Source of the DNA: Chloroflexota bacterium
GTDB lineage: Bacteria; Chloroflexota; Anaerolineae; Anaerolineales; Anaerolineaceae
Reading direction: 5' to 3'
Assembly: GCA_021825925.1 (NCBI GenBank)
Contig: JAKAFP010000001.1
Span: forward strand, 62,001-126,000
DNA: 64,000 nt
Below the pieces are notes generated by a model that was given only the letters and a program-made list of their open reading frames with translations, was not told where the DNA came from and made no database searches. The first letter of the stretch is position 1. Each line of letters starts with the position of its first letter. This document shows, one piece after another, positions 1 to 64,000 of the stretch. The position numbers and the translations under genes are program-made.

Positions 1-923
1 GGCTGCACCTTTTCCAACCCGCTTGGGCGCGGCGCGCCGAGCAGGTCGCACATTGCGGCGTTGATCTGATCTTCGGATGTGGTCATCTCGCTGATGCGTC
101 CCGCGCTTTGGATGATCGCACCACCGGTCAGGTCGCTCACCAATTGGCGTGCCTCACGGATCGCTGCCTGAAGTGCAGGCGGCTGAAAGACTCCGCTGCC
201 AAAGCGGCTGCGTAAGCTGTTCTCCATAGGCTGGGGCAGGTGTGCTGCGGCCAGCGTGGCCTCGAGCAGACAGCTGCACATGGCCTCTCGGTCTTCCACG
301 CTGGCGGTGTTTGGGTCCACCGGTGCCGGAGAGACGGATGCCACAGTCTGCGGCGTCTTGCGCTCTTCCACCAGAGTCGAAGAAACCAAACCAACTTGCT
401 GAACTTCATTACTTTCCATACAAACCTCCTGATTGATCGAATTGGGTTGAGTAATACTTGTTTCCAGAAAACCGCCGCCGCGGGCAGGATAAGCCACCAG
501 GTCAACGGAATACACTTTCTCAATGTGCGTCACCTGGTCGCCCACGGCGCTGAATACCAGATCTGCTGAGAATCCCACCCGCGGAGGGACCGCACTGACG
601 TTTTTCGCTTCCGCCATGGCTTCCAATACCGAAGCCGAGGGGCCGCAGGGGGTCACCTTCATGCGGATGCCTTGCAGCGCATCATCCCAGGTTGGCTGAG
701 AACAAACCCCGGCCAGGTCACGCACTGATCGCGGCGGCCAGGCATGATCTACAAAGCATTCCACGCTGTCCCACAGTCCCAGAGAAGCGCGCAGCACTTC
801 CGCGCTAAACTGCCAGCCGTTGCCGCTGCCAGCGGTGATGGCTGCGATCTCGATCTCGTTGGGCTGCGAGCTGAAGCGGGCAATTTCAAAACGCTCGCGA
901 TGGCTCGAAATATCTTTATGCAT
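1..923 (-). CDS. Phage prohead maturation protease-like protein (3-prime end beyond window)
   Basis: The frame is open from an ATG at 923 to the left edge, so the C-terminus is missing. The N-terminal ~170 residues look like a capsid maturation protease: a His in ECFVDHA, a Ser in VGFSADLVF, and the SVDLVAYPA stretch typical of S78/U35-type prohead proteases. The later part (from about residue 175) is Pro/Ala-rich and could be a scaffold or the start of a fused capsid region. The start overlaps the portal stop by 8 nt (ATGCATAA), with GGAGG just upstream, which indicates translational coupling. Protease assignment is by motif and by position after the portal; the exact family is uncertain. 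Confidence 0.6.
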   Translation of the reverse strand, partial: MHKDISSHRERFEIARFSSQPNEIEIAAITAGSGNGWQFSAEVLRASLGLWDSVECFVDHAWPPRSVRDLAGVCSQPTWDDALQGIRMKVTPCGPSASVLEAMAEAKNVSAVPPRVGFSADLVFSAVGDQVTHIEKVYSVDLVAYPARGGGFLETSITQPNSINQEVCMESNEVQQVGLVSSTLVEERKTPQTVASVSPAPVDPNTASVEDREAMCSCLLEATLAAAHLPQPMENSLRSRFGSGVFQPPALQAAIREARQLVSDLTGGAIIQSAGRISEMTTSEDQINAAMCDLLGAPRPSGLEKVQ

Positions 924-2322
924 TTATTCCTCCCTGTTTCTCCTCTCCAGTGGAAGGATCAATTTTGACTGGCTGCTTAATGTTGCTGATGTTTTTAGAC
1001 GATGGGCGCGGGCCATCGGCCCGCCGGTTGAGCAGGTCTTCAATATCAACCGTCTCGCCGCAGAAACGGTAGACCAGCCTCAGCAGTTCGGCGTCATCAA
1101 TCAATCCGCGGTCGCGCAGGTCGGTCAGCACCTGGCTGATATTATTGGCAGCCATCGCCAGCGATACATTGTCCCGGGCGGAAATATCGGTACCGCACAA
1201 GGTGATCTCGGCTTTGCGGCTGACGCGCCCATCCACCAGTGAACGCCGGTTCACCACCGCGTGCAGCAGGTCGCCCAGCAGCCATAAGAAAAAGCGCTGG
1301 CGCTGCTCAAAGTGGCGGTAGGTCGGTCCGCCTGCCGCCTCGGCCGTGGTACGCGTGGACCCTTCAGGCTCGGCTAAAAAATGCATCGGGATCCCCGCCC
1401 CGGCAGCCAGCATCTTCTTGAGCGCAATTCCGTCCTGCCCGGCATCATCGGATTCCAGCCGCGGATGCAAGGCCTCCCAGCTCTCGTTCTCGTCCGTCAC
1501 CAAGATCGAACCGGGTGAGGGTGGTGCTGCATTCAGCGCAGATTGTCTGGCCCGTCTTTCGGCCTCGCTGCTGAATTTGGCGTGTACGATGTAGAGAAAC
1601 GCTGTACGGTAGCGGTTCAGGCGCGCCCGGTCTTCCAGCCAGGCGGCGTAGCGGCTTAGCCAGCGCAGCACAGGCGCCAGGTCGGATTCTCCCCACTGCG
1701 CCCCCACCGGGCGGTTGATGGCGTAATGAAGCATCACCGCTTTAAAGCCGCCGTCCGGGTTGAGCATTTCGGTCCGAAGATCGTAGGCCGGCCAGCTTGC
1801 GGGTAGACTGTCTTTCCAGTTGGGTTGCATTTCAAACGAGATTTCCTGCTCAAGGTCGTTCGCTTTTGAGTGGATTTGCTTGACCTGCGTGGCTGGCACC
1901 GCGCGCACGTAGCTCATGCCCGCGGCATCCGTGGTCAGCAGCAGAAACAGGTTGCCGCTGCGGGTCAGCTCGTCGCACCATTCATAAACGCGGATGGACA
2001 ACCGGTTGAGTGGATGTTCCCAGAAGCTGCGCAAAAAGGCCGCCGTGGCTGCATGCGGACTGCTGTAGCTCACTCCGCCGCCCACCACGTATTGTGAGGT
2101 AAGCCCCACGATCCGTCTTGCCAGCGGATTCACCCGCCAGGCTTCAAGTGCCTGAAGCTGGATCTCCTCCCGATCAAAAGCGTAGCGGTCGGTTAAAGCT
2201 TCGCCGCTGCGGCTGCCTGTCAGAAAGGAGTTATCCGTTTCAGCCTGCGCCAGAGCCTGTCGAACCTCGCGGTCAATTAAAGGCTGAACCAGCCGTGAAA
2301 GCAGGTTGCGCCGCTTGTTCAT
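916..2322 (-). CDS. Phage portal protein
   Basis: A 468-residue protein beginning MNKRRNLLSRL. The frame stays open further upstream, but the ATG at 2322 overlaps the lysozyme stop as ATGA, so I take that start. Portal-like features are the N-terminal RREIVG-type region (NPLARRIVGLTSQYVVGG), the WCDELTRSGNLFLLL segment, and the late NVSLAMAANNISQVLTDLRDRG segment. It is expected to form the dodecameric DNA entry ring in the procapsid. Neighbours (terminase upstream, protease downstream) fit. Its codon usage is GC-rich compared with the host genes after 5.9 kb. Confidence 0.75.
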   Translation of the reverse strand: MNKRRNLLSRLVQPLIDREVRQALAQAETDNSFLTGSRSGEALTDRYAFDREEIQLQALEAWRVNPLARRIVGLTSQYVVGGGVSYSSPHAATAAFLRSFWEHPLNRLSIRVYEWCDELTRSGNLFLLLTTDAAGMSYVRAVPATQVKQIHSKANDLEQEISFEMQPNWKDSLPASWPAYDLRTEMLNPDGGFKAVMLHYAINRPVGAQWGESDLAPVLRWLSRYAAWLEDRARLNRYRTAFLYIVHAKFSSEAERRARQSALNAAPPSPGSILVTDENESWEALHPRLESDDAGQDGIALKKMLAAGAGIPMHFLAEPEGSTRTTAEAAGGPTYRHFEQRQRFFLWLLGDLLHAVVNRRSLVDGRVSRKAEITLCGTDISARDNVSLAMAANNISQVLTDLRDRGLIDDAELLRLVYRFCGETVDIEDLLNRRADGPRPSSKNISNIKQPVKIDPSTGEEKQGGINA

Positions 2323-2966
2323 GTAGCCCCCAGTTTGAATAGTTCTTCCAGGGTTCCTTGAAAGAGGTTGAGGTCCACCTTGGTAACCACGCCCGCGATC
2401 TTGCCGGCGCTGGTGTACTGCCAGAAGCGCCATCCCACCCACGGATAGATCTGATACGGCCAGCCGGTGGTGTAATGCGCCAGCCACAACGGATAGTCCA
2501 CCGCCCAATCCACCTGCGAGCTTTGCAGCTTAAAACCGGAGAGCACCGGCACCGGTAGGTATGAGTTCCAGAAGCCGGGCGAAACGTAAATAATGCAGCG
2601 CCTGCCGGTCAGGTTGTACATCTCCTCGATGAAGATGCGTACCGATTGGTTGAGACCGGTCTTGCCCAGCCCCGGCGTTTCAATATCAATGCACGGCGGC
2701 AGGGTGGGGGCATCCACCGCGTTCTCCTGCAGCGTCCTGGCGTAATGCCTGGCTTGTTCCAGCGGATCGTAGCGCGGCAGAAAGAAATGATACGTGCCGG
2801 GCAGCACCCCTGCTTCCACCGCGCCGTGGATGTTCTCGTCAAACATTGGGTCGGTGTAGCCTTCCCCTTCGCTGGCCTTGATGAACGCGAAGCGTGCCCC
2901 CGCCTTCTTAACCATCCCCCAGTTGATGAACTCCTGGTGATGGCTGACGTCTATTCCGTAGATCAT
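2319..2966 (-). CDS. Glycoside hydrolase family 25 lysozyme (endolysin)
   Basis: A 215-residue single-domain GH25 muramidase that would cleave the N-acetylmuramic acid to N-acetylglucosamine bond of peptidoglycan. It starts MIYGIDVSHHQ, the typical first strand of GH25 with the catalytic-site Asp. It then has FIKASEGEGYTDP, GTYHFF and the PCIDIETPG strand that carries the acidic pair, and ends with WRFWQYTSAGKI...VDLNLF, the usual closing motif. There is no signal peptide, so export would need a holin. It is unusual to find it between the large terminase and the portal, coupled to the portal by a 4-nt overlap. Confidence 0.85.
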   Translation of the reverse strand: MIYGIDVSHHQEFINWGMVKKAGARFAFIKASEGEGYTDPMFDENIHGAVEAGVLPGTYHFFLPRYDPLEQARHYARTLQENAVDAPTLPPCIDIETPGLGKTGLNQSVRIFIEEMYNLTGRRCIIYVSPGFWNSYLPVPVLSGFKLQSSQVDWAVDYPLWLAHYTTGWPYQIYPWVGWRFWQYTSAGKIAGVVTKVDLNLFQGTLEELFKLGAT

Positions 2967-2991
2967 GATTTACCCCTTTCTTGGTAGGTGC

Positions 2992-3085
2992 TGTAAACTG
3001 TAAACTGTGAACCGTGAACCGTGAACTGTGAACCGAGAATCGAGAATCGAGAATCGGGAATCGAGAACCGAGAACCGAGAACCGT
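2992..3085. repeat. Tandem 7-bp repeat array (about 13 units)
   Basis: Thirteen consecutive heptamers run from 2992 to 3082. They drift from TGTAAAC through TGTGAAC and CGTGAAC to CGAGAAT and CGAGAAC. A complementary tract lies at about 3134-3166 (CGGTTCTC...CTCTCG), so the two could form a long imperfect hairpin. Similar GTGAACCGT words occur again at 6508-6560. It fills the gap between the terminase and the lysozyme. The stretch 3180-3215 (TTCGTGTATTCCGTGTG then TTCGTGG) also looks like a non-coding repeat, but I cannot name it. Confidence 0.8.
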
Positions 3086-3218
3086 AAAAACCTTTGGTCT
3101 CTGAATGCTTTTTCCTCAATAAAACAACTGATTGGACGGTTCTCTTATCTCTACTCTCGGCTCTCGTTTTTACACTTCCTTTCGTGTATTCCGTGTGTTT
3201 CGTGGTTAAAAATGGTTT

Positions 3219-4835
3219 TTAAAAACTCCCATCCATATCTCCCAATGGATCAGGCGCGTTGACGATAAACGCCGCACCCGCACTCCGCAGATCCATCTTC
3301 TCGAGCACCGCGCATAGCGCCGCGGAAAGCACCCAGTCGTCGTGTAGCGGTTCCCCGCTGATCGGGTGTCGTGCGTTCTCGGGTACCCCCCACTTCATCG
3401 TGCGTTGTGAATTGTTGCTGACTTGATACTGGCAGGCCGACAGCTGCGCAAAAAATTCCTTTTGAAATCGCGGTTGATCATCCCCTGGCAGGTCGCTGAA
3501 GACCGGCTCCTGCCAGCGTCCCGAATCCACGATCGCCAGAAAATCCCATCCCAAGGCGGATTTTGAGGCGCTGTTGAAGGTGAACGGCGTCACCCGCCCG
3601 GGCAGGGCGCGGTCCAGAAAGGAGGCCAGACCCGCACCCACACCCGTGGCATCCACCACCACCGCCCGTACCTTCCACTCCAGCGCAATATCGCGGATCG
3701 TCGTTTGCAGCGTCACATGATTCGCCCCGACCCACTGCCAGCGCATTACCGGACGGTATTTAGGGGCGGGTTGCCGCGATTGGTGCGCCTCCGAGCTAAG
3801 CGAGAGGGGGTCACCCGCCCGATCCAAAACGATCTCCACCAGCGTCAACGCCGTCGCATCCCTGGACGGGTTCGCCATACTCATCGCACCGTCAATCCCG
3901 CGTACCCCCTCGTCCTCGCCAGCCACATCCAGTAACAGGGCATAAATGCCTCCATCTTTTGGCTCACAAACCGTCGTATTTGACGTGGTCATGAGAGCCT
4001 GCCGCTCGGCGGGGAACATCCCACCCTCGCCGTCCACTTCTTCGGAAAAATACTGCGTCCTCACCATCGGGTGCGTCCGCCCGAGCCGTGCGATCTTCTC
4101 TTCCACGTGCTTGCGGTAGGCCTCCACTTCTTTGGCCACATCATCCGCCGTCAGCCTGAACACCCGCCGCACCCCGTCCTTCTTTTCGGCTTCTTCCGCG
4201 GCGCGTAACTCACGGGCCAGCAGCGTGGCACTCGTCCAGGCCGTGCCCCAAAAGACATGCGTCGCGCAGGTCGAGGCGCTCATCGGTGCAATATCCCGGT
4301 CATATTTCTCAATGCTCACCTGCTGTGCCTCATCCACCTCAAGCAGCCCCGAGGCCGTTGCCCCCACAATATTGCTCCCCGGCGCCGCGGAAAGAAAGGT
4401 TATTCGGGCACCGCCTACACAATACGAATTACTGCCGTCTTTTTTCCAAATACTGGTAATCAATTGGTTCCGACGGGCTACTTGTTCAAAACGGCGCATG
4501 CAGGTCTGCGCCTGAGGTCTTAAGGTGGGTGAGATCTTGATGATCTCTACAGTATGGCGGGAGAGGAGTGTTAATAGATAGACTTCCAGGTGAGCCTGAA
4601 GCTCATTTTTCCCCGATTGGCGTGGAAACATGACCACAAAGGAATAACCATGCTTTTTCTTGATCGAAGTCAGAACGGCTTCAAAAACACCTTGCTGGTA
4701 AGTGCGTACACGCAAACCGGAGAGGTATCTAGCAAACTCTTTTTCTTTGGTGAGCAGCACTTTAAAGTTCTTGGCTGCTTCATCATCAATTAAAGGGTTT
4801 TCAAGAGAATCAGAAGCCAAACGAGTTTTTTTCAT
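3219..4835 (-). CDS. Phage terminase large subunit
   Basis: A 538-residue DNA-packaging motor ATPase and nuclease. The Walker A-like motif is FPRQSGKNE at residues ~70-78, and Walker B is GLLEVDEAQ with D168/E169. The C-terminal RNase H-like nuclease shows acidic strands ALLLDVAGEDEG and RAVVVDATGVG. It starts with ATG at 4835, overlapping the preceding small gene by 4 nt (ATGA). It would cut concatemeric DNA and pump it through the portal encoded downstream. It is unrelated at motif level to the terminase at 53760, so the window holds two different packaging modules. Confidence 0.85.
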   Translation of the reverse strand: MKKTRLASDSLENPLIDDEAAKNFKVLLTKEKEFARYLSGLRVRTYQQGVFEAVLTSIKKKHGYSFVVMFPRQSGKNELQAHLEVYLLTLLSRHTVEIIKISPTLRPQAQTCMRRFEQVARRNQLITSIWKKDGSNSYCVGGARITFLSAAPGSNIVGATASGLLEVDEAQQVSIEKYDRDIAPMSASTCATHVFWGTAWTSATLLARELRAAEEAEKKDGVRRVFRLTADDVAKEVEAYRKHVEEKIARLGRTHPMVRTQYFSEEVDGEGGMFPAERQALMTTSNTTVCEPKDGGIYALLLDVAGEDEGVRGIDGAMSMANPSRDATALTLVEIVLDRAGDPLSLSSEAHQSRQPAPKYRPVMRWQWVGANHVTLQTTIRDIALEWKVRAVVVDATGVGAGLASFLDRALPGRVTPFTFNSASKSALGWDFLAIVDSGRWQEPVFSDLPGDDQPRFQKEFFAQLSACQYQVSNNSQRTMKWGVPENARHPISGEPLHDDWVLSAALCAVLEKMDLRSAGAAFIVNAPDPLGDMDGSF

Positions 4836-5161
4836 TGGTCTTTTTTGTTATTTCCGTCTTGCAAATAAAGTGGATAATCGGCCACAAGTTGTTTGAGTTC
4901 GGGCCACTCCTCTTCCAGTTCGAGCAGAGTTTGCCGCAGCATCGCGGAGGGGCCGGTTTGCTGGTTGATCAATTCCACCCGGATTTTCATCATACGTGCC
5001 AGGCAGAGTGAGTTCTTGCCAACGGTATCAATTAACTTGATCAGATCTTCTAAAGTCATTTCAGCCTTACATTTATTCATGGCTTTGTTGATCAGTTCGT
5101 GTAAAAAACCAATTTCCGTGTCAATACCTTCCACAGTTTCGGGATACTTTTTTCTCGGCAT
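4832..5161 (-). CDS. Small protein upstream of terminase (possible small terminase subunit)
   Basis: A 109-residue mostly helical, charged protein with a good ribosome site (AAGGAG) before ATG at 5161. It overlaps the large terminase by 4 nt. The position is that of a small terminase subunit, which recognises phage DNA. I see no clear DNA-binding motif; residues ~20-70 (LHELINKAMNKCKAEMTLED) look like a helical bundle. The function is inferred from position only. Confidence 0.55.
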   Translation of the reverse strand: MPRKKYPETVEGIDTEIGFLHELINKAMNKCKAEMTLEDLIKLIDTVGKNSLCLARMMKIRVELINQQTGPSAMLRQTLLELEEEWPELKQLVADYPLYLQDGNNKKDQ

Positions 5162-5256
5162 AAGTCTCCTTTAATAGAACTTATATTCTATTTATGTTTC
5201 AATCATCTCATAAACAATGGTCTATGGGTCTTGCCACTTTGGCGAATTTTTAAACA

Positions 5257-5283
5257 AAAAACTTGCCAAATCGGCAAGTTTTT
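5257..5283. terminator. Bidirectional hairpin terminator
   Basis: AAAAACTTGCC and GGCAAGTTTTT pair over 11 bp around a 5-nt loop. Run-ending Ts or As on both sides make it usable from either strand. It lies between the RAYT gene and the phage remnant. Confidence 0.75.
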
Positions 5284-5293
5284 GTGTGTTCTT

Positions 5294-5317
5294 GTAGGGA
5301 CACGGCACGCCGTGTCC
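5294..5317. repeat. REP-type palindrome with GTAG foot, next to RAYT
   Basis: GTAG at 5294-5297 is directly followed by a 9-bp stem, GGACACGGC / GCCGTGTCC, with a 2-nt loop. It ends 3 nt from the RAYT stop codon. RAYT proteins are known to recognise REP hairpins marked by a 5-prime GTAG tetranucleotide, so this is a probable substrate of the neighbouring enzyme. Confidence 0.75.
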
Positions 5318-5320
5318 TGA

Positions 5321-5887
5321 TTAACAATATTCATCCTCCTCCCAGTTGGAGGGATTCATGGCAATGTAATTCGCGATATTGTTGTAATCTTTTTCATCGC
5401 GGATAATGTGGTCATAATAACTCCTCTGCCAAACTGGTACACCTTGTAAACCTCTAATTAAATTAATCCTCTTGGCTGAGAAAGTTTTAAATTGCCTCAT
5501 AATTTCAAACAGATTTGTAGGGGCGGGTCCGTGACCCGCCCGAGAGAGTCCATGATCCGCCCGTGATAATTCAACATCGCGATATTCCCGGGTGGGTTTG
5601 GAACCTACCCCTACGGGTGAATCAATATATATAATTCCATGAAAATGATTTGGCATGATGATAAATTCTTCTAATTCAATATTTTCAAAATGGTTGATCA
5701 AATCATTCCAGGTGAAATTTAGGACCTCCCCCAATTCATTTAAAACCATCACCCCATCAACAACCTTGCCAAATAACATTTCGCGGTGATGGGTCACGAC
5801 CGTCACAAAATACGCACCTTCTTCGGAATAATCATATCCCTTCAAGCGCATGCAATGTCGTAGGTGTTGATTTTTTACCCCACTCAT
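5321..5887 (-). CDS. REP-associated tyrosine transposase (RAYT, Y1_Tnp)
   Basis: A 188-residue single-strand HUH nuclease of the Y1 transposase family. MRLKGYDYSEEGAYFVTVVT is the usual N-terminal strand, MPNHFHGI is the HUH metal motif, and VWQRSYYDHIIRDEKDY carries the likely catalytic Tyr, followed by IANYIAMNP. Such proteins cleave REP hairpin DNA and are thought to spread or maintain REP elements; they are usually single-copy and not flanked as an IS. The segment between the HUH motif and the helix FEIMRQFKTFSAKRIN is lengthened by an in-frame REP pair (5517-5614), which adds about 35 unusual Gly/Arg/His-rich residues. Confidence 0.9.
   Translation of the reverse strand: MSGVKNQHLRHCMRLKGYDYSEEGAYFVTVVTHHREMLFGKVVDGVMVLNELGEVLNFTWNDLINHFENIELEEFIIMPNHFHGIIYIDSPVGVGSKPTREYRDVELSRADHGLSRAGHGPAPTNLFEIMRQFKTFSAKRINLIRGLQGVPVWQRSYYDHIIRDEKDYNNIANYIAMNPSNWEEDEYC
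5517..5614. repeat. REP pair (BIME-like) inserted inside the RAYT coding sequence
   Basis: One end is GTAG at 5517-5520, followed by the 9-bp stem GGGCGGGTC / GACCCGCCC (5521-5541). The other end is an inverted, imperfect hairpin 5590-5610 closed by CTAC at 5611-5614, which is GTAG on the other strand. The two REPs face each other, as in a BIME. The reading frame is kept through the insert. Confidence 0.65.
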
Positions 5888-5915
5888 GGTTTCTCTTCTT
5901 AAAACGTTAACCCTT

Positions 5916-6485
5916 CTATCCCACCATCCCCGCCATCTTCTCTCCCAGCTTCCTTGCCCTTTCCATCAACGCCTCATCCTTTTCGGCATCGCCTACATCA
6001 TTCGTTGTGCCGTAGACGAACCCGGCCAGCTCCGCTCCCAAAAAGCGGAACATCGTCTCAAAGGTAGAAATCGCATTAATACCGCCCGAAGTATACAGGT
6101 CCGAGTCGCCGTAGACGAAGATCACTCCGGCAGGCTTACCCTTGAAAAAGGCATGCTCGTTCTGCCACAGCCCATACCAGCGGTCAATACAGGTCTTGAG
6201 CTGCGCATTGATATTGAACCAGTAGATTGGCGAAGCCAGTATCACCCCATCCGCTGCTGCCAGCTTGGGGTAGATGGTTTGCATCTCGTCCTCGATCACG
6301 CAGTACTGCTTCTTGCGGATGCATCCGTCGCAGTGGTTGCACGGCGCGATCTCCATCCCGTGCAGGTGGATCGTCTCGACCTCCACGCCGCCGGCACGCA
6401 GCGCTTCCGCGGCCTGCCCGGCCAGCACCGCCGTGTTCCCTTTCTTTCGCGGGCTGCTTTCAAGGATCAGGATGTTTTTAGTCAT
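5916..6485 (-). CDS. NADPH-dependent FMN reductase family / iron-sulfur flavoprotein-like
   Basis: A 189-residue flavodoxin-fold protein. ESSPRKKGNTAVLAG is the FMN phosphate loop, and ASPIYWFNINAQLKTCIDRW is the conserved second flavin-binding segment. A compact cysteine cluster C49-x2-C52-x2-C55-x6-C62 matches the spacing of iron-sulfur flavoproteins, which bind a 4Fe-4S cluster beside FMN; some homologs keep the cysteines without a cluster. It probably acts as a cytoplasmic NAD(P)H or ferredoxin-linked reductase; the substrate is unknown. Confidence 0.8.
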   Translation of the reverse strand: MTKNILILESSPRKKGNTAVLAGQAAEALRAGGVEVETIHLHGMEIAPCNHCDGCIRKKQYCVIEDEMQTIYPKLAAADGVILASPIYWFNINAQLKTCIDRWYGLWQNEHAFFKGKPAGVIFVYGDSDLYTSGGINAISTFETMFRFLGAELAGFVYGTTNDVGDAEKDEALMERARKLGEKMAGMVG

Positions 6486-6577
6486 CGGGTTTTCTCCAAA
6501 AACAATAGTGAACCGTTACTCGTGAACCGTAAACTGTTCTATACGAATCACGATTTACGGCTCACAAATTACGTTTA

Positions 6578-7360
6578 TTACGGATTCAAAGGCAAAATCT
6601 CAAACTCGATCGCCAGTTCCGGTGAGAAAGGCATTGTGATTTCCTGGGCAGACGGCAGCGTGCCGTTTAATGTGCAACCCTCGGCCGTCATTGTGGCGGC
6701 GTTGGTATCAGCACACACCCAGGCGTTCGGACCGACGATCCATTGGCCCATGGTATCTTTCGGTAGATAGATGACCCACAAACCATCCTGATTGGAGACG
6801 CTTTCCAGCGGCGCTGTGGAACTGTCACTTCCGCTTGGGCTCATCGCGATTTGGATGGCCGTTGCAGGGATCCTGCCGGGCAGGTAAACATGTCCTTGCA
6901 GTACCTGGGCATCATCCACCTTGAAAAGGGGCAGTGCGTTGATGTCCCCGTAAGGCTTGAGACCGATCACGTTCATCCAGCCGGAGTAATTGTCGCTGGT
7001 CTTGACCAGCACCCAGTTATTGGTGATTTCGCGTCCAAACAGGCTGACGACGGCACCGCTGTCATAAGTCTCGATGCGTTCAAACAATCTGCCGGGTCCG
7101 GATCGCAGGCTGTAGGTATCCATGGTGACTTCAGCACTGATCATTGAGATCTGAGCTGGGGTGGCGGTCGGTGATGGCGTTGCAGTGGGCGGCACTGCTG
7201 TTGGTAGCGGAATTTCGGTGACAACGGGTTCGGTGGGGAATGCGGCGATGGTATTGGTCGGTGCGATCGTGGGAGTGACTGCGTTGGGAACCAATAATCC
7301 ACAGCCGGTCAAAGCCAAAACCAGTATGGCGGTAAGTGAGATGCCGATCAATTTATTCAT
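6578..7360 (-). CDS. SH3-domain lipoprotein
   Basis: A 260-residue lipoprotein with a signal peptide ending in the lipobox LTGC (Cys at residue 20). A Thr/Pro-rich linker (PTATPSPTATP) common in Chloroflexota follows. An SH3b-like domain at ~78-135 shows MDTYSLRSGPG and NNWVLVKTSDNYSGWM. The C-terminal ~120 residues are a beta-rich domain of unknown type with two Cys. It is likely anchored outside the membrane. GGAG precedes ATG at 7360. It is divergent from the peptidase gene at 7607. Confidence 0.75.
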   Translation of the reverse strand: MNKLIGISLTAILVLALTGCGLLVPNAVTPTIAPTNTIAAFPTEPVVTEIPLPTAVPPTATPSPTATPAQISMISAEVTMDTYSLRSGPGRLFERIETYDSGAVVSLFGREITNNWVLVKTSDNYSGWMNVIGLKPYGDINALPLFKVDDAQVLQGHVYLPGRIPATAIQIAMSPSGSDSSTAPLESVSNQDGLWVIYLPKDTMGQWIVGPNAWVCADTNAATMTAEGCTLNGTLPSAQEITMPFSPELAIEFEILPLNP

Positions 7361-7556
7361 GGGTACTCCTGAGGTAAAGAGGTGCGGATGATTGATAAAA
7401 GTAGGCGTTGGAACCTGTTTAATTATGAATTAGATCTGTTTGTTTATTATAACCATTGGTGCCATTTTCTTCAAAAATATGGGCTTCAAACTTCTGGTGC
7501 AACCAGTTACAATTAGGAGTAATTTGGTAGGCATTTTTTCTGTCGTGGAGGAATGC

Positions 7557-7610
7557 ATGATCACTACGGCTTTTGTTGTGGAATCTTCGCAGAAAATGGA
7601 GAGAATGTGA
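7557..7610 (+). CDS. Putative 17-residue leader peptide, coupled to the peptidase gene
   Basis: GGAGG at 7547-7551 sits 5 nt before ATG 7557. The peptide is MITTAFVVESSQKMERM and its stop TGA overlaps the GTG start of the next gene (GTGA). The strong ribosome site belongs to this ORF, whereas the GTG has only a close GGAGAG. It may drive translation of the peptidase by coupling. It could also be chance. Confidence 0.35.
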   Translation: MITTAFVVESSQKMERM

Positions 7611-8962
7611 AAAAAATTGCCGCATTGCTGACGTTATGCCTTTTGTTTTCATATGGTTTTACCGGAGTAAAAAGTGCTTCGGCCGTGGTAGCTCAAAATG
7701 AAGCCGAGATCAACTTCCCGACCAGCGTTGCTTTTTCGATCAATCTCGACTCCGCACAGGATGTGGCTCAGATCAAGTTGCATTACGGCACGAATCGCGA
7801 CACCTGCGGAACGGTCAGCGCCCTGGCTTATCCTGAATTTACCACCGGTTCAAGCATCCAGGCCCGTTGGGAATGGGACATGCGTCAGAGCGGAGGCGAG
7901 CCGCCTGGTACCACCATCTGGTGGCAGTGGGAATACATAGACAAGCAGGGCAATTCCGCGCTTACTGATAAAAAAGAGATCCTCTGGCTGGATTCCATCC
8001 ATGATTGGCAGCTTTTGGAAGAAGGTTTGATTCGCTTCCATTACTACGAAAATGACACCGATTATGGAACCACACTGAAAAATGCGGCGGATGCAGCATT
8101 GAACCATCTCCATGAGGATATCGGCATGATTCCAGATCAACCTGTTGATCTCTATATCTACTCATCCACACAGGATATGCGCGATGCCGTTTTCTATGAA
8201 CCAGGCTGGACCGGTGGTCTGGCCTACCCTGAATACAACATTCTCATTATCGGTATTGACCCCTCGCAGTTGGATTGGGGGCAAAGTACCGAGGCCCATG
8301 AATTGACCCACGTGTTGGTCGGGGATTACACCTTCTCCTGTCTGGGCGCCACGCCAACCTGGTTGAGCGAAGGTCTTGCCGTCTACGGCGAAGGAGGGCC
8401 CAGCAGTGATCAGGTGGATTTCTTTAACCAGAACGTTAAAACCGATTCTTTGTTGTCTTTCAATGTCTTGTCAGGCGGGTTTGCCGAGGATCCGAGCAAA
8501 GCGGATCTTTCATACAGCCAGTCCTATTACATGGTGGATTACCTGATCCAGACCTACGGCAAGGATAAAATGCTTGGCTTGCTGCAGGGCATCAAGGCGG
8601 GTGATGCCATAGACGATGCACTTCAAACCACTTACGGATTTGATCTTTCTGGTTTTCAGGATGAGTGGCGTCGTTCTTATTCCCTGGCGTCGTTGCAGGA
8701 ATCTTCACAGGCTCAAGCACAAGATCCAACCCCGGTGCCCACCATCATCCCCATTCAGGGAGCCAGTTCGCAAGCCGTGACGGGAGATGGCCCTTTACTG
8801 CAATCTACTCCGGCTACACAGGTCATTCAGTCTTCGACCGCCAGCCTTGGGCTCGTGGATTGGCTGCGCAGCCATCTGGTACTTATCCTTATCATTGCCG
8901 GAGTGAACTGCCTCTTACTGATCGTCATCATGGTTCTCGTTCGTCAGAAGGGAGCAAAATAA
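7607..8962 (+). CDS. Membrane-anchored zinc metallopeptidase (peptidase MA-like)
   Basis: A 451-residue protein. I choose GTG 7607 because it begins directly with a signal peptide (VKKIAALLTLCLLFSYGF...SASA); an in-frame ATG at 7553 would put 18 non-signal residues in front. The gluzincin active site is H231-E-L-T-H235, with a third ligand in WLSEGLAVYGEG (E255), as in the peptidase MA group. An N-terminal beta domain (30-125) precedes it. A C-terminal membrane segment (LVLILIIAGVNCLLLIVIMVLV) is followed by a basic tail, so the catalytic part faces outside. The stop overlaps the next start as TAATG, showing an operon. Confidence 0.8.
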   Translation: MKKIAALLTLCLLFSYGFTGVKSASAVVAQNEAEINFPTSVAFSINLDSAQDVAQIKLHYGTNRDTCGTVSALAYPEFTTGSSIQARWEWDMRQSGGEPPGTTIWWQWEYIDKQGNSALTDKKEILWLDSIHDWQLLEEGLIRFHYYENDTDYGTTLKNAADAALNHLHEDIGMIPDQPVDLYIYSSTQDMRDAVFYEPGWTGGLAYPEYNILIIGIDPSQLDWGQSTEAHELTHVLVGDYTFSCLGATPTWLSEGLAVYGEGGPSSDQVDFFNQNVKTDSLLSFNVLSGGFAEDPSKADLSYSQSYYMVDYLIQTYGKDKMLGLLQGIKAGDAIDDALQTTYGFDLSGFQDEWRRSYSLASLQESSQAQAQDPTPVPTIIPIQGASSQAVTGDGPLLQSTPATQVIQSSTASLGLVDWLRSHLVLILIIAGVNCLLLIVIMVLVRQKGAK

Positions 8963-11085
8963 TGAAAAAGAGTTTGACCATCTCCCTTGTCCTTCTGATG
9001 TTTGTGGTTTCCTGCTCGTCCATTCAAAAACCATCCGCGACCAACAGTACAGCTTCTGGCAGTTATGCGCCTCTTGCAACCGCCACCGCTTATACGCCTG
9101 CAAAATCATCAGCCAAGACTTACTCCAATGAGGAATACGGATTTTCAATTTCCATCCCCAGTGGATTTACCGCCACAGACGCAGCCGCGGATGCAGGTTA
9201 CTTCCAGGATTACACCATGGGAAGTAACGAAGGATTTGGCTACCTGACCCCTTCCACCATGACGGAAGGCGATTCGCTTGAAACGGTTGGAAAACTTGTG
9301 GTTGAAAGTCAGTCAGCAGGTCTTGAGAATTTGAAAATCCTTCAGGATGAAGAGATCACCCTGTCTTCTGGTTCCAAGGCCTGGTACACCCAATTAAAGG
9401 GATACTACCCTTCGTGGGATTCAAATATGGAGATTCGCCTGACCACCGTGATCAATGCCGGGCGAGCCATCACGCTTGTGCTCTATTCCAGCCCCGAATA
9501 CTTGCGCACCTGGAATGATGAATCTGATAACATGCGAGATTCAATCGTGTTGTCCTCCCCGCGCGTAAACGGTCTTCCACGCAGCCAGGTGCTCATGCTC
9601 AGCGGTGGCGAATCCAGCAATCCCCGAGAGTATGATCCTGCCACCACGCATGGATCAGGTGATTACCTCATTTTTGAGGGATTGGTCACCTTCAACCAAA
9701 AGCTTGAAATTGTACCCGCTCTGGCTGCCGGCTGGGATGTAAGCCAGGATGGAACGGTGTATACCTTCCACCTGCAACCCAATGCGATTTTCCACAACGG
9801 CAAGCCCTTCACCGCCGCGGATGTGGTTTATTCATGGCAGCGGGCAGCGGATCCTGCCACAAATTCCGATACGGTCATGACCTACTTGAGCGACATCGTT
9901 GGTGTTAAAGAAATGCACGAGGGTAAGGCGGATTCCATTTCTGGTTTGAAGGTGATTGATGACCATACCCTTCAGGTGACCATAGATGCGCCAAAACCTT
10001 ATTTCCTCTATAAATTGATCTATCCCACTGCCAACATCGTAGATCGCGATAACGTTGAATCCGGCAGCGAATGGTACCGCACCCCCAACGGTACGGGTCC
10101 TTATCGTTTGACCCGCTGGGAATCAATGAAAACCATGATCTATGAACGTTTTGAAAATTATTACGGCACCAAGCCTTCCATCCCCATGGTGGTTTACAAC
10201 CTTTACGGCGGTGATGATTTCAGACTTTATGAAGCCGGCGCAGTGGATATTGCCAGCGTCTATGACTACAACGTTGAGCGGGTCAGTGATCCGTCAGAAC
10301 CGCTTCACAAGGAACTGCGCACCGGGGTTTCACTGTGCACCAATTATGTGCAGTTTGACGTGACCAAACCACCTTTTGATGATGTCAAGGTGAGGCAGGC
10401 ATTTACTCTTTCGTTTGACAAGGCCAAATATCTGGATGTAGTCTTGATGAACACGGATGTTGCCGCCAAGGGGATCTATCCTCCTGCCCTGCCGGGCTTT
10501 AACCGGGATCTTCAAGGCTTTGGCTATGATCCTGAACGCGCTCGTCAGCTAATCGCTGAATCCACTTACGGATCGGTGGATGCCTTCCCTGAGATCGTCA
10601 TATCTACCAGTGGATATGGAAGTTACGCTGACTCGCTGGTTTCAGCCTTGAGTGACATGTGGCAGAAGAATCTGGGAATCCGTTTCACGGTTCGCAACCT
10701 TGATCCCAACACCTTCTATGAAAAGTCCTCGCAACAAGATTACGGCCAGGTGACCACCACCGGTTGGTGTGCCGACTACCCCGACCCCGAAAACTTTGCG
10801 GATGTACTCTTCCACACCGGGGCTGAAATGAACAAGGGGAACTACAGCAATCCTGAACTGGACCGTATTCTTGAACAGGCCAGGGTCGAACCGGACGTCA
10901 CCAAACGCATTGAGCTCTACCAGCAGGCCGAAAAGATCATTGTCGAAGATGCTCCGGCACTCTTCCTCTTCCATTCCGGCGACTTTGAGCTGGTCAAGCC
11001 TTATATCCAGGGCTACATCGTCTCTCCGGTCAGCACCTACCCGCAGATTCGCTACCTCTCGATTGATCAGAGCTACTGGAAGTAA
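8962..11085 (+). CDS. Lipoprotein: N-terminal domain fused to family 5 solute-binding protein
   Basis: A 707-residue lipoprotein with its lipobox at FVVSC (Cys 18). Residues ~55-205 form a separate domain starting EEYGFSISIPSGF, of the PsbP-like/secreted-lipoprotein type. From ~210 it is a family 5 extracellular solute-binding protein: SNPREYDPATTHGSGDY, TVYTFHLQPNAIFHNGKPFTA, NGTGPYRLTRWE and WCADYPDPENF are characteristic of oligopeptide/nickel binding proteins. No permease or ATPase genes follow, so it may be an orphan binding protein or share a distant transporter. It is translationally coupled to the peptidase upstream, which suggests that peptide processing and capture work together (inference). 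Confidence 0.85.
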   Translation: MKKSLTISLVLLMFVVSCSSIQKPSATNSTASGSYAPLATATAYTPAKSSAKTYSNEEYGFSISIPSGFTATDAAADAGYFQDYTMGSNEGFGYLTPSTMTEGDSLETVGKLVVESQSAGLENLKILQDEEITLSSGSKAWYTQLKGYYPSWDSNMEIRLTTVINAGRAITLVLYSSPEYLRTWNDESDNMRDSIVLSSPRVNGLPRSQVLMLSGGESSNPREYDPATTHGSGDYLIFEGLVTFNQKLEIVPALAAGWDVSQDGTVYTFHLQPNAIFHNGKPFTAADVVYSWQRAADPATNSDTVMTYLSDIVGVKEMHEGKADSISGLKVIDDHTLQVTIDAPKPYFLYKLIYPTANIVDRDNVESGSEWYRTPNGTGPYRLTRWESMKTMIYERFENYYGTKPSIPMVVYNLYGGDDFRLYEAGAVDIASVYDYNVERVSDPSEPLHKELRTGVSLCTNYVQFDVTKPPFDDVKVRQAFTLSFDKAKYLDVVLMNTDVAAKGIYPPALPGFNRDLQGFGYDPERARQLIAESTYGSVDAFPEIVISTSGYGSYADSLVSALSDMWQKNLGIRFTVRNLDPNTFYEKSSQQDYGQVTTTGWCADYPDPENFADVLFHTGAEMNKGNYSNPELDRILEQARVEPDVTKRIELYQQAEKIIVEDAPALFLFHSGDFELVKPYIQGYIVSPVSTYPQIRYLSIDQSYWK

Positions 11086-11097
11086 TAATTTTCAAAA

Positions 11098-11191
11098 AGG
11101 TTCCGAATTCCGTGTAAAGATTCGGAAGGTTACTCAAAAGAATATTGATTACAGGTTCCGAATTCTGTTTTTTTTTATGAATTCGGAACCT
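11098..11191. repeat. Repeated inverted-repeat element between operons
   Basis: AGGTTCCGAATTC occurs at 11098-11110 and 11153-11165. Its exact reverse complement is at 11179-11191, giving a 13-bp stem with a T-rich 13-nt loop. A weaker partner lies at about 11118-11130. It sits after the binding-protein gene and may end transcription, although no clear T run follows the stem. Confidence 0.6.
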
Positions 11192-11280
11192 TGCTCAAAT
11201 CACCAAGTTTTTTACTAGTTTGTTTTTTTAGACAAATTTCCCATCAACATTAACGTTGTATAAGAGTTTTAAAACCCTCC

Positions 11281-11332
11281 TTGACTTTTATTGTACGTAG
11301 GAGTATAGTTCGGCCTCGAACAATTTACGTAC
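11281..11332 (+). promoter_or_regulatory. Sigma-70 type promoter and likely MarR operator
   Basis: TTGACT (11281-11286), a 17-nt spacer and TATAGT (11304-11309) form a near-consensus promoter. An inverted repeat, GTACGTA (11293-11299) / TACGTAC (11326-11332), straddles the -10 region and start point. An inner GTTCG/CGAAC pair lies at 11308-11321. The placement fits autorepression by the MarR protein encoded next. Confidence 0.7.
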
Positions 11333-11345
11333 TACGGATGTGTCT

Positions 11346-11930
11346 ATGACTTGTGACTACAGAAATGAAGATCGTTACGAAAAGATGAAGGAACATCTCG
11401 CGCAGCATTTGTTGACGATGACCAATGGTGCGGATATTAAAGGACTTGAGCTAAGTGGCCTTGTTCGGATTTTGGCGAATAACTATGCCGCCATCATTGC
11501 ACATAAAACACTGCCGGGTGAACTCTCTGGCCCACGCATGGGCATTTTGATCCGTTTGATGGTGGCTGAAAGATCGGGCAATCCAGATGGCATTAACCCA
11601 ACTGCACTAAGCCATTTTCAGAATGTCAAGAAAAACACCATCAGTTCATTATTGAGAGGGTTGGAAGAAAGCGGCTACGTGGAACGCAATCTTGATCCAA
11701 AAGACAAACGTGTTTTTCTCATCCGCATTTCTGAAAAAGGCAGAAAAATGATGGAAACGGTCGGCCCGCAGCGGTTGCAGATTATGAATGAATTGGCATC
11801 CGATCTGAGCGATGAAGAAAAGACAACCCTGATCTTTTTGCTTGAGAAACTGCGCAAATCCATGCAAAAAAATGTTGATTTTCCACTTTATGTCACACCT
11901 GAAAATGATGGTGGTCCTGACCTGGATTAA
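11346..11930 (+). CDS. MarR family transcriptional regulator
   Basis: A winged-helix protein of about 194 residues. GPRMGILIRLMVAERSG and NPTALSHFQNVKKNTISSLLRGLEESGYVERNLDPKDKRVFLIRISEKG form the MarR recognition helix and wing (about residues 55-130), with dimerisation helices at both ends. It starts at ATG 11346; a GTG at 11340 is also in frame, and neither has a strong ribosome site. It lies directly upstream of a two-gene ABC exporter, the classic arrangement in which a MarR repressor is released by a drug-like ligand. Confidence 0.85.
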   Translation: MTCDYRNEDRYEKMKEHLAQHLLTMTNGADIKGLELSGLVRILANNYAAIIAHKTLPGELSGPRMGILIRLMVAERSGNPDGINPTALSHFQNVKKNTISSLLRGLEESGYVERNLDPKDKRVFLIRISEKGRKMMETVGPQRLQIMNELASDLSDEEKTTLIFLLEKLRKSMQKNVDFPLYVTPENDGGPDLD

Positions 11931-11967
11931 TGTCCTGTGATTTTTTTCGAGAGGAGCAATAAAGTAA

Positions 11968-14205
11968 ATGTTGAAATTGTTAAAGTATCTTAAACCTTAT
12001 GTATTGTTAATCCTGATTTCCATTGGACTGTTGTTTGCCCAGGCCATGGCTGATCTCGCATTGCCAAATTACATGTCGGATATTGTCAATGTCGGTATTC
12101 AGCAGGGTGGGGTTGAGAACGCCGTTCCCAAGGCAATTCGTTCAAGTGAAATGGATAAGCTGTTCATTTTCATGACCCCTGAAGAGAAGGCCACAGTGTT
12201 GGCCGATTACACTCTGGTGGATTCCAAATCAGAGAACTATGATACCTATCTCAAGGAATACCCGATTCTGGCAACCGAATCCGTTTATGTTTTAAACAAG
12301 ATAGATGAAACTGAAACTGCCAAATTGAATCCGATCACCGGTAAATCCCTTTTGGTCGTTTCGATGATCGAAGCCGCCCTCAAGGATCCAGCCAAAGCTG
12401 CCGCCATGAGCGGATCAGGGTTTGACCTTTCCAAGATCCCCGCTGGCATGGATGTTTTTGCCTTGCTGCCGAAACTACCCGCGGATCAATTGTCCAAAAT
12501 GACCAGCTCTGTGAGCGAAAAATTCGCTTCCATGAGTGAAAGCATGATCAATCAGTCTGCTGCCGCTTCCATCAAAGCGGAATATGAAGCATTGGGCGTG
12601 GATGCTGGGAAATTTCAAACAGCCTACATTCTGCGCATCGGTGGATTGATGCTGCTGCTCACCCTGGCTACTGTGGTGTGTACCATTGTCGTGGGTCTGC
12701 TTTCTGCCCGTGTGGCAGCCGGCGTTTCACGTGACATCCGCCGAGACGTCTTCGCCAAAGTGGAGGGATTCTCCAAGGCTGAGTTTGAAAAATTCTCAAC
12801 CGCTTCTTTGATCACCCGCTCGACCAACGACATCACCCAGATTCAAATGGTGATCATCATGATCATCCGCATGGTCTTCTATGCGCCAATCATTGGCGTG
12901 GGTGCAGTGATCCACGCGGTCAATAAGAGCCCCTCCATGACCTGGATTATCGCGCTGGCGGTTGGTATTCTGCTGGTGGTCATTGTCACCGTCTTCACCA
13001 TCGCTTTGCCACGCTTCAAGAAGATCCAAAGTTTGATTGACCGCTTGAACCTTGTGACTCGCGAGAGTCTCTCGGGTATCATGGTCATTCGTGCATTCAA
13101 TACCCAACAGTTCGAAGCGGAACGCTTTGACAAGGCCAATACTGACCTGACTCAAAACTCCCTCTTTGTTAACCGCATTATGGTGGTTCTAATGCCGATC
13201 ATGATGCTCTTAATGAACGGTTTATCTGTCTTGATCATTTGGGTGGGCGCTCACCAGGTGGCAAATTCAGCCCTGCAGGTGGGTGACATGATGGCCTTTA
13301 TGCAGTACGCCATGCAGGTCGTCTTCTCATTCTTGATGCTTTCCATGATGTTCATCATCCTGCCCAGAGCATCCGTCTCGGCTGGACGTGTGGCTGAAGT
13401 GTTGGCCATCGAACCGACCATCGTGGACCCCAAGGAACCCAAGCAATTCGATACCAAGACCAATGGTCTGGTCGAATTCCGCGATGTTTCCTTCCGCTAC
13501 CCCAACGCCGAAGAGGATGTGATCTGCGGCATCAATTTCACTGCGAAACCTGGTGAAACCACCGCCATCATTGGTTCCACCGGCTCAGGTAAATCCACAG
13601 TCATTAACCTCATTCCACGTTTCTTCGATGTTACGGCCGGATCCATTCTGGTGGACGGCGTGGACATTCGAGAAGTCAAGCAAAGCGACCTGCGTGAAAA
13701 GATCGGTTATGTTCCTCAGAAGGGCATGCTCTTCTCAGGCACGATCGAAAGCAACTTGCTTTACGCCGATGAAAATGCGGATGAAGAGACCTTGAAAAAA
13801 GCCATTGCCATCGCCCAGGCGGAAGAATTTGTAAATGCCAAGGAAGATGGATTTAAGACTGAAATCTCTCAAGGCGGAACGAACGTTTCCGGTGGTCAGA
13901 AACAGCGTTTGGCCATTGCCCGTGCTTTGGTCAAGCAGCCGCCCATCTATATTTTTGATGATGCGTTATCGGCACTCGATTTCAAAACAGATTCTGCTTT
14001 ACGCCGTGCTTTAAAGAAAGAGACCGGCAAAAGCACCATGATCATTGTTACCCAGCGTGTATCCACTGTCAAAACTGCTGAACAGATCATCGTCATTGAT
14101 GAGGGCAAAATCGTTGGCAAGGGTACCCACCAGCAATTGATGAAAGACTGTGAGACTTATCGTGAAATCGCCACCTCACAGTTGAGCAAGGAGGAATTAG
14201 CATGA
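11968..14205 (+). CDS. ABC exporter half-transporter, degenerate-site subunit
   Basis: A 745-residue ABC half-transporter: six membrane helices plus nucleotide-binding domain. About 170 residues are inserted between TM1 and TM2 (residues ~35-215), predicted to lie outside the membrane, which is uncommon. The NBD has Walker A GSTGSGKST, an intact signature VSGGQKQR, and Walker B IYIFDDALSALD, where Asp replaces the catalytic Glu. That substitution marks the degenerate ATP site of heterodimeric exporters of the TM287/288 or BmrC/D type. The stop overlaps the next start by 4 nt. GAGAGGAG precedes ATG 11968. Confidence 0.9.
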   Translation: MLKLLKYLKPYVLLILISIGLLFAQAMADLALPNYMSDIVNVGIQQGGVENAVPKAIRSSEMDKLFIFMTPEEKATVLADYTLVDSKSENYDTYLKEYPILATESVYVLNKIDETETAKLNPITGKSLLVVSMIEAALKDPAKAAAMSGSGFDLSKIPAGMDVFALLPKLPADQLSKMTSSVSEKFASMSESMINQSAAASIKAEYEALGVDAGKFQTAYILRIGGLMLLLTLATVVCTIVVGLLSARVAAGVSRDIRRDVFAKVEGFSKAEFEKFSTASLITRSTNDITQIQMVIIMIIRMVFYAPIIGVGAVIHAVNKSPSMTWIIALAVGILLVVIVTVFTIALPRFKKIQSLIDRLNLVTRESLSGIMVIRAFNTQQFEAERFDKANTDLTQNSLFVNRIMVVLMPIMMLLMNGLSVLIIWVGAHQVANSALQVGDMMAFMQYAMQVVFSFLMLSMMFIILPRASVSAGRVAEVLAIEPTIVDPKEPKQFDTKTNGLVEFRDVSFRYPNAEEDVICGINFTAKPGETTAIIGSTGSGKSTVINLIPRFFDVTAGSILVDGVDIREVKQSDLREKIGYVPQKGMLFSGTIESNLLYADENADEETLKKAIAIAQAEEFVNAKEDGFKTEISQGGTNVSGGQKQRLAIARALVKQPPIYIFDDALSALDFKTDSALRRALKKETGKSTMIIVTQRVSTVKTAEQIIVIDEGKIVGKGTHQQLMKDCETYREIATSQLSKEELA

Positions 14206-16076
14206 TGCCGCAAGGAAGACCTCAAGAAAACAGACAACAGCGTGGAGGGCCAATGGGTGGAGGCCCCATGGCAGGCATGATGCGCGGCGGTGAAAAACCC
14301 CGCAACTTCAAGGCCACCATGTCGAAACTGCTTCAATATCTAAGCGAATACAAGATATCCATCATTGTCGTTTTGGTGTTTGCCATCGCTTCAACTGTCT
14401 TTATGATCGCCGGTCCGAAAATCCTCGGTAAGGCAACCACCAAGCTGTTTGAAGGCATCGTAGGTCAAATCGCCGGAACCGGTTCTGGCATAGATTTTAC
14501 TTATATCGGCAACATCGTCATGATCATGGTGGGTTTATATCTGACCTCTGCGGTGTTCAGCTACATCCAGGGTGGGATCATGACCAGCGTTGCAATGAAA
14601 CTGACCTACAAGCTGCGCAAACAAATAGCCGAGAAGATCAATCGTCTTCCTTTGCGCTACTTTGACGGCACCAATCAGGGTGAGGTTCTCTCACGCGTCA
14701 CCAATGACGTGGATACTGTCAGTCAGACCCTGAACCAAAGTATGACCCAGATCATTACTTCCGTGACAACGATCATTGGTGTACTGGTGATGATGTTCTC
14801 CATCAGTTGGATTATGACGTTGGTGGCACTGGTCATCCTTCCACTGTCTGCTTTGTTTATCAGCGTGGTGGTGAAACAGTCGCAGAAATACTTCAAGCAG
14901 CAGCAAGATTACCTCGGTCACGTGAACGGCCATATTGAAGAGATGTTTGGTGGCCACGTGGTCATGAAGGCCTTCAACGGCGAACAGAAAAGTATTGAAA
15001 AGTTCGATAACTACAACAACACGCTTTACTCATCTGCCTGGAAGTCTCAGTTCCTTTCCGGCATGATGATGCCGATCATGAACTTCATTGGCAACCTCGG
15101 ATATGTGGCCATCGCCATATTGGGTGGTTACATGGCCATCAAGAACGCCATTACCGTGGGTGATATCCAGGCTTTCATCCAGTATGTTCGTTCGTTTACC
15201 CAGCCAATTGCCCAGGTGGCCAACATTTCAAATGTTCTGCAGCAGACGGCCGCCGCCGCGGAACGTGTTTTCGAGTTCCTGGGTGAAACCGAAGAGACAG
15301 AAGACATCGTTGATCCTGTTCAGGTGGATTGTGTGGAAGGGACCGTTGAGTTCAAGGATGTACATTTCGGATACAACCCCGATAAGATCATCATCAACGA
15401 TTTCTCAGCCACTATCACCCCCGGCCAGAAGATAGCCATCGTTGGACCGACCGGTGCAGGCAAGACCACCATGGTCAAACTGCTCATGCGTTTTTACGAC
15501 GTCAATAGCGGCGCCATCCTGGTGGATGGACATGACATTCGCAACTTCAAACGCAGAGATCTGCGTGACCAGTTCGGCATGGTTTTGCAGGACGCCTGGC
15601 TTTACAACGACACCATCATGGAAAACATCCGTTATGGCCAGCTTAACGCCACGGATGAAGAAGTTGTGGCTGCTGCAAAGACAGCCTATGTGGATCACTT
15701 TATCCGCACCCTGCCTGACGGTTACCACATGGTGTTGAATGAAGAAACCTCCAACATCTCGCAAGGCCAAAAGCAGCTGCTCACCATCGCCCGCGCGATC
15801 CTATCCAATCCACGCATCCTCATCCTGGATGAAGCCACCAGTTCGGTTGATACCCGTACCGAGGTGCTCATTCAAAAGGCCATGGATAATCTGATGAAGA
15901 ACCGCACCAGCTTCATCATCGCACACCGTCTTTCAACCATTCGCAACGCTGATCTCATCCTGGTGATGAACAACGGTGACATTGTGGAGCAGGGCAGTCA
16001 TGACGATTTGCTGGCCAAGGGCGGTTTCTATGCCGAGATCTACAACAGCCAGTTCGACGCTGCAGATCTGTATTAA
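14202..16076 (+). CDS. ABC exporter half-transporter, catalytic-site subunit
   Basis: A 624-residue partner of the preceding gene. The first ~35 residues are Gly/Arg/Met-rich (MMPQGRPQENRQQRGG), then six TM helices and an NBD. Walker A is GPTGAGKTT and Walker B LILDEATSSVD keeps the catalytic Glu, but the signature is altered to ISQGQKQ. The altered signature here and the Asp in the partner fall in the same composite site, exactly as in known heterodimeric multidrug exporters. The substrate is unknown; the MarR neighbour suggests a drug or toxic small molecule. Confidence 0.9.
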   Translation: MMPQGRPQENRQQRGGPMGGGPMAGMMRGGEKPRNFKATMSKLLQYLSEYKISIIVVLVFAIASTVFMIAGPKILGKATTKLFEGIVGQIAGTGSGIDFTYIGNIVMIMVGLYLTSAVFSYIQGGIMTSVAMKLTYKLRKQIAEKINRLPLRYFDGTNQGEVLSRVTNDVDTVSQTLNQSMTQIITSVTTIIGVLVMMFSISWIMTLVALVILPLSALFISVVVKQSQKYFKQQQDYLGHVNGHIEEMFGGHVVMKAFNGEQKSIEKFDNYNNTLYSSAWKSQFLSGMMMPIMNFIGNLGYVAIAILGGYMAIKNAITVGDIQAFIQYVRSFTQPIAQVANISNVLQQTAAAAERVFEFLGETEETEDIVDPVQVDCVEGTVEFKDVHFGYNPDKIIINDFSATITPGQKIAIVGPTGAGKTTMVKLLMRFYDVNSGAILVDGHDIRNFKRRDLRDQFGMVLQDAWLYNDTIMENIRYGQLNATDEEVVAAAKTAYVDHFIRTLPDGYHMVLNEETSNISQGQKQLLTIARAILSNPRILILDEATSSVDTRTEVLIQKAMDNLMKNRTSFIIAHRLSTIRNADLILVMNNGDIVEQGSHDDLLAKGGFYAEIYNSQFDAADLY

Positions 16077-16084
16077 ACCCATGG

Positions 16085-16160
16085 GCTGTCATTGCGAGGA
16101 GCGCACGTCCGAATCCTAAAGAGATTGAGTAAATGAGCGACGAAGCAATCCCCAACCAAA
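16085..16160. repeat. Dispersed palindromic repeat (ATTGCGAGGAGCG...GACGAAGCAAT)
   Basis: TGTCATTGCGAGGAGCG at 16087-16103 and GCGACGAAGCAATCCCC near 16138-16153 are the two arms of a repeat seen in many bacterial genomes. The centre is replaced by about 35 nt. It is non-coding. Confidence 0.6.
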
Positions 16161-16174
16161 TTTATTCAATTTTG

Positions 16175-16220
16175 GCATAATAAACGAGGCTGCCTAACTT
16201 GGCAGCCTCGTTTATTATGC
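16175..16220. terminator. Perfect 20-bp hairpin, likely bidirectional terminator
   Basis: GCATAATAAACGAGGCTGCC (16175-16194) pairs perfectly with 16201-16220 around a 6-nt loop. The A/T-rich foot suits termination of the exporter operon. Confidence 0.8.
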
Positions 16221-16279
16221 CCTCATAAAGATTACCATTACAAGCAACTTTTCCCCCCTAATAACGTTATTTAAGTAAT

Positions 16280-17191
16280 ATGATAAACAACCTGAACACA
16301 CCCTCTATTACTGAATCCACCAGAAAATCGAACCGCTCGATCGGCTTTTTATTGATCACACTCAGCTACCTCACTGCATTGGTGATCGGGTTGATCGTGT
16401 ACAAAAATGCCGGTCGCTCGATCTGGATGAACCTTTTCCTGGCGGATCTCGCTGCCACCTTCGTGATCTGGGTGAGCAGCCTCTTGCTCAACAATGCCTC
16501 AGTGTACGATCCTTATTGGAGCGTTCAGCCGGTGGTGATCCTGCCGCTGCTAGCTTTACAGGTGGGCAGCCTTAGCGCTACTTCCCTTTTGCTCTGTGCC
16601 ATGGTCATCTTGTGGGGGGTGCGGTTAACCCTCAACTGGGTCAAGACCTTCAAAGGACTGCATGAACAGGATTGGCGTTATGATCAGATCAAACACCAAA
16701 CCGGACAGTTCTATCCGCTTGTCAATCTGTTGGGCATCCAGTTAATGCCCACCCTGATCGTGTTTGCCTGTATCGCCCCGATCGTGTTTGTCATCCTTCA
16801 AACGCCAAAATTCTCATTATTAATACTTCCTGGTTTGCTGATCAGCTTGTTGGGTGTGATGCTTGAGACGGTTGCCGATCATCAGATGCATGATTTTCGC
16901 CGCAAGAATTCGGACCGTTCGGCCATCATCCGCGTGGGCTTATGGAAGTATTCTCGCCACCCCAATTATCTTGGTGAAATTCTGATGTGGTGGGGGGCGT
17001 TTTTGGTCTGCCTGGCGGCCGATCCATCCGCATGGAAATTGGGACTGGGCGCTCTTCTCAATACAGCCCTCTTCTTGTTTATCAGCATTCCTTTGGCAGA
17101 AAAACGAATGGCTAAGTATAAAGATGGGTTTACTGAATATCAGCACCAAACGCGTATGTTATTACCATTACCTAAAAGGTATAGAAATTGA
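16280..17191 (+). CDS. DUF1295 family membrane protein (steroid 5-alpha-reductase-like fold)
   Basis: A 303-residue protein with about eight membrane helices. SVYDPYWSVQPV near residue 80 and LWKYSRHPNYLGEILMWWGAFL near 220 are the signature motifs of DUF1295, related to isoprenylcysteine methyltransferase and steroid reductases. The C-terminal PLAEKRMAKYKDGFTEYQHQTRMLLPLPK is also typical. It probably is a membrane oxidoreductase acting on a lipid; the substrate is unknown. No clear ribosome site is visible. Confidence 0.8.
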   Translation: MINNLNTPSITESTRKSNRSIGFLLITLSYLTALVIGLIVYKNAGRSIWMNLFLADLAATFVIWVSSLLLNNASVYDPYWSVQPVVILPLLALQVGSLSATSLLLCAMVILWGVRLTLNWVKTFKGLHEQDWRYDQIKHQTGQFYPLVNLLGIQLMPTLIVFACIAPIVFVILQTPKFSLLILPGLLISLLGVMLETVADHQMHDFRRKNSDRSAIIRVGLWKYSRHPNYLGEILMWWGAFLVCLAADPSAWKLGLGALLNTALFLFISIPLAEKRMAKYKDGFTEYQHQTRMLLPLPKRYRN

Positions 17192-17313
17192 TATTTTTCT
17201 CGTTGCGCTGATATCTAAAAAGTCAAATCTAGGAGTTTTGCTAATTAATAGTCGGGCCTAGATTTGTGTTCTATTTACTTATCAAAACCAAATTGAAATT
17301 AAATGCGAATTAC

Positions 17314-17736
17314 TTATCGAAGCAGAGTTTTTATAATAAGTAATAACATCAATAATGCAAAACCCAAACCAGGTAATGAAAACAGAAATGCAATAGCCAA
17401 TTGGTTTTTTCTATTGGCGTATTGCGCATATAACTTTTTAGCCGCTTCAACTCCCCTTTTATTTTCTCGATTGCGTATTCTCCAAGCAACGAATGGCAGA
17501 AAGAGTATTCTTTTTTGAACAACAATTGTCCAACCGATAAAAATACCAAATAGAAGGACCCAAATAAACAAAATTAATGAAATTATTGGCCAAATCGAAG
17601 AGTTTGATAAATCTTGAATATAGTAACTTAATGCCGTCATACAACCTGACACAAAATAAATTGTGATTGGCAAACTACTTTTGGCTGGGATTATGATAGA
17701 GTTTTTCATATGTATTTTTGTTTTCTTTGAACTCAT
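17314..17736 (-). CDS. Hypothetical membrane protein
   Basis: A 140-residue protein with three predicted membrane segments: ~20-42, ~50-72 (IWPIISLILFIWVLLFGIFIGW) and ~112-135 (LAIAFLFSLPGLGFALLMLLLII). A basic loop lies between the second and third. I do not recognise a family. It is AT-rich, with ATG at 17736 and no obvious ribosome site. The gap 17192-17313 shows nothing I can name. Confidence 0.55.
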   Translation of the reverse strand: MSSKKTKIHMKNSIIIPAKSSLPITIYFVSGCMTALSYYIQDLSNSSIWPIISLILFIWVLLFGIFIGWTIVVQKRILFLPFVAWRIRNRENKRGVEAAKKLYAQYANRKNQLAIAFLFSLPGLGFALLMLLLIIKTLLR

Positions 17737-17750
17737 TCAAGAATTATTTC

Positions 17751-18176
17751 TTATTTCACGATATTCCCCAACACTTTTTTCAGATTCTGGCTGACCCGAT
17801 AGGCGTCATTGATCAGATAATTCAACTTGTTTGACGCTGTTTTGATGGTCATGGTGTCTGGCGAACTGTCTTCAAAATCTCCACGGTAGACTTCGATCAA
17901 CTGCACCTGTTCCAGTGGAAGGGCAAAGTTGGCCGGGTTTTCTGCAAGGCTCAGGTTGGGATCTTGCTGCGCGTAGTCAGTATTATTCTTAACTTGCTGT
18001 ACAAAGATCAGGCGTGTATTGGTGACAATCATTCGATAGGTTTGTTTGGAAAATATGCCGGTTTTCTGTGACACCTTTTCAATAATTGTCAAAACTCTTT
18101 CAGTTTGTACAGGGGGTGACGGCATAAACGGTGGAGGCGATATTGGCAGCGGGGGTGGGGTGATTTCAGGGCTCAT
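17751..18176 (-). CDS. Pro-rich N-terminus plus PH-like domain protein
   Basis: A 141-residue protein. Residues 1-25 are Pro-rich (PPPLPISPPPFMPSPP). The rest resembles a bacterial PH-like domain: YRMIVTNTRLIFVQQVK, then acidic strands PLEQVQLIEVYRGDF and TIKTASNKLNYLIND. It lies 11 nt downstream of the HEAT-repeat gene and is probably co-transcribed. The function is unknown. Confidence 0.6.
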   Translation of the reverse strand: MSPEITPPPLPISPPPFMPSPPVQTERVLTIIEKVSQKTGIFSKQTYRMIVTNTRLIFVQQVKNNTDYAQQDPNLSLAENPANFALPLEQVQLIEVYRGDFEDSSPDTMTIKTASNKLNYLINDAYRVSQNLKKVLGNIVK

Positions 18177-18187
18177 TTTTCCTCTCT

Positions 18188-19315
18188 TTATCTCAAGATC
18201 AGGAACAAAATTAAAGCTAAAATGACAATTCCGGCAACCACGAGCATGGGGTTGAAGGTGCTGCCTTCGCTGACAGTTGGTTCTTGTCTGTTGATTTGTG
18301 AACTGAAGTCGTCATTCTTTTTTGCAGGCGCTTCAATTTCGTCTTCGTCTAATTCATCTTCCGGGTCGGCGACAAAAGGAGAAGCAGTCGCGTAAACATG
18401 TTCCAGAAAATCATCCAGGTTTTCACCCAGGCGGCTCTCAAGCACTGATTTCGCATATTCCCGCACCGTTTTATCTGCATCGAATAGACCAACCCTGGCA
18501 ATGGATTCGTTGACATTAAAATCAATGGATTGCGCAAGCGCGTCAATAATTGCTATGCGTTTTTGAGGGTTTCTTTCACTGGTAAAGAGGTTGGTCAAGC
18601 CGCGTACTTGGTCAACTTTATTAATACCAAATGGGGAATAATCCTCTTCCTCGTTTTCCAACTCGTGTTGATATTCATCAAAATAATCAGGTGTTAAAAG
18701 CCATGGTTCTTCTTCATCCATGATCAGCGCGCCAATTTTCTCAAGCAGCGCTTCCGCTTTTTCATCGCCGATTAATTCGTAAAGTGACTGATAAGCCTGC
18801 TGTTGAACATTTTCATCCGGGTCATGCAGCACCGCTCTGGCCAGCATTTCAGGCGTTCCCTCGTTGTTGCATTTCAATAATGCCCGTATTGCACTGATCC
18901 GGCGATAAATTTCAAGTGGATCACGCAGAGCATCATGCAAGGCGTCAACATCCTTTTCCGAAACGAACATCTCGATGTCTTCAAATTGGGGGAGAGTGGA
19001 CGCTATTTTGGGGTTCACCTTAATCAAGCTGCAAGGCGTCATCCATGGGTCTTCGATCGGTGTTCCATCCTGCCCCTCGATTTTTATGATGGACTCAAGC
19101 TCGTTGCCGTAGACCTCGAACAGCAAGGCTTTAACTTGGCTTCTGACTTCTGGCAGCGGGTCATACAAGACGCAGTTAACCAGGTAGGCAATCCTTTCAG
19201 GATTCTCTGTTTTTTCGAGCAAAAACTTGGCAGCATCAACTCTGTGCTGGGGTTCTGATTCACACCGAAGTTCTTTCAATACTTTTTCATACGCCATAGT
19301 CGAAAAGTTGATCAT
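18188..19315 (-). CDS. HEAT-repeat protein with C-terminal membrane anchor
   Basis: A 375-residue protein made of helical HEAT-like repeats (RVDAAKFLLEKTENPERIAYLVN, LYDPLPEVRSQVKALL, LHDPDENVQQQAYQSLYELIG, LFDADKTVREYAKSVLESRLG). An acidic, disordered linker (DEDEIEAPAKKNDD) precedes a C-terminal membrane helix (LVVAGIVILALILFLIL). It should hang on the cytoplasmic face as a scaffold. GAGGGG precedes ATG 19315. Confidence 0.7.
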   Translation of the reverse strand: MINFSTMAYEKVLKELRCESEPQHRVDAAKFLLEKTENPERIAYLVNCVLYDPLPEVRSQVKALLFEVYGNELESIIKIEGQDGTPIEDPWMTPCSLIKVNPKIASTLPQFEDIEMFVSEKDVDALHDALRDPLEIYRRISAIRALLKCNNEGTPEMLARAVLHDPDENVQQQAYQSLYELIGDEKAEALLEKIGALIMDEEEPWLLTPDYFDEYQHELENEEEDYSPFGINKVDQVRGLTNLFTSERNPQKRIAIIDALAQSIDFNVNESIARVGLFDADKTVREYAKSVLESRLGENLDDFLEHVYATASPFVADPEDELDEDEIEAPAKKNDDFSSQINRQEPTVSEGSTFNPMLVVAGIVILALILFLILR

Positions 19316-19413
19316 TTTTTTATGCGCCCCTCGCCAAACCTGAGTATTGATCCACGCTTTTAGTTTACCAAATTTTATTGATCAAAAGGGGTCATTATTC
19401 CCACTTTAAAAAA

Positions 19414-19444
19414 AACAGGGACTCCCAATTTGGGACTCCCTGTT
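19414..19444. terminator. Hairpin terminator
   Basis: AACAGGGACTCCCAA (19414-19428) and TTGGGACTCCCTGTT (19430-19444) form a 15-bp stem with one mismatch. It lies between the HEAT gene start and the lipoprotein stop. Confidence 0.65.
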
Positions 19445-19469
19445 GTGTTTCGAGATTACTTATTTTATA

Positions 19470-19856
19470 TTACTTAAGAGTGAAATTGATTCCTGAAATC
19501 TTCCAGGTGTCATCAGCCTTGTCAAATACAAGCACGACTGTATAGGTTTCTTCACCTAACGTGGCTTCGCCATCCATTTGGGCTGAATTGTTTTCAACCT
19601 GGGTATTTGTAAAATTCCAGTTGGAGAAATTCCGTGGGGTTACAAACTCGACCCAGGCATCGGTACTGCCAACTTCATCTTGAACGGCCTTGGTTAGCAT
19701 ATCCCATGAGCCTGACGCATCTCCATCTCTAAGAGCGGTCATAAATCCTTTACCCAGGTCATTAACCGTACTAACGTCTTGTACTGCCCCGCAGGCTGAA
19801 AGTGCCATGATGAGAATGACCGAAACCACCATTAAGATTGCAATTCGATTTTTCAT
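19470..19856 (-). CDS. Small lipoprotein (DUF4878-like)
   Basis: A lipoprotein of 128 residues beginning MKNRIAILMVVSV with lipobox LSAC. I choose ATG 19856 because GAGGAG lies just upstream; the frame extends 11 codons further. The mature part (NDLGKGFMTALRDGDASGSWDMLT..., then VVLVFDKADDTWKISGINF) has the NTF2-like layout seen in DUF4878 lipoproteins. The function is unknown. Confidence 0.65.
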   Translation of the reverse strand: MKNRIAILMVVSVILIMALSACGAVQDVSTVNDLGKGFMTALRDGDASGSWDMLTKAVQDEVGSTDAWVEFVTPRNFSNWNFTNTQVENNSAQMDGEATLGEETYTVVLVFDKADDTWKISGINFTLK

Positions 19857-19926
19857 ATTCTCCTCTTTAAATTCGATAAATTTTATCAAATTACTTATTT
19901 ATTATATTACATTCATCAAGAGGTTT

Positions 19927-20394
19927 CTACTGATTTTCAAGTTTGATGTCAATGACTTTTTCTGAACTGTCAGTTTTTTGTTCGATTTCCCATTCGAGAA
20001 AACGTTGCAGATCTGCATTGATTTGGCGCAGCACAAAGACCAGCACGGCAGCATCATCAATCAATCCCGCAAGAGGGATCCAGTCCGGCATCAGATCAAT
20101 GGGCGAAACGAAATAGATGACCGCACCGAGCACCAAAACAATTGATCCCCAGGGGATGGTGGTGTATTGCTTGTTGATATAGGCTTGCAGCAGTCTAAAA
20201 GCTGTCTTGAGGTTCTCCCACAGATCGGCCAAGGGGCCGGTCGGCTTTTCTCTGTTTTTGGCTTTCTTCATGGCCTCATCAAGCAGATGTCTGGATTTTT
20301 CGGGGTCTTTCAGATAATCCTCAGCCTTGGATTTGGATTTTTCCACAGCTTCTTGGATTTTTTCAGGATCAGGTTGGTACATTTTTTGGGTCAT
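19927..20394 (-). CDS. DUF1232 membrane protein
   Basis: A 155-residue protein from ATG 20394, which has AGGAAAGAG in front. A charged helical N-terminal half (DPEKIQEAVEKSKSKAEDYL) precedes the DUF1232 core GAVIYFVSPIDLMPDWIPLAGLIDDAAVLVFVLRQI. This short helical hairpin is typical of the family; no role is established. It lies 8 nt after the 2H phosphoesterase gene, so it is the last gene of that operon. Confidence 0.8.
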   Translation of the reverse strand: MTQKMYQPDPEKIQEAVEKSKSKAEDYLKDPEKSRHLLDEAMKKAKNREKPTGPLADLWENLKTAFRLLQAYINKQYTTIPWGSIVLVLGAVIYFVSPIDLMPDWIPLAGLIDDAAVLVFVLRQINADLQRFLEWEIEQKTDSSEKVIDIKLENQ

Positions 20395-20402
20395 TCTCTT
20401 TC

Positions 20403-20954
20403 CTATTTTTGTAAGGGAAACTCGGCTAGGTAATTGATCGGCCGAAAAGCGATGACTCCGACCGAGGAAAAGGTTCCACGGATGGGAGCAAAATACTTCT
20501 TGCATAATTGGAGGGTCAGATTAAACTGATCATCTGGTAGTTCAAATTCTAGGGTACAGTGCGGCACCCATTGGCCGGGCAGGTAGTAGTGTGATGAGAG
20601 TATGTTTTCTTTCTGTAATTGTTCGTGAAATTGTTTATGCAGTTCAAGCAGCGGCTGGCTGGGCACCGGCAGCAGGTAGACCACATTTGAGGCAGTCGGG
20701 AAGGCACCGAAGGCATCTAGCTGGGCTGGAAGTTGTCTGAATCGAGGGGCAAAATCGGATGTGATCTTTACGACCTGATCAATTTCAACATCCCCAAACA
20801 CAGCCAGACTTACATGGGGGCGGTCACCCAGCAAGCCGAGCACAGGGTTGATTCCCAACTTGTAGAGCGATTCCCGAAAGGTGAAGAAATCATCTTCCAT
20901 CTGCTGATCGAAATACAGCTCAACTGCATAGCCCTTCGGTTTTGAGTCGCTCAT
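20403..20954 (-). CDS. 2H phosphoesterase / 2-prime-5-prime RNA ligase family protein
   Basis: A 183-residue protein with the two family motifs H47-V-S49 (RPHVSLAVF) and H132-C-T134 (VPHCTLEF), which together form the catalytic pocket of 2H phosphoesterases acting on 2-prime-phosphate or cyclic phosphate ends. I choose ATG 20954 for its GGAGG; another ATG at 20969 overlaps the transporter stop. It is the third gene of an operon with a nucleotidyltransferase-like protein and a YdcZ transporter. The natural substrate is unknown. Confidence 0.75.
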   Translation of the reverse strand: MSDSKPKGYAVELYFDQQMEDDFFTFRESLYKLGINPVLGLLGDRPHVSLAVFGDVEIDQVVKITSDFAPRFRQLPAQLDAFGAFPTASNVVYLLPVPSQPLLELHKQFHEQLQKENILSSHYYLPGQWVPHCTLEFELPDDQFNLTLQLCKKYFAPIRGTFSSVGVIAFRPINYLAEFPLQK

Positions 20955-20968
20955 GACATCCTCCGCCA

Positions 20969-21475
20969 TCACGCTTTCTTTGGAAGTAGCAGATAAATGC
21001 CAGCGGCAATGACCAAAATGCCGACGATCCTGGTCCACGTGATAGGAATGGGAGGTGCGCCAGCCCATCCTTTTGCGTCCACAATGATCGAAAGGATCAT
21101 TTCACCAAGGATCAGAGTAGCCATACCGACGGCCACGCCGGCTTTTTGCATCGAAAACGAAACGCCTGTGACGATCACGATCCCCAGGGCACCGGCAATG
21201 ATCAAAAGTACCATCGTCGTTCCAGGAGTCTGCCAGAACCCTTTGCCTTTAACGACGAGCAAAGTAATGAAGATCAAAGTGGCGATCAATCCGCCTATGG
21301 CATTCATCAATACGCCAGTCTTAAAATTCCCAATTACACTGCCAATGCGGCTGCTTAAAGTGGATTGAGTTCCAATGGCGATACCGGTGGCCAGCGCTGC
21401 GAGAACGCCCATCAGCACTATGTTGGTCAATATGTTCCTCCGTTTGGATTGCATCTTAATCCCGTCTTGGTCCAT
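20969..21475 (-). CDS. YdcZ/DUF606 family membrane transporter
   Basis: A 168-residue protein with five membrane helices. ATGIAIGTQSTLSSRIG and NAIGGLIATLIF are typical of the DUF606/YdcZ half-size drug/metabolite transporters. The start overlaps the preceding stop as TAATG. It is probably a dimeric small-molecule exporter. Confidence 0.75.
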   Translation of the reverse strand: MDQDGIKMQSKRRNILTNIVLMGVLAALATGIAIGTQSTLSSRIGSVIGNFKTGVLMNAIGGLIATLIFITLLVVKGKGFWQTPGTTMVLLIIAGALGIVIVTGVSFSMQKAGVAVGMATLILGEMILSIIVDAKGWAGAPPIPITWTRIVGILVIAAGIYLLLPKKA

Positions 21476-22800
21476 TAGTGATTCTGGAATTCTTCCATGT
21501 ATTCTTTAATGGTTGGCAGGGCGGTCAATCGCTCATAGAAGAAATTGTTGACCAGGTTGATCACCATACTGCGTGCTACTTCTGCCTGGTTGGTGAGGAT
21601 TTGTTTGCCGGCGGTATCAGCCAATGCGTCTCGCAATTTCAATAGGTGGCTGACGATCTCGGTTTCTTCTTCTCCTTCAAGAGCCTTGATCACTTCTATG
21701 ATCAGGTTATCGGTGGATTGCAGAAGTTGTGCCCTGGTGATGCTTGAACCCGGTACACTGGCGTCATCAATTGTGCGGATCAATGACCAGACCTGGTAGA
21801 GCATGGTGGCCGGTTCATCGAAAAGCTCTCGCAGGAAACTGGCTTCTTCATACCTTCCGGTCAGACGGAAGATGTTGTACATCCTTTTTGCCACCTTGCC
21901 GTAATTAATATCCTTGGTCAGGTATTTCTTGACTTCACGTTCAAGCCCCGACACATAATCATCCAGGGCGTTGCCTGAAACATGCTGCGCCAACTTTGAG
22001 AAAATAGGGACTGAGGTAGCGTCGAGGTAGATCTCTTGAAAATAGGGGTCGAGATAGCCGTCAAGTGGAGAAATGCTGCCGTCCGGCGCTTCCCAGGTTA
22101 CATCCAGCATGTTGCTGGCGTTGGCCAATTGTTTGCGAATGGGGTCCGCCACCACCCAATCCAGCTTGCACCAACCCGGGTCAGAACTGACTTCCTGCCA
22201 GGTTACCGTCAATGCTGAGCCTTCAGGGGTGAAACCTTCGATCTTGCCGGCTTTTAGTTGGTCAGGACGCCAGGCAATCGGCGTTCCAGCCCGGTTCTTC
22301 TGATCTCCGATCACCATGTCAGTTGGATAGGAGCCGAATTTGACTTCGATCAGTTGATAATTGGGGCCTTGCAGGGTACCAATTGATTTCTCAAGCATGA
22401 TGCGGGCAAGAATGGCACAGGCTTCTTCGCGCGTTGGGGCAATTATATTGACCCGTTCAAAATAATCACAATCGCCAGGGTAGGATTGGATCTTGGATTG
22501 GGCTGATGAACCTGATAATGCAAGGGCGGTTTCGACCTGGCCTGGGATGTCTTCAAATTCCACGATGCGGCCAACGCGCCTGAAATATTCAAGTTCCTTG
22601 TCACTGAAATCAAGCATACTGATCTTGTGTCCAAATACACCTGTGCGGGCGTTCATGGTGATATTGTCATCGTCCCTGGTGGAGGCCATGCTGGTCAACC
22701 ATTGCAAGGCTTCATCTTCCTCAATTTCCACACCCAGGCGTTTGGCGGATTCCATGATGCGTTCGAGATCGTTTTGTTTGTCTGTGGAAGTGTTCGGCAT
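21475..22800 (-). CDS. Nucleotidyltransferase-like protein of unknown function
   Basis: A 441-residue protein. ATG 22800 has AGGAG 5 nt before it; the frame is open 13 codons further, but the upstream ATG directly follows a TATACT box. Residues ~95-115 read ALSGSSAQSKIQSYPGDCDY: a Gly-Ser followed by Asp-x-Asp after 12 residues, the metal-binding pattern of nucleotidyltransferase folds. LIEVKFGSYPTDM ~50 residues later could supply the third acidic residue. The C-terminal 200 residues are helical. I cannot assign a substrate. It is the first gene of the operon with the 2H protein. Confidence 0.5.
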   Translation of the reverse strand: MPNTSTDKQNDLERIMESAKRLGVEIEEDEALQWLTSMASTRDDDNITMNARTGVFGHKISMLDFSDKELEYFRRVGRIVEFEDIPGQVETALALSGSSAQSKIQSYPGDCDYFERVNIIAPTREEACAILARIMLEKSIGTLQGPNYQLIEVKFGSYPTDMVIGDQKNRAGTPIAWRPDQLKAGKIEGFTPEGSALTVTWQEVSSDPGWCKLDWVVADPIRKQLANASNMLDVTWEAPDGSISPLDGYLDPYFQEIYLDATSVPIFSKLAQHVSGNALDDYVSGLEREVKKYLTKDINYGKVAKRMYNIFRLTGRYEEASFLRELFDEPATMLYQVWSLIRTIDDASVPGSSITRAQLLQSTDNLIIEVIKALEGEEETEIVSHLLKLRDALADTAGKQILTNQAEVARSMVINLVNNFFYERLTALPTIKEYMEEFQNH

Positions 22801-22886
22801 GATTATCTCCTGATTAAACAATTCTTCCTGTTTCGACATTAGTATAGCAAATATCTTTGGTTAAATGGGGAAGCGGAAAAGCGCGT

Positions 22887-23444
22887 CTATTCTGCGAGAT
22901 TGGTCTTGGGGGAACGGTCCAGGATCATTTTGAAGATCTCTGCCTGGTCTTGTGCATCGGCCAGCGCATTATGAGTGAGGTGGCGTTCTTCCAAAAAATG
23001 GTCAGACATGTGCTGCATGGAGGTTTGCCCCCAATCCACGCCAGTTTGACCCATGAAATAAGCTTTGATATCCAGTGCACTGTGACCGAAGGGATTGGAT
23101 CCGAGGTAGCGATGGAAATAATCATTGATGAACATCCAATCAAAGGGGGCATTTAAGGCCACAAAAATTGGTCGTTGATTCTCGCTCGTAATACCTTTGA
23201 CCCAATCCGCAAAGGCTTGCATGGCTTCACGGGCAGGGGTTCCATCCTTCTTGAGCATTTCAAGCGATAAGCCGTGTACCGCCAGGGCTTCCGCGGAAAA
23301 TTGTTCCCGATCCGGCTGTAATTCGACATAAAACGCTTCAGAGGGATTATCCACAATACATGCGCCGATAGAAAGCAGCGCAAAATCCGCGGGGATTGGC
23401 CCCGCGGTTTCAACGTCCACACTAATGTAAAGTTCTTCAAGCAT
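22887..23444 (-). CDS. DEDDh-type 3-prime-5-prime exonuclease (DnaQ-like)
   Basis: A 185-residue exonuclease: ISVDVETAGP (Exo I, Asp and Glu), FVALNAPFDWMFINDYF (Exo II, Asp) and LTHNALADAQDQAEIF (Exo III, His and Asp). No polymerase domain is attached, so it is a stand-alone nuclease acting on single-stranded DNA or RNA ends. It starts at ATG 23444; a TATAAT box ends 7 nt before it and there is no ribosome site, which fits a leaderless mRNA. Confidence 0.8.
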   Translation of the reverse strand: MLEELYISVDVETAGPIPADFALLSIGACIVDNPSEAFYVELQPDREQFSAEALAVHGLSLEMLKKDGTPAREAMQAFADWVKGITSENQRPIFVALNAPFDWMFINDYFHRYLGSNPFGHSALDIKAYFMGQTGVDWGQTSMQHMSDHFLEERHLTHNALADAQDQAEIFKMILDRSPKTNLAE

Positions 23445-23535
23445 ATAAAAAATTATACCGTGTGTATGTATAAAATATCTATGAATCATCCATTTTCGAA
23501 TTCCTTGCAAACGAGTTACATTATTCCATTCTTGC

Positions 23536-23565
23536 TTGACCGTTATTCACGTTTTCGAGTATTCT
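23536..23565 (+). promoter_or_regulatory. Promoter of the GT-C gene pair, probably leaderless transcript
   Basis: TTGACC (23536-23541), an 18-nt spacer, then TATTCT (23560-23565). The ATG is at 23572, only 6 nt after the -10 box, so transcription should begin at or beside the start codon. Confidence 0.55.
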
Positions 23566-23571
23566 ATTGAT

Positions 23572-25044
23572 ATGAGTTCAGACACCCTCATTCAAGACGA
23601 AAAACCTCGCGGAAAGGCTGAATTTCTGATCTTTGCCCTGGTCATGATGTTTATGGTGACCATTGCAGTGCTTCTTCCGCTCTTCCCGAATGATTTCTGG
23701 CCTTATGTGCGCATTGGGCAGGAGATTATTTCAAGCGGGCACATTCCCACAACGGAATTCATGACCTACACCCGCTTCGGTGAGCCGGCTGTCTACTTGT
23801 ACTGGCTGCCTTCGTTGATCTTCTGGGGATTGAACAAACTGGGTGGCGTGACGCTTATCGGCATCCTGACAGCTTTATGTGTGGGTGGGTTTTATACCTT
23901 GTTGTGGTTCTGCCTGCGCGAACTGAAGGTTGGCGCGTTGACTTCAGCTGTCGTATTGATCCTCACAGGTCTGGTGGGGGTTAATTATTGGGCCACCCGG
24001 CCTCAGCTGCTCACTTATCCGCTTTTTGGTTTGGCTTTGCTGGCGGTGCTGCGTTGGCAGCATAAAAATGATCGTCTGATTTGGTTCCTGCCTTTGATCG
24101 CCATGCTGTGGGCAAATCTGCACGGTTCATTTATTGTGCTTTTCTTTTTACTGGGACCAGCCGTGATCTTTGGCAGCGGCCGTCGCATGAAATTGCTGCT
24201 GGTTGCACTCGTAAGCCTTGCTGCCACTTGTATTAATTATTATGGTTTATCTTTATGGACCGGCATGTTTTCAATGGTCAACAGTCAAGCCATCCGTCTC
24301 TACAGCCTGGAATGGGCGTCGCCAATCAAAGATGGATGGCAGGCGAACCTGTTTTTTACCATGTTGCTGGCCATCCCTGTTTTAACAGCTTATATCAAAC
24401 AGAAGATCAACTTCATTTATTGGGTCTGGTTCATTGGTTTTGGCTGGATGGCGCTTTCGACGGTTAGATTCGGAGTGTGGTTCCTGCCGGTGGAGGCTTT
24501 GCTTTTGGGCATGATCCTGTCACCATTTTTCGCCCGTCACCTCGAAGGCAAAGACCGTTTTCAAAACCTTGCTTTCAATCGTTTGCTTGGAATACTGCTG
24601 CTCTTCTTACCTTTGGCTTTACTGCCAGGGCTGCGTGCCACCTGGTGGCAGCAGGCTCCTCCTGTTTATAGCGCGACCACACCCGTGGAAGCTGTCAATT
24701 GGCTCAAGGCTAATCCTCAATATTCGGATAATCTGTGGAGTGATTTCAATTATTCCACTTACTTAACCACGGCGCTGCCGGAACGAAAATTATTCATGAC
24801 CAACCGCTTTGAAGATTTTCCGATCGAACAGTTTGAAGATAACAAGCACATTGCCAAGGCGGATTATGATTGGCAGGCACTGCTCGATCACTACGGTGTC
24901 AATCTGCTCATGCCCAGCACCGAGTATCAACCTGATCTGATCTCTGCGGCATCAGCTTCACCAGTTTGGAAGGAATTATACCGGGATACTCAAACCGTGA
25001 TCTTTGCCAGGCTGGATCCAATCGAACCAGGAGTCAGTAAATGA
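23572..25044 (+). CDS. GT-C type membrane glycosyltransferase-like protein, copy 1
   Basis: A 490-residue membrane protein with about ten helices. The first extracellular loop FWPYVRIGQEIISSGHIPTTEFMTYTRFG matches the GT-C pattern in which an acidic/aromatic cluster binds a polyprenyl-phosphate sugar. WATRPQL and ANLHGSF are further family marks, and a soluble C-terminal part follows. The substrate is unknown; surface glycan or glycolipid assembly is likely. The next gene is a paralog, overlapping by ATGA. Confidence 0.65.
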   Translation: MSSDTLIQDEKPRGKAEFLIFALVMMFMVTIAVLLPLFPNDFWPYVRIGQEIISSGHIPTTEFMTYTRFGEPAVYLYWLPSLIFWGLNKLGGVTLIGILTALCVGGFYTLLWFCLRELKVGALTSAVVLILTGLVGVNYWATRPQLLTYPLFGLALLAVLRWQHKNDRLIWFLPLIAMLWANLHGSFIVLFFLLGPAVIFGSGRRMKLLLVALVSLAATCINYYGLSLWTGMFSMVNSQAIRLYSLEWASPIKDGWQANLFFTMLLAIPVLTAYIKQKINFIYWVWFIGFGWMALSTVRFGVWFLPVEALLLGMILSPFFARHLEGKDRFQNLAFNRLLGILLLFLPLALLPGLRATWWQQAPPVYSATTPVEAVNWLKANPQYSDNLWSDFNYSTYLTTALPERKLFMTNRFEDFPIEQFEDNKHIAKADYDWQALLDHYGVNLLMPSTEYQPDLISAASASPVWKELYRDTQTVIFARLDPIEPGVSK

Positions 25045-26492
25045 CCCAACCAGGAGGATCTCAAAAGAGCAGATCATCAGGTGCAGGGTTCTTGCTCCTC
25101 AGTTTGGTGCTGGCAGCCATTTTTATCATCGTGGTGTTGATGCCGCTTGAACCCAGCGACTACTGGACCTATCTGCGTATCGGCGATCAGATCGTCCGTA
25201 CCCACGCCATTCCCACTACCGAGTTCATGACTTACACCAGAGGCGGACAGCCGGCGTTATTCTCTTATTGGTTGGCCTCTCTGCTGCTGGTGGGAATCTA
25301 TAAGGTCGGCGGATTAACGCTAACCGCGCTGGTGATGGGGCTTTGCGTGGTGGGGTTATATGCACTTGTTTGGCTTTGTCTCCGCAACCTTAAACTGGGG
25401 CCGGTTTCAGCCAGCATCGTATTGCTCATCACGGCGTTGATGGGGAGTAATAATTGGTCCACCCGACCGCAGGTTTTTGCGCTCCCTCTTTTTGGGCTCA
25501 CTCTGCTGATTTTGCTTGGATGGCAGCGTTCGCACAATCGGTTGCTCTGGCTCTTGCCTCTCATCTCAGTACTGTGGGTGAACCTGCACGGCTCATTCAT
25601 TTTATTGTTTGTACTGTTGATTTCAGCGTTGATCTTGGGTTCAGGCAGTCGAAAGCATCTTGCGATCGTAACCTTGCTCAGCATGGCTGCTACATTGATA
25701 AATCCGTATGGTATCCATTTGTGGTTGAATACTGCCGCCATGATAGGCAGTGACCTGATCAAAACTTACAGTTTTGAATGGCAACCACCCATGAACCAGG
25801 GCTGGCAATTGAATCTCTTTTTCGGTTCATTTCTTGTGATCGCACTTGTGTCAGCATACAGCAAAGCCAAGGTGAAATTGTTGTGGTGGGTGTGGTTTTT
25901 GGGTTTTGGCTGGATGGCGCTTTCGAGCATCCGCTATGTGCTGTGGTTCTCGCTGATCGAGGCTATGGTGTTGGCACAGCTTGCAGTTCCCTGGCTGGAG
26001 CGTTATCTGGATAATCAGCCAGTTTTTCCGCGGCGGGCTTTCAACTTGGCCATCGGCATATTGGTGCTGGTCTTGCCGCTGGCCTTTTTACCCGGGGTTC
26101 GTCAGCCGTGGTGGAAACAGGCGCCAGAATCATTGGCAGACACGACACCAGTCCAGGCAGTGGAGTGGATCAAGGCGCATCCTGAACTGCCTGAACACAT
26201 TTGGGCTAATTGGGTGGCGTCAATCTATATGTCTTATGCACTGCCAGATCGGCCCGTCTGGATCACCAACCGCATTGAAGATTTTAATGAGCAGATCCTT
26301 TCGGATAATAAGCGACTGATGCGTGCGTCTTATGATTGGCAGCAAATACTGGATGGGTATGACGTCAATGTGCTGCTTTTGGATCAGGCTTATGAAAAAC
26401 CGCTCATCACGGCAGTCTCGTCATCCAATAATTGGGTTGAGATCTACCGAGACGAGCGGGAGCTGATCTTTATGAAGTCTGAGCAGAATTAA
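25041..26492 (+). CDS. GT-C type membrane glycosyltransferase-like protein, copy 2
   Basis: A 483-residue paralog of the preceding protein: DYWTYLRIGDQIVRTHAIPTTEFMTYTRGGQPALFSYW, STRPQVFALPLFGLTLL and NLHGSFILLF align along the whole length. The two arose by tandem duplication and are translationally coupled, so they may act as a heterodimer or on successive steps. The stop overlaps the convergent META gene by 3-4 nt. Confidence 0.65.
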   Translation: MTQPGGSQKSRSSGAGFLLLSLVLAAIFIIVVLMPLEPSDYWTYLRIGDQIVRTHAIPTTEFMTYTRGGQPALFSYWLASLLLVGIYKVGGLTLTALVMGLCVVGLYALVWLCLRNLKLGPVSASIVLLITALMGSNNWSTRPQVFALPLFGLTLLILLGWQRSHNRLLWLLPLISVLWVNLHGSFILLFVLLISALILGSGSRKHLAIVTLLSMAATLINPYGIHLWLNTAAMIGSDLIKTYSFEWQPPMNQGWQLNLFFGSFLVIALVSAYSKAKVKLLWWVWFLGFGWMALSSIRYVLWFSLIEAMVLAQLAVPWLERYLDNQPVFPRRAFNLAIGILVLVLPLAFLPGVRQPWWKQAPESLADTTPVQAVEWIKAHPELPEHIWANWVASIYMSYALPDRPVWITNRIEDFNEQILSDNKRLMRASYDWQQILDGYDVNVLLLDQAYEKPLITAVSSSNNWVEIYRDERELIFMKSEQN

Positions 26493-26899
26493 TTCTGACC
26501 GGCAGTAAATTCCGCCAGGATAGTACCTTTGGAATCCATCAGCGACAGAACACCGTCGTTGATTTTATATGCTGCGGTTTGTTTCAGCGCCTCGTAATAT
26601 GCCTGGTATTGAACCGCAATCTCATCAGTACAATACATCATGGTTGAGAAGATATCATTGCCAAAGGTGATCGTATCCTTGGTGGATTTATAAGAGCCGC
26701 CATAGGTGTTACAGCCGTCACTGCCGCCGATGGCATCTTTACTGAAATTGATAGTGACTTTTACATCCGCCAGCGGCGTTTTTCCAGCCAGGCTGGTAAG
26801 CTGCCATTTGGTGTCTACCAAACCGGCTTGAGTGGAGCAAGCCGCAAGTAATAAAGTCAAGGTCAAGATCATACAAATTGCAATCAATTTTTTATTCAT
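26489..26899 (-). CDS. META domain (HslJ-like) lipoprotein
   Basis: A 136-residue lipoprotein from ATG 26899 (GGAGAAA upstream), with lipobox LAAC. A single META domain follows: DTKWQLTSLAGKTP, INFSKDAIGGSDGCNTYGGSY, and MYCTDEIAVQYQAYYEALKQTAAYKIN. The family is linked to envelope stress and to heat-shock protein HslJ; the activity is not known. Confidence 0.8.
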   Translation of the reverse strand: MNKKLIAICMILTLTLLLAACSTQAGLVDTKWQLTSLAGKTPLADVKVTINFSKDAIGGSDGCNTYGGSYKSTKDTITFGNDIFSTMMYCTDEIAVQYQAYYEALKQTAAYKINDGVLSLMDSKGTILAEFTAGQN

Positions 26900-27101
26900 A
26901 TTTTTCTCCAATATTATCTTCTTACATTTATGACGGTCGTTTGATGTGATAAGTTCCATGTATGAATTTATAAAATACCCTCTCCATCAAAGATGGAGAG
27001 GGGTAGAGTGAGGCGGATTTTCTATTAGACTGTTACCTTAAAATATGAATTGTTTTTGTAGGTTGAATATCTTAAACGTTTCATCCAATAGTGTTAGTCA
27101 C

Positions 27102-27866
27102 TCACCCGAAAATGGGGATGGAATCTCCGCGCATATAGCCTGTGCGCAGCCCGATCTCGTAATCTGGGCGTTTGTTCTTGTAGGCCTGGGCAACTGACAG
27201 TTCGTGATCGTAGGGGATGAGCACAATTTCGGTTTTCCAACCCTCATTCGTTTTCTCGATCACTGCATAGCGCGCGTGCGGCGATCCGCATTCCACCACG
27301 AAGTACCCGTCTGAGGCGTCTTCATAGGCTGGCACACCTACGCTGCCCGGGTTGATGATGATCAATCCGTCTTCCAGAGTCACCACGCGCGGTGTGTGTG
27401 AGTGTCCACACAGAAGTATTGGAAGGTCGTTGCCGTTCAACTTAGGCTTGATCTCATCAGGTGTTGAAAGCCTGACCCTGCCGTTTTCGATGGTTTCCAG
27501 CAGGTAGGTGGTGTCCCTGGTCGGGGATCCGTGGCAAAGGAAGAAGGTGTTCTCAACTTCTTTAGTGGCGGGTAAGGAAGCAAGCCAATCAAGGTGTTTC
27601 TCGTCTAATTGTTTGTAGGCGTAGGCATCCGAAGCGCCTAGTTTCTCCGGGGTGCGTTCAACCAATTTGCGGTCATGGTTACCGCGGACGAAGATCCAGT
27701 CTTGCTGCATGAAAAGCTCTATGGATTCTCTGGGCCATAAGGGTCCAGAAGCCAGATCACCCAGGCAGAAAACGCGTTCGATCTTGCGTGTTTTGAGGTC
27801 GGCAAGCACTTTTTCAATGGCAGGCATGTTTCCGTGCAGATCTGAGAGGATGGCAATTTTTGTCAT
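27102..27866 (-). CDS. Calcineurin-like metallophosphoesterase
   Basis: A 254-residue cytoplasmic protein with all family motifs: SDLHGN (D9, H11), GDLASGP, RGNHDRK, LCHGSP and LLCGHSHTP. NPGSVGVPAYEDASDGYFVVE near the C-terminus places it in the YfcE/MJ0936-like subgroup, which hydrolyses phosphodiesters with two metals. The substrate is unknown. Confidence 0.85.
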   Translation of the reverse strand: MTKIAILSDLHGNMPAIEKVLADLKTRKIERVFCLGDLASGPLWPRESIELFMQQDWIFVRGNHDRKLVERTPEKLGASDAYAYKQLDEKHLDWLASLPATKEVENTFFLCHGSPTRDTTYLLETIENGRVRLSTPDEIKPKLNGNDLPILLCGHSHTPRVVTLEDGLIIINPGSVGVPAYEDASDGYFVVECGSPHARYAVIEKTNEGWKTEIVLIPYDHELSVAQAYKNKRPDYEIGLRTGYMRGDSIPIFG

Positions 27867-27897
27867 TTTTCCCTATTTTGGATCATTCAAATATTGA

Positions 27898-28155
27898 TTA
27901 TGAATAAAACATGGGCACTATGGTGCTGATGTTTTGAACGATTTGAAGCACGCCCAATGCACCCATCACGACCAATTCACTAATGGCCAACATAGCCAAT
28001 ATATGGAAAGCGATAATCATCAAATGGATTTTTCAAATTCCCACCAATCATTTATTATCACCTTCTGAAGGTGATATAACGGTCAGTGGCAGGGTTAGTA
28101 CGCCAGTGACCAAAATGGCAAGGAGTGTTGTGGTTATTTTCTTACTACTATTCAT
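27898..28155 (-). pseudogene. Possible broken small membrane protein
   Basis: On the minus strand one reading frame begins MNSSKKITTTLLAILVTGVL at 28155, looks like a signal or membrane segment, then meets two TGA codons. It continues as a second hydrophobic stretch (MIIAFHILAMLAISELVVMG) to a TAA at 27898. It could be the remains of a two-helix protein or two tiny ORFs. The rest of the 27867-28293 gap shows nothing else I can support. Confidence 0.3.
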
Positions 28156-28293
28156 GCGTATGCTCTCGTCAGGTTTTGGTTAGGGAGAGTATAGCATAAG
28201 AGCACTCTCCTTTTGTTTTTTAAATTATCTAACGCAATTCATTCAATCACAGCCTATACTCAATGAAAGTTTTTTATAGAAAGGATGTGTTTT

Positions 28294-29262
28294 ATGCTGG
28301 ATACAAAACAATCGCGTAAACTTGGAAAATCAAACCTCTTGGTCTCTCCAATAGGCTTGGGTGTGATGGAAATGGCGGGCGGTGGAGGGTTGATCGGTGC
28401 CATGTTCCCGGCAATTTCCAAAGAGGAGAAAAATGCCATTATTAAAGCCGCACTGGATGGCGGAATAAACTTCTTTGATACCGCCGAAATGTACGGGGCT
28501 GGTGTATCCGAGACGGCGTTGGCCACCGGTTTGAAAGCAGCAGGGGCAGCCGACAAGGATGTGGTCATCGAAACCAAATGGATGCCGCTATTCAGAACAG
28601 CCGGCAATATTCAAAAGACCATCGAGGATCGCCTGCGCTTCCTGGACGGTTACACCATTTCCAACTATATGATTCACCAACCCTGGAGCTTTTCCACTCC
28701 TGAAGCTGAGATGGACGCCATGGCCGATCTGGTGGAAGCCGGCAAGATCAAATCGGTGGGGGTGAGCAATTTCAACCCTGAACGGATGCGTAGGGCGTAT
28801 GAAGCTCTTGCCAAACGCGGAATTCCCTTGGTACTGAACCAAATGCGTTACAGCCTGATCCATCGCGAGATCGAAACCGATGGTACTCTCGCACTCGCCA
28901 AAGAATTGGGAATAACCATTGTGGCGTACACCCCGCTTGCCAGCGGTATTCTGACCGGCAAGTACCACAAGAACCCCGAGTTGGTTCAGAAAAAGAATTT
29001 CTATTACAGAGGCACGATGACGCGAGAACTTGAACAAACGCGTCCTTTGATCGCCGTGATGGAAGAAATTGCTGCCAACCACAATGCCACCCTGGCTCAA
29101 GTTGCCCTGAACTGGGTCATCCATTTTAACGGAGATTGCGTCGTGACCATCCCCGGCGCCACCAAGGTTCGTCAAGCAGAGGAAAGTGCTGCCGCCATGA
29201 ACTTCGTCCTCTCAGCGGAGGAACTTGCCCGCCTGGATGAAGCCTCACGCAATTTGAAGTGA
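28294..29262 (+). CDS. Aldo/keto reductase
   Basis: A 322-residue TIM-barrel oxidoreductase using NADPH. The catalytic tetrad is visible: D62 (NFFDTAEMYG), Y67, K95 (IETKW) and H128 (YMIHQPW). VSNFNPERMRRA, QMRYSLIHRE, YTPLASGILTGKY and TIPGATKVRQAEE are typical for the AKR family. I start at ATG 28294 because AAAGGA is well spaced from it. A decayed relative lies at 31119-32041. Confidence 0.9.
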   Translation: MLDTKQSRKLGKSNLLVSPIGLGVMEMAGGGGLIGAMFPAISKEEKNAIIKAALDGGINFFDTAEMYGAGVSETALATGLKAAGAADKDVVIETKWMPLFRTAGNIQKTIEDRLRFLDGYTISNYMIHQPWSFSTPEAEMDAMADLVEAGKIKSVGVSNFNPERMRRAYEALAKRGIPLVLNQMRYSLIHREIETDGTLALAKELGITIVAYTPLASGILTGKYHKNPELVQKKNFYYRGTMTRELEQTRPLIAVMEEIAANHNATLAQVALNWVIHFNGDCVVTIPGATKVRQAEESAAAMNFVLSAEELARLDEASRNLK

Positions 29263-29271
29263 ACTTGATAA

Positions 29272-29307
29272 AAGCCACTTTCCTGGATCAAACCGGGAAA
29301 GTGGCTT
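29272..29307. terminator. Hairpin terminator after the aldo/keto reductase
   Basis: AAGCCACTTTCC (29272-29283) and GGAAAGTGGCTT (29296-29307) form a perfect 12-bp stem 10 nt after the stop codon. Confidence 0.75.
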
Positions 29308-29372
29308 AAAGAATATCAAAATTTCCTTTGTTAAAACACAAAAGAGATCAGAGTATAAACCCTGGGCCATCG

Positions 29373-31034
29373 TTATTTTGCCATTAACAAATCAATCAGA
29401 TCACTTTCATTTTGCGTAGCCGCGTCAATAAAATGACCTTCCCCATACTGGCCAACATATTCCCATGATGACATTAGCCTGGCAGGTCCCGCGAGTTTGA
29501 ATTCGTACAAAGTCGGCATATATTTGGTGGACCAGTTCTCCTGGTCCCAGGCGTAATAGTAAAAGTAACGAATTCTGTTATCAGGTATTTTGTCGTAGAT
29601 CGAGTATCCGGGATAATTGGCATCAATTCCGGTTTCGATTGCGATCGTTTTGGGGATGTCACCCAGGGTAACCGGTGAGTGTGAAATTTGCATTTGTTCG
29701 GATCCTTGACCGGCGGCTTTTGCAAGCAGAAGAGGTTGCGATTGGCTTTCCAACGGAAACGAAGAGTAGCCTTGAACAAAGAATCCTCCATGATCGCTCA
29801 TGATCAGGATCATTGAATTGTCATAAACCCCTGCTTTTTTTAATTCATTCAGCAGATTCTTGACAGGAAGAAGCGAACTCGCTGCTTGTTCGAGATAACT
29901 GCTGTTGTTCCAATTTAAGGCACTATCGAGTTGGTAAGGATAGTGTGCACCCGAAAGGTGGATCATTTTAAACATGGGTTTGTTTGTGGTGACCTCGAAT
30001 TCGTTGATTCTCGCGTTAAAGGTCACGATATCCTTATGGACGTAATCAGTTCCGTAATAGTACCTGGCAACGAATAGCGGTTTCAATGGCAATGGAGAAT
30101 AGCGGATCCCTGAAACCACAACTTGCCGTGTCGCTGTTGATAACTGATCTTTAAAAAGCATGCTGTTGGTGTGATTGTCATAGAGGGATGAGAAAAAGGG
30201 TACGTAGGCGTAACTTTCAATCGCGTAGCCATGTTTCTTTAATTGAGAAGGGATGGTAAGGTCCTCGATCGAAGCCAGGTATTCATTCATGGGCACGGTA
30301 TTCTGGTAATACTTGCCTGTCAACAACAAGGGGATGGAAGGCAGGGTTGTCGAGTATCCACCAATGGCATCATCATAATAAATAAAATCTTTAAAGACAT
30401 CCTGATATTCCGGGTATTTTTCAAGGATGGGTTTGAACACGTCTGTTTTGAAATTGTCCAGAATGATAAGGATGACGTTTTGTTCAGAAAAATGAAATTC
30501 TCCCGAATAATCGAGATAAACCTTTTCAGGGATATTGCGGCCTTCTTTGATCAGCGTAAATACGGAGGGTGCCAGGAACAGAATGAAAAGAAGAATAGCA
30601 ATGGATCTGATGTTCTTGAGCAGTTTCTTGCGAAAAATGATGAACAGTGAAAAAATGGCTGCCCAAACCAGTATTTCGATCCAGATCCTGCTATAGAAGC
30701 TACCCCAAGGGATCTCTTTGCCATCGAGCGGGCCCAGATCATATTTGATGAAATTACCCTGGACCCACAAACACACAAGCAGGGCAGTCAATAGCAATGA
30801 AACGAACTTCAATCTTTTCGAGAGTAATATGACCAAAAACGAGGTTATGGTAAATCCAATAGCAGAGAACAAGAAAAGCGGCAGTAAAATGTCTTCAAAA
30901 GAGAAACTGTTGATATCAATATTCTGGGTGTAAACCGAAAGCGGAAAAAGCAGAAAAACCGAAATTGAAAACAAAAACGACACCCACAAGTGTTTTGCGT
31001 TTCTAGCAAAAAATCCCATTGTTTTCTTTGTCAC
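29373..31034 (-). CDS. Membrane sulfatase-fold protein (phosphoglycerol transferase-like)
   Basis: A 553-residue protein with about five N-terminal membrane helices and an extracellular alkaline-phosphatase-superfamily domain. NVILIILDNFKTDVF (metal Asp), GGYSTTLPSIPLLLTGKYY (region of the catalytic Thr/Ser), HLSGAHYPY and ILIMSDHGGFF (Asp-His) are the expected metal and active-site motifs. It resembles lipoteichoic acid synthase/MdoB-type enzymes that modify surface polymers with phospho-groups. The start is GTG 31034 or ATG 31019; neither has a strong ribosome site. Confidence 0.7.
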   Translation of the reverse strand: MTKKTMGFFARNAKHLWVSFLFSISVFLLFPLSVYTQNIDINSFSFEDILLPLFLFSAIGFTITSFLVILLSKRLKFVSLLLTALLVCLWVQGNFIKYDLGPLDGKEIPWGSFYSRIWIEILVWAAIFSLFIIFRKKLLKNIRSIAILLFILFLAPSVFTLIKEGRNIPEKVYLDYSGEFHFSEQNVILIILDNFKTDVFKPILEKYPEYQDVFKDFIYYDDAIGGYSTTLPSIPLLLTGKYYQNTVPMNEYLASIEDLTIPSQLKKHGYAIESYAYVPFFSSLYDNHTNSMLFKDQLSTATRQVVVSGIRYSPLPLKPLFVARYYYGTDYVHKDIVTFNARINEFEVTTNKPMFKMIHLSGAHYPYQLDSALNWNNSSYLEQAASSLLPVKNLLNELKKAGVYDNSMILIMSDHGGFFVQGYSSFPLESQSQPLLLAKAAGQGSEQMQISHSPVTLGDIPKTIAIETGIDANYPGYSIYDKIPDNRIRYFYYYAWDQENWSTKYMPTLYEFKLAGPARLMSSWEYVGQYGEGHFIDAATQNESDLIDLLMAK

Positions 31035-31118
31035 AATTAATTCTGTCTTTCAAGCAATTTATATTGAGTAAGAAATCTGTTATTTGTCGGATTCACGGCC
31101 GACATCATGGTGAATTAT

Positions 31119-32041
31119 ATGAGAAAAATTGAATCCGGGTGGATTGGGTATTATGGGAATTTCGGGTGACGAAGGACTTATCAGTAAAATGTTTCCGATG
31201 ATATCTCAAGAAGTAACGATTGCCTTCATCAACTCTTTACTGGATGGTGGGATTTTTAATAGTATGAAAGAAATATTTGGTGTTTATGTATCTACAATCT
31301 TCCTTTCATTCTGATCATAAAAAACTGGTAGCGTAGAAAAGGGTGTAGTCATTTAAAGCTCTTAGATATTGCTGTTTAGAATTTCGGATATTATATACAA
31401 GACCATCCTTTAAATGCGTTTTCCCTGGATAGTATATTATCTTGAACTACAATATCAACCAATTCTGGAGTTGTATCGGACTTGAAGAAGGAATTGACGC
31501 CATCACCAAACTTATAAGAACCGGTAGGATCGTGTTAGTGAGGGCGAGCAAAATTAACCTTGTATGAATACGTTAGGTTAAATCCGCTCTTTTCAACTGA
31601 TGATTGCCCCCTAACTTTGAACCAGATGCAATACAGCCTGACCCACTGTAAGATCGAATTGTATGGCAATCTTGCTGTCGCCAAGGATTAGGGGGTAATC
31701 ATTGTCGCTTATACTTCGCAATAAAACGGCATTCAAATTTGTAAGTTACTCTAGAACTTAGAGTGATCCAACACAAGAGCCAAGCAACAAGGACATTTTG
31801 GAACACGTATTTGAAAGCACCCAGCTATTGATCAGTGTAATGAAAGAAATTGCTTTGACCCATAACGCCGCTTTACTAAAGAATACATTGATCTGGATTA
31901 TCCACTTTTATTGTCATCTCCTCTTAACCTTCCTGCTGAAACAAAGGCCGTCTGGCGCAAAAAAATGCTGGTACCAAGAACTTTGTCTTATGTGTATATA
32001 AACTTGTTCGCCTGGATGATATAACACGAAGGCTTATGTAA
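31119..32041 (+). pseudogene. Decayed aldo/keto reductase
   Basis: Fragments match the intact protein at 28294-29262 in order but in different frames: GGLGIMGISGDEGLISKMFP, LNQMQYSLTHCKIELYGNLA near 31615, LLISVMKEIALTHNAAL near 31830 and KNFVLCVYKLVRLDDITRRL before TAA 32039-32041. Several frameshifts, stops and deletions lie between them, and the catalytic segments are lost. It is a paralog or an old duplication that has become AT-rich. Confidence 0.8.
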
Positions 32042-32125
32042 GGATAATTCAATGACTAAAAAACAAGTAGGTTTTTTTGGAATTAATTCATCTTACTAAA
32101 ATCATGTCTTTCTTAATAGTATTAG

Positions 32126-33694
32126 TTATTTATTTCTTTCAAATAAAAAATAATTAAACTCAGAACCTCCATTCCCTTGTTTTTTCATATCTATTAATCG
32201 GTAATTTGCATAAAGATATGGAATTTCTTCCAATCTATTAATGCTATCAGATATTGGAAGGCGGGTAACAACAAATTCTACAGATTTGTTTTTTATTAAA
32301 TCATTTTGTTCTTCTATTTGACCAGGATATCTTGAATTAGATATGCAGTAAAATCTATTAATTGGTGTTATTCCCGTGGTTGTATAAAACCCCAAATCCA
32401 AAGCACCATAGTTTAATAACGTGGAAGTTTCTGATTGATTAATTTTTGATGAAAATTGGTATTGAACTAAATCCTTTTGATCTGTTTTTAAGAAATATAC
32501 ATTTTGATTAAATTTCAAACAATACAAAGAGGTAGTAAAAATAGAAATTGCAATTATTATGAAAAAAAATCTCGCGGATGAAATCTTTCCAAATTCCTCA
32601 AATATCAGCCCAAACAGTGTGACATAACCTAGAACAATGAAAGGGGAAAAAATCAAAAAATAATAGGGGTAAGAGGTTCCTCCTCCGTATACACTAATTA
32701 CCAGAAGTAGACCACATGTAAGTATTCCAAATCGATGATAAGGATTCGTAAAAAACCTTTTTGTTGCAGCAAAAAAAGTTGTACCTAATAATAACAATCC
32801 ACAAAACAGCGGATTCAGATGAAAATGTTTTTGAATTTGATAAAACATGGATTTAATGATGCTGTTAATTGGTTTGCTGGTGGCATAATACTTGATGTTG
32901 CTTATGAAATAGGTATCCAACCAATTTTGGATGGAATGATTTAACCCAAAATAGAAGATCCAGGGGAGCGATGATAATAATATACCTAATAGAAACAGTA
33001 ATAAGCTATAAATTGCACGGCGATAATTCTTTTCAAGTGTCAAAAAAAAGAATATTGACCCCATCCAACCGATCCAAAACCCTAATATCGTAAATTTTAT
33101 CCATAACGTACATCCAGCAAGGATCCCATTAAGTAGTATCCATCTGAAAGGAATTGGAAGTGGGAAAATACACTTAAAGTATTTTATTAGACAGAAAAGA
33201 CCAATCGCGATTATTGGAAGACAAAACTCTTCAGCACTATCGCCATATGAAAAACTTTGTAGGTTCAAAACACTAGCCGCAATAAAAGGTAGGGCGATCA
33301 ACGAATATTTTTGATCAATAAATAATGACAATATCTTATAACAAAAATAGATAAATACCGAAAAAGATAATACTTCTAGAAAAAAAACACCTAAAAAAGT
33401 CTTGTTAGAAATCAAATACGCAATTCCATGTAAAAAAAACAGTAAAACACCTTTTTGTTCAAAGAGATCACGATATGGGATTCTTCCATTCATCATCCCT
33501 TTTCCAACTGTAAAAAAACTATTTGCGTCCACCCAATCATTGAAAGGATATAAAGGAGATGATTTTGTACAAATGAGTAAGTAAATGGCTGAAATAAAAA
33601 AACAGAATAGCCAAAGGTGAACTGGTGATATATGGATGTATTCCATACTATTGATAATACTAAACTTGGGAGGTTTTCCTTTAATGCCAGTCAT
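32126..33694 (-). CDS. GT-C type membrane glycosyltransferase-like protein (AT-rich)
   Basis: A 522-residue membrane protein with about ten helices. The first loop FNDWVDANSFFTVGKGMMNGRIPYRDLFEQKG is characteristic of an ArnT/PMT-like GT-C family that uses lipid-linked sugars. The C-terminal ~100 residues are soluble. It is clearly AT-rich compared with the GT-C pair at 23.6-26.5 kb, which suggests transfer. The intergenic stretch 33695-33930 shows nothing I can name. Confidence 0.65.
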   Translation of the reverse strand: MTGIKGKPPKFSIINSMEYIHISPVHLWLFCFFISAIYLLICTKSSPLYPFNDWVDANSFFTVGKGMMNGRIPYRDLFEQKGVLLFFLHGIAYLISNKTFLGVFFLEVLSFSVFIYFCYKILSLFIDQKYSLIALPFIAASVLNLQSFSYGDSAEEFCLPIIAIGLFCLIKYFKCIFPLPIPFRWILLNGILAGCTLWIKFTILGFWIGWMGSIFFFLTLEKNYRRAIYSLLLFLLGILLSSLPWIFYFGLNHSIQNWLDTYFISNIKYYATSKPINSIIKSMFYQIQKHFHLNPLFCGLLLLGTTFFAATKRFFTNPYHRFGILTCGLLLVISVYGGGTSYPYYFLIFSPFIVLGYVTLFGLIFEEFGKISSARFFFIIIAISIFTTSLYCLKFNQNVYFLKTDQKDLVQYQFSSKINQSETSTLLNYGALDLGFYTTTGITPINRFYCISNSRYPGQIEEQNDLIKNKSVEFVVTRLPISDSINRLEEIPYLYANYRLIDMKKQGNGGSEFNYFLFERNK

Positions 33695-33930
33695 TTTGTA
33701 TAGTATCCTTCGGAAATCGTTCCAAATTTTTAGTTTTTTTATTGTTGTTGGAAGATCATCACCAACTGTTGTTTTAATTTTACAGCAATTGGATATTTTG
33801 GATTTTAAGAATACTCTTGAAATATATTGATAACTATATAATTAATACTGAAATAAAGAAATAGAGTATGTTTCCATGTGTGAGGAATAGACCAAAAACT
33901 TGATGAAATCCTTAGACTTTTAAAACAAAA

Positions 33931-33951
33931 TACCCCGATAAATTCGGAGTA
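33931..33951 (-). terminator. Rho-independent terminator for the gene at 33967
   Basis: On the minus strand, ACTCCGA pairs with TCGGGGT (one G-T pair) and is followed by a T-rich run. The same hairpin sequence is repeated at 34481-34511. Confidence 0.65.
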
Positions 33952-33966
33952 ATCGAAAAAATAGGT

Positions 33967-34437
33967 TCATTGATTTTTTAGAGTTTTGTCAAAAGTACCT
34001 TTCCATGAGTAAATCTGATTAACTTTTTTTTCAGTTTTAATTTTTGAAAGGTCGATTACTGAAAAAAATTCATTTAAAGACCAGAAACTTTTTTTCCTTA
34101 CAATAACAACTTGTTCATTTAGAAAATCATTAGCAAACTTAATAGCAATTGGAATTCGTTCCTCTCTATCTTTTTCGGAAAAATCAACATGAAAATGAGT
34201 GATATTTCCCAGCACAATTAAGATATCTTCCTTCCTTGTTTCAATGTAAAGTTCATCAATGATGAAACCATTTCTAGCTGGAACAACTACAACTATAGTT
34301 CCAGGTTCCTCGATAAAGGGATATTCCTCAGATTTATCAACAACTTTAGCAAATTCAAGGAGTTGAGGGAATTCTTCTTTGAGATTTTTGAAAAATATTT
34401 TTGCAGTTGTAGATAAATACTCATCATCGTTTATCAA
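33967..34437 (-). CDS. Hypothetical protein
   Basis: A 156-residue acidic soluble protein that I do not recognise. Its strands EEPGTIVVVVPARNGFIIDELYIETRKEDILIVLGNITHFHVDF and helix RIPIAIKFANDFLNE suggest an alpha/beta fold. The apparent start is TTG at 34437 with GGGAGGA upstream, and a TATACT box lies near 34466. It is AT-rich and next to the tRNA/prophage junction. An immunity-like role is possible but unsupported. Confidence 0.55.
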   Translation of the reverse strand: MINDDEYLSTTAKIFFKNLKEEFPQLLEFAKVVDKSEEYPFIEEPGTIVVVVPARNGFIIDELYIETRKEDILIVLGNITHFHVDFSEKDREERIPIAIKFANDFLNEQVVIVRKKSFWSLNEFFSVIDLSKIKTEKKVNQIYSWKGTFDKTLKNQ

Positions 34438-34480
34438 TTAGTCCTCCCTTAATTTCAACAACAAAATAGTATAGCATATT

Positions 34481-34511
34481 AAAAATACCCCGATAAAATC
34501 GGAGTATTTTT
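34481..34511. terminator. Terminator downstream of the tRNA remnant
   Basis: AAAAATACCCCGAT (34481-34494) and ATCGGAGTATTTTT (34498-34511) pair with one mismatch around a 3-nt loop. In minus orientation it follows the tRNA 3-prime end. Confidence 0.7.
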
Positions 34512-34542
34512 GTCGTAATGACATGACCTGAGGGCTAAAAAG

Positions 34543-34583
34543 TGGACCCGGCAGGAGTCGAACCTGCGATCAAGCGGTTTATA
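34543..34583 (-). other. 3-prime half of a tRNA gene, putative attL of the prophage
   Basis: Read on the minus strand, the sequence gives an anticodon-stem 3-prime arm (CCGCT), variable loop, T-arm GCAGG-TTCGACT-CCTGC, acceptor strand CGGGTCC and discriminator A. CCA is not encoded. The matching 5-prime half (GGACCCG...) is not found to the right, where phage-like sequence with an integrase begins. This is what integration into a tRNA leaves at one end; the complete tRNA should lie at the far end, outside the window. The anticodon cannot be read safely. Confidence 0.7.
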
Positions 34584-34706
34584 AGTTTATACCTTAAATT
34601 ACATCTGATTTTTATTATTTTAAGGAACATTTTAAGCCATTCGCAGTAGAATATGTGTACTAATTCACGAAACATGCAGGTCCGTTGACAGGCGGATTGT
34701 TTCAAG

Positions 34707-34779
34707 AAATGAGACCGACGCTGCAGAGCGTAGTTTATGGCTTATGTAATGGCTGCGGTCTCATTTGAGACCGTTTTTT
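34707..34779 (+). promoter_or_regulatory. Terminator with competing anti-terminator stem (possible attenuator)
   Basis: CGGTCTCA (34756-34763) and TGAGACCG (34766-34773) form a terminator hairpin followed by six Ts. The left arm can instead pair with AAATGAGACCG at 34707-34717 (11 bp, perfect), enclosing a small hairpin ACGCT-GCAG-AGCGT (34718-34731). The two structures exclude each other. It lies just upstream of the HTH protein and integrase. Confidence 0.55.
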
Positions 34780-34793
34780 ATTTAAGGTGAACC

Positions 34794-35219
34794 ATGCCAG
34801 GAGTATCGAGTTTGAAAATTGAACGGGGGAATGTGATGAGGTTGCAGCGGCTGATGCATATGAAATATAAACCCTCTGAACTTGCTGAAGAAATGGGAGT
34901 TTCTGTTGATACGATCCGGAGATCTTACATCCCGGCAGGGGTGCCATGCGAAACAGATGCTCAAGGGAATATCTGGATCATCGGTGATGTTTTTGCAAAA
35001 TGGGTGGTTGATCATGCAAAAACTAACCAACGAAAGCCGGCCAAAATGAAGATGGAACCTGGCCAGGCTTATTGTGTGGGATGTAATAAAATCGTAACTT
35101 TGCTCAAGCCAAAAGTGGAAAAGCCAAATGCCCGCGGTGTTGCCAATTTGACTGGTCGCTGCCCGGTGTGCAATAGAAAAGTAAACCGTTTTTGCAAAGC
35201 AGCAGAATGGCAGGGTTAG
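34794..35219 (+). CDS. HTH and zinc-ribbon protein upstream of integrase (excisionase-like)
   Basis: A 141-residue protein. Residues ~18-60 (MHMKYKPSELAEEMGVSVDTIRRSYIPAG) look like a MerR/excisionase-type winged helix. The C-terminal half has two Cys pairs, CVGC and CPVC, forming a zinc ribbon. It ends 1 nt before the integrase start, so the two are co-expressed; a role as directionality factor is inferred from that. AAGGTG precedes ATG 34794. Confidence 0.6.
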   Translation: MPGVSSLKIERGNVMRLQRLMHMKYKPSELAEEMGVSVDTIRRSYIPAGVPCETDAQGNIWIIGDVFAKWVVDHAKTNQRKPAKMKMEPGQAYCVGCNKIVTLLKPKVEKPNARGVANLTGRCPVCNRKVNRFCKAAEWQG

Positions 35220-35220
35220 G

Positions 35221-36294
35221 ATGATCAACCGAGAAAATTACCTGGATGTTAAGAAATATATGGCTTACTTGAAAGATGTCTGTCAGAATGACGACCGCAC
35301 AATTGCTACTCTTCGACCAAGATTAAAGCATTTGATGGAATGGGCAGATGGAACAAGATTTAGTTCAGCGCAGAAAGTAAAGCCCACTTTCCCGGTATAT
35401 TTAGCCGGATTAAAGGATGATGATGACCAGCCTTCGATTGGCACTGCACATTTCGCGTCATGCTGCAAAACAGCCCGGGCATTTTTCAAATGGGCTCGAG
35501 ATGAATACCCCAGGACTTATAAGGATGTCGATTTGAATTGGATCGTTTCGATCAAGCCGCCAAAATCTCGCAGCGAGCAATCAGAAGTGAAAACCAGGGA
35601 ATATTACAAGGTTGAAGAGGTAATTCAGTTGGTCACCTGTGAGGTGGATTCGATTATGCTCAGGAGGATGCAGGCAGCAGTGGCTATGCTTTTTCTCTCT
35701 GGGATGAGGATTGGAGCGTTTGTTTCTCTTCCAATAAAGTGTGTGGATCTCGTAAATATGCAGGTTTCACAATTACCGGCCATGGGAGTGAACACAAAGA
35801 ATCATAAAGCCGCGGTAACCACGTTGTTGAATATTCCGGAGCTGGTTGAGGTGGTCAAGAGATGGGATGATTTCTTGAGGTCGCGTGTGCCAGATCATAT
35901 ATTGTGGTATGTGCCTTTCACCCATGATCTTCAACCGGCCAGTGTGAACCCAACCAAAGAGCGGATTGAAACTAGGCAGGATAATTTTCGAGACGATCTA
36001 AAGCAGCTTTGCGAGATTGCCGGCGTGATTTATAAATCTGCTCACAAGTTTAGGCACGGTCACACGGTTTGGGCGTTGAAGCGGGCTAAGGACATGGAAC
36101 AACTGAAAGCTATCTCTCAAAATTTGATGCATGCGAATATTGGGATCACTGATGGGATTTATGGAAACCTTGAGCGTAATGATGTGCATCAGACTATTTC
36201 TAGCCTGGTTAATGTGAAATTGGAAAAACAATCTGATCAGGAACTTCTCAACCAGGTGATTTCACTGCTGCGGTCACAAGTACACCCTGTATAA
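35221..36294 (+). CDS. Tyrosine recombinase (prophage integrase)
   Basis: A 357-residue site-specific recombinase. The N-terminal SAM-like DNA-binding domain spans ~10-110. The catalytic domain has R163 (LFLSGMRIGAF), a beta-hairpin Lys near K194/K196, H275-x-x-R278 (AHKFRHGH), H304 (LMHANIGIT) and nucleophile Y314 (DGIYG). Its position beside the tRNA half fits integration at that site. Confidence 0.9.
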   Translation: MINRENYLDVKKYMAYLKDVCQNDDRTIATLRPRLKHLMEWADGTRFSSAQKVKPTFPVYLAGLKDDDDQPSIGTAHFASCCKTARAFFKWARDEYPRTYKDVDLNWIVSIKPPKSRSEQSEVKTREYYKVEEVIQLVTCEVDSIMLRRMQAAVAMLFLSGMRIGAFVSLPIKCVDLVNMQVSQLPAMGVNTKNHKAAVTTLLNIPELVEVVKRWDDFLRSRVPDHILWYVPFTHDLQPASVNPTKERIETRQDNFRDDLKQLCEIAGVIYKSAHKFRHGHTVWALKRAKDMEQLKAISQNLMHANIGITDGIYGNLERNDVHQTISSLVNVKLEKQSDQELLNQVISLLRSQVHPV

Positions 36295-36297
36295 AAA

Positions 36298-36320
36298 AAC
36301 CGCCTGAAAAGGCGGTTGTT
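36298..36320. terminator. Hairpin terminator after integrase
   Basis: AACCGCC (36298-36304) and GGCGGTT (36311-36317) pair, with A-rich sequence before and T-rich after, so it can act in both directions between convergent genes. Confidence 0.8.
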
Positions 36321-36325
36321 TGAAT

Positions 36326-36511
36326 TCAATTTGTTTTTTTTTGTTCCTTTTCTGTTGTTGACTCTGTTTTTCTTGAAAAATCAAAAGAATCTCGCGATCT
36401 ATTCGATTTCTCAAATGCAAGGTCTACTCTTTGTCTAGCATCATTTTCCATATCACGCGATGGTATTAAATTGATTCGTGTGGCGGGTGCATCACACTTT
36501 GTCAGGCTCAT
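36326..36511 (-). CDS. Small coupled protein (61 residues)
   Basis: It begins MSLTKCDAPATRINLIPSRD and is hydrophilic, Arg/Ser/Lys-rich, with no known motif. The ATG at 36511 overlaps the stop of the protease-like gene (ATGA) and has GGAGGAG in front, so it is very probably translated together with it. Confidence 0.6.
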   Translation of the reverse strand: MSLTKCDAPATRINLIPSRDMENDARQRVDLAFEKSNRSRDSFDFSRKTESTTEKEQKKTN

Positions 36512-37383
36512 TTTTTCTCCTCCAGAAATCCTAGCCATGCATCTAGGTGTCTTACAATTATATCAGCTCTTTTGCCTTGCTCACCTGTCAATCTCTTAAC
36601 ATTTAACCCTAATTCTTCTGCTTCGAGCCGATCGATAACAAAAGAATGACTTGGATATCGCCAAGTTAATGAATCTAATAGATCACGAATATTTTCCGAG
36701 GAAATCGTCTTATTATATCGCTTAATTATTCTATGTCCATATTCCATTGCGATATCTAAAGCCCTATACGAGGCACCAAAATCAATAGGATCGACTTGAC
36801 CGAACAAGGGTGCCATTAATTGGGTTACGAACGGAGTAGCTTCGTCGAGCATTGTTTTTAGCTTCATATTTGGAATACGATCAAGTAGAAGATTGACATA
36901 TGTATCAAGCATTTCAAATGAATATTTTTTTAGATAATCCATTGCTCGGAATTGTTCAAGGGCTGAAACTAAACCTCCTGATGGATCTCTTGGGTTTGGA
37001 ATTTGAGCATCCAAAGGGCCGAGTTCAGCCTTGTCACTCATCCATATTTCATCAGCACCTAGACAAATCAACGTCGCTGCACTTTTAGCCCAATCAGGAA
37101 TGAATATTCGTAATTCATCGCAATGACATTTTAAGAAATTGATAACTTGGTATGCGGCATCAGCATCACCGCCGCTTGATTGAAGTAAAACATCAAGTCT
37201 TTTTGAATGTCCGTTTTTGAGGCATTCATATTTTATTTTCCTTACCAATCCTCTACTGATTTCATCATAATTAAGAGGCTCGCCTGTGGTTATAAATCCA
37301 AAAAGCGTACTGCTTTCAGTTTTTTCCCAATCGCGAATTAATTTGATTATGTCATCTGGAATTTCTTTTGGATTGGATATCAA
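36508..37383 (-). CDS. Serine dehydrogenase proteinase (SDH_sah) family, ClpP-fold serine protease-like
   Basis: A 291-residue protein with the crotonase/ClpP-type fold. LDVLLQSSGGDADAAYQVINFL gives the oxyanion loop, and IPDWAKSAATLICLGADEIWMSDKAELGPLDAQI contains the nucleophile S101 and the following GP-hD motif of the SppA-related SDH_sah family. No signal peptide or membrane segment is present, so it is cytoplasmic. It is coupled to a 61-residue protein. It is likely an accessory (lysogenic) gene; the target is unknown. Confidence 0.7.
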   Translation of the reverse strand: MISNPKEIPDDIIKLIRDWEKTESSTLFGFITTGEPLNYDEISRGLVRKIKYECLKNGHSKRLDVLLQSSGGDADAAYQVINFLKCHCDELRIFIPDWAKSAATLICLGADEIWMSDKAELGPLDAQIPNPRDPSGGLVSALEQFRAMDYLKKYSFEMLDTYVNLLLDRIPNMKLKTMLDEATPFVTQLMAPLFGQVDPIDFGASYRALDIAMEYGHRIIKRYNKTISSENIRDLLDSLTWRYPSHSFVIDRLEAEELGLNVKRLTGEQGKRADIIVRHLDAWLGFLEEKK

Positions 37384-37453
37384 TGGTTAATCCTCCTCTC
37401 TTGTTCTAGCTCATATTGCATATTAATCTTTTGTTGTTATCAAAGAGCGATAA

Positions 37454-37978
37454 TTAGAGCGATGCCAAAACGCCAGAGACAGTGATGGAGATATAATATT
37501 CGTTTAAATTGTTCATAACAAACTTAATATCCAACACGGCATTTACGTTATTTTCCATCGCTTTTATTTTTAATCGATCAATTAATATCTTATAAGCTCC
37601 GGTAAGTGTATTAGAAAATTGATTTTCAGGTGCGCCAAAATAATCGTTACCTTTCCAATCAAATTCTTCATAATTCGAGACAATTTCGCTTGATCGAATT
37701 ACTATAGAGTCAACAACCAATTTTTTGTAGTGATTAAAGGAATTTGATTGAACCGATTTGGTACTTGAAGTAATAATTTTGTCCAATAATTCGCCTAAGC
37801 ACTCATAACAGTATTCTTTTCCATTGATAATTTTGGTTGGAAAATTGCCTTTACATTTTGAACAAATCAACTTTATTGGCGGTAGTGAAGTGTTACAGCT
37901 TTTGCAATCTGGATCACCCACATAAACAGTCATTCCACAATTTGGGCATTCATAATCTTTTATTGATTGATCGGTCAT
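37454..37978 (-). CDS. Zinc-ribbon protein with YbjQ-like domain
   Basis: A 174-residue protein. The first ~75 residues hold several Cys pairs (CPNC, CKSC, CSKC, CYEC), two zinc ribbons. The C-terminal half (DSIVIRSSEIVSNYEEF, then RLKIKAMENNVNAVLDIKF and YYISITVSGVL) resembles the YbjQ/DUF74 pentameric fold. The function is unknown. It is AT-rich and probably an accessory gene. Confidence 0.6.
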   Translation of the reverse strand: MTDQSIKDYECPNCGMTVYVGDPDCKSCNTSLPPIKLICSKCKGNFPTKIINGKEYCYECLGELLDKIITSSTKSVQSNSFNHYKKLVVDSIVIRSSEIVSNYEEFDWKGNDYFGAPENQFSNTLTGAYKILIDRLKIKAMENNVNAVLDIKFVMNNLNEYYISITVSGVLASL

Positions 37979-38026
37979 TCTGTGCTCCTTGGCTATAGAT
38001 CGTTCTCTAATGTGAATCTAAAAAAT

Positions 38027-38653
38027 TTAATTTCTATCTTTCCTAAGTTTTTGCAATATTGTCAACAAAAATGTCGAAAACCCTGCCACTAACGTAATCA
38101 TTAAACTGATGTCTGTGTTTTTTAAACTAGGTTCGTTAGTTTGAATTTCTTTGACAACTAAACCATCGCTTTTTGAAAACACCTCAAGTTTTTGGGATAA
38201 ATTTGTAATTATCGTTATGGAGTCCTGATCCTTAGCATTCATGAGATCGTAAACAAACCTGATACTATTTAAATCAGGGTATTCCTCGTTTATTTCTCCA
38301 AATTCCAATCTTGGTAAAGTTTCATGACTAATCGAGTATATTTTGAAATTTGGAGAATCTGTATTAAAAACGATTCTTACAGGCAAGTCAGAAATTGGTT
38401 CAGATCCAGTGTTCGTTAAGATAACTTTATAAATATAAAGTTTTGAAACCCCTTCATCATTTACTTTTAGACTCATTTGGGAAGAATTCAATTTAGTTGT
38501 ATCAATTAAAGTAGATGGTCCATCGATAGAATAAGTGATTTGTTTACCTTTATTTGGTATCTTTTGAAACGCAAAAGATAATAGGAAGAAAACTAGAGCA
38601 ATCATTATTGGGATAAATATGATATCTCGTAACCATTTCATTTTGTTTTCCAT
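38027..38653 (-). CDS. Membrane-anchored protein of unknown function
   Basis: A 208-residue protein with a membrane helix near each end (IIFIPIMIALVFFLLSFAF and ISLMITLVAGFSTFLLTIL). A beta-rich domain of about 130 residues lies between them (SKLYIYKVILTNTGSEPISDLPVRIVF). I do not recognise a family. It is AT-rich. The gap 38654-38828 shows nothing clear. Confidence 0.55.
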   Translation of the reverse strand: MENKMKWLRDIIFIPIMIALVFFLLSFAFQKIPNKGKQITYSIDGPSTLIDTTKLNSSQMSLKVNDEGVSKLYIYKVILTNTGSEPISDLPVRIVFNTDSPNFKIYSISHETLPRLEFGEINEEYPDLNSIRFVYDLMNAKDQDSITIITNLSQKLEVFSKSDGLVVKEIQTNEPSLKNTDISLMITLVAGFSTFLLTILQKLRKDRN

Positions 38654-38828
38654 TTAGGACTCCTATATAAATTTTTTTTTTGATAAGTCACCCTGCAATA
38701 ATAAAGTGAGAATGAGAACAAAACGAGTGAATTCTTTTGATATGTTGATTCTTAATTGTTACACCCGGAGGTGTTGATATGGAACCTGGTGATTAGGGAG
38801 AATCAGTGATCCAGGCCGGCTGTAAGTA

Positions 38829-39056
38829 TTATCCTGGTGTTGATTCGGGGTCATGCCCATGGCTGTCAGATTCTTGAATTTTTCCATCTTTGCCGTGGAT
38901 TATGAACTCGGTTTTTTCTCTAATGCTGATTTCACGACCTTTTTGGATTGCTTCTTCTTTGGTTTCGGTATGGATAATAACTGTTGGATCTCCACCTTTT
39001 TTTACGTTCCAACCTTCATCAGGGTCAGGAACAACATGATGCTCTTCGCGTGCCAT
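38829..39056 (-). CDS. DUF2188 family protein
   Basis: A 75-residue protein: HHVVPDPDEGWNVKKGGDPTVI, then TKEEAIQKGREISIREKTEFIIHGKDGKIQE. These are the two halves of DUF2188, which gives a small beta-alpha-beta-beta unit of unknown role. GGAG precedes ATG 39056. Confidence 0.8.
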   Translation of the reverse strand: MAREEHHVVPDPDEGWNVKKGGDPTVIIHTETKEEAIQKGREISIREKTEFIIHGKDGKIQESDSHGHDPESTPG

Positions 39057-39068
39057 AATTACTCCTTT

Positions 39069-39215
39069 CTAATTCCTGGCTTTTCGCCAGCCATTGGCCA
39101 CGGCCTCGACCTCAGTGCAGAACCATTTTTCACCTTTGTCTGGAGAGATCTTAGGTCGACTATAAGTCCCTCCGCCTGGTACGTGGTAAATCAATATCAA
39201 AATGTTTGCGCGCAA
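39069..39215 (-). CDS. Small ORF resembling the C-terminal module of secreted nucleases
   Basis: On the minus strand a frame reads LIYHVPGGGTYSRPKISP then KGEKWFCTEVEAVANGWRKA and stops at 39069. This matches, from memory, the short C-terminal YHxPGG...WFCTExEAxxxGW module found behind thermonuclease domains. The only start is a TTG inside the 39201-39220 palindrome. It may be a detached piece of the nuclease gene upstream rather than a working gene. Confidence 0.4.
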   Translation of the reverse strand: MRANILILIYHVPGGGTYSRPKISPDKGEKWFCTEVEAVANGWRKARN

Positions 39216-39220
39216 ACATT
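39201..39220. repeat. 20-bp perfect palindrome, parS-like, copy 1
   Basis: AATGTTTGCGCGCAAACATT, immediately after the nuclease stop codon (39222-39224 on the minus strand). The other copies are at 40431, 50356 and 53053. The core TGTTT-GCGCGC-AAACA has the outer arms of bacterial parS (TGTTTCACGTGAAACA). Confidence 0.85.
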
Positions 39221-39221
39221 A

Positions 39222-40391
39222 TTACCCTTCACATCCAACACCGTCGTGGTTACCATCAAAATTGTGAGGATCTGGCGGCAATACTCTAAATCGCCTGAAA
39301 GGGATATCTTTGCAATCGAGATCTGGTGGGGCAGGTGCAATACAAACATCTGGATATGATGAGTCACAATTATTGTTGACTGGAGCAGGCGCGACAGTGG
39401 AGCTTCCTGCCCCTTCAACGATTCCAGATTTATTAGTATTCAAAGTTGGTGTTGGGGGTATATACGGTTTGGCTGTTTTTGTTGGAATCCATAGACCCAG
39501 CATATTGGCTTTAGCGGTTTGAAAAGTTTTTGCAAATTGATCATCGCAAGCCGTATCCGGTGCCCACGATCCGGAAGATGCATATCCCAATCGGACCATT
39601 TCATTATTCACAAATACATCATCGACAAACACATAGCGCAGCAACCGATCATACCGGTCAACTTCAGAGGTGTCATTCACGAGTGTAACTGTCTTTCCGT
39701 AGATCAGGCTGCGATTCAGTTCAGCGGCTTCAGAATATCCGGTTGACCCGTTTTCAGGAGAATCGACACCAATATACCTGACAGAGAATTGCTGGCCATC
39801 TAATTCGACTACTATTGTGTCACCATCTGTGATTTTAACCACGGTTGCAGATTGTCTTTCGCTCTCAGGGGGAACACATGAGACACCGACTGCTGCCGGC
39901 AGCGTTAGCGTTGGAGTTAGTTCTATCGCAGTCGTGGTTGTTGCATTGGAAGTGGGCTTTAGTGTGGGGATGACAGGGGTGCTGGTTAACAGCACAGTTA
40001 TCGTCGGAATAATTGCTTCAGTTTGTGTGGCAGCGATTTGTGCACCTGGTTGCCCTATTGCGTTTGTTACCCAGCAGCCACCAACCAAGAGAACCAAAAG
40101 GCTTGCAGTCACCCCAGCTTTTACCTTTTTCAACCCCCAATAATGTCCCCGGTCGCTGAGTCGATTCTCGATAAAGACCGAGAGTTTATGAATCAGGATC
40201 AACGCCATTTGAAACAACCACTTGCTAGCTTTCCAGAGGCCAATAAACAGCCATTTGTAGAGCCAGACGACCCAGCCGATGGTCACCCAATAGAGCGTGC
40301 GACCGCAGCCTTTGCCTGAACCTGAACCCGAGGTCAAGACAACCCCCGAGTTTTTTCCGGTGCGAACTCGATAGTATCCCCGAACTGGCAT
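39222..40391 (-). CDS. Membrane-anchored thermonuclease with Excalibur domain
   Basis: A 389-residue protein from ATG 40391. N-terminal hydrophobic segments (~33-60 and ~95-115) are followed by a Thr/Pro-rich linker. The staphylococcal-nuclease domain is SATVVKITDGDTIVVELDGQQFSVRYIGVDSPENGS...VDRYDRLLRYVFVDDVFVNNEMVRLGYA, with the active-site Arg, Glu and Arg (VRYIG, SPENG, DRLLRY). The C-terminal Excalibur calcium-binding motif is DPHNFDGNHDGVGCEG. It probably cuts DNA or RNA outside the membrane. The gene is bracketed by two parS-like palindromes. Confidence 0.85.
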   Translation of the reverse strand: MPVRGYYRVRTGKNSGVVLTSGSGSGKGCGRTLYWVTIGWVVWLYKWLFIGLWKASKWLFQMALILIHKLSVFIENRLSDRGHYWGLKKVKAGVTASLLVLLVGGCWVTNAIGQPGAQIAATQTEAIIPTITVLLTSTPVIPTLKPTSNATTTTAIELTPTLTLPAAVGVSCVPPESERQSATVVKITDGDTIVVELDGQQFSVRYIGVDSPENGSTGYSEAAELNRSLIYGKTVTLVNDTSEVDRYDRLLRYVFVDDVFVNNEMVRLGYASSGSWAPDTACDDQFAKTFQTAKANMLGLWIPTKTAKPYIPPTPTLNTNKSGIVEGAGSSTVAPAPVNNNCDSSYPDVCIAPAPPDLDCKDIPFRRFRVLPPDPHNFDGNHDGVGCEG

Positions 40392-40430
40392 GTATCTACC
40401 CCTTACTTTAATATGGTGTCTTACAGTTAA

Positions 40431-40450
40431 AATGTTTGCGCGCAAACATT
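40431..40450. repeat. 20-bp perfect palindrome, parS-like, copy 2
   Basis: Same sequence as copy 1. It starts 40 bp upstream of the nuclease ATG, in the promoter region, and lies between the nuclease and the lipoprotein gene. Confidence 0.85.
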
Positions 40451-40472
40451 AATATGACCAAATTAGTGTTAT

Positions 40473-41078
40473 TTATTTCATATTATCAAGACCACGCTTA
40501 AATACTTTGGCAAGATCTTCAGGATATTCACCATTTATCTGGATTAGGATGTTGTCTTTAACATAAACCCAAGAGAAGAATAGCGATGATTGTTGACCTA
40601 AACCAACATAATACGACCTCATTGCTGACAGCCCACCTGGTGTAGAAAATGAGAATAATCTACCCCCACAATCAGAGCAGAGTGAAGGAACCAAGAAGTG
40701 GATGCCTTCTTTGAATGTATTTGGAGCGACGCCAAGATCACCCGGATTTATTTTCGAAGGGCTCACATATTCAGCGCCGGCGGCGTAGAGAGCACTTTCA
40801 GCCTGTTTGATGGTCCATTTTTCAAAAACCGGGGTAGATGTGACTTCAGGAGTAGCAGTTGGTGTGATCGTAGGTGTGAATGTTGGAAGCGGCGTGAAAG
40901 TTGGATAGGGTGTGTAAGTAGGATAGGGTGTGTAAGTAGGATATGGGGTTAAGGTTGGTAGGGCCATAAGGGTTTGAGCGACCGGCGTTTGAATAGCTGA
41001 GGGGGAAGGTTGGCATGCTGACACCAGCGCGGCAATAATGAGCAATATACAGATGCTAATATACCTGAATTTTTTCAA
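40473..41078 (-). CDS. Lipoprotein with Thr/Pro repeat linker
   Basis: A 201-residue lipoprotein; lipobox LVSAC at residues 18-22. A repeated TPYPTYTPYPTFTPLPT linker (about 40-75) precedes a C-terminal domain with one CSDC pair. The start is TTG 41078 with GGAGGG well placed. Such linkers are a Chloroflexota habit, so this phage gene is well adapted to its host. The function is unknown; a surface or superinfection role is possible. Confidence 0.65.
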   Translation of the reverse strand: MKKFRYISICILLIIAALVSACQPSPSAIQTPVAQTLMALPTLTPYPTYTPYPTYTPYPTFTPLPTFTPTITPTATPEVTSTPVFEKWTIKQAESALYAAGAEYVSPSKINPGDLGVAPNTFKEGIHFLVPSLCSDCGGRLFSFSTPGGLSAMRSYYVGLGQQSSLFFSWVYVKDNILIQINGEYPEDLAKVFKRGLDNMK

Positions 41079-41224
41079 CGAACCCTCCTGGCATCAATTA
41101 TTCAATTGTTCACAAAAGTATACATTTTTGAAACTTAGGTATTTCCCACTTGTAATAATAGAACAAATTACCTATAATAGAACGTGCCGAATGACTGTAA
41201 AGGGAGTAGGATGGCTACAAATAA

Positions 41225-41641
41225 TTATTGCTCGGTTGATGTGTACTTGCCTAAGTGCTTAGAAAACATTTGTTTGATCTTTTCTAAATCTTCTGGTGAT
41301 GCTTCTGTTTTACCTTTGTTTATTTCAGATGATCGAACCTCAGCTAAAAATGAACGGACGTCTTCAGCCATTTCAGGTGGAAGTTCTGAAAGTAAATCGT
41401 CTTCTGATGGGCGTGAAATACCAAGAATTTCATAAACTTCTGCGCCGAAGTGGGAAATCAAGGCAGATATATATTTTTGGCTCGTTGGTGTTTTTCCGCC
41501 CTTTTTTAACCATTGTGTCATTAGGCTTTGGGGCACCCCAAGTAATTCTGCAAACTTGGTTATTGATCTTTCTTGACCGATTGCGTCGCCACGCCAATCG
41601 ATATACTTTTGTGTTATCCAGTCTGAAAACTCCATAGCCAT
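41225..41641 (-). CDS. Phage repressor-like HTH protein
   Basis: About 138 residues from ATG 41641 (or 41635). The Cro/cI-type HTH is SITKFAELLGVPQSLMTQWLKKGGKTPTSQKYISAL at ~25-62, followed by an acidic helical tail. A TATAAT box ends 6 nt before ATG 41641, so the mRNA could be leaderless; ATG 41635 has GGAG at 7 nt. It is divergent from the early genes, the classic place of a lysogeny repressor. Confidence 0.65.
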   Translation of the reverse strand: MAMEFSDWITQKYIDWRGDAIGQERSITKFAELLGVPQSLMTQWLKKGGKTPTSQKYISALISHFGAEVYEILGISRPSEDDLLSELPPEMAEDVRSFLAEVRSSEINKGKTEASPEDLEKIKQMFSKHLGKYTSTEQ

Positions 41642-41644
41642 ACT

Positions 41645-41721
41645 CCAATTATACGAGTTTGGAACCAATTTTCGAGCAATTTTCCAAAAACTATTGACAA
41701 ACAATTTCTAAGTGCTATACT
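41645..41721. promoter_or_regulatory. Divergent promoters and candidate operator
   Basis: Rightward: TTGACA (41694-41699), 16-nt spacer, TATACT (41716-41721). Leftward: TATAAT read from 41653 to 41648. Between them an inverted repeat TTTGGAA / TTCCAAA (about 41658-41664 and 41682-41688) is a candidate repressor operator. Confidence 0.65.
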
Positions 41722-41763
41722 ATTACCAAGTAATAAGAAATAACTTGTTAATATTGAGGATTA

Positions 41764-41949
41764 ATGAATCAAAAACAAGATCGTCCATTCACAGTGACTT
41801 TTTCTGTACGACCAAGCAGTTTCGAAAAATTGCAGCGGTTAATTAGAAGCACTGGGAAAAACAGATCTGAGCTCCTATCTTCCTGGATTGATCGCGAGTC
41901 TTCTAGTGATGAAGCCAAGACGGCCGAGCTGGCCAAGGAGCCTACTTGA
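41764..41949 (+). CDS. Ribbon-helix-helix (CopG-like) protein
   Basis: A 61-residue protein: PFTVTFSVRPSSFEKLQRLIRSTGKNRSELLSSWID has the strand, helix, turn and helix of RHH DNA-binding proteins. It is the first gene of the rightward early operon. A short inverted repeat CAAGT/ACTTG (41727-41747) in its leader could be its operator. Confidence 0.65.
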   Translation: MNQKQDRPFTVTFSVRPSSFEKLQRLIRSTGKNRSELLSSWIDRESSSDEAKTAELAKEPT

Positions 41950-42122
41950 TCACGGGTCTCTGATATGTAAGTCGTTTGTTTTCATAGCAAGAGAATAGCA
42001 CCAATAATCTGGTAAATCACATCCGGACAAATTCGGGTGTATTTAGTGCAAATATTTTCAAATTAGGCCATATCGGTCAATTCCGGGTCTGAACCGGAAT
42101 CAGGATCACTCAGGAGGATGAA

Positions 42123-42434
42123 ATGACAAAAGCAAAGGCAATGGGTGAAGGTCCAGTTACAACTGAAAAACCAAGAGATATGGGCAATACAGCACAACAC
42201 GTCAGGGATGACGGCACGCTCCTAATTAAGAAAGTAATCACAGAACTTGAAAAGATCACCAAGAATGAAGTTAACGATGAAGAAGGGATGGAGAAGATCG
42301 CGGCTAACTGTGTCAGTGACTTGAACATTCTGGTTCAATCTTTCATGGAAGTTGGGGCGAAGATCGCTCCGCATTATGAGCTTGAAAGCCGGCTCAGACA
42401 ATCAGGAATAAGACTCGCGCAGCAGCTTGCGTGA
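42123..42434 (+). CDS. Hypothetical helical early protein
   Basis: A 103-residue mostly helical protein (LIKKVITELEKITKNEVNDEEGMEKIAANCVSDLNILVQSFM). The family is not recognised. It has a strong ribosome site (AGGAGG). The gap before it (41950-42122) holds a 7-bp hairpin ATTCCGG/CCGGAAT at 42080-42100 and little else. Confidence 0.6.
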   Translation: MTKAKAMGEGPVTTEKPRDMGNTAQHVRDDGTLLIKKVITELEKITKNEVNDEEGMEKIAANCVSDLNILVQSFMEVGAKIAPHYELESRLRQSGIRLAQQLA

Positions 42435-42495
42435 CTTAGATGGCAGCTTCATCTTCACTTCAAGCGATGCCGGTTTCCCTAAAGCCGGAGTAGCC

Positions 42496-42533
42496 CCCGG
42501 GCGGGAGGCAAAACCCTCCGCTGACCGCCCGGG
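42496..42533 (+). terminator. GC-rich hairpin between early genes
   Basis: CCCGGGCGG (42496-42504) pairs perfectly with CCGCCCGGG (42525-42533), and an inner GGAGG/CCTCC can add to the stem. No T run follows, so it may be a processing or stability element rather than a terminator. Confidence 0.5.
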
Positions 42534-42555
42534 TCAGAAGGAATAAGGATAAAAA

Positions 42556-42678
42556 ATGAAAAAGATTAACATTCAAAAATCAATAACCAGATCAAAAGCC
42601 TTTTTGTGGGGTCTGTTCAAGGGCGAGTTCAAATTCACAATTATTGTGATCCGATTGGCTTTCGGAGCCCGAATATGA
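42556..42678 (+). CDS. 40-residue basic hydrophobic peptide
   Basis: It begins MKKINIQKSITRSKAFLWGL and ends in a short hydrophobic segment (FKFTIIVIRLAFGARI). Its stop overlaps the next start as ATGA. A purine-rich GAAGGAATAAGGAT lies upstream. It may be membrane-associated; no family is recognised. Confidence 0.45.
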   Translation: MKKINIQKSITRSKAFLWGLFKGEFKFTIIVIRLAFGARI

Positions 42679-42887
42679 AGGTCTATCCGATCGCCCACAA
42701 TGTGCGGAAATGCAAATGCGCAGACTGCAAGAAAACCCTGGAAGCCGGGGATGGAATTCAACATACCTATCCGATGTTCCATGGCAATGGTCAGTACTTC
42801 TACGTTTGCCCACCTTGCGATGTGATCAGGGATGCGACTGAAAAGAAGATCGTTGATGAGTTGAAGGCGAGGTCAGATGGCAGCTAA
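42675..42887 (+). CDS. Small zinc-binding protein
   Basis: A 70-residue protein: CKCADCKKTLEAGDG and FYVCPPCD give a four-Cys zinc site of the treble-clef/ribbon type. ATG 42675 overlaps the upstream stop; the frame is open upstream but without a better start. The role is unknown. Confidence 0.6.
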   Translation: MKVYPIAHNVRKCKCADCKKTLEAGDGIQHTYPMFHGNGQYFYVCPPCDVIRDATEKKIVDELKARSDGS

Positions 42888-43125
42888 CACTAACTTGATA
42901 CCCGCAAATGTAATGGATGAATTCAAGAAGCGGATGCAGGAAAGCCGCGGATATGATGCCAAGCGAGCTGATGCGCGACGGTTCGTTTATACAACTTTGG
43001 TTGCAAAATATGGCAATCATTGGTGGCACAAAAATAACGAGAAATTATTGAGTGAGATGGAAGTGGTCGAGGATGCGATGCGCAGCAAACCTGTGCTAAA
43101 TCCTACAGGAGGGCGACCGGTTTGA
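42877..43125 (+). CDS. Hypothetical small basic protein
   Basis: An 82-residue charged helical protein (MDEFKKRMQESRGYDAKRAD, then RRFVYTTLVAKYGNHWWHKNNEKLL). It overlaps the preceding gene by 11 nt. The family is not recognised. Confidence 0.55.
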   Translation: MAANTNLIPANVMDEFKKRMQESRGYDAKRADARRFVYTTLVAKYGNHWWHKNNEKLLSEMEVVEDAMRSKPVLNPTGGRPV

Positions 43126-43885
43126 ATTCTGGCTGCGCTGGCGGGGATGGTCTTTGATGCTCATATTCTCCTGCAGAGGCCGAACAAATAACCCCAGCGT
43201 GGCCGGGCGGTAAGTCGGATGAGACCTGCGTTTGACAGAACGCACCGACCTTTAACAACAGAGACCACAGTTTCACCCCCTGCAGTTGTGACAGCAGCTG
43301 CAGGTCCCCTGGACGGTGATTGACCGATTTTGCTGCACTCGGAGACCCCGACGCGCCCAGCACCTCGGCTGTGCAATCATTCCCTTCAATAAGGAGCCGT
43401 CCGCCTATCCTGAGGTAGCCCCCTCAATCTACCTCAGGAGATAAAAAGCCTAAATGAGACACCATCCTCTAGGAGCACGAGCTGGACGAGTGAATGCGAT
43501 ACCCGTAGCGGCAAGGAATTGTGACAAAACTGATGGAAGACAGCCGGCAAAGATTCCGGCACCCTGGCCGGCCGATGGCTGAGAGGTCATATCCCTTCTG
43601 GAACAAGGCAAACCCTCACAGCAGATCGTCTTTCAAAAGGAAACCGGCCACCAAGAGGCGAGCACACGTTAAATCGCGATCCCTTTCCGAAAGGATGAAG
43701 TGCGACTTGGCCGAATCTGAGCCAGAGGATGGACATGCCTCTTTCACAGTCAAACGCAGACTACAAAGCGTGACATGGACCGGAGAGACGGAACCGCGCG
43801 ACACCTGCGAAATGAAAAGTGGAGTGACACCGTGATGTGATAAACAGCGGGAGCCGGGAGAGACCGGCACTTCTATAAAGGAGAG
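43126..43885 (+). ncRNA. Candidate large structured non-coding RNA (~760 nt)
   Basis: No convincing gene fills this block between two early genes, but it is packed with hairpins separated by purine-rich linkers. Examples: CGCTGG/CCAGCG (43136-43141 with 43194-43199); GTCGG/CCGAC (43214/43245) around TGCGTT/AACGCA (43227/43239); CCTGCAG/CTGCAGG (43279/43298); an 11-bp stem 43408-43418/43429-43439; GCCGG/CCGGC (43543/43556); CGGCCA/TGGCCG (43645/43708) enclosing TCGC/GCGA and CCTTT/AAAGG; AGAGG/CCTCT (43724/43738); GCCGG/CCGGC (43853/43864). Size and phage setting recall GOLLD and ROOL RNAs, but I cannot match a consensus. The strand is inferred from the surrounding genes. It ends at the SSB ribosome site. 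Confidence 0.5.
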
Positions 43886-43889
43886 ACAA

Positions 43890-44312
43890 ATGTATCAAAA
43901 ACACATCATGATTGGCAGACTTGGAAAAAACCCTGAAATGCGTTACACCCCCGCAGGGCAGCCTGTTGCATCATTCCCTTTGGCTGCTGAAAGAGTGTAT
44001 TTGGATAAAGCCGGCAAGCAAGTGAAAGAGACGACCTGGTATTCGATCCGCGCATGGGGAAGTTTGGCAGAATCTTGCGACAAGCTGCTCACGAAAGGCC
44101 GGGCGGTAATGGTTGAGGGTCGGTTGAATATTGACCCAAAAACAGGCGGTCCAAAGATTTGGTTTGATGAAAGCCACAACCCCCACGCCAATTTTGAGAT
44201 CACTGCCAGTATCGTGAAGTTTCTTACACCGACCACAACCCAAACCGGTGATCCGGTCTACATTTCTTTGGATGAACCAGATGCTGGAGATGGCTATGGA
44301 AACCCGGGTTGA
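43890..44312 (+). CDS. ssb: Single-stranded DNA-binding protein
   Basis: A 140-residue OB-fold SSB. MIGRLGKNPEMRYTPAGQPVASFPLAAERV, then TTWYSIRAWGSLAESCDKLLTKGRAVMVEGRLN are the classic SSB strands, and TASIVKFLTP closes the fold. The tail is acidic (DEPDAGDGYGNPG) but lacks the usual DDDIPF tip. AGGAGAG precedes ATG 43890. It coats single strands during phage replication. Confidence 0.9.
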   Translation: MYQKHIMIGRLGKNPEMRYTPAGQPVASFPLAAERVYLDKAGKQVKETTWYSIRAWGSLAESCDKLLTKGRAVMVEGRLNIDPKTGGPKIWFDESHNPHANFEITASIVKFLTPTTTQTGDPVYISLDEPDAGDGYGNPG

Positions 44313-44592
44313 TTCTTCCCCTGAAGAAAAATGGGCACTCGTAGAGCTGGTGGGTTATCAACAATTTGCCGGCAAGGTGTCAGATGAATCCATCAGCGGA
44401 AAGCAATACATCCGCGTGGAGGTTCCGGAAACAAAAGTTCACAAAGTGTTTGATTGCAAGTTTGGTGTTGAATCCATCCACCACATCACATATATCACAA
44501 AAGAACAGGCTGAAACCATCATCTGTCAAAGGGAGAGAGGGCGCTTTGCACTTAACTTCAGCCAACTGGTGGCAATAGGTGCATTTCAATAA
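44296..44592 (+). CDS. Conserved phage protein next to SSB
   Basis: A 98-residue protein: KWALVELVGYQQFAGKVSDE, then YIRVEVPETKVHKVFDCKFGVESIHHITYITKEQAE. This WALVELxGxxxxAG pattern is one I recall from phage and plasmid proteins of unknown function near SSB genes. ATG 44296 (CTGGAG upstream) overlaps the SSB gene by 17 nt. Confidence 0.6.
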   Translation: METRVDSSPEEKWALVELVGYQQFAGKVSDESISGKQYIRVEVPETKVHKVFDCKFGVESIHHITYITKEQAETIICQRERGRFALNFSQLVAIGAFQ

Positions 44593-44668
44593 TCAAGATA
44601 TACCACCCAGGCTGTGCCTAAGCTTGGGTGAATTTTTATAAGGACTTTGGAAAACAGGAGATATCAGA

Positions 44669-45886
44669 ATGGAAGAAAGCCAATTTGCACAAGCTGGAGA
44701 AAAGCAGTACATCCCACTATTTTTGATCGATGCCAACCCATGGCAAACGAGTCATATTGATCAGACGCACGTTGAGGCACTTGCACACGACATCAAAGAA
44801 CACGGCATGATGCAATCGCCCACTGCCAGAGTGATCGATGGTCGTTATCAACTGGCATTCGGCCACCACCGTTTGGCAGGATATAGACTGCTCAGCAGCC
44901 TTGGGAATGAGTATTATGACAACTTCCCATTATATATTCATGATCTCAATGATGAACAAATGGCGATCGCTGCTTTTGGTGAGAATGAAAAGCGCAGAAC
45001 CCTGAACCCTGTCGACCGCGCCCGGGCTGTCAAAAAGATGCTTGATGACTTCGGATGGACTCAGGAACTGGTGGCTGAAAAGCTTCACATCGACCGCAGC
45101 GGGGTATCAAACATGCTGCGTATGCTTCGCCTTCCGCAGGACGTGCTTGAAACGGTTGCTGCCGGTGAATTGCCAGTGCGGTCGGCCATGGCTTTGATCC
45201 CCATCTTTGAGGTAACCACATCTGAGAGCGTCAAGCTGGAAGACCGGTTTGGAGAATCACTTGCTGACTTTTTGAATGGCGCCAAGAAGGGTGAGGTCAA
45301 CAGCGATGTGATCAGGGCGCGGGTTGAACTCTATATGAACTTTTTGCACCCTGAACAATTGAAGCTGCCAGAAATTGAGGATGCTGCCCCGGCAGAACCA
45401 CCGGCTATTCAAGAGGAATGGCCTGATCCAACATTCAACCCGATTACCGAAACACCTGAAAATGAATTTTCAGAACAAACAAATATTCCATCGGCTCACC
45501 AGGCTGAACTATCGGATTGGGATGGCATTCAACACGAAGAGGCAATGAATGGATCTTCTGAAGAAATACCTGCGATGGCGACTGTTCAGACTGAATCAAT
45601 TGATCAGGGATCTGGACCGGACGCTTCACACAATGAAGAACGAGAAATACAAACAGCTGAACCTCAACCGGTTGAAAACCATGCGCCGGCAGCACCTCCA
45701 GCGGCGTCGACAAAGGTTGATGCACCGGACCCGAATGAAATCTTATTTAACATAGCCTGGAAAACGCACGGGGTAATTGTCAGTTACAAAAAACCAGGCA
45801 TGGTCATGCCAAAAATTATCTATCGTGAAAACTTGCGTATTGATGATGTGCCGGCAGTCATGCGTGAACTGGGAATGGGTAAATGA
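44669..45886 (+). CDS. parB: ParB/Spo0J-family protein of a PRTRC-type system
   Basis: A 405-residue protein. The ParB/sulfiredoxin-like domain at ~14-115 has the nucleotide-binding motifs GHHRLAGYRLL (65-75) and GENEKRR (104-110). A ParB HTH follows at ~128-158 (GWTQELVAEKLHIDRSGVSNMLRMLRLP). Then come a Pro/Glu-rich disordered region (~225-350) and a short conserved C-terminal domain (ILFNIAWKTHGVIVSYKKPGM). ParB clamps load on palindromic parS using CTP; the four parS-like palindromes in this prophage are its likely targets (inference). It leads the cassette of proteins C, F, B, A and ThiF. No ParA gene is seen. Confidence 0.85.
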   Translation: MEESQFAQAGEKQYIPLFLIDANPWQTSHIDQTHVEALAHDIKEHGMMQSPTARVIDGRYQLAFGHHRLAGYRLLSSLGNEYYDNFPLYIHDLNDEQMAIAAFGENEKRRTLNPVDRARAVKKMLDDFGWTQELVAEKLHIDRSGVSNMLRMLRLPQDVLETVAAGELPVRSAMALIPIFEVTTSESVKLEDRFGESLADFLNGAKKGEVNSDVIRARVELYMNFLHPEQLKLPEIEDAAPAEPPAIQEEWPDPTFNPITETPENEFSEQTNIPSAHQAELSDWDGIQHEEAMNGSSEEIPAMATVQTESIDQGSGPDASHNEEREIQTAEPQPVENHAPAAPPAASTKVDAPDPNEILFNIAWKTHGVIVSYKKPGMVMPKIIYRENLRIDDVPAVMRELGMGK

Positions 45887-46125
45887 AAAGCCATAAGTTA
45901 CAAGGGGAGATGCCACTATTTAGGCTCTCCCTTGAAGAAAAGCGGGATGCAATCAATTCGGCTAGAGACCAGTTAAGCCTAAGCGATAAAACGCGAATCG
46001 ATATTCTGGCTAATGACATGGTCTCGATTATGAAAGCCAAGCATCCGGGGATGCAATTCACAAAAGATGGAGCACTTGAAGTGATTGCGATGCTTGGAAT
46101 ATTTTTCAACAGGAGAATGAAATGA
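45883..46125 (+). CDS. Hypothetical protein in the PRTRC cassette
   Basis: An 80-residue helical protein (LSLEEKRDAINSARDQLSLSDKTRIDILANDMVSIMKAKHPG...). It overlaps both the ParB and protein C genes by 4 nt, so it belongs to the cassette. It could correspond to a small helical PRTRC member, but I cannot show this. Confidence 0.6.
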   Translation: MKSHKLQGEMPLFRLSLEEKRDAINSARDQLSLSDKTRIDILANDMVSIMKAKHPGMQFTKDGALEVIAMLGIFFNRRMK

Positions 46126-46655
46126 ATTACAAAATTTCAATTGAAGGGCAAGAGATAGAAATGCCTGAGGAGATAGCGGGTGACGATGGCGCGTTGAAAA
46201 GCGCGCTGTCGCCTTACTTCCCGGGGGCTGCCAATGCCAAGTTCATGCGGTCAGAACCCAAAGACGGCGTGATCACGGTAACAGTGGTCAAACAGGCAGG
46301 AACAAAAGGGACCGAAGCTAAGATATTAGGTTTCGATGAGTATCCATATGGTAATGATGCTGAAATTACTAAAGCAATTTTGAATGCCACAACCCAACCC
46401 GGGCATGATGACCAAGTACTGCGCAAGCTGATCGATGCTCCTGAAGGAATAAACCCCGCCATGTCGTTGGATCAGAAGTTGTCGACATCGCCGGCAATGA
46501 GTCAATGCCCATTTGAAACCTTGCTCAAGCGGGATGCTGAAATCGGAAAAGCTCTTGAAGTTGGCGAAGTAGAAGTTTCGAACATGACCAAGACTTTCCG
46601 ATTACTTGTGGATACCAAACCTCAACCAGCCCCGATGTTACCCACAGGTTTCTAA
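46122..46655 (+). CDS. PRTRC protein C-like (prokaryotic ubiquitin-like) with C-terminal extension
   Basis: A 177-residue protein. Residues 1-63 read as a small beta-grasp domain: MNYKISIEGQEIEMP (hairpin), GALKSALSPYFPGAANAKF (helix), DGVITVTVVKQAGTKG (closing strand). The ALxPxFPxxxxA and AGTKG features match PRTRC protein C (Prok_Ub), which from memory is about 70 residues and ends near GTKG. Here 114 further residues follow. They may be a second domain, or be removed by the JAMM protease encoded downstream, as ubiquitin precursors are. The cassette is translationally coupled. Confidence 0.6.
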   Translation: MNYKISIEGQEIEMPEEIAGDDGALKSALSPYFPGAANAKFMRSEPKDGVITVTVVKQAGTKGTEAKILGFDEYPYGNDAEITKAILNATTQPGHDDQVLRKLIDAPEGINPAMSLDQKLSTSPAMSQCPFETLLKRDAEIGKALEVGEVEVSNMTKTFRLLVDTKPQPAPMLPTGF

Positions 46656-47597
46656 ATGGATTTACTCTTGGATAAAAGTTTTTCTTTGGTTGCCCATCAG
46701 CTGCGCTCAATGCGGGTGCAGCCGATTGGTGCTGTCATGGATAATCTGAATGCCAAACGCAGCCAAATAAAGATCATCACAACAGCCAGGAGAGCAGGAT
46801 TAGGTAAAGATCAACGGTTAAAAACGCTGGAATGTATTTTTAACGATGGAGCATATTGCGAAAAAGTGATTGAGATCTTGTCTGAGGAGCTTCCATTAAT
46901 GAACCTGGATATGGAAGATTGTTGGGATGATGAAGGGAATTATATTCTTGCAATCAACCCTGACAGCTATTCGACTTGGACATTTGACGATGCAAATGAT
47001 CGATTAAGCGACGTGGGCGATATGATGCCATGGTTTAGCCTCACTGCATTCTTGCTTCTGATGAATTGGGGCATCGATTCAGATTTACCTGAATTTTGGA
47101 AAAACGCCATAGCCCACTTTAATTGGCCGTTTGATGGGCCTATCTCACTTGAATACTCAATCCCCATTGATGAAAAATACCTTAAGCGATATTTGGCTAA
47201 ACGGGACCTGACACCGCTTTATAAAGCAATTCAACAGGCATGGTTCCCACCTGATAATGTTTTTTTGTACTGCAACATGGAAGACCCCGATTCTGTTTAT
47301 TACGAATTCACGGTGGATAACCTAAAACTATTGCGTCGGGATTGGAAGAAAGCAAAACCTTACCTTGAACAGTACGACATTGCTTCATTAATGGTTGAAG
47401 AAGACCCTGGCAAATTGAGAATCCTTGTTGATGGCCTCAGAGAGAGCCAGGTGAGTTCGCAAAAGAATTCAAGCAAGCTTGGTAAAAATGCCGGTCTTCC
47501 GATGGTTGCCAAGGATATCATACTCAGGAGTGATCCTGACCCACTTTATGAGACTGATGATCAAGACTTGGATGATGAGGACCAAAACGATGACTGA
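46656..47597 (+). CDS. PRTRC protein F-like protein
   Basis: A 313-residue acidic soluble protein without a recognised catalytic motif. It begins right after the protein C stop and overlaps protein B by 8 nt. Size and position between C and B fit PRTRC protein F, and LPEFWKNAIAHFNWP and the acidic tail (ETDDQDLDDEDQND) are notable. The assignment rests mainly on context. Confidence 0.45.
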   Translation: MDLLLDKSFSLVAHQLRSMRVQPIGAVMDNLNAKRSQIKIITTARRAGLGKDQRLKTLECIFNDGAYCEKVIEILSEELPLMNLDMEDCWDDEGNYILAINPDSYSTWTFDDANDRLSDVGDMMPWFSLTAFLLLMNWGIDSDLPEFWKNAIAHFNWPFDGPISLEYSIPIDEKYLKRYLAKRDLTPLYKAIQQAWFPPDNVFLYCNMEDPDSVYYEFTVDNLKLLRRDWKKAKPYLEQYDIASLMVEEDPGKLRILVDGLRESQVSSQKNSSKLGKNAGLPMVAKDIILRSDPDPLYETDDQDLDDEDQNDD

Positions 47598-48273
47598 TCT
47601 ATTCAGAAGTTCACATGTAACAGCAGCTCTTTATTTTACGGATCAGGGCCATTACCTATTCAAATATAAAGAAATGAAAGCCTGGCAAGACTCTCCTGCT
47701 GATAATCACACTATTTCCAAATCCATTAGAGAACCAGAAGTGGCGGCGGCATTTTCTCATATCGGGTCTGATTCGGGTTATTTGCAGGATGGCGTGATCA
47801 GGGTCGGGAATAATTCACAAGGCTCCTGGTTTGTTCTTGTAAACAAGCCGGCGAAATACACGATAGAGATTATAGGCAAAGGAAAAATGACCATCCCTGT
47901 TCCATTGCTTGTGCTTATTGGAGCTAAGGGATTATTCAATATTTATGCATTGGCCACCAAGGATTTCAGTCCGGATGCTGTTGCTTTCCATGCTCCGTTT
48001 CCAAATGTGAACTCTACTGGATGGATTTGCTGGGGGACTGGCAACAAACTGCCAAAAGTAGCTGCCAATAAAGCGAATGAGGTGATTGACTTGTTTCTCA
48101 AAAGCCCATTCAATTACGATCTAAAAAACGGCAAGAGTAAAAGCTGCTCTGACGATATCACTAAGAAATATCCATTGATCACTAATAAGGACCAATATCC
48201 CGTAAAAGACATGGTGTCTATGAACCGAAGTATCGGCCGGATTATTGATGAACATATCCAGGACAGGGGTTGA
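47590..48273 (+). CDS. PRTRC protein B-like, E2 ubiquitin-conjugating fold
   Basis: A 227-residue protein from ATG 47590 (GAGG upstream). The C-terminal half has VPLLVLIGAKGLFNIYALATKD and then HAPFPNVNSTGWICWGTG, where P138-N-V-x3-G-x-I-C147 copies the active-site signature of eukaryotic E2 enzymes (PNVxxxGxIC). C147 would be the thioester cysteine. PRTRC protein B is classed as Prok-E2_D. It should accept the ubiquitin-like protein from the ThiF E1 encoded downstream. The target is unknown. Confidence 0.7.
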   Translation: MTDLFRSSHVTAALYFTDQGHYLFKYKEMKAWQDSPADNHTISKSIREPEVAAAFSHIGSDSGYLQDGVIRVGNNSQGSWFVLVNKPAKYTIEIIGKGKMTIPVPLLVLIGAKGLFNIYALATKDFSPDAVAFHAPFPNVNSTGWICWGTGNKLPKVAANKANEVIDLFLKSPFNYDLKNGKSKSCSDDITKKYPLITNKDQYPVKDMVSMNRSIGRIIDEHIQDRG

Positions 48274-48274
48274 A

Positions 48275-48871
48275 ATGGACCTAAATATTACTGGTCACAA
48301 AGTTATCCATAAAGGTGATACTGAAGGTTCACTTAATGGACTTCTTTACAAGTATCTTTATGGAGCAAATGGGATTTTTCTTGCTGCTGAAAATGAAATC
48401 TTTAAAACTACCATTCCAATTTCTACAATTAAAAATCCTAATCAGTATATTAGAGGGCTGGAGTTGATCCAGCCAGTGATCAAACTTCCAAAGAGGGTAC
48501 CTTCAAGTCTACTGGCAAGTATGGTCTTCCATAGCCGGCTAGCTTGCCCTAATGAAATCTTGTTTTATCTCTCTTATGCACTTAATGAGTGGGTATTAAT
48601 AACTCCTGATCAAAAAACGGGTCAATCGTACGCTCAACCAATTAGCAATTCTCTTTATTTTCCAATTGAAGTTCACTCCCATAACACCATGCCGGCTATA
48701 TTCTCGAGTACTGATAATGCTGATGAAAACGGCTTAAGGATTTACGGTGTGCTCGGCAGGGTTGACCGACCGGTGGTTGACATCAAGTTGCGTATATCCA
48801 TTTATGGTCATTGGTCTGTCCTGCCTTATCAATTTGTATTTGAACCCACACCCGAGGTCAAGAATGGATGA
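48275..48871 (+). CDS. PRTRC protein A-like JAMM/MPN metalloprotease
   Basis: A 198-residue protein. A complete JAMM motif is present: E122, H124-S-H126, seven residues, S134, two residues, D137 (EVHSHNTMPAIFSSTDNADE). This binds zinc and cleaves isopeptide bonds in deubiquitinases; PRTRC protein A is a known member. It probably processes or removes the ubiquitin-like protein. It begins 1 nt after protein B and overlaps the ThiF gene by 8 nt. Confidence 0.75.
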   Translation: MDLNITGHKVIHKGDTEGSLNGLLYKYLYGANGIFLAAENEIFKTTIPISTIKNPNQYIRGLELIQPVIKLPKRVPSSLLASMVFHSRLACPNEILFYLSYALNEWVLITPDQKTGQSYAQPISNSLYFPIEVHSHNTMPAIFSSTDNADENGLRIYGVLGRVDRPVVDIKLRISIYGHWSVLPYQFVFEPTPEVKNG

Positions 48872-49679
48872 GTTAAATTTCGAACAACCTTTGGAATTGA
48901 TTCTGCCTGTAGAAAAACACATCACGTTAATGTTGGTGGGGTGTGGCGGAACTGGGAGCTGGCTGGCGCCGGCAGTGGCAAGAATCGGCAAGATATTGAT
49001 TGAAAGATTCAATCGTGAAGTCTCTATTTATTTCATTGACCCTGATGTTGTTGAGGAGAAGAATATTTATCGTCAAAACTTCTGTGCAGCAGAAATTGAA
49101 GCCAATAAAGCTGAAACATTAGCCCAGCGGCATGGATTGGCTTGGGGGATCGAGATCAACGCAATGTCGAGAAAGTATAAGGACGTTATCTACTCAATAA
49201 GGGATCTGAATCATGCAATTGTGATTGGCTGTGTGGATCGCACAAGCGCGCGAGTTGAGATTGCTGAGAGCATGCAACATCATGATATGGGTGCCTGGCT
49301 TGACTGCGGTAATTCTGAAAGTTACGGTCAGATTTTGTTGGGTGTGAAGTCTTCCGCAAAGGACCTATTCTCGATTCCAGGAAAATGCGGTGGATTGCCA
49401 CTGCCAAGTCATCAGCACCCTGAATTGGTAAAGGAACCTGAAATAAACAAATCGGTTGCTCAGCCATCTTCTACTCTCTCTTGTGCTGACATGGCAATGC
49501 AAGACAGCCAGGGTTTGGCAATCAATCAGTGCATGGCAGCCGAGGCAGCAGATTACCTGGTGCGGATGTTGATCACAAAAAACCTAAAGAAATTCGCCAC
49601 TTACATCGATCTGGAAAGCGGCACGACCAGGTCAAAATACATTACTGAGAAGGCGGTACAAGAATATGCAAAAGGTTGA
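48864..49679 (+). CDS. PRTRC ThiF family E1-like adenylyltransferase
   Basis: A 271-residue Rossmann-fold protein. The ATP loop is LVGCGGTGS (24-32); D59 in YFIDPDVVEEKNIYRQNF binds metal/ribose and R70 is the conserved arginine; VIGCVDRTSAR (D125) follows. C207 in STLSCADMAMQDSQGLAINQ is a candidate thioester cysteine, and C148 and C175 are others. It would adenylate the C-terminus of a ubiquitin-like protein and pass it to the E2-like protein B. ATG 48864 has GAGG upstream. Confidence 0.85.
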   Translation: MDELNFEQPLELILPVEKHITLMLVGCGGTGSWLAPAVARIGKILIERFNREVSIYFIDPDVVEEKNIYRQNFCAAEIEANKAETLAQRHGLAWGIEINAMSRKYKDVIYSIRDLNHAIVIGCVDRTSARVEIAESMQHHDMGAWLDCGNSESYGQILLGVKSSAKDLFSIPGKCGGLPLPSHQHPELVKEPEINKSVAQPSSTLSCADMAMQDSQGLAINQCMAAEAADYLVRMLITKNLKKFATYIDLESGTTRSKYITEKAVQEYAKG

Positions 49680-50601
49680 CTTTACCAGTAGCATGGTTCG
49701 AGAATTAAAGGGTGCTCCATTGAGCTGCCTGATCCTCATGGCAATGGCCGGCCAGACCGTAACCGCCCAATACCTTGAAAGGAATTCAGGTTATTCAGAC
49801 AAGATTATTGGTGCCGCACTCCTTTATCTCCAAGAGCAGGGCTACATTACACGAAATGACCGGTATGCATGGCGTATAGCCATAAACGTCGCTCAATTAC
49901 CTTTGATGACATTACCCAATGAAACCGAACCTGATATTGCACCTCAAGCGGTGGATTTTGACCAACAGGAACCTAACAGCGAAATAACTGACACGACCCG
50001 GAATAATTCCGAGTCGGAGAATCTCCGTGTCCTTACTAGAATTAGATCTTTAGATTTAACTAGTAAAGAATTATTAGATCTTCCACTACTAGATATTGAC
50101 GACCCGGAAAAACTCCGGGTCGCTGAAAATCTCGAGGCATGCGACCGGTTTGGGATTGGTGAACCTAAGCGGACTGCGATCAGCAAGCTGAAGCACGTTA
50201 CTTCGAGAATGATTTGTTTTCACTGTGAAACTGTAAAGCTTCAAGGGCAGAAATTAGGTGCTGCCATTTTTAGGATTGAGAAAGACTGGAAGGTTCGAGA
50301 GGATTGGATTGACCCAAAAGACAAGATAGATTATTCAGATAAATATTATCCAGAAAATGTTTGCGCGCAAACATTAAGCGCGGATGATCTCGAATTATGG
50401 CAGTCGACGCTTGAATCTGTACGTGCAGAATTCAAGAAAGTTGAATTTGAGACCTGGTTGAAATCAGCGAAATTGATCTCAGTGAATGGCGACGGCTGGA
50501 CCATCCAAGTTGGGAATAGTTTCGCAGCTGATTGGATCAGGGAACATGCGCTTGAGGCGCTCCAATCCGCGGCCGGAGTGAATATTAAGGTGGTGTATTG
50601 A
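49666..50601 (+). CDS. Phage replication protein: N-terminal winged helix, C-terminal DnaA_N-like domain
   Basis: A 311-residue protein. Residues ~10-70 form a winged helix (TVTAQYLERNSGYSDKIIGAALLYLQEQGYITRNDRYAW). A long linker follows, then ~235-311 reads LELWQSTLESVRAEFKKVEFETWLKSAKLISVNGDGWTIQVGNSFAADWI, the DnaA N-terminal domain that contacts helicase (DnaB/DnaC). It probably starts phage replication. The 20-bp palindrome at 50356-50375 is inside the linker just before the DnaA_N part (ENVCAQTLS). It overlaps the ThiF gene by 14 nt. Confidence 0.7.
   Translation: MQKVDFTSSMVRELKGAPLSCLILMAMAGQTVTAQYLERNSGYSDKIIGAALLYLQEQGYITRNDRYAWRIAINVAQLPLMTLPNETEPDIAPQAVDFDQQEPNSEITDTTRNNSESENLRVLTRIRSLDLTSKELLDLPLLDIDDPEKLRVAENLEACDRFGIGEPKRTAISKLKHVTSRMICFHCETVKLQGQKLGAAIFRIEKDWKVREDWIDPKDKIDYSDKYYPENVCAQTLSADDLELWQSTLESVRAEFKKVEFETWLKSAKLISVNGDGWTIQVGNSFAADWIREHALEALQSAAGVNIKVVY
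50356..50375. repeat. 20-bp perfect palindrome, parS-like, copy 3
   Basis: The same AATGTTTGCGCGCAAACATT, inside the replication gene at the codons for the interdomain linker, so insertion there would be tolerated. Confidence 0.85.
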
Positions 50602-50810
50602 TGAATGACGAACAGGAAGTACTTTGCCCGAACCCGAATTGCAAAGCAAAACTAGGGTATATAGTCGTGATCGAAAACCTTGAATGGCTCCAAATGGGAG
50701 GAGGTATCGCTCGTCAATGGCACGGGGTTTGTGCAACATGTGGAAAAGAATTCCATTGGTCTGTAAGCGATAGGATATTGGAAAAAATCTTAGCTAAAAC
50801 AATGAATTAA
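50601..50810 (+). CDS. Zinc-ribbon small protein
   Basis: A 69-residue protein with CPNPNC and CATC pairs forming a zinc ribbon, and WLQMGGGIARQWHGVC between them. The start overlaps the previous stop as TGATG. The role is unknown. Confidence 0.6.
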   Translation: MNDEQEVLCPNPNCKAKLGYIVVIENLEWLQMGGGIARQWHGVCATCGKEFHWSVSDRILEKILAKTMN

Positions 50811-50857
50811 AAGCCTTGATTTATAATATAATATTAATAATCAAAAAAGAGGGAAAT

Positions 50858-51772
50858 ATGACATTGCCGCACGAAAGTACAAGTAGGATTTCAATTTTTT
50901 CTGAAGTTGGTATAAAAAAATTTGGCCGAGCAATTAATAATTTATTTGAAGGAAAATCACTCCTTCAATTATTTCTTAGTTTATTAGCCGCCTTAGTTTG
51001 GTGTGTAGGTTTTTTTGCTGATTCGATATCTTTATGGACAAAATGGAGCACGGTTTTTCTTAAGTCTTTAAGTGCTGTTGGTTTTGTTTTATTACTTTCT
51101 TTCTCGATCTATCAATTCTTTTTACTAAGAAAAAGAATAGCCGACCTAGATTTTTCAAAAATGCAGACAAGGTATGCGAATAAGTTAATAAAACGGGCAG
51201 TCGATTCATCCCCTTCGAATTACAAAGTAGTTTTGTCAGAAATTATTTTTGATATTCAACCAAATGGTGACGCAAAATTTTCTCGAAAAATGAAATTAGA
51301 AGGGGTTAACACACATATTCCTTGGGCTTATTTCAATGTAGGCGTAATAGGTGGTGATGATTTTTCGATGCAAGACATGCACATTAGAATTGTTGATCCC
51401 GATGACCACAGTGAATTAGCGTTTTCAATTATCGAGGACTTTACAACTCAAAAAAAAATAGCTGTGTTACTCGACCCACCAGCAGGCCCAAATAAAGCGG
51501 CATCATTTTTTGCAACAATGGATATATCAAGGGCTTTTCTAGATTTAATTGCTCGAAAACCAGATGATGGAAATATATCTATAAAAAACGAAACTGAAGA
51601 TTTTTTATTGAGGATTATCGCTCCCCAAAATTACGTGTTATCTCATTTTAGGTGGACGATCGTTCCACCGGGAGAAAAAACCGTCACAACTCAGGATGAT
51701 GGGCGATCGGTTTTGGAATGGAGGGGATCAAAAATTCCAATGGGCGAATACAAATATCAATTAATTATATAA
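50858..51772 (+). CDS. AT-rich membrane protein of unknown function
   Basis: A 304-residue protein from ATG 50858 (GAGGG upstream). Two membrane helices at ~40-62 and ~72-95 (LLQLFLSLLAALVWCVGFFA, SLSAVGFVLLLSFSIYQFFLL) precede a beta-rich domain of ~200 residues. It is markedly AT-rich against its neighbours, has its own promoter-like TATAAT near 50822, and is closed by a strong terminator: the look of a lysogeny-expressed cargo gene (moron). Confidence 0.6.
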   Translation: MTLPHESTSRISIFSEVGIKKFGRAINNLFEGKSLLQLFLSLLAALVWCVGFFADSISLWTKWSTVFLKSLSAVGFVLLLSFSIYQFFLLRKRIADLDFSKMQTRYANKLIKRAVDSSPSNYKVVLSEIIFDIQPNGDAKFSRKMKLEGVNTHIPWAYFNVGVIGGDDFSMQDMHIRIVDPDDHSELAFSIIEDFTTQKKIAVLLDPPAGPNKAASFFATMDISRAFLDLIARKPDDGNISIKNETEDFLLRIIAPQNYVLSHFRWTIVPPGEKTVTTQDDGRSVLEWRGSKIPMGEYKYQLII

Positions 51773-51797
51773 AAAAAGAGCCGTAAGGCTCTTTTTT
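51771..51797. terminator. Bidirectional terminator
   Basis: AAAAAAAGAGCC-GTAA-GGCTCTTTTTTT: perfect stem with A and T runs on both sides. It ends both the membrane protein gene and the small minus-strand unit at 51799-51891. Confidence 0.85.
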
Positions 51798-51798
51798 T

Positions 51799-51828
51799 CT
51801 AACCACCAGTATCTATTCCTAAATCCAT
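51799..51828 (-). CDS. Nine-residue micro-ORF in a complete small transcription unit
   Basis: Minus strand: -35 TTAATA (51891-51886), 18-nt spacer, perfect TATAAT (51867-51862), GGAGG (51838-51834), 5-nt gap, ATG 51828, MDLGIDTGG, stop, terminator at 51797-51771. The frame also contains an earlier ATG at 51852 (17 residues). Whether the peptide or the ~80-nt RNA matters is unknown. The rest of 51773-52079 holds the 52005-52042 hairpin and AT-rich spacer. Confidence 0.35.
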   Translation of the reverse strand: MDLGIDTGG

Positions 51829-52004
51829 TTTTACCTCCAACTTTACTATCATATGCTACTTATTATACCAATAATGTATTTATATTATTAAATTCTAATA
51901 GAAAATATACAATAAAAACCACATAAATTCAAGTTTAAGATCGGAATACAAAAAAATGTGCTAATATGAAGTTACAACACGAATAGGGATCGCTGGAGTT
52001 TACC

Positions 52005-52042
52005 GCCCGGCATTCATGGTCTTTTGACCACGGATGTCGGGC
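52005..52042 (+). terminator. Long hairpin upstream of the lysis-like genes
   Basis: GCCCGGCAT (52005-52013) and ATGTCGGGC (52034-52042) pair, extended by TGGTC/GACCA inside. GTTTTGCG follows, so it may be a weak terminator or an mRNA leader structure for the gene at 52080. Confidence 0.6.
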
Positions 52043-52079
52043 GTTTTGCGTTAATCCCACAAGTCAAAAAGGAGCAAAA

Positions 52080-52550
52080 ATGAATATCAAATCGTTTCTT
52101 GAAAAAATGGGAACAATCTTCAAATGGGTTGGCTTTGGGCTTTTGCTCTTGCTGGTGATCCTTGTGATCTCTGCCCTGGTTCTAATGGCGATTGACAAAA
52201 TCTTCCCGCAAGGGTGGAATTTGGATGCTCAGTTATTTGTGATTTTGGTTTCCATCATCTTGTCAATAGCCTGGTCATTCATCCCAAAATTACGTGTGAA
52301 ATTTGGTGAACTGGAAGCAAGTATTAAAGCCATCGTAAACCTCATTCTTATGATTATTCTTGCGGGGTTGATGTTCTTATTCACATGTACAAACTGGAAT
52401 CCAATCCCCGGCGTGGTTTGTAATGTCCAAGGCGCTAAAGAGCTGGGCCTTTTAGTTTTTTATGCTGTTGCTGGTAATTACATCACTTATGGTATGACCG
52501 CACCTCCTGATGATGTCAAAGCTGCCAAAGCTTCCAGGGGTGCAGGGTAA
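52080..52550 (+). CDS. Membrane protein, possible holin-type
   Basis: A 156-residue protein with four hydrophobic segments (~14-38, ~50-66, ~85-102, ~120-138). It has a ribosome site AGGAG before ATG 52080. Together with the next single-helix protein it sits just before the packaging genes, where lysis genes may occur, but no endolysin is adjacent. The function is inferred only from shape. Confidence 0.5.
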   Translation: MNIKSFLEKMGTIFKWVGFGLLLLLVILVISALVLMAIDKIFPQGWNLDAQLFVILVSIILSIAWSFIPKLRVKFGELEASIKAIVNLILMIILAGLMFLFTCTNWNPIPGVVCNVQGAKELGLLVFYAVAGNYITYGMTAPPDDVKAAKASRGAG

Positions 52551-52555
52551 TCAGC

Positions 52556-52864
52556 ATGGAACAGTTCATCATCCCTGCAGTGATCGGATTGGTGGGTGTT
52601 GTAGCTGGCGCCCTGATCACTAATTGGTTTCAGCATAAGAAGGTCAAATCAGATATTGAACTGAATGATGCTGAGATCAACGAAAAGATTAGGGTGACAT
52701 GTGTTGGGTTGATTGAACCATTATCAAAAAAGATTGCCGCGCTCGAAGTTGAACTCCAAGATTGGAAAGATTGTGCTGATGCAAGAGCTGAACAATTGCG
52801 TAAAGTCAACATAATCCCCGTGCCATTCAAGAGTTCAAAGAAATCTAAGGGAATTGATGCCTAG
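52556..52864 (+). CDS. Single-helix membrane protein with coiled coil
   Basis: A 102-residue protein: N-terminal helix IIPAVIGLVGVVAGALITNW, basic stretch HKKVKS, then a coiled coil (PLSKKIAALEVELQDWKDCADARAEQLRK). This layout resembles small phage lysis accessory or holin-like proteins. It overlaps the HNH gene by 8 nt. Confidence 0.5.
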   Translation: MEQFIIPAVIGLVGVVAGALITNWFQHKKVKSDIELNDAEINEKIRVTCVGLIEPLSKKIAALEVELQDWKDCADARAEQLRKVNIIPVPFKSSKKSKGIDA

Positions 52865-53255
52865 ACCTGCGTTGCGAACTTGTGCTTTTCATGATTGTCC
52901 TGAGTTAGTTGACTTTGGATATTGTGGAAAGCACAAGCCAGTTAAACCTTTAGGATCAGATGATCATCATCCACAATGGCAGCATCTTTATGACTCACGC
53001 AAATGGAAGATGCTTCGAAGGATTCAATTAGCCAAAGAACCGTGGTGCGCAGAATGTTTGCGCGCAAACATTTATACACCTGCAACAGATGCTGATCATG
53101 TTGATCCCCATCGTGGTGACCCTGAACTTTTCTTCAAAGGGGATCTCCAATCACTATGTAAACCTTGCCATTCACGAAAGACAGCGAACGAAGTGAATGG
53201 GAGGGGGGGTGAAAAGTCTGGGAGTAGGGAACAACAAGCGCGTGGGGTAGGTTGA
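52857..53255 (+). CDS. HNH endonuclease
   Basis: A 132-residue HNH nuclease: WQHLYDSRKWKMLRRIQLAKEPWCAECL, then DADHVDPHRGDPELFFKGDLQSLCKPCHSRKT, with zinc cysteines (CAEC, CKPC) and the HNH active site (DHVDP ... N/D ... CHSRKT). An extra N-terminal zinc motif (CAFHDC...CGKH) is present. HNH proteins next to terminases take part in packaging cleavage at cos-type ends. The fourth palindrome lies inside this gene. Confidence 0.85.
   Translation: MPRPALRTCAFHDCPELVDFGYCGKHKPVKPLGSDDHHPQWQHLYDSRKWKMLRRIQLAKEPWCAECLRANIYTPATDADHVDPHRGDPELFFKGDLQSLCKPCHSRKTANEVNGRGGEKSGSREQQARGVG
53053..53072. repeat. 20-bp perfect palindrome, parS-like, copy 4
   Basis: The same 20-mer, within the HNH gene, coding LRANI just after the CAEC zinc pair, an unconserved loop of the HNH fold. 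Confidence 0.85.
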
Positions 53256-53301
53256 TTTTTCCCTGTACGGGTTGGGAAGGTAATTAAATTGAGCGTTTAT
53301 T

Positions 53302-53763
53302 ATGCCAGGTCCGCCACCAAAAAACCCATCACTTCGACAAAGAAGGAACAAATCTTCGAGTCGAGCTTTATTGCCGAGCAAACCAAAACGGCAATTGCGA
53401 AAGCCACAATTGCCAAAACTAGAAAAAGGCGAGAAGTGGCATCCGTATGCAGTGAAGTTTTGGGAAACAATTTGGGCCTCTCCAATGAGCTCCGAGTTTG
53501 TTCACGGGGACGAACCAGCACTTTTAAGATTACTTTTTCTAACCGACAGATATTGGAAGGGTGGCAGCTTGGAGGTTGCCAAAGAAATTCGGATGATGGA
53601 ACAGCAATTTGGATTAACCCCATTAAGCCGAAGACGATTGGAATGGACCGTTGCTCAAGCCGAGGATGCAAAAGATCGGCATGAAAAAAACCGGTCAAAA
53701 AATGCAAAAAATATCCTCGATATTGACCCGATTGAAGATCCACGTGGAGTGTTAGCAGAATGA
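53302..53763 (+). CDS. Phage terminase small subunit (P27-like)
   Basis: A 153-residue protein with a basic N-terminus, then WHPYAVKFWETIWASPMSSEFVHGDEPALLRLLFLTDRYW and LTPLSRRRLEWTV, the typical layout of P27-family small subunits. It overlaps the large subunit by 4 nt and would recognise the packaging start site. Confidence 0.8.
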   Translation: MPGPPPKNPSLRQRRNKSSSRALLPSKPKRQLRKPQLPKLEKGEKWHPYAVKFWETIWASPMSSEFVHGDEPALLRLLFLTDRYWKGGSLEVAKEIRMMEQQFGLTPLSRRRLEWTVAQAEDAKDRHEKNRSKNAKNILDIDPIEDPRGVLAE

Positions 53764-55379
53764 CAGTTCTAATGATTCCAAAAGACACCATTGCATACCC
53801 AAGCCTGGGTGCTCAAGTGTGTTCATGGATTGAAGAGAACCTGGTTCATGGACCTGGTGATTTGTTAGGACAGCCAATACGGTTTGATCAAGAAAAAAAA
53901 GCGTTAATTTTCAGGATGTATGAAATCTATCCACAAGGACATCCGACTGCTGGAAGGCGTCGTTTCAAACGTGTTGGGTTGAGTCTACGGAAAGGTACTG
54001 CCAAAACTGAATTTGCTGCGTTGATCGCTGCGGCTGAGCTGCACCCAGATGCTCCGGTTAGGTGCGATGGTTACGATGCATATGGCAAACCGGTGGGTTT
54101 TGGGGTGACAGATCCTTACATTCCTTTGGTTGCTTACACAGAGGAACAGAGTGATGAGCTTGCTTATTACGCGCTCAAAACGATTCTTGAATATAGCAAA
54201 ATTGCTGATGATTTCGATATTGGCATGGAAAGGATCATGCGAATTGGTGGTAATGGAAAAGCAGAAAGCCTTTCTTCTTCACCAGATTCACGAGATGGTG
54301 CAAGAACTACATTCCAAGTATGTGATGAAACCCACCGGTGGACAACTGCTCGGTTAAACCGAGCCCATAAAACCATGCTAGCAAATACTCCAAAAAGGAA
54401 AATCGCTGATCCATGGACTTTGGAAACTACAACCGCTCCTACTCCTGGAGAAGGATCAGTTGCAGAGAAAACCATGGAGTACGCGACTCAAGTACATGAG
54501 GGAAAAATCCAGGATAGCCAGCTATTTTTCTTCCACAGGTACGCATCTGATGTTCATGATTTGGAAACTGTGGAAGGAATTCGCGCTGCTGTAATCGAAG
54601 CAAGCGGTCCCGCAGCTGAGTGGAGTGATATTGACGCAATCTGTAATCAATTTCAAGACCCGACCGCTGATAGACCATATTTGCGCCGTGTTTGGCTCAA
54701 TCAACTTGTTCAAGGTATGGATAAGGCATTTGATTTTGCGAAATGGAAAGATCTGAAATCAGAGTTTGTTCCTACACCTGGAGACACCATAACTCTTGGG
54801 TTTGACGGCGCCCGGTGGCGCGACTCGGTGGCTCTTGTAGCAACTCATCTTGAAACCGGTTTTCAATGGCTGGCGGGATTGTGGGAAAAACCTTTCGGCC
54901 AGGAAGATGAGTGGGAAGCTCCTGAAGAGGAAATTAATAACATGGTCGATGCATTTTTCAAGCTTTATAACGTTTGGAGAATGTATTGTGATCCTCCCTA
55001 TTGGGAAACGCATGTAGCAACCTGGTCAGGAAAGTATGGGGAAAAGAAGGTAATCGCTTGGTATACCAACCGGTTGATTCCGATGTCTTATGCAATTCGG
55101 GCATTTAATACATCGCTTCTGGCAAAAGAAATATCACATTCTGGGAACGAAGATTATTCAAGACACATTGGTAATGCGGTTAAGAAATTCATCAGGATTG
55201 TTGACGAACAGGGAGCTCCTCTCTGGGTAATTTATAAAGAACGACCAGATTCTCCAAAAAAGATTGATGCAGCCATGGCTGGAATTTTGTCTTGGCAGGC
55301 AAGAAGTGACGCTCTAAAAGTTGGTGTGCCAACAGACGGAAAAAGTATTTACGAGTCACGAGGTATGGTGGTCGTATGA
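53760..55379 (+). CDS. Phage terminase large subunit
   Basis: A 539-residue terminase. Walker A is LSLRKGTAKTE (~74-84), Walker B ends TTFQVCDETHRW, and the nuclease domain starts TLGFDGARWRDSVALVATHL with further acidic residues (RMYCDPPYWE). This is the actinophage/HK97-like large terminase. It packages DNA through the portal two genes downstream. Confidence 0.85.
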   Translation: MTVLMIPKDTIAYPSLGAQVCSWIEENLVHGPGDLLGQPIRFDQEKKALIFRMYEIYPQGHPTAGRRRFKRVGLSLRKGTAKTEFAALIAAAELHPDAPVRCDGYDAYGKPVGFGVTDPYIPLVAYTEEQSDELAYYALKTILEYSKIADDFDIGMERIMRIGGNGKAESLSSSPDSRDGARTTFQVCDETHRWTTARLNRAHKTMLANTPKRKIADPWTLETTTAPTPGEGSVAEKTMEYATQVHEGKIQDSQLFFFHRYASDVHDLETVEGIRAAVIEASGPAAEWSDIDAICNQFQDPTADRPYLRRVWLNQLVQGMDKAFDFAKWKDLKSEFVPTPGDTITLGFDGARWRDSVALVATHLETGFQWLAGLWEKPFGQEDEWEAPEEEINNMVDAFFKLYNVWRMYCDPPYWETHVATWSGKYGEKKVIAWYTNRLIPMSYAIRAFNTSLLAKEISHSGNEDYSRHIGNAVKKFIRIVDEQGAPLWVIYKERPDSPKKIDAAMAGILSWQARSDALKVGVPTDGKSIYESRGMVVV

Positions 55380-55525
55380 AATTATTAAATATCATCGTAT
55401 TTATTTTGGGACTAGGATCACTTGCAGTTGGTTGTTACTTAGTTTATCCACCTTCAGCGTTTATTTGTGTGGGTTTAATCCTGATAGTGATCACTCTCTT
55501 TGATGGAAAAAGGAGTAAGCAATGA
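55376..55525 (+). CDS. 49-residue two-helix membrane protein between terminase and portal
   Basis: It begins MKLLNIIVFILGLGSLAVGC, then VYPPSAFICVGLILIVITLF, and ends DGKRSKQ. Both ends overlap the neighbouring genes by 4 nt (ATGA), so it is surely part of the late operon. Similar tiny membrane proteins occur between terminase and portal in other siphoviruses; the role is unknown. Confidence 0.7.
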   Translation: MKLLNIIVFILGLGSLAVGCYLVYPPSAFICVGLILIVITLFDGKRSKQ

Positions 55526-57036
55526 GCTTTTTATTGAAACTCCTTGGACAAGATGGCCCTGAAAATTCGATTTCTGCAGACGAAGAGCGATTTTGGATTA
55601 ATTCGGCATCGGTTATGACGTCATCTGGCGCCAGAGTCAGTGCAGATACTGCGCTTCGAGTATCGACGGCATGGGCTTGTACTCGCTTGATATCAGAGAC
55701 GGTGGCAATGCTGCCTCATATAGTCTATAAGCGGATGTCCAACGGCGGCAAAGAACGAGCAAACGACCACCCACTTTATGATATTTTGCATGATCAACCC
55801 AACAAACGACAGACATCTTTTGAATTCACTGATATGTTGCAGATGCATGCGCTTCTTCGAGGGAGTGGATATGCAAAAATAATATCTGGACCTCGCGGCC
55901 CGGTGGATAAATTAATTCCAGTCCATCCTGACCGGGTTCTAGATGTTGAAGAGGTTGACGACGACACACTTCGTTACAAAATTCTTGATCGTGGTGGTCA
56001 GGTTAACACCTATTTGGATGATGAAATATTTGAACTGCGCGGATTATCACTTGATGGAGTCAAAACAGTTTCTGTAATGACTTATGCAAGAGAATCTTTT
56101 GGATTGTCAATCGCTGCTGAAAATTTTGGAGCGAAATTATTTAGAAATTATTCCCGCCCAGGTGGGTTTTTGAAACACCCAGGTCATTTATCGACTGAAG
56201 CGCAAGACCGATTAAGAGAGCAAACTGAAAGGCAAGTCAGTGGCGAAAACCTTCACCGCTTGGGTATCTTGGAAGAAGGGATGGAATACCAGCAAGTTAC
56301 GCTTTCACCCGAAGATTCTCAGATGTTACAAACCAGAGAATTTCAAGCGGAAGATGTGTGCCGGTGGTGGAGGGTTCCACCTCACATGGTTGGGTTAACA
56401 TCAAAGGCAACAAGCTGGGGAAGTGGAATTGAAGAACTCTCTCGTGGATTTGTTGCCTACGTTTTAATGCCATGGCTTGTTCGATGGCAGCAAACTATTT
56501 CAAAAGATTTGATTATTGCCACTGAACAATATTTTGTTGAATTTCTTACCGAAGCACTGCTGCGTGGCGATATTGAAAAACGTTACAACGCATACAACAT
56601 CGGACGAACTGGCGGGTGGTTGGCATCTAATGATATTCGCAGATTTGAAAACATGAATCCAATTCCGGGTGGGGATGATGATTATTTGACTGCCCTGAAT
56701 ATGAAGCGGTCGTTGGATTCTAACGGAAACCCAAACAGCGGCAATGCTCATTATCAACAGATTGTTCAAGAATCTGCTGCAAGAGTCGTGCGGAAGGAAG
56801 TAGCTGCGATGACAAGGGCTGCAGAGCGAAAGGACAATGATTGGTATTCTGCAGTGGATGAATTTTGCAAAAGTCATGTGGAATTTGTTGCCCAAACGAT
56901 GTGTATTCCATTTGTTACTGCCATCTTATTTGTTGAATCTGGAAGAAAAGAATTGACTGATAAAGGACCGATGGTCTTGGCAGGTTGGGCAAATCGGAGA
57001 ACTTCAGAATTAATCAGATTGTCGTTGGAGGACTAA
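55522..57036 (+). CDS. Phage portal protein (HK97 family)
   Basis: A 504-residue portal: SADTALRVSTAWACTRLISETVAMLPHIVYKRM, HPLYDILHDQPNKRQTSFEF, DKLIPVHPDRV, RNYSRPGGFLKHPG and DVCRWWRVPPHMVGL are all characteristic. The C-terminal ~90 residues are an alpha-helical extension. It overlaps the small membrane gene by 4 nt. It forms the ring at the capsid vertex. Confidence 0.9.
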   Translation: MSFLLKLLGQDGPENSISADEERFWINSASVMTSSGARVSADTALRVSTAWACTRLISETVAMLPHIVYKRMSNGGKERANDHPLYDILHDQPNKRQTSFEFTDMLQMHALLRGSGYAKIISGPRGPVDKLIPVHPDRVLDVEEVDDDTLRYKILDRGGQVNTYLDDEIFELRGLSLDGVKTVSVMTYARESFGLSIAAENFGAKLFRNYSRPGGFLKHPGHLSTEAQDRLREQTERQVSGENLHRLGILEEGMEYQQVTLSPEDSQMLQTREFQAEDVCRWWRVPPHMVGLTSKATSWGSGIEELSRGFVAYVLMPWLVRWQQTISKDLIIATEQYFVEFLTEALLRGDIEKRYNAYNIGRTGGWLASNDIRRFENMNPIPGGDDDYLTALNMKRSLDSNGNPNSGNAHYQQIVQESAARVVRKEVAAMTRAAERKDNDWYSAVDEFCKSHVEFVAQTMCIPFVTAILFVESGRKELTDKGPMVLAGWANRRTSELIRLSLED

Positions 57037-57954
57037 ATGACCACTCAGAACATATCAAGAAATTTACTAGAAACACCTTGGGCTATTCTGCCCACAAAAA
57101 TGGAAGCCATTATTGAAATGGTTACAAGATATTTTACTGGTGAAAAATTGAGCGCTGAAGAGGTCCAGATGCGAATCAATGGCGCCACTCGTCCATCTGA
57201 ACGAACCCTTGGCTCAGTTGCTGTACTTCCACTTTTTGGAACTATCGTTCCGCGGGCAAATCTTTTCACTAACGCCAGCGGGGCCACCAGTGCAGAGACT
57301 TTTGGAAAGCGGTTCGATGAATTAATCAATGATCCTAGTGTGGGTGCCATCATTCTGGATATAGATTCACCTGGGGGACAGGTTTCCGGGATAGAAGAGG
57401 TCTCAAAAAAGATCTTTGAAGCCAGGGGAAGGAAACCCGTTGTGGCTGTGGCCAATCATCTTGCAGCATCAGCCGCCTATTGGATCGCCACGGCGGCAGA
57501 TGAATTGGTGGTTACGCCAAGTGGTGAGGTTGGTTCGGTTGGTGTATTTGCGGCTCATGAAGATTTGAGTGAATCAATGGCGAAAGAAGGTGTCAAAGTT
57601 ACCATGATCTCGGAAGGTAAGTATAAAACCGAGGGTAACCCATATGAACCTTTGAGTGAAGAGGCTAAAGCTGCCATTCAGGAACGGGTTTCTGAAGTAT
57701 ACGACACGTTTGTAAAAGCAGTTGCAAGAAACCGCGGTGTTAAACCTGCTGATGTTCGAGATGGGTTCGGCGAAGGTCGGGTTGTCGGAGCCAAAAAAGC
57801 TGTGCAAATAGGCATGGCTGACCGAGTAGGAACTCTTGATGAAACTATTATCCGTGTACAAAAAGGGATGCCGCGCAAGGGTATGAGTGCAGATGTGGAT
57901 TTTCGCAGACGTCGAATGCGTCTGCTGGAAAACGACGGCTCCGTCGAGCCATAA
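57037..57954 (+). CDS. S49 family head maturation protease
   Basis: A 305-residue SppA/ClpP-fold protease. AIILDIDSPGGQVSG gives the oxyanion loop; the nucleophile is S145 in VANHLAASAAYWIA; GSVGVFAAHEDLS and the Lys-containing ISEGKYKTEGNPYEPLSEE match S49 enzymes. It sits between portal and capsid, so it is the scaffold/capsid processing protease. GGAGG precedes ATG 57037. Confidence 0.85.
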   Translation: MTTQNISRNLLETPWAILPTKMEAIIEMVTRYFTGEKLSAEEVQMRINGATRPSERTLGSVAVLPLFGTIVPRANLFTNASGATSAETFGKRFDELINDPSVGAIILDIDSPGGQVSGIEEVSKKIFEARGRKPVVAVANHLAASAAYWIATAADELVVTPSGEVGSVGVFAAHEDLSESMAKEGVKVTMISEGKYKTEGNPYEPLSEEAKAAIQERVSEVYDTFVKAVARNRGVKPADVRDGFGEGRVVGAKKAVQIGMADRVGTLDETIIRVQKGMPRKGMSADVDFRRRRMRLLENDGSVEP

Positions 57955-58022
57955 CAAAAATGCTCCGTAGAGCGATAAGAACACAAAACAACTTAATCAA
58001 TTATTTTGGAATGAGGTGAATT

Positions 58023-59297
58023 ATGAACAAAGATCTAATGGCATTGCAGCAGGAACGGGCTGACCTTGTAGTGGAGGGTAAAAAAATATTTGACCTCGCA
58101 GCTAAAGAGTCACGCGAACTTACTGATGAAGAAAAGACGCGTGATGATGAGATCAACGCCCGGTTGGCAGCGATCAACGGTGATATTCAACGTCTCGAAG
58201 CCAAACGAGAACGGGAACGGTCAGTTCAAGCGATGCCTAGAATTGAAGGCATGCGAGACCGTGCTGAAGATGACCCCAAAAGGGGATTTGCAGACATTGC
58301 AGATTTCGCACTTGCGGTGAAAGGGATTTACACCCCTGGAGGTACTGTTGACGACCGTCTATTAATTGGTGCCGCTCCTACAGATTTTCATCAGGAAACG
58401 GGGTCGGCTGAAGGGCGCATGGTTCCCCCCGCATTCCGTCAGGAAGTGTGGGAAGTCGCCATGGAAGAGGATTCTTTACTTCCAGAGACCGATACCGAAC
58501 CCACCAGTCAGAATTCAGTGGAGTTTCTCAAGGATGAAACTACTCCTTGGGGATCTACTGGAATTCAGGCAAAATGGCGGTCTGAAGGTGGAAAGATGGA
58601 GCCAAGCAAGCTCGTTACCGAAGGCGAACAAATGCGTTTGCATGATCTCTATGCATTTGTAACTGCCACGGATGAAATTCTTACTGATGCTCCGCGTCTT
58701 GCCATTCGTCTCACCAAAAAATCTGGTGCTGCAATTCGGTGGAAAGTAAACAATGCCATTTCAAATGGATCAGGTGCTGGCCAACCTCTTGGATACTTGA
58801 AATCAAATGCTTTGGTGAGCGTTGCGAAAGAAACTTCTCAAACCGCTGACACCGTTGTGGCGGCCAATGTTGCAAAAATGTACGCCAGGATTATCAACCC
58901 ATTGAATTCGGCTTGGTATATCAACCAGGATGTTTTGCCTCAATTGATGGTAATGACTCTTGGCAATCAGCCAATTTGGACTCCTCCAAGCACTGGTTTT
59001 ACGAATGCACCTGGCGGGCTCTTGTTTGGGCGGCCAGTGCGTTTCAACGAGAGCTGCGGGACCGTTGGCGATAAAGGTGATATCCAGCTTGTAAACCTCA
59101 AGAATGGTTATTACACAATTACCAGCGACGCGGGAATTCAGTTCGCCAGCTCTATGCACCTGTTCTTCGATTACGGATTGCAGGCCTTCCGCTGGACATT
59201 CCGACTCAATGGGCAGCCTTACCTTTCAAAACCGATTTCTCCAAAAAATGGCTCTAACACCAGAAGTCATTTTGTAACTTTGGATGAAAGATCTTAA
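58023..59297 (+). CDS. Major capsid protein (HK97 gp5 fold)
   Basis: A 424-residue protein. An N-terminal coiled-coil delta/scaffold region (~1-80, LTDEEKTRDDEINARLAAINGDIQRLEAKRE) is followed by the HK97 capsid domain: SAEGRMVPPAFRQEVWE, DLYAFVTATDEILTDAPRLA, ISNGSGAGQPLGYL and DIQLVNLKNGYYTITSD. The delta domain would be cut off by the S49 protease upstream. Confidence 0.9.
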   Translation: MNKDLMALQQERADLVVEGKKIFDLAAKESRELTDEEKTRDDEINARLAAINGDIQRLEAKRERERSVQAMPRIEGMRDRAEDDPKRGFADIADFALAVKGIYTPGGTVDDRLLIGAAPTDFHQETGSAEGRMVPPAFRQEVWEVAMEEDSLLPETDTEPTSQNSVEFLKDETTPWGSTGIQAKWRSEGGKMEPSKLVTEGEQMRLHDLYAFVTATDEILTDAPRLAIRLTKKSGAAIRWKVNNAISNGSGAGQPLGYLKSNALVSVAKETSQTADTVVAANVAKMYARIINPLNSAWYINQDVLPQLMVMTLGNQPIWTPPSTGFTNAPGGLLFGRPVRFNESCGTVGDKGDIQLVNLKNGYYTITSDAGIQFASSMHLFFDYGLQAFRWTFRLNGQPYLSKPISPKNGSNTRSHFVTLDERS

Positions 59298-59322
59298 TCG
59301 GTTATTGATTGTTTCCAATTCA

Positions 59323-59351
59323 CTCCATGGCCATTAGTTATGGCCATGGAG
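59323..59351 (+). terminator. Hairpin after the capsid gene
   Basis: CTCCATGGCCA (59323-59333) and TGGCCATGGAG (59341-59351) form a perfect 11-bp stem with a 7-nt loop. There is no T run; it could stabilise the capsid mRNA 3-prime end. Confidence 0.6.
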
Positions 59352-59377
59352 AACCAAATAAAGAATGAGAGTAAATA

Positions 59378-59821
59378 ATGAACCCAAATCTTAAACCTTC
59401 AGATCAAGTAGCACTTCTCGCTGTACTTGACCCAAAAAGCCAGGCGGCAGCGACTGTAACTTCTGGCTGGCTTTCAATGGCGGATGTTCAGGCTATTTTA
59501 GCTATCGTTCAAACCGGTGCGCTCGGAACCGCGGCCACTGTGGATGCGAAGCTTCGCCAGGCAACAAGCGCGGCAGGAGCTGGTGCCAAGGACATCACTG
59601 GCAAAGCGATTACTCAGTTGGTTAAAGCTACCAACGATAACGATCAAGTAATGCTTAACTGCCGCAGCGACGAGCTGGATGTTGACGGCGGTTTCACCCA
59701 TGTGGAACTATCTATCACTGTAGGAACCGCGGCCAGTTTGATCAGTGCTTCTGTGCTTGGGTTTTACCCGCGCTATCAACCTGCCAGTCACATTGATTCT
59801 GTGGTCGAAGTGATCGAGTAA
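59378..59821 (+). CDS. Conserved phage structural protein downstream of capsid
   Basis: A 147-residue protein. SMADVQAILAIVQTGALGTAATVDAKLRQATSAAGAGAKDITGKAITQL, then HVELSITVGTAASLISASVLGF, is a pattern I recall from siphovirus structural genes after the capsid. It could be a decoration or fibre-like protein. Confidence 0.6.
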   Translation: MNPNLKPSDQVALLAVLDPKSQAAATVTSGWLSMADVQAILAIVQTGALGTAATVDAKLRQATSAAGAGAKDITGKAITQLVKATNDNDQVMLNCRSDELDVDGGFTHVELSITVGTAASLISASVLGFYPRYQPASHIDSVVEVIE

Positions 59822-59849
59822 TCGAACGATGTTTGTTTTGGAGTAGTCT

Positions 59850-60356
59850 ATGGCCAACATATTGACAACAACTGAAGCTGCTACTGTTTTACGGTGTGAT
59901 GAATCTGATGCCGATATGTTGGCCTTATTACCGCTGGTCGATGATTATTTGTTCCAAGCAACTGGTCATGATTGGTCATTAGATTCTCAAGTTTTCTTGA
60001 CTGCCAAAGCTGCGGCGAGAATGTTACTTGTTTTATGGCATGAGAATCCGGCAATGATCACCAGTGGAATGACGACTCTTGGGTTTGGCTTAAATGCTGT
60101 AATCACTCAATTGAAAGCAATCGCCGCAAGGTTCTTAGAATTTTTTGGCCGAAACGGTGCAGGTTCCATCGAGTTACCCGGCGTCGTTGTCGGGGATACG
60201 GTTACCTCATTGGTCGGGCTGGTGGGTGTTATCGGCGACAAGAAGGCGGATTTTGAGACCATGATCACAGTGGATGGTCATATCCAGCAGGTGTCTGAGA
60301 GTGATCTATCCGCCAATATTTACCGGGCTTTTTTGACCCCGATTGGATCTCTGTGA
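59850..60356 (+). CDS. Head-tail connector protein
   Basis: A 168-residue protein. The N-terminal ~95 residues (TTTEAATVLRCDESDADMLALLPLVDDYLFQATGHDW...AARMLLVLWHENP) match the gp6/gp15-like connector fold. The C-terminal part is Gly/Val-rich. It attaches below the portal. Confidence 0.75.
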   Translation: MANILTTTEAATVLRCDESDADMLALLPLVDDYLFQATGHDWSLDSQVFLTAKAAARMLLVLWHENPAMITSGMTTLGFGLNAVITQLKAIAARFLEFFGRNGAGSIELPGVVVGDTVTSLVGLVGVIGDKKADFETMITVDGHIQQVSESDLSANIYRAFLTPIGSL

Positions 60357-60363
60357 GGTTCTG

Positions 60364-60768
60364 ATGTTGATCAATGGTAAACCATTCAACCCTGGAGAAC
60401 TCAAGACGCCCATCGTTCTGGCTAAGAAGAAGATCACAAAGCCTGCAGGTGGATTCCAGAAAGTGGAATATGAATTCATTGCAGATGCCAAAGCTAAGTG
60501 GGTGAATGTGCATGGGCAGGAAGCCTGGCTGGCAGACGCCAAAGGCGCCATATTGGCAGCGACCGTGACGATCAGATATCGAGAGGATGTTGATCAAACA
60601 TGCGTGATCATGATCGGAATGACGGTCGAAGAGGTCATTGATGACACCGACGTGCTTACTGGATGGACTTTCACCGGCGGAAAAGTATTTGACATCGTTT
60701 CAATGGATAACATCCAGCAGTTGAACGAGTACATCGAGTTCAAAGTAAAAAGGGTTGGGGCGGGCTGA
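60364..60768 (+). CDS. Head-tail joining (closure) protein
   Basis: A 134-residue protein: NPGELKTPIVLAKKKITKPAGGFQKVEYE and AKWVNVHGQEAWLADAKGAILAATVTIRYREDV match phage head-tail adaptors (Phage_H_T_join). I use ATG 60364 with GAGG upstream. It overlaps the next gene by 1 nt. Confidence 0.8.
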   Translation: MLINGKPFNPGELKTPIVLAKKKITKPAGGFQKVEYEFIADAKAKWVNVHGQEAWLADAKGAILAATVTIRYREDVDQTCVIMIGMTVEEVIDDTDVLTGWTFTGGKVFDIVSMDNIQQLNEYIEFKVKRVGAG

Positions 60769-61172
60769 TGGCTACTCAATCATCTATTAAAACCAGCGGC
60801 TTTGAAGAGTACCTGGAGAAAATTGCCAGGGCAGGAACCAATATTGATGCGTCCGCAGATAAGGCTCTTTTAGCGGGTGGCGTAGTCATCCAGGAAGAAA
60901 TGATCGTAAATACCCCTCTTCTGACTGGTAACCTGGCGGACCACATTCAAATCAAAGGTCCGGAGCAGGATGGAAATTACCACAGTATAGAAGTTGGGCT
61001 CATCCATGATCTTGCATTCACCGATGCTGAAACAGCCCGGTATGGCAATGCCCAGGAATATGGTTCGGTAAAGAACTCAGCTCATCCTTATATCCGGCCT
61101 GGTATGAAAAATGGTGGCCCCAAGGCAACCAAAAAAATGAAAGAGTCGTTAATAGAGGACGGTGCAATTTGA
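60768..61172 (+). CDS. HK97 gp10-like tail-joining protein
   Basis: A 134-residue protein: GFEEYLEKIARAGTNIDASADKALLAGGVVIQEEM, NTPLLTGNLADHI and AQEYGSVKNSAHPYIRPGM are typical of the gp10-like family in the neck/tail completion step. Confidence 0.8.
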   Translation: MATQSSIKTSGFEEYLEKIARAGTNIDASADKALLAGGVVIQEEMIVNTPLLTGNLADHIQIKGPEQDGNYHSIEVGLIHDLAFTDAETARYGNAQEYGSVKNSAHPYIRPGMKNGGPKATKKMKESLIEDGAI

Positions 61173-61516
61173 CCACTGTTTGGGAGCGTACAAGTTCGGC
61201 ATTGGCTTCACTGGGTGTTCCTTATGCGGCTAGCAAACTGCAGATTGGATCTGGCGATTACCCGGATCTCTTTATGGTTTATTTTTCTCTGCCAAGTACG
61301 CCAGAACAGTTTGCCGATGATAAGGAAACTCTGCGGTCCTACACAATGCAAGTGAACATTTTCAGCCGTGATGGCTTGATCAACCTTCCAGATGTTGATG
61401 GAGTCATGATGGCTGCCGGTTTCACCAAGAGAAATGTGATTGAGATTCCTCTTGACATCGAAACTGGCCATTATGGATTAGGAACTGAATTCCTTTATTC
61501 TGAAAGCGAGGATTAA
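61169..61516 (+). CDS. Tail terminator-like protein
   Basis: A 115-residue protein: ASLGVPYAASKLQIGSGDYPDLFMVYFSLPSTPEQ, then MQVNIFSRDGLINLPDVDGVMMAAGF resembles DUF3168-type tail completion proteins. It starts at TTG 61169, overlapping the previous stop (TTGA). Confidence 0.65.
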   Translation: MTTVWERTSSALASLGVPYAASKLQIGSGDYPDLFMVYFSLPSTPEQFADDKETLRSYTMQVNIFSRDGLINLPDVDGVMMAAGFTKRNVIEIPLDIETGHYGLGTEFLYSESED

Positions 61517-61518
61517 CT

Positions 61519-62433
61519 ATGCAACAAGATGAATATAAATCAGTAGTTGGTTTGGACCAGGTGCACGTATCACTGGTCACCCAGGACGATGCCAGCGCAT
61601 ATGTGGCCGACACCCCTGAATATTTTGCCCCATCACTCGAGGCGGCCGCGGAGCCTGAAACCTCACAAGAGACTCAGTACGCGGATAATATGCCATTTGA
61701 TGTGATGACCTCAGAAGGAGTTACCAAACTCACTCTGACTACCACGGCCATCCCGATGGAAATTTTAGCCAAATATCTTGGTAAAGTGTTCGACACTGCC
61801 AGCGGCCGCCTTTTTGACCAGGGCGGAAACGCTACTCCTCCAGATGCCACTCTATCATTCAGGTCCATGAAATCAAATGGGAAATACAAGTATTTCCAGT
61901 ATTTGAAGGGTAAGTTCTCCGTTCCCAATGATGAAGCTGCCACCAAAGAAACCAAAGCAACTCCGAAACCTGCCAAGATCATTTTCACTGCCATTAACAC
62001 AGTGCATGAGTTTGACCTTGGAGAAATCACAAAAAGTGTAAAGCGGATCGTTGGCGATGAAGATACCACGAACTTCAGCGGGACCGATTTCTTCAGCCAG
62101 GTTCAAGTTCCTTCGATTACTACGCCATCTGCAGTCGCGCTTTCAAGTTCAGTGCCGGCCAACTCTGCCACCGGTGTGAGCAAGACATCATCCTTTACCT
62201 TGACATTCAACAATGCCATGGCAGCGGGTGTGATCAACCACGTCGCTCTGTTGGATGCATCAAACACTCTGGTGAGCGTCACCTGCACATTGGATTCCAC
62301 CAAGAAGATCGTCACAGTGGCCCACGGTTCATTGACCGGATCTGCGGCACATACTCTTGTGATCGCTGGCGCCACAGATATCTATGGTCAGGTGTTGGCT
62401 AATACCTTGGTCAAGTTCACCACGGCGGCCTAA
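61519..62433 (+). CDS. Major tail protein with C-terminal Ig-like domain
   Basis: A 304-residue protein. Residues ~1-200 are a siphovirus tail-tube protein of the phi13 type (MQQDEYKSVVGLDQVHVSLVT, FDTASGRLFDQGGNATPP). Residues ~205-304 form a Big_5 Ig-like domain (SSVPANSATGVSKTSSFTLTFNNAMAAG...). Such Ig-like extensions stick out of the tail and may bind the cell surface. Confidence 0.8.
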   Translation: MQQDEYKSVVGLDQVHVSLVTQDDASAYVADTPEYFAPSLEAAAEPETSQETQYADNMPFDVMTSEGVTKLTLTTTAIPMEILAKYLGKVFDTASGRLFDQGGNATPPDATLSFRSMKSNGKYKYFQYLKGKFSVPNDEAATKETKATPKPAKIIFTAINTVHEFDLGEITKSVKRIVGDEDTTNFSGTDFFSQVQVPSITTPSAVALSSSVPANSATGVSKTSSFTLTFNNAMAAGVINHVALLDASNTLVSVTCTLDSTKKIVTVAHGSLTGSAAHTLVIAGATDIYGQVLANTLVKFTTAA

Positions 62434-62434
62434 T

Positions 62435-62746
62435 ATGGGAGCCCCGATGGTCATCCACCTTTATGGTGACGATGGTGAAATTGAAAAAACCTCCACCCAG
62501 ACTTTTGTGCCATGGAAGATGCTCAAAGCGGCAGCAAAGCTGGCATCAACCCTGAATGAAGAAAAGCCGACCGAAGAGGATGTTGACGGCATTACAAATC
62601 TGGTGGTCTCTGTCTTCAAAGGAAAAGTCACAAAAGAGGAGTTGGAGGAGAGTGCAGATCTCGGTGAAATGATGGCAGTCATGCGTCAAATCGTGGCTAC
62701 ATCTAAAGGGATCAATCCAAACCCTACACCACCTCCGGAGAAGTAG
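62435..62746 (+). CDS. Tail assembly chaperone, upstream frame
   Basis: A 103-residue protein: MVIHLYGDDGEIEKTSTQTFVPWKML, then NLVVSVFKGKVTKEELEESADLGEMMAVM. It sits between tail tube and tape measure, the place of the gpG-type chaperone. It ends PNPTPPPEK-stop; the -1 frame continues (next entry). Confidence 0.75.
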   Translation: MGAPMVIHLYGDDGEIEKTSTQTFVPWKMLKAAAKLASTLNEEKPTEEDVDGITNLVVSVFKGKVTKEELEESADLGEMMAVMRQIVATSKGINPNPTPPPEK

Positions 62747-62949
62747 CAATTCCGGAGGAAAAGGAAGACGAGAGCCTTCTCGACATCCTCATTGATTTGG
62801 AGATCTTTTTTGTAAAAAGTTTTAATTGGTCGCTTAAGGATATTGATGAAACAGATGTTGAAAGCATGATCGATTTCATTAACCGTTATGCCAATCAAGG
62901 TGATCCAAAACCTAAAAGGGCATTTTGCGACCAGGTTGATTTTTTGTAA
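62707..62949 (+). CDS. Tail assembly chaperone, -1 frameshift extension
   Basis: In the -1 frame relative to the preceding gene, the sequence is open from 62707 to TAA 62949 and reads ...PEEKEDESLLDILIDLEIFF, then KSFNWSLKDIDETDVESMID. No usable start codon with a ribosome site is present, so it should be made as a G-GT type fusion by programmed slippage between 62707 and 62746. The exact slippery site is not obvious; T-AAA-GGG near 62704 or the CCA-CCT-CCG run is possible. Confidence 0.6.
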   Translation, partial: RDQSKPYTTSGEVAIPEEKEDESLLDILIDLEIFFVKSFNWSLKDIDETDVESMIDFINRYANQGDPKPKRAFCDQVDFL

Positions 62950-63001
62950 TGACAATTTTGGGGCGGGATAAAAACCGCCCCACTGAGCATGGAGTTGGAG
63001 T

Positions 63002-64000
63002 ATGTCTGATAACAACCTATCTGGAAAAGTAGGTCTGGATGTCACCGACTATAAAGCCGGTGTATCTGAGCTTAATCGTCAGATCCGGGTAATCGAATCA
63101 GGCTTTCGTGCCTCTGCTGCTGCCATGGGTGAGTGGGATAAAAACGCCAATGGTCTTGAGCTTCGGACCAAAGCACTCACATCTCAGATAGATCTTCAAA
63201 AACAGAAAATTGCAGCACTGACCACTGAATATCAGAAAGTGGTTGCTGAAAAAGGTGCTGATAGCAGGGCAGCCGAGGAGCTGCAAATCAAGCTCAATAA
63301 GCAAAATGAAACCCTCGGAAAAATGACGGTTGAGCTTGAACAGACAAAAACTGCCTTGGATGAGATGGGTAATGAATCAAAAGACACAGGCAGTAAGGTG
63401 CAGGACCTTGGCGACAAACAAGAACAGATGGCAAAGAAATCAGAATCCTTTAAGTCAGCATTGGGGGGAATGGTTGGAGGGTTGAAAGCTGCCCTGGTAG
63501 CTGCAGCTGCAGTTGCAATAGCGGTTGTTGGTATAGCTGCCGGCATGGCGAAGATGGTGATGAGTTCTGCAAGCGCAGCAGACAACCTGGCGGAGATGTC
63601 GGCAAAGACTGGTATCTCTGTTCAAAGACTCCAAGAATTAAGTTACATCGGAAAACAAACCGGCACTGATCTGGACACAGTTGCCGGCGCGAATGCCAAA
63701 TTGATCAGGTCGATGGATGCGGCTGCAAGTGGAACCGGCGCTCAAGCTGAAGCTTTTAGGAAATTAAGGGTAGATGCCACAGACGGAAACGGTGCTCTTC
63801 GAGACAGCAAGGTTGTTTTTCAAGAAGTGCTTGCCAAGCTCAAAGATCTGCCGAACGAGACTGAGCGCGACGCCATGGCTATGGCGTTGTTTGGAAAAAG
63901 CGCACAGGAACTTAACCCGCTGATAAAAACAAGTGCAGATGAAATAACCAGAATGACCAATGAAGCGCATTCAATGGGTGCCGTGATGTCTGACCAGGCA
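63002..64000 (+). CDS. Tape measure protein (5-prime part, runs off window)
   Basis: The frame is open from ATG 63002 to the edge, at least 333 residues. SGKVGLDVTDYKAGVSELNRQIRVIESGFRA is the usual start of siphovirus tape measures. A coiled coil (~60-140) follows, then a hydrophobic segment (LVAAAAVAIAVVGIAAGMA) and SAADNLAEMSAKTGISVQRLQELSYIG, typical of this class. It sets tail length. Confidence 0.9.
   Translation, partial: MSDNNLSGKVGLDVTDYKAGVSELNRQIRVIESGFRASAAAMGEWDKNANGLELRTKALTSQIDLQKQKIAALTTEYQKVVAEKGADSRAAEELQIKLNKQNETLGKMTVELEQTKTALDEMGNESKDTGSKVQDLGDKQEQMAKKSESFKSALGGMVGGLKAALVAAAAVAIAVVGIAAGMAKMVMSSASAADNLAEMSAKTGISVQRLQELSYIGKQTGTDLDTVAGANAKLIRSMDAAASGTGAQAEAFRKLRVDATDGNGALRDSKVVFQEVLAKLKDLPNETERDAMAMALFGKSAQELNPLIKTSADEITRMTNEAHSMGAVMSDQA

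Follow-up and report, generated by a model that had tools for sequence, protein, structure and literature searches.

The locus examined here raises the question of what a phage would do with a protein tag of its own, since its cassette holds a ubiquitin-like (Ubl) protein together with E1-like, E2-like and JAMM protease classes of enzyme. We suggest that the cassette is a phage-owned Ubl conjugation pathway whose tag may control the replication or segregation of the element, a reading in which our confidence is slightly less than even. The presence of the four enzyme and tag classes, in overlapping genes and with conserved catalytic residues, can be read directly from the sequence. From the placement of the genes, our best guess is that the cassette would serve the replication or maintenance of the phage.

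The carrier is a prophage of 38.4 kb in a Chloroflexota genome, inserted at a tRNA-Met with a 19-bp repeat and equipped with integrase, terminase and head genes. ARAGORN detected no tRNA in the window, that is, the whole 64-kb stretch of DNA that was analysed, and the tRNA-Met integration site lies 8.9 kb beyond its right edge. The left attachment repeat (34537..34555; + strand, like all features of the window given below unless stated) was recognized by shared k-mers and copies the 3' end of the tRNA-Met, at window-equivalent positions 72936-72954 outside the window. The tRNA-Met beyond the edge and the repeat within the window therefore make the original description of the prophage as tRNA-integrated right. 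A Chloroflexota host had also been proposed and is supported: the closest relative that bears a name, with a ThiF identity of 75%, comes from an Anaerolineaceae MAG.

Inward of the left repeat follow the integrase (35221..36294; phrog_1, E 5e-14) and a repressor-like regulator on the - strand (41225..41704; phrog_8 transcriptional regulator, E 4e-7). The best promoter-like site of the region, TTGACA-16-TATACT (41694..41721; 11/12 matches), faces the early operon, and such sites are consensus matches only, with 31 found against 25.5 expected. The single-strand DNA-binding protein SSB (43890..44312; PF00436, E 1.7e-22) lies directly upstream of the cassette, and the terminator-like hairpin immediately before ParB (44604..44630) is weak, with 12 hairpins found against 14.5 expected. 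Downstream are the terminase large subunit (53760..55379; phrog_9, E 1e-71) and the major head protein (58023..59297; phrog_10, E 5e-43). SSB and terminase lie on either side of the cassette, which is some 9 kb inward of the integrase and away from the attachment sites.

Its order is ParB, an 80-aa ORF, the Ubl protein C, an ORF in the F slot, the E2-like B, the JAMM protein A and the E1-like ThiF. The frames are open, with gaps of -14 to +1 from ParB through a 70-aa ORF, in agreement with the tight overlap first described. The ParB protein (44669..45886) was correctly named, as its ParB HTH match (PF17762, E 8e-16; PF02195, E 7e-6) indicates. A ParABS system of the plasmid type was discarded as a reading: scanning the prophage for P-loop motifs revealed a single match, at the end of the terminase, and no ParA-like protein. 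The 80-aa ORF (45883..46125) occupies the position of PRTRC E, belongs to no family (no match better than E 0.05, none to PF19556) and is unrelated to PRTRC E. The 313-aa protein in the F slot (46656..47597) had been labelled F-like, a label that holds for position only: nothing in a family search passed a cut-off (the closest was DUF5760 at E 0.029), a profile comparison with the F protein of pMOL28 gave no match, and an identity as F was rejected by sequence. Overlapping the end of ThiF by 14 bases is a gene for a protein with a winged-helix-like and a DnaA N-terminal domain (49666..50601; PF11638, E 2.3e-12; MarR_2, E 0.17, under cut-off), so that ParB, the cassette and this DnaA_N protein form one overlapping run.

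The original prediction took the genes to be a PRTRC set. The complete-looking E1, E2, Ubl and JAMM complement in an integrated prophage stands, and strict membership was rejected. ThiF scored 141 bits against TIGR03736 (PRTRC_ThiF; cut-off 144.75), B 52.7 against TIGR03737 (131.45), A 48.1 bits against TIGR03735 (PRTRC_A; 101.8) and ParB 39.9 bits against TIGR03734 (PRTRC_parB; 278.6), all below the curated cut-offs, and the PRTRC C, E and F models matched nothing over theirs. The gene order ParB-E-C-F-B-A-ThiF is that of pMOL28, with unrelated proteins in the E and F slots. Unlike pMOL28, in which C extends 5 aa past the tail, C in the window extends 114 aa; the window cassette is also carried by a prophage and followed by the overlapping DnaA_N-domain gene. 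The cassette is PRTRC-like. Its component classes recur in operon type 6d, described by Iyer, Burroughs and Aravind in 2006, namely a small Ub-like protein with a C-terminal glycine, a helical protein, a Cys-bearing E2-like protein, a JAB protein with an N-terminal domain and an E1 (PMC1779556), and we infer that it is PRTRC. There, however, the Ub-like protein is described as small and standalone, and the passages of that paper available to us mention neither ParB nor phages for this type. Among the matches listed, the plasmid relatives were led by cyanobacterial Stanieria (44%) and Leptolyngbya (40%), with proteobacterial ones at about 31% or less. Leptolyngbya plasmid pLBX likewise has a C with an alignable extension, an F-slot gene, B, A and ThiF, but it is a plasmid and a gene for a DNA polymerase III delta subunit follows its cassette.

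The three enzymes were assigned as first predicted, with the catalytic residues of B and A as claimed. Protein B (47590..48273) matches Prok-E2_D PF14460 (61.2 bits, cut-off 25; E 1.3e-16), which places it in E2 family D, with Cys147 of PNVNSTGWIC as the putative active site; this column holds Cys in 199 of 200 letters. An hhalign comparison with human UBE2D3 gave a local match of 31 columns in which the cysteines coincide (probability 63%, P 7e-5). Foldseek with the B model returned no PDB match at E <= 0.001, and Cap2 chains ranked 8 and 48 (E 1.4 and 3.2). Sequence searches of the PDB with profiles of B, C and A gave nothing relevant (best E 0.088). Protein A (48275..48871; PF14464, PRTRC_A) reaches 25.3 bits against Prok-JAB PF14464 at a cut-off of 25 and has the JAMM ligands E94, H134, H136, S144 and D147, both His being kept in 151 of 151 sequences. 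ThiF (48864..49679, with its ATG start at 48864; PF00899, E 1.1e-12) has the ATP-binding GxGGxG, Arg and Asp of an E1/ThiF enzyme and a conserved Cys. The candidate catalytic residue is C207, whose column is Cys in 208 of 209 letters, whereas C123, at whose position 174 Cys, 36 Ala and 1 Ser were counted, was not taken as the catalytic residue.

The idea that such a cassette would be exceptional in a phage finds no support. In a scan of IMG/VR at least 161 viral relatives of ThiF were confirmed, B and C accompany ThiF in 122 of the 134 distinct IMG/VR loci examined, and phage isolates carry the set; the viral counts are lower bounds because 80 of the 161 relatives were kept. In GenBank some single phage genes already bear the PRTRC annotation, those of phages ME3 and KLEB27-3 among them. 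Among close relatives of the prophage terminase with enough flank, 5 of 8 have no cassette, and hence the cassette is not essential to that type of phage. In the genus of the host, it was found in 5 of 16 genomes.

This patchiness, both among related phages and in the host genus, is in line with a prophage-borne defence, in which the cassette would tag proteins of superinfecting phages and protect the lysogen in the manner of Bil, Bub and CBASS Cap2/Cap3. Where such enzyme classes are known from bacteria, the systems have been assigned to immunity, so far as the consulted parts of the sources go (PMC10449767, PMC11354881, PMC13373217, PMC10952713), Bub being grouped with immune pathways (PMC13373217, in part). 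Bil has Ubl, E1, E2 and JAB/JAMM components like the cassette, and BilC reportedly uncovers the reactive glycine on BilA, but BilA has two Ub-like domains and the C of the window has one (PMC11354881, from the excerpt used); ParB is not mentioned for Bil in the excerpts used. Neither the two-domain Ubl of Bil nor the fused E1-E2 with CD-NTase of type II CBASS was found in the cassette, which has one Ubl domain and separate E1 and E2. Against defence also stands the E2 class, which is PF14460 in the window and PF14459 in ISG15-like systems such as Bil and in CBASS (PMC10952713, as far as its available text goes). PADLOC reported for the cassette just a similarity of ThiF to E1-E2 models and, at E 6e-10, a match between C and a model for an accessory protein of type III-C CRISPR. 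Moreover, the cassette does not adjoin the attachment site, and similar sets occur in the large phages KLEB27-3, D69 and Arash. The placement favours a role in replication or partition of the element rather than as defensive cargo, and we consider defence unlikely.

Another unlikely use would be counter-defence or host takeover, in which C is placed on host proteins, such as nucleases, SMC-type plasmid-clearing complexes or RNA polymerase, to shield the DNA of the element. The upstream, early location in the prophage agrees with this, as does the occurrence of the cassette in plasmids, an integrative conjugative element and phages, which face the same host barriers (PMC3826726, in the part consulted). 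The neighbours, however, which are ParB, clamp and initiator-like genes, indicate DNA replication. Among 213 loci, with neighbours annotated for cluster representatives, ParB was found on the same strand within 7 kb in 56 and a DnaA_N protein in 14 (none detected in 199). A beta clamp was found in 22, all on the cassette strand and one of them a 56-aa fragment, and was undetected in 191. It occurred in none of 82 control viral loci, giving 7 of 134 against 0 of 82 for viral loci alone (p 0.046), but this control is weak, unmatched for lineage and flank length, with many contigs <10 kb and 4 loci carrying the cassette. It comprises 80 terminase-anchored and 2 DnaB-anchored loci, since the DnaB-anchored scan yielded 2.

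How a tag could be matured within the phage-owned pathway that we prefer is suggested by C itself. Its residues 1-63 (46122..46310) form a beta-grasp-like domain whose last residues are the tail G60-T-K-G63, and residues 64-177 (46311..46655) a flexible linker and a helical extension ending in GF, according to AlphaFold, conservation and alignment. The model runs strand-strand-helices-strand-strand, an order that fits a beta-grasp, with pLDDT of 86-94 in the blocks of residues 1-60, 53-64 in those of 61-100 and 90-97 in those of 111-170, so that the tail lies where a linker of low confidence begins, with a well-modelled domain on either side. In Foldseek, several of the top 50 PDB matches are Ubl chains, none at E <= 0.001. 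C has no profile match to ubiquitin and no Pfam, NCBIfam or PHROG match at E <= 1, and aligns with annotated PRTRC C proteins. When eight diverse units of C, drawn from seven proteins, are compared, G60 and G63 are the sole invariant columns; K62 and G63 are invariant in 61 C sequences.

The tail was compared with the presence of A in 173 of the 213 loci, those having C, B and a ThiF of at least 200 aa; 14 loci were dropped as duplicates and a further 13 were also dropped. A GxKG tail is present in 162 of these 173 C proteins, and C of locus L006 ends in GTKG. C is extended past the tail in 104 of the 129 loci with A and in 0 of the 44 without a detected JAMM gene, where it always stops at the tail, with GxKG in 42 and KDKG and ATKG in the other two. 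A lax profile re-search of these 44 loci for A reached a best E of 4.7, and a motif scan gave one loose fit, an ORF in L148; some of the loci are short-flanked, and in the shortest (L248) ThiF is preceded by 2.8 kb and followed by 0.3 kb of sequence. On the tree the association comes down to about 5 changes of A at minimum, and an independent-pair test offered 3 pairs, of which none ran the other way (median p 0.25). The pattern is not significant once relatedness is corrected for. Bacillus phage KLEB27-3 and Vibrio phage D69 resemble the window in having B, A, ThiF and C, but their C is a tandem array of 4 and 3 Ubl units, respectively, joined at the tail, and ParB is not annotated in the stretch compared.

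It is also conceivable, but distinctly improbable, that the extension is a working domain of an uncut fusion rather than a propeptide, with the tail serving merely as an interface. The extension aligns with that of the Leptolyngbya plasmid protein and is modelled as high-confidence helices, and of the 57 non-RRAV-type C proteins in which at least 60 aa follow the domain, 31 end in GF. However, the stop codon directly after the tail in all A-less loci and in some with A, and the joining of tandem copies at that same point, argue for a cut. Very improbable is a C that acts as a sulphur carrier or non-covalent regulator, with ThiF making a thiocarboxylate, as happens when thiamine or molybdopterin is synthesized: ThiF does match ThiF and MoeB models under their cut-offs, but an E2-like protein that conserves its Cys accompanies ThiF and C in those 122 of 134 IMG/VR loci, and no sulphur-metabolism gene is named in the annotated neighbourhoods compared.

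The tail, the A/extension pattern and the tandem Ubls fit a precursor that would be cut by A and passed to ThiF and then to B. In such a pathway, A would cleave the precursor form of C directly after GTKG, ThiF would adenylate the freed glycine and hold C as a thioester on C207, and B would take C onto C147. C would then be joined to a lysine, or another nucleophile, of a target, from which A could also remove it. The likeliest targets may be replication and partition proteins of the element (ParB, the DnaA_N-domain protein and the sliding clamp where present) or borrowed host replication proteins, and tagging would thereby control replication or segregation of the element. A broader version of this idea, which we regard as doubtful, is that phages and plasmids share a eukaryote-like tagging of their own replication machinery, in which JAMM-cut precursors, extended or in polyubiquitin-like tandem, would yield a mature GxKG tail and ParB, an initiator or the sliding clamp would be tagged, in parallel with the modification of PCNA.

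In open-licence PubMed Central, so far as its texts were available, we found neither a functional study of PRTRC-type cassettes nor a paper that presents them as modules of phages. What is new here is the GxKG tail of C and the A/extension pattern, which suggest how the tag might be matured. Such cassettes are common in viral contigs, their catalytic residues are conserved and the cleavage site can be tested, and this gives a defined biochemical question, one that is accessible to experiment because phage isolates carry the set. If it is true that replication proteins are tagged, Ubl signalling in bacteria would extend beyond immunity.

The cassette lies on the plus strand, from the start of ParB at 44669 to the end of ThiF at 49679, and is followed by a gene for a protein with a DnaA_N domain that overlaps ThiF by 14 bases. 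It had been predicted to sit in a tRNA-integrated prophage, and this placement held: the integrase gene (start 35221) adjoins a 19-bp repeat (34537-34555) that is a copy of the 3' end of tRNA-Met, and the tRNA-Met itself lies 8.9 kb past the window edge. These bounds delimit a prophage of about 38.4 kb (scanned stretch, 38,424 bases); the contig that carries it measures 634 kb and the genome 3.4 Mb. The terminase and head protein matched PHROGs families, and the portal, protease and tape measure were assigned by reading the sequence by eye. Locus L042, taken from a 38.6-kb IMG/VR contig, was nearly collinear with the prophage over the part compared. The top promoter-like site adjoins the repressor and points toward the early operon, in a consensus scan whose promoter and terminator counts were near chance. 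On the lysogeny side, positions 39222-40445 encode a protein that looks secreted, in which reading by eye suggested a thermonuclease-like segment and an excalibur-like terminus.

The cassette is a divergent viral version of an already known cassette type. Protein C, the ubiquitin-like protein (Ubl), could be aligned to PRTRC C proteins annotated on plasmids of Deinococcus and Cupriavidus; its sole profile match was the PADLOC model C3a152, 'Type III-C specific' (E 6e-10), and relatives of C may occur near type III-C CRISPR loci. In the passages of Iyer et al. (2006, PMC1779556) on operon type 6d, the same protein classes were predicted, with a C-terminal glycine in the Ubl. In three published papers PRTRC serves as an annotation on a plasmid or conjugative element, and our literature search, which covered open-licence PubMed Central, found no functional test of such cassettes.

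The active-site Cys147 of B and the JAMM residues of A are as the original prediction gave them and are conserved across the aligned loci. Cys147 was aligned with 199 Cys, 1 Met and 1 gap, and the E1 Cys207 of ThiF with 208 Cys, 1 Ala and 4 gaps; in A, His134 and His136 were found in 151 of 151 sequences, Glu94 in 149, and Ser144 and Asp147 in 150 each. A local profile match paired PNVNSTGWIC of B with PNINSNGSIC of human UBE2D3 (P 7e-5, probability 63%). The AlphaFold model of B was confident (pLDDT 89.5), and the recognised E1-E2 chains among its top 50 Foldseek matches were those of Cap2 alone, at ranks 8 and 48. Because the PDB gave no match to this model at E <= 0.001, B is assigned as an E2 from its Pfam family and motif. 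The model of C has a beta-grasp-like domain 1, a poorly ordered linker that holds the tail and a helical domain 2; Ubl chains recurred in its top Foldseek matches, none of them significant, and profile comparison with ubiquitin gave no match. The folds proposed for B and C are thus neither contradicted nor confirmed by these comparisons. Overall, we regard conjugation chemistry as quite likely.

G60 and G63, in the tail of C, were the sole invariant columns among eight diverse C units from seven proteins; across 61 C sequences K62 and G63 were invariant and G60 reached at least 90%. In the 173 loci holding C, B and ThiF, GxKG was present in 162 of the C proteins. An extension of at least 3 aa followed the tail in 104 of the 129 loci with A, and no residues followed it in any of the 44 loci without a detected A, where 42 proteins ended in GxKG and two in KDKG (L087) and ATKG (L095). 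A lax profile search for A in these 44 loci, some with short flanks, gave a best E of 4.7, and one ORF (L148) fitted a loose motif. On the tree, A changed at least 5 times and the extension 13 times; three independent pairs were obtained, none contrary (median p 0.25). The simplest account would be a Ubl precursor cut by A after GxKG, and we think that A, where present, probably cuts C after GTKG. Tandem Ubl proteins of two phages look like polyubiquitin precursors: gp199 of Bacillus phage KLEB27-3 (L009:709-1416) has four units, each with an AGVKG end, and the protein of Vibrio phage D69 (L010:2385-3176) has three, with TGTKG ends. The extension may also have its own role, since it aligns with the extension of a cyanobacterial plasmid protein and since, among long extended C proteins, 31 of the 57 that fall outside the RRAV type have a GF end, against 0 of 41 within it. 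Seven more cassettes without a detected A (L236, L237, L238, L242, L243, L248 and L250), from Chloroflexota-related MAGs and one Bacteroidetes MAG, have Ubls ending in PGRKG or AGRKG.

The closest named relative was a ThiF of an Anaerolineaceae MAG (75%), in keeping with the proposed Chloroflexota host. Prok-E2_D was detected in 32 of 400 genomes sampled from the phylum (28 above the cut-off of the protein family); for the host's family the figure was 10 of 147 genomes, and for its genus, with the window's own genome counted, 5 of 16. This occurrence is sporadic, as expected of a mobile gene set. ThiF relatives were found in 404 of 72,556 plasmid records, with Pseudomonas as the largest group (138); among the matches listed, the best was from Stanieria (44%), and Leptolyngbya gave 40%. 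They occurred in 10 of 50,697 phage records, and tblastn with B found one phage record. In IMG/VR, one query confirmed 161 relatives, of which 80 were kept, and a second query confirmed 68, so that the viral counts are lower bounds; after removal of duplicates, ThiF, B and C occurred together in 122 of 134 loci, and A accompanied them in 88 of the 122. Viral and plasmid or chromosomal loci were intermixed, with at least 22 changes on a FastTree of 173 ThiFs; this tree has 72 weak branches among its 170 inner ones, and long branches come together in it. Salmonella phage Arash has B, A and ThiF, and no C in the stretch examined; its E2-like and E1-like genes (L359:1519-4539) are annotated as structural proteins, an annotation for which our search found no paper. 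Acinetobacter phage ME3 has ThiF, pieces of A and weak matches to C and B, and Rctr197k has ThiF only. A Deinococcus plasmid (L006:4177-9422) carries two adjacent B/ThiF sets, in which A was not detected.

Neighbouring genes were counted in 213 loci with our own profiles built from clusters, with one annotated member each for ParB, DnaB and the clamp. ParB was found on the same strand within 7 kb in 56 loci, an E-like protein in 89 (the one scanned member of its cluster matches PF19556), a DnaA_N-type protein in 14 and SSB in 16 (11 within 7 kb). A motif scan of our prophage revealed no ParA-like P-loop protein. The beta clamp occurred in 22 loci, always on the cassette strand and in 19 within 7 kb, one being a 56-aa fragment; it was absent from 82 control viral loci (80 terminase-anchored, 2 DnaB-anchored), of which four carry the cassette and many are short contigs. 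This enrichment gave a Fisher p of 8e-4 for all loci and 0.046 for viral loci only, with relatedness and lineage ignored. In the Leptolyngbya plasmid pLBX, a gene for the DNA polymerase III delta subunit (L005:6772-7722) directly follows ThiF, and an amidoligase gene (phrog_2443; L155:12765-14840), whose cluster occurs in 7 loci, lies downstream of the cassette in a viral locus without A. Among eight loci with a close terminase (at least 49%) and at least 8.7 kb upstream, three have the cassette (L279, L307, L311) and five do not (L281, L284, L302, L308, L309), so the module is swappable; L284, which lacks the cassette, has ParB, and ParB is thus separable from the cassette. As a best single guess, held tentatively, we suggest that the cassette might act in the replication or partition of the element that carries it.
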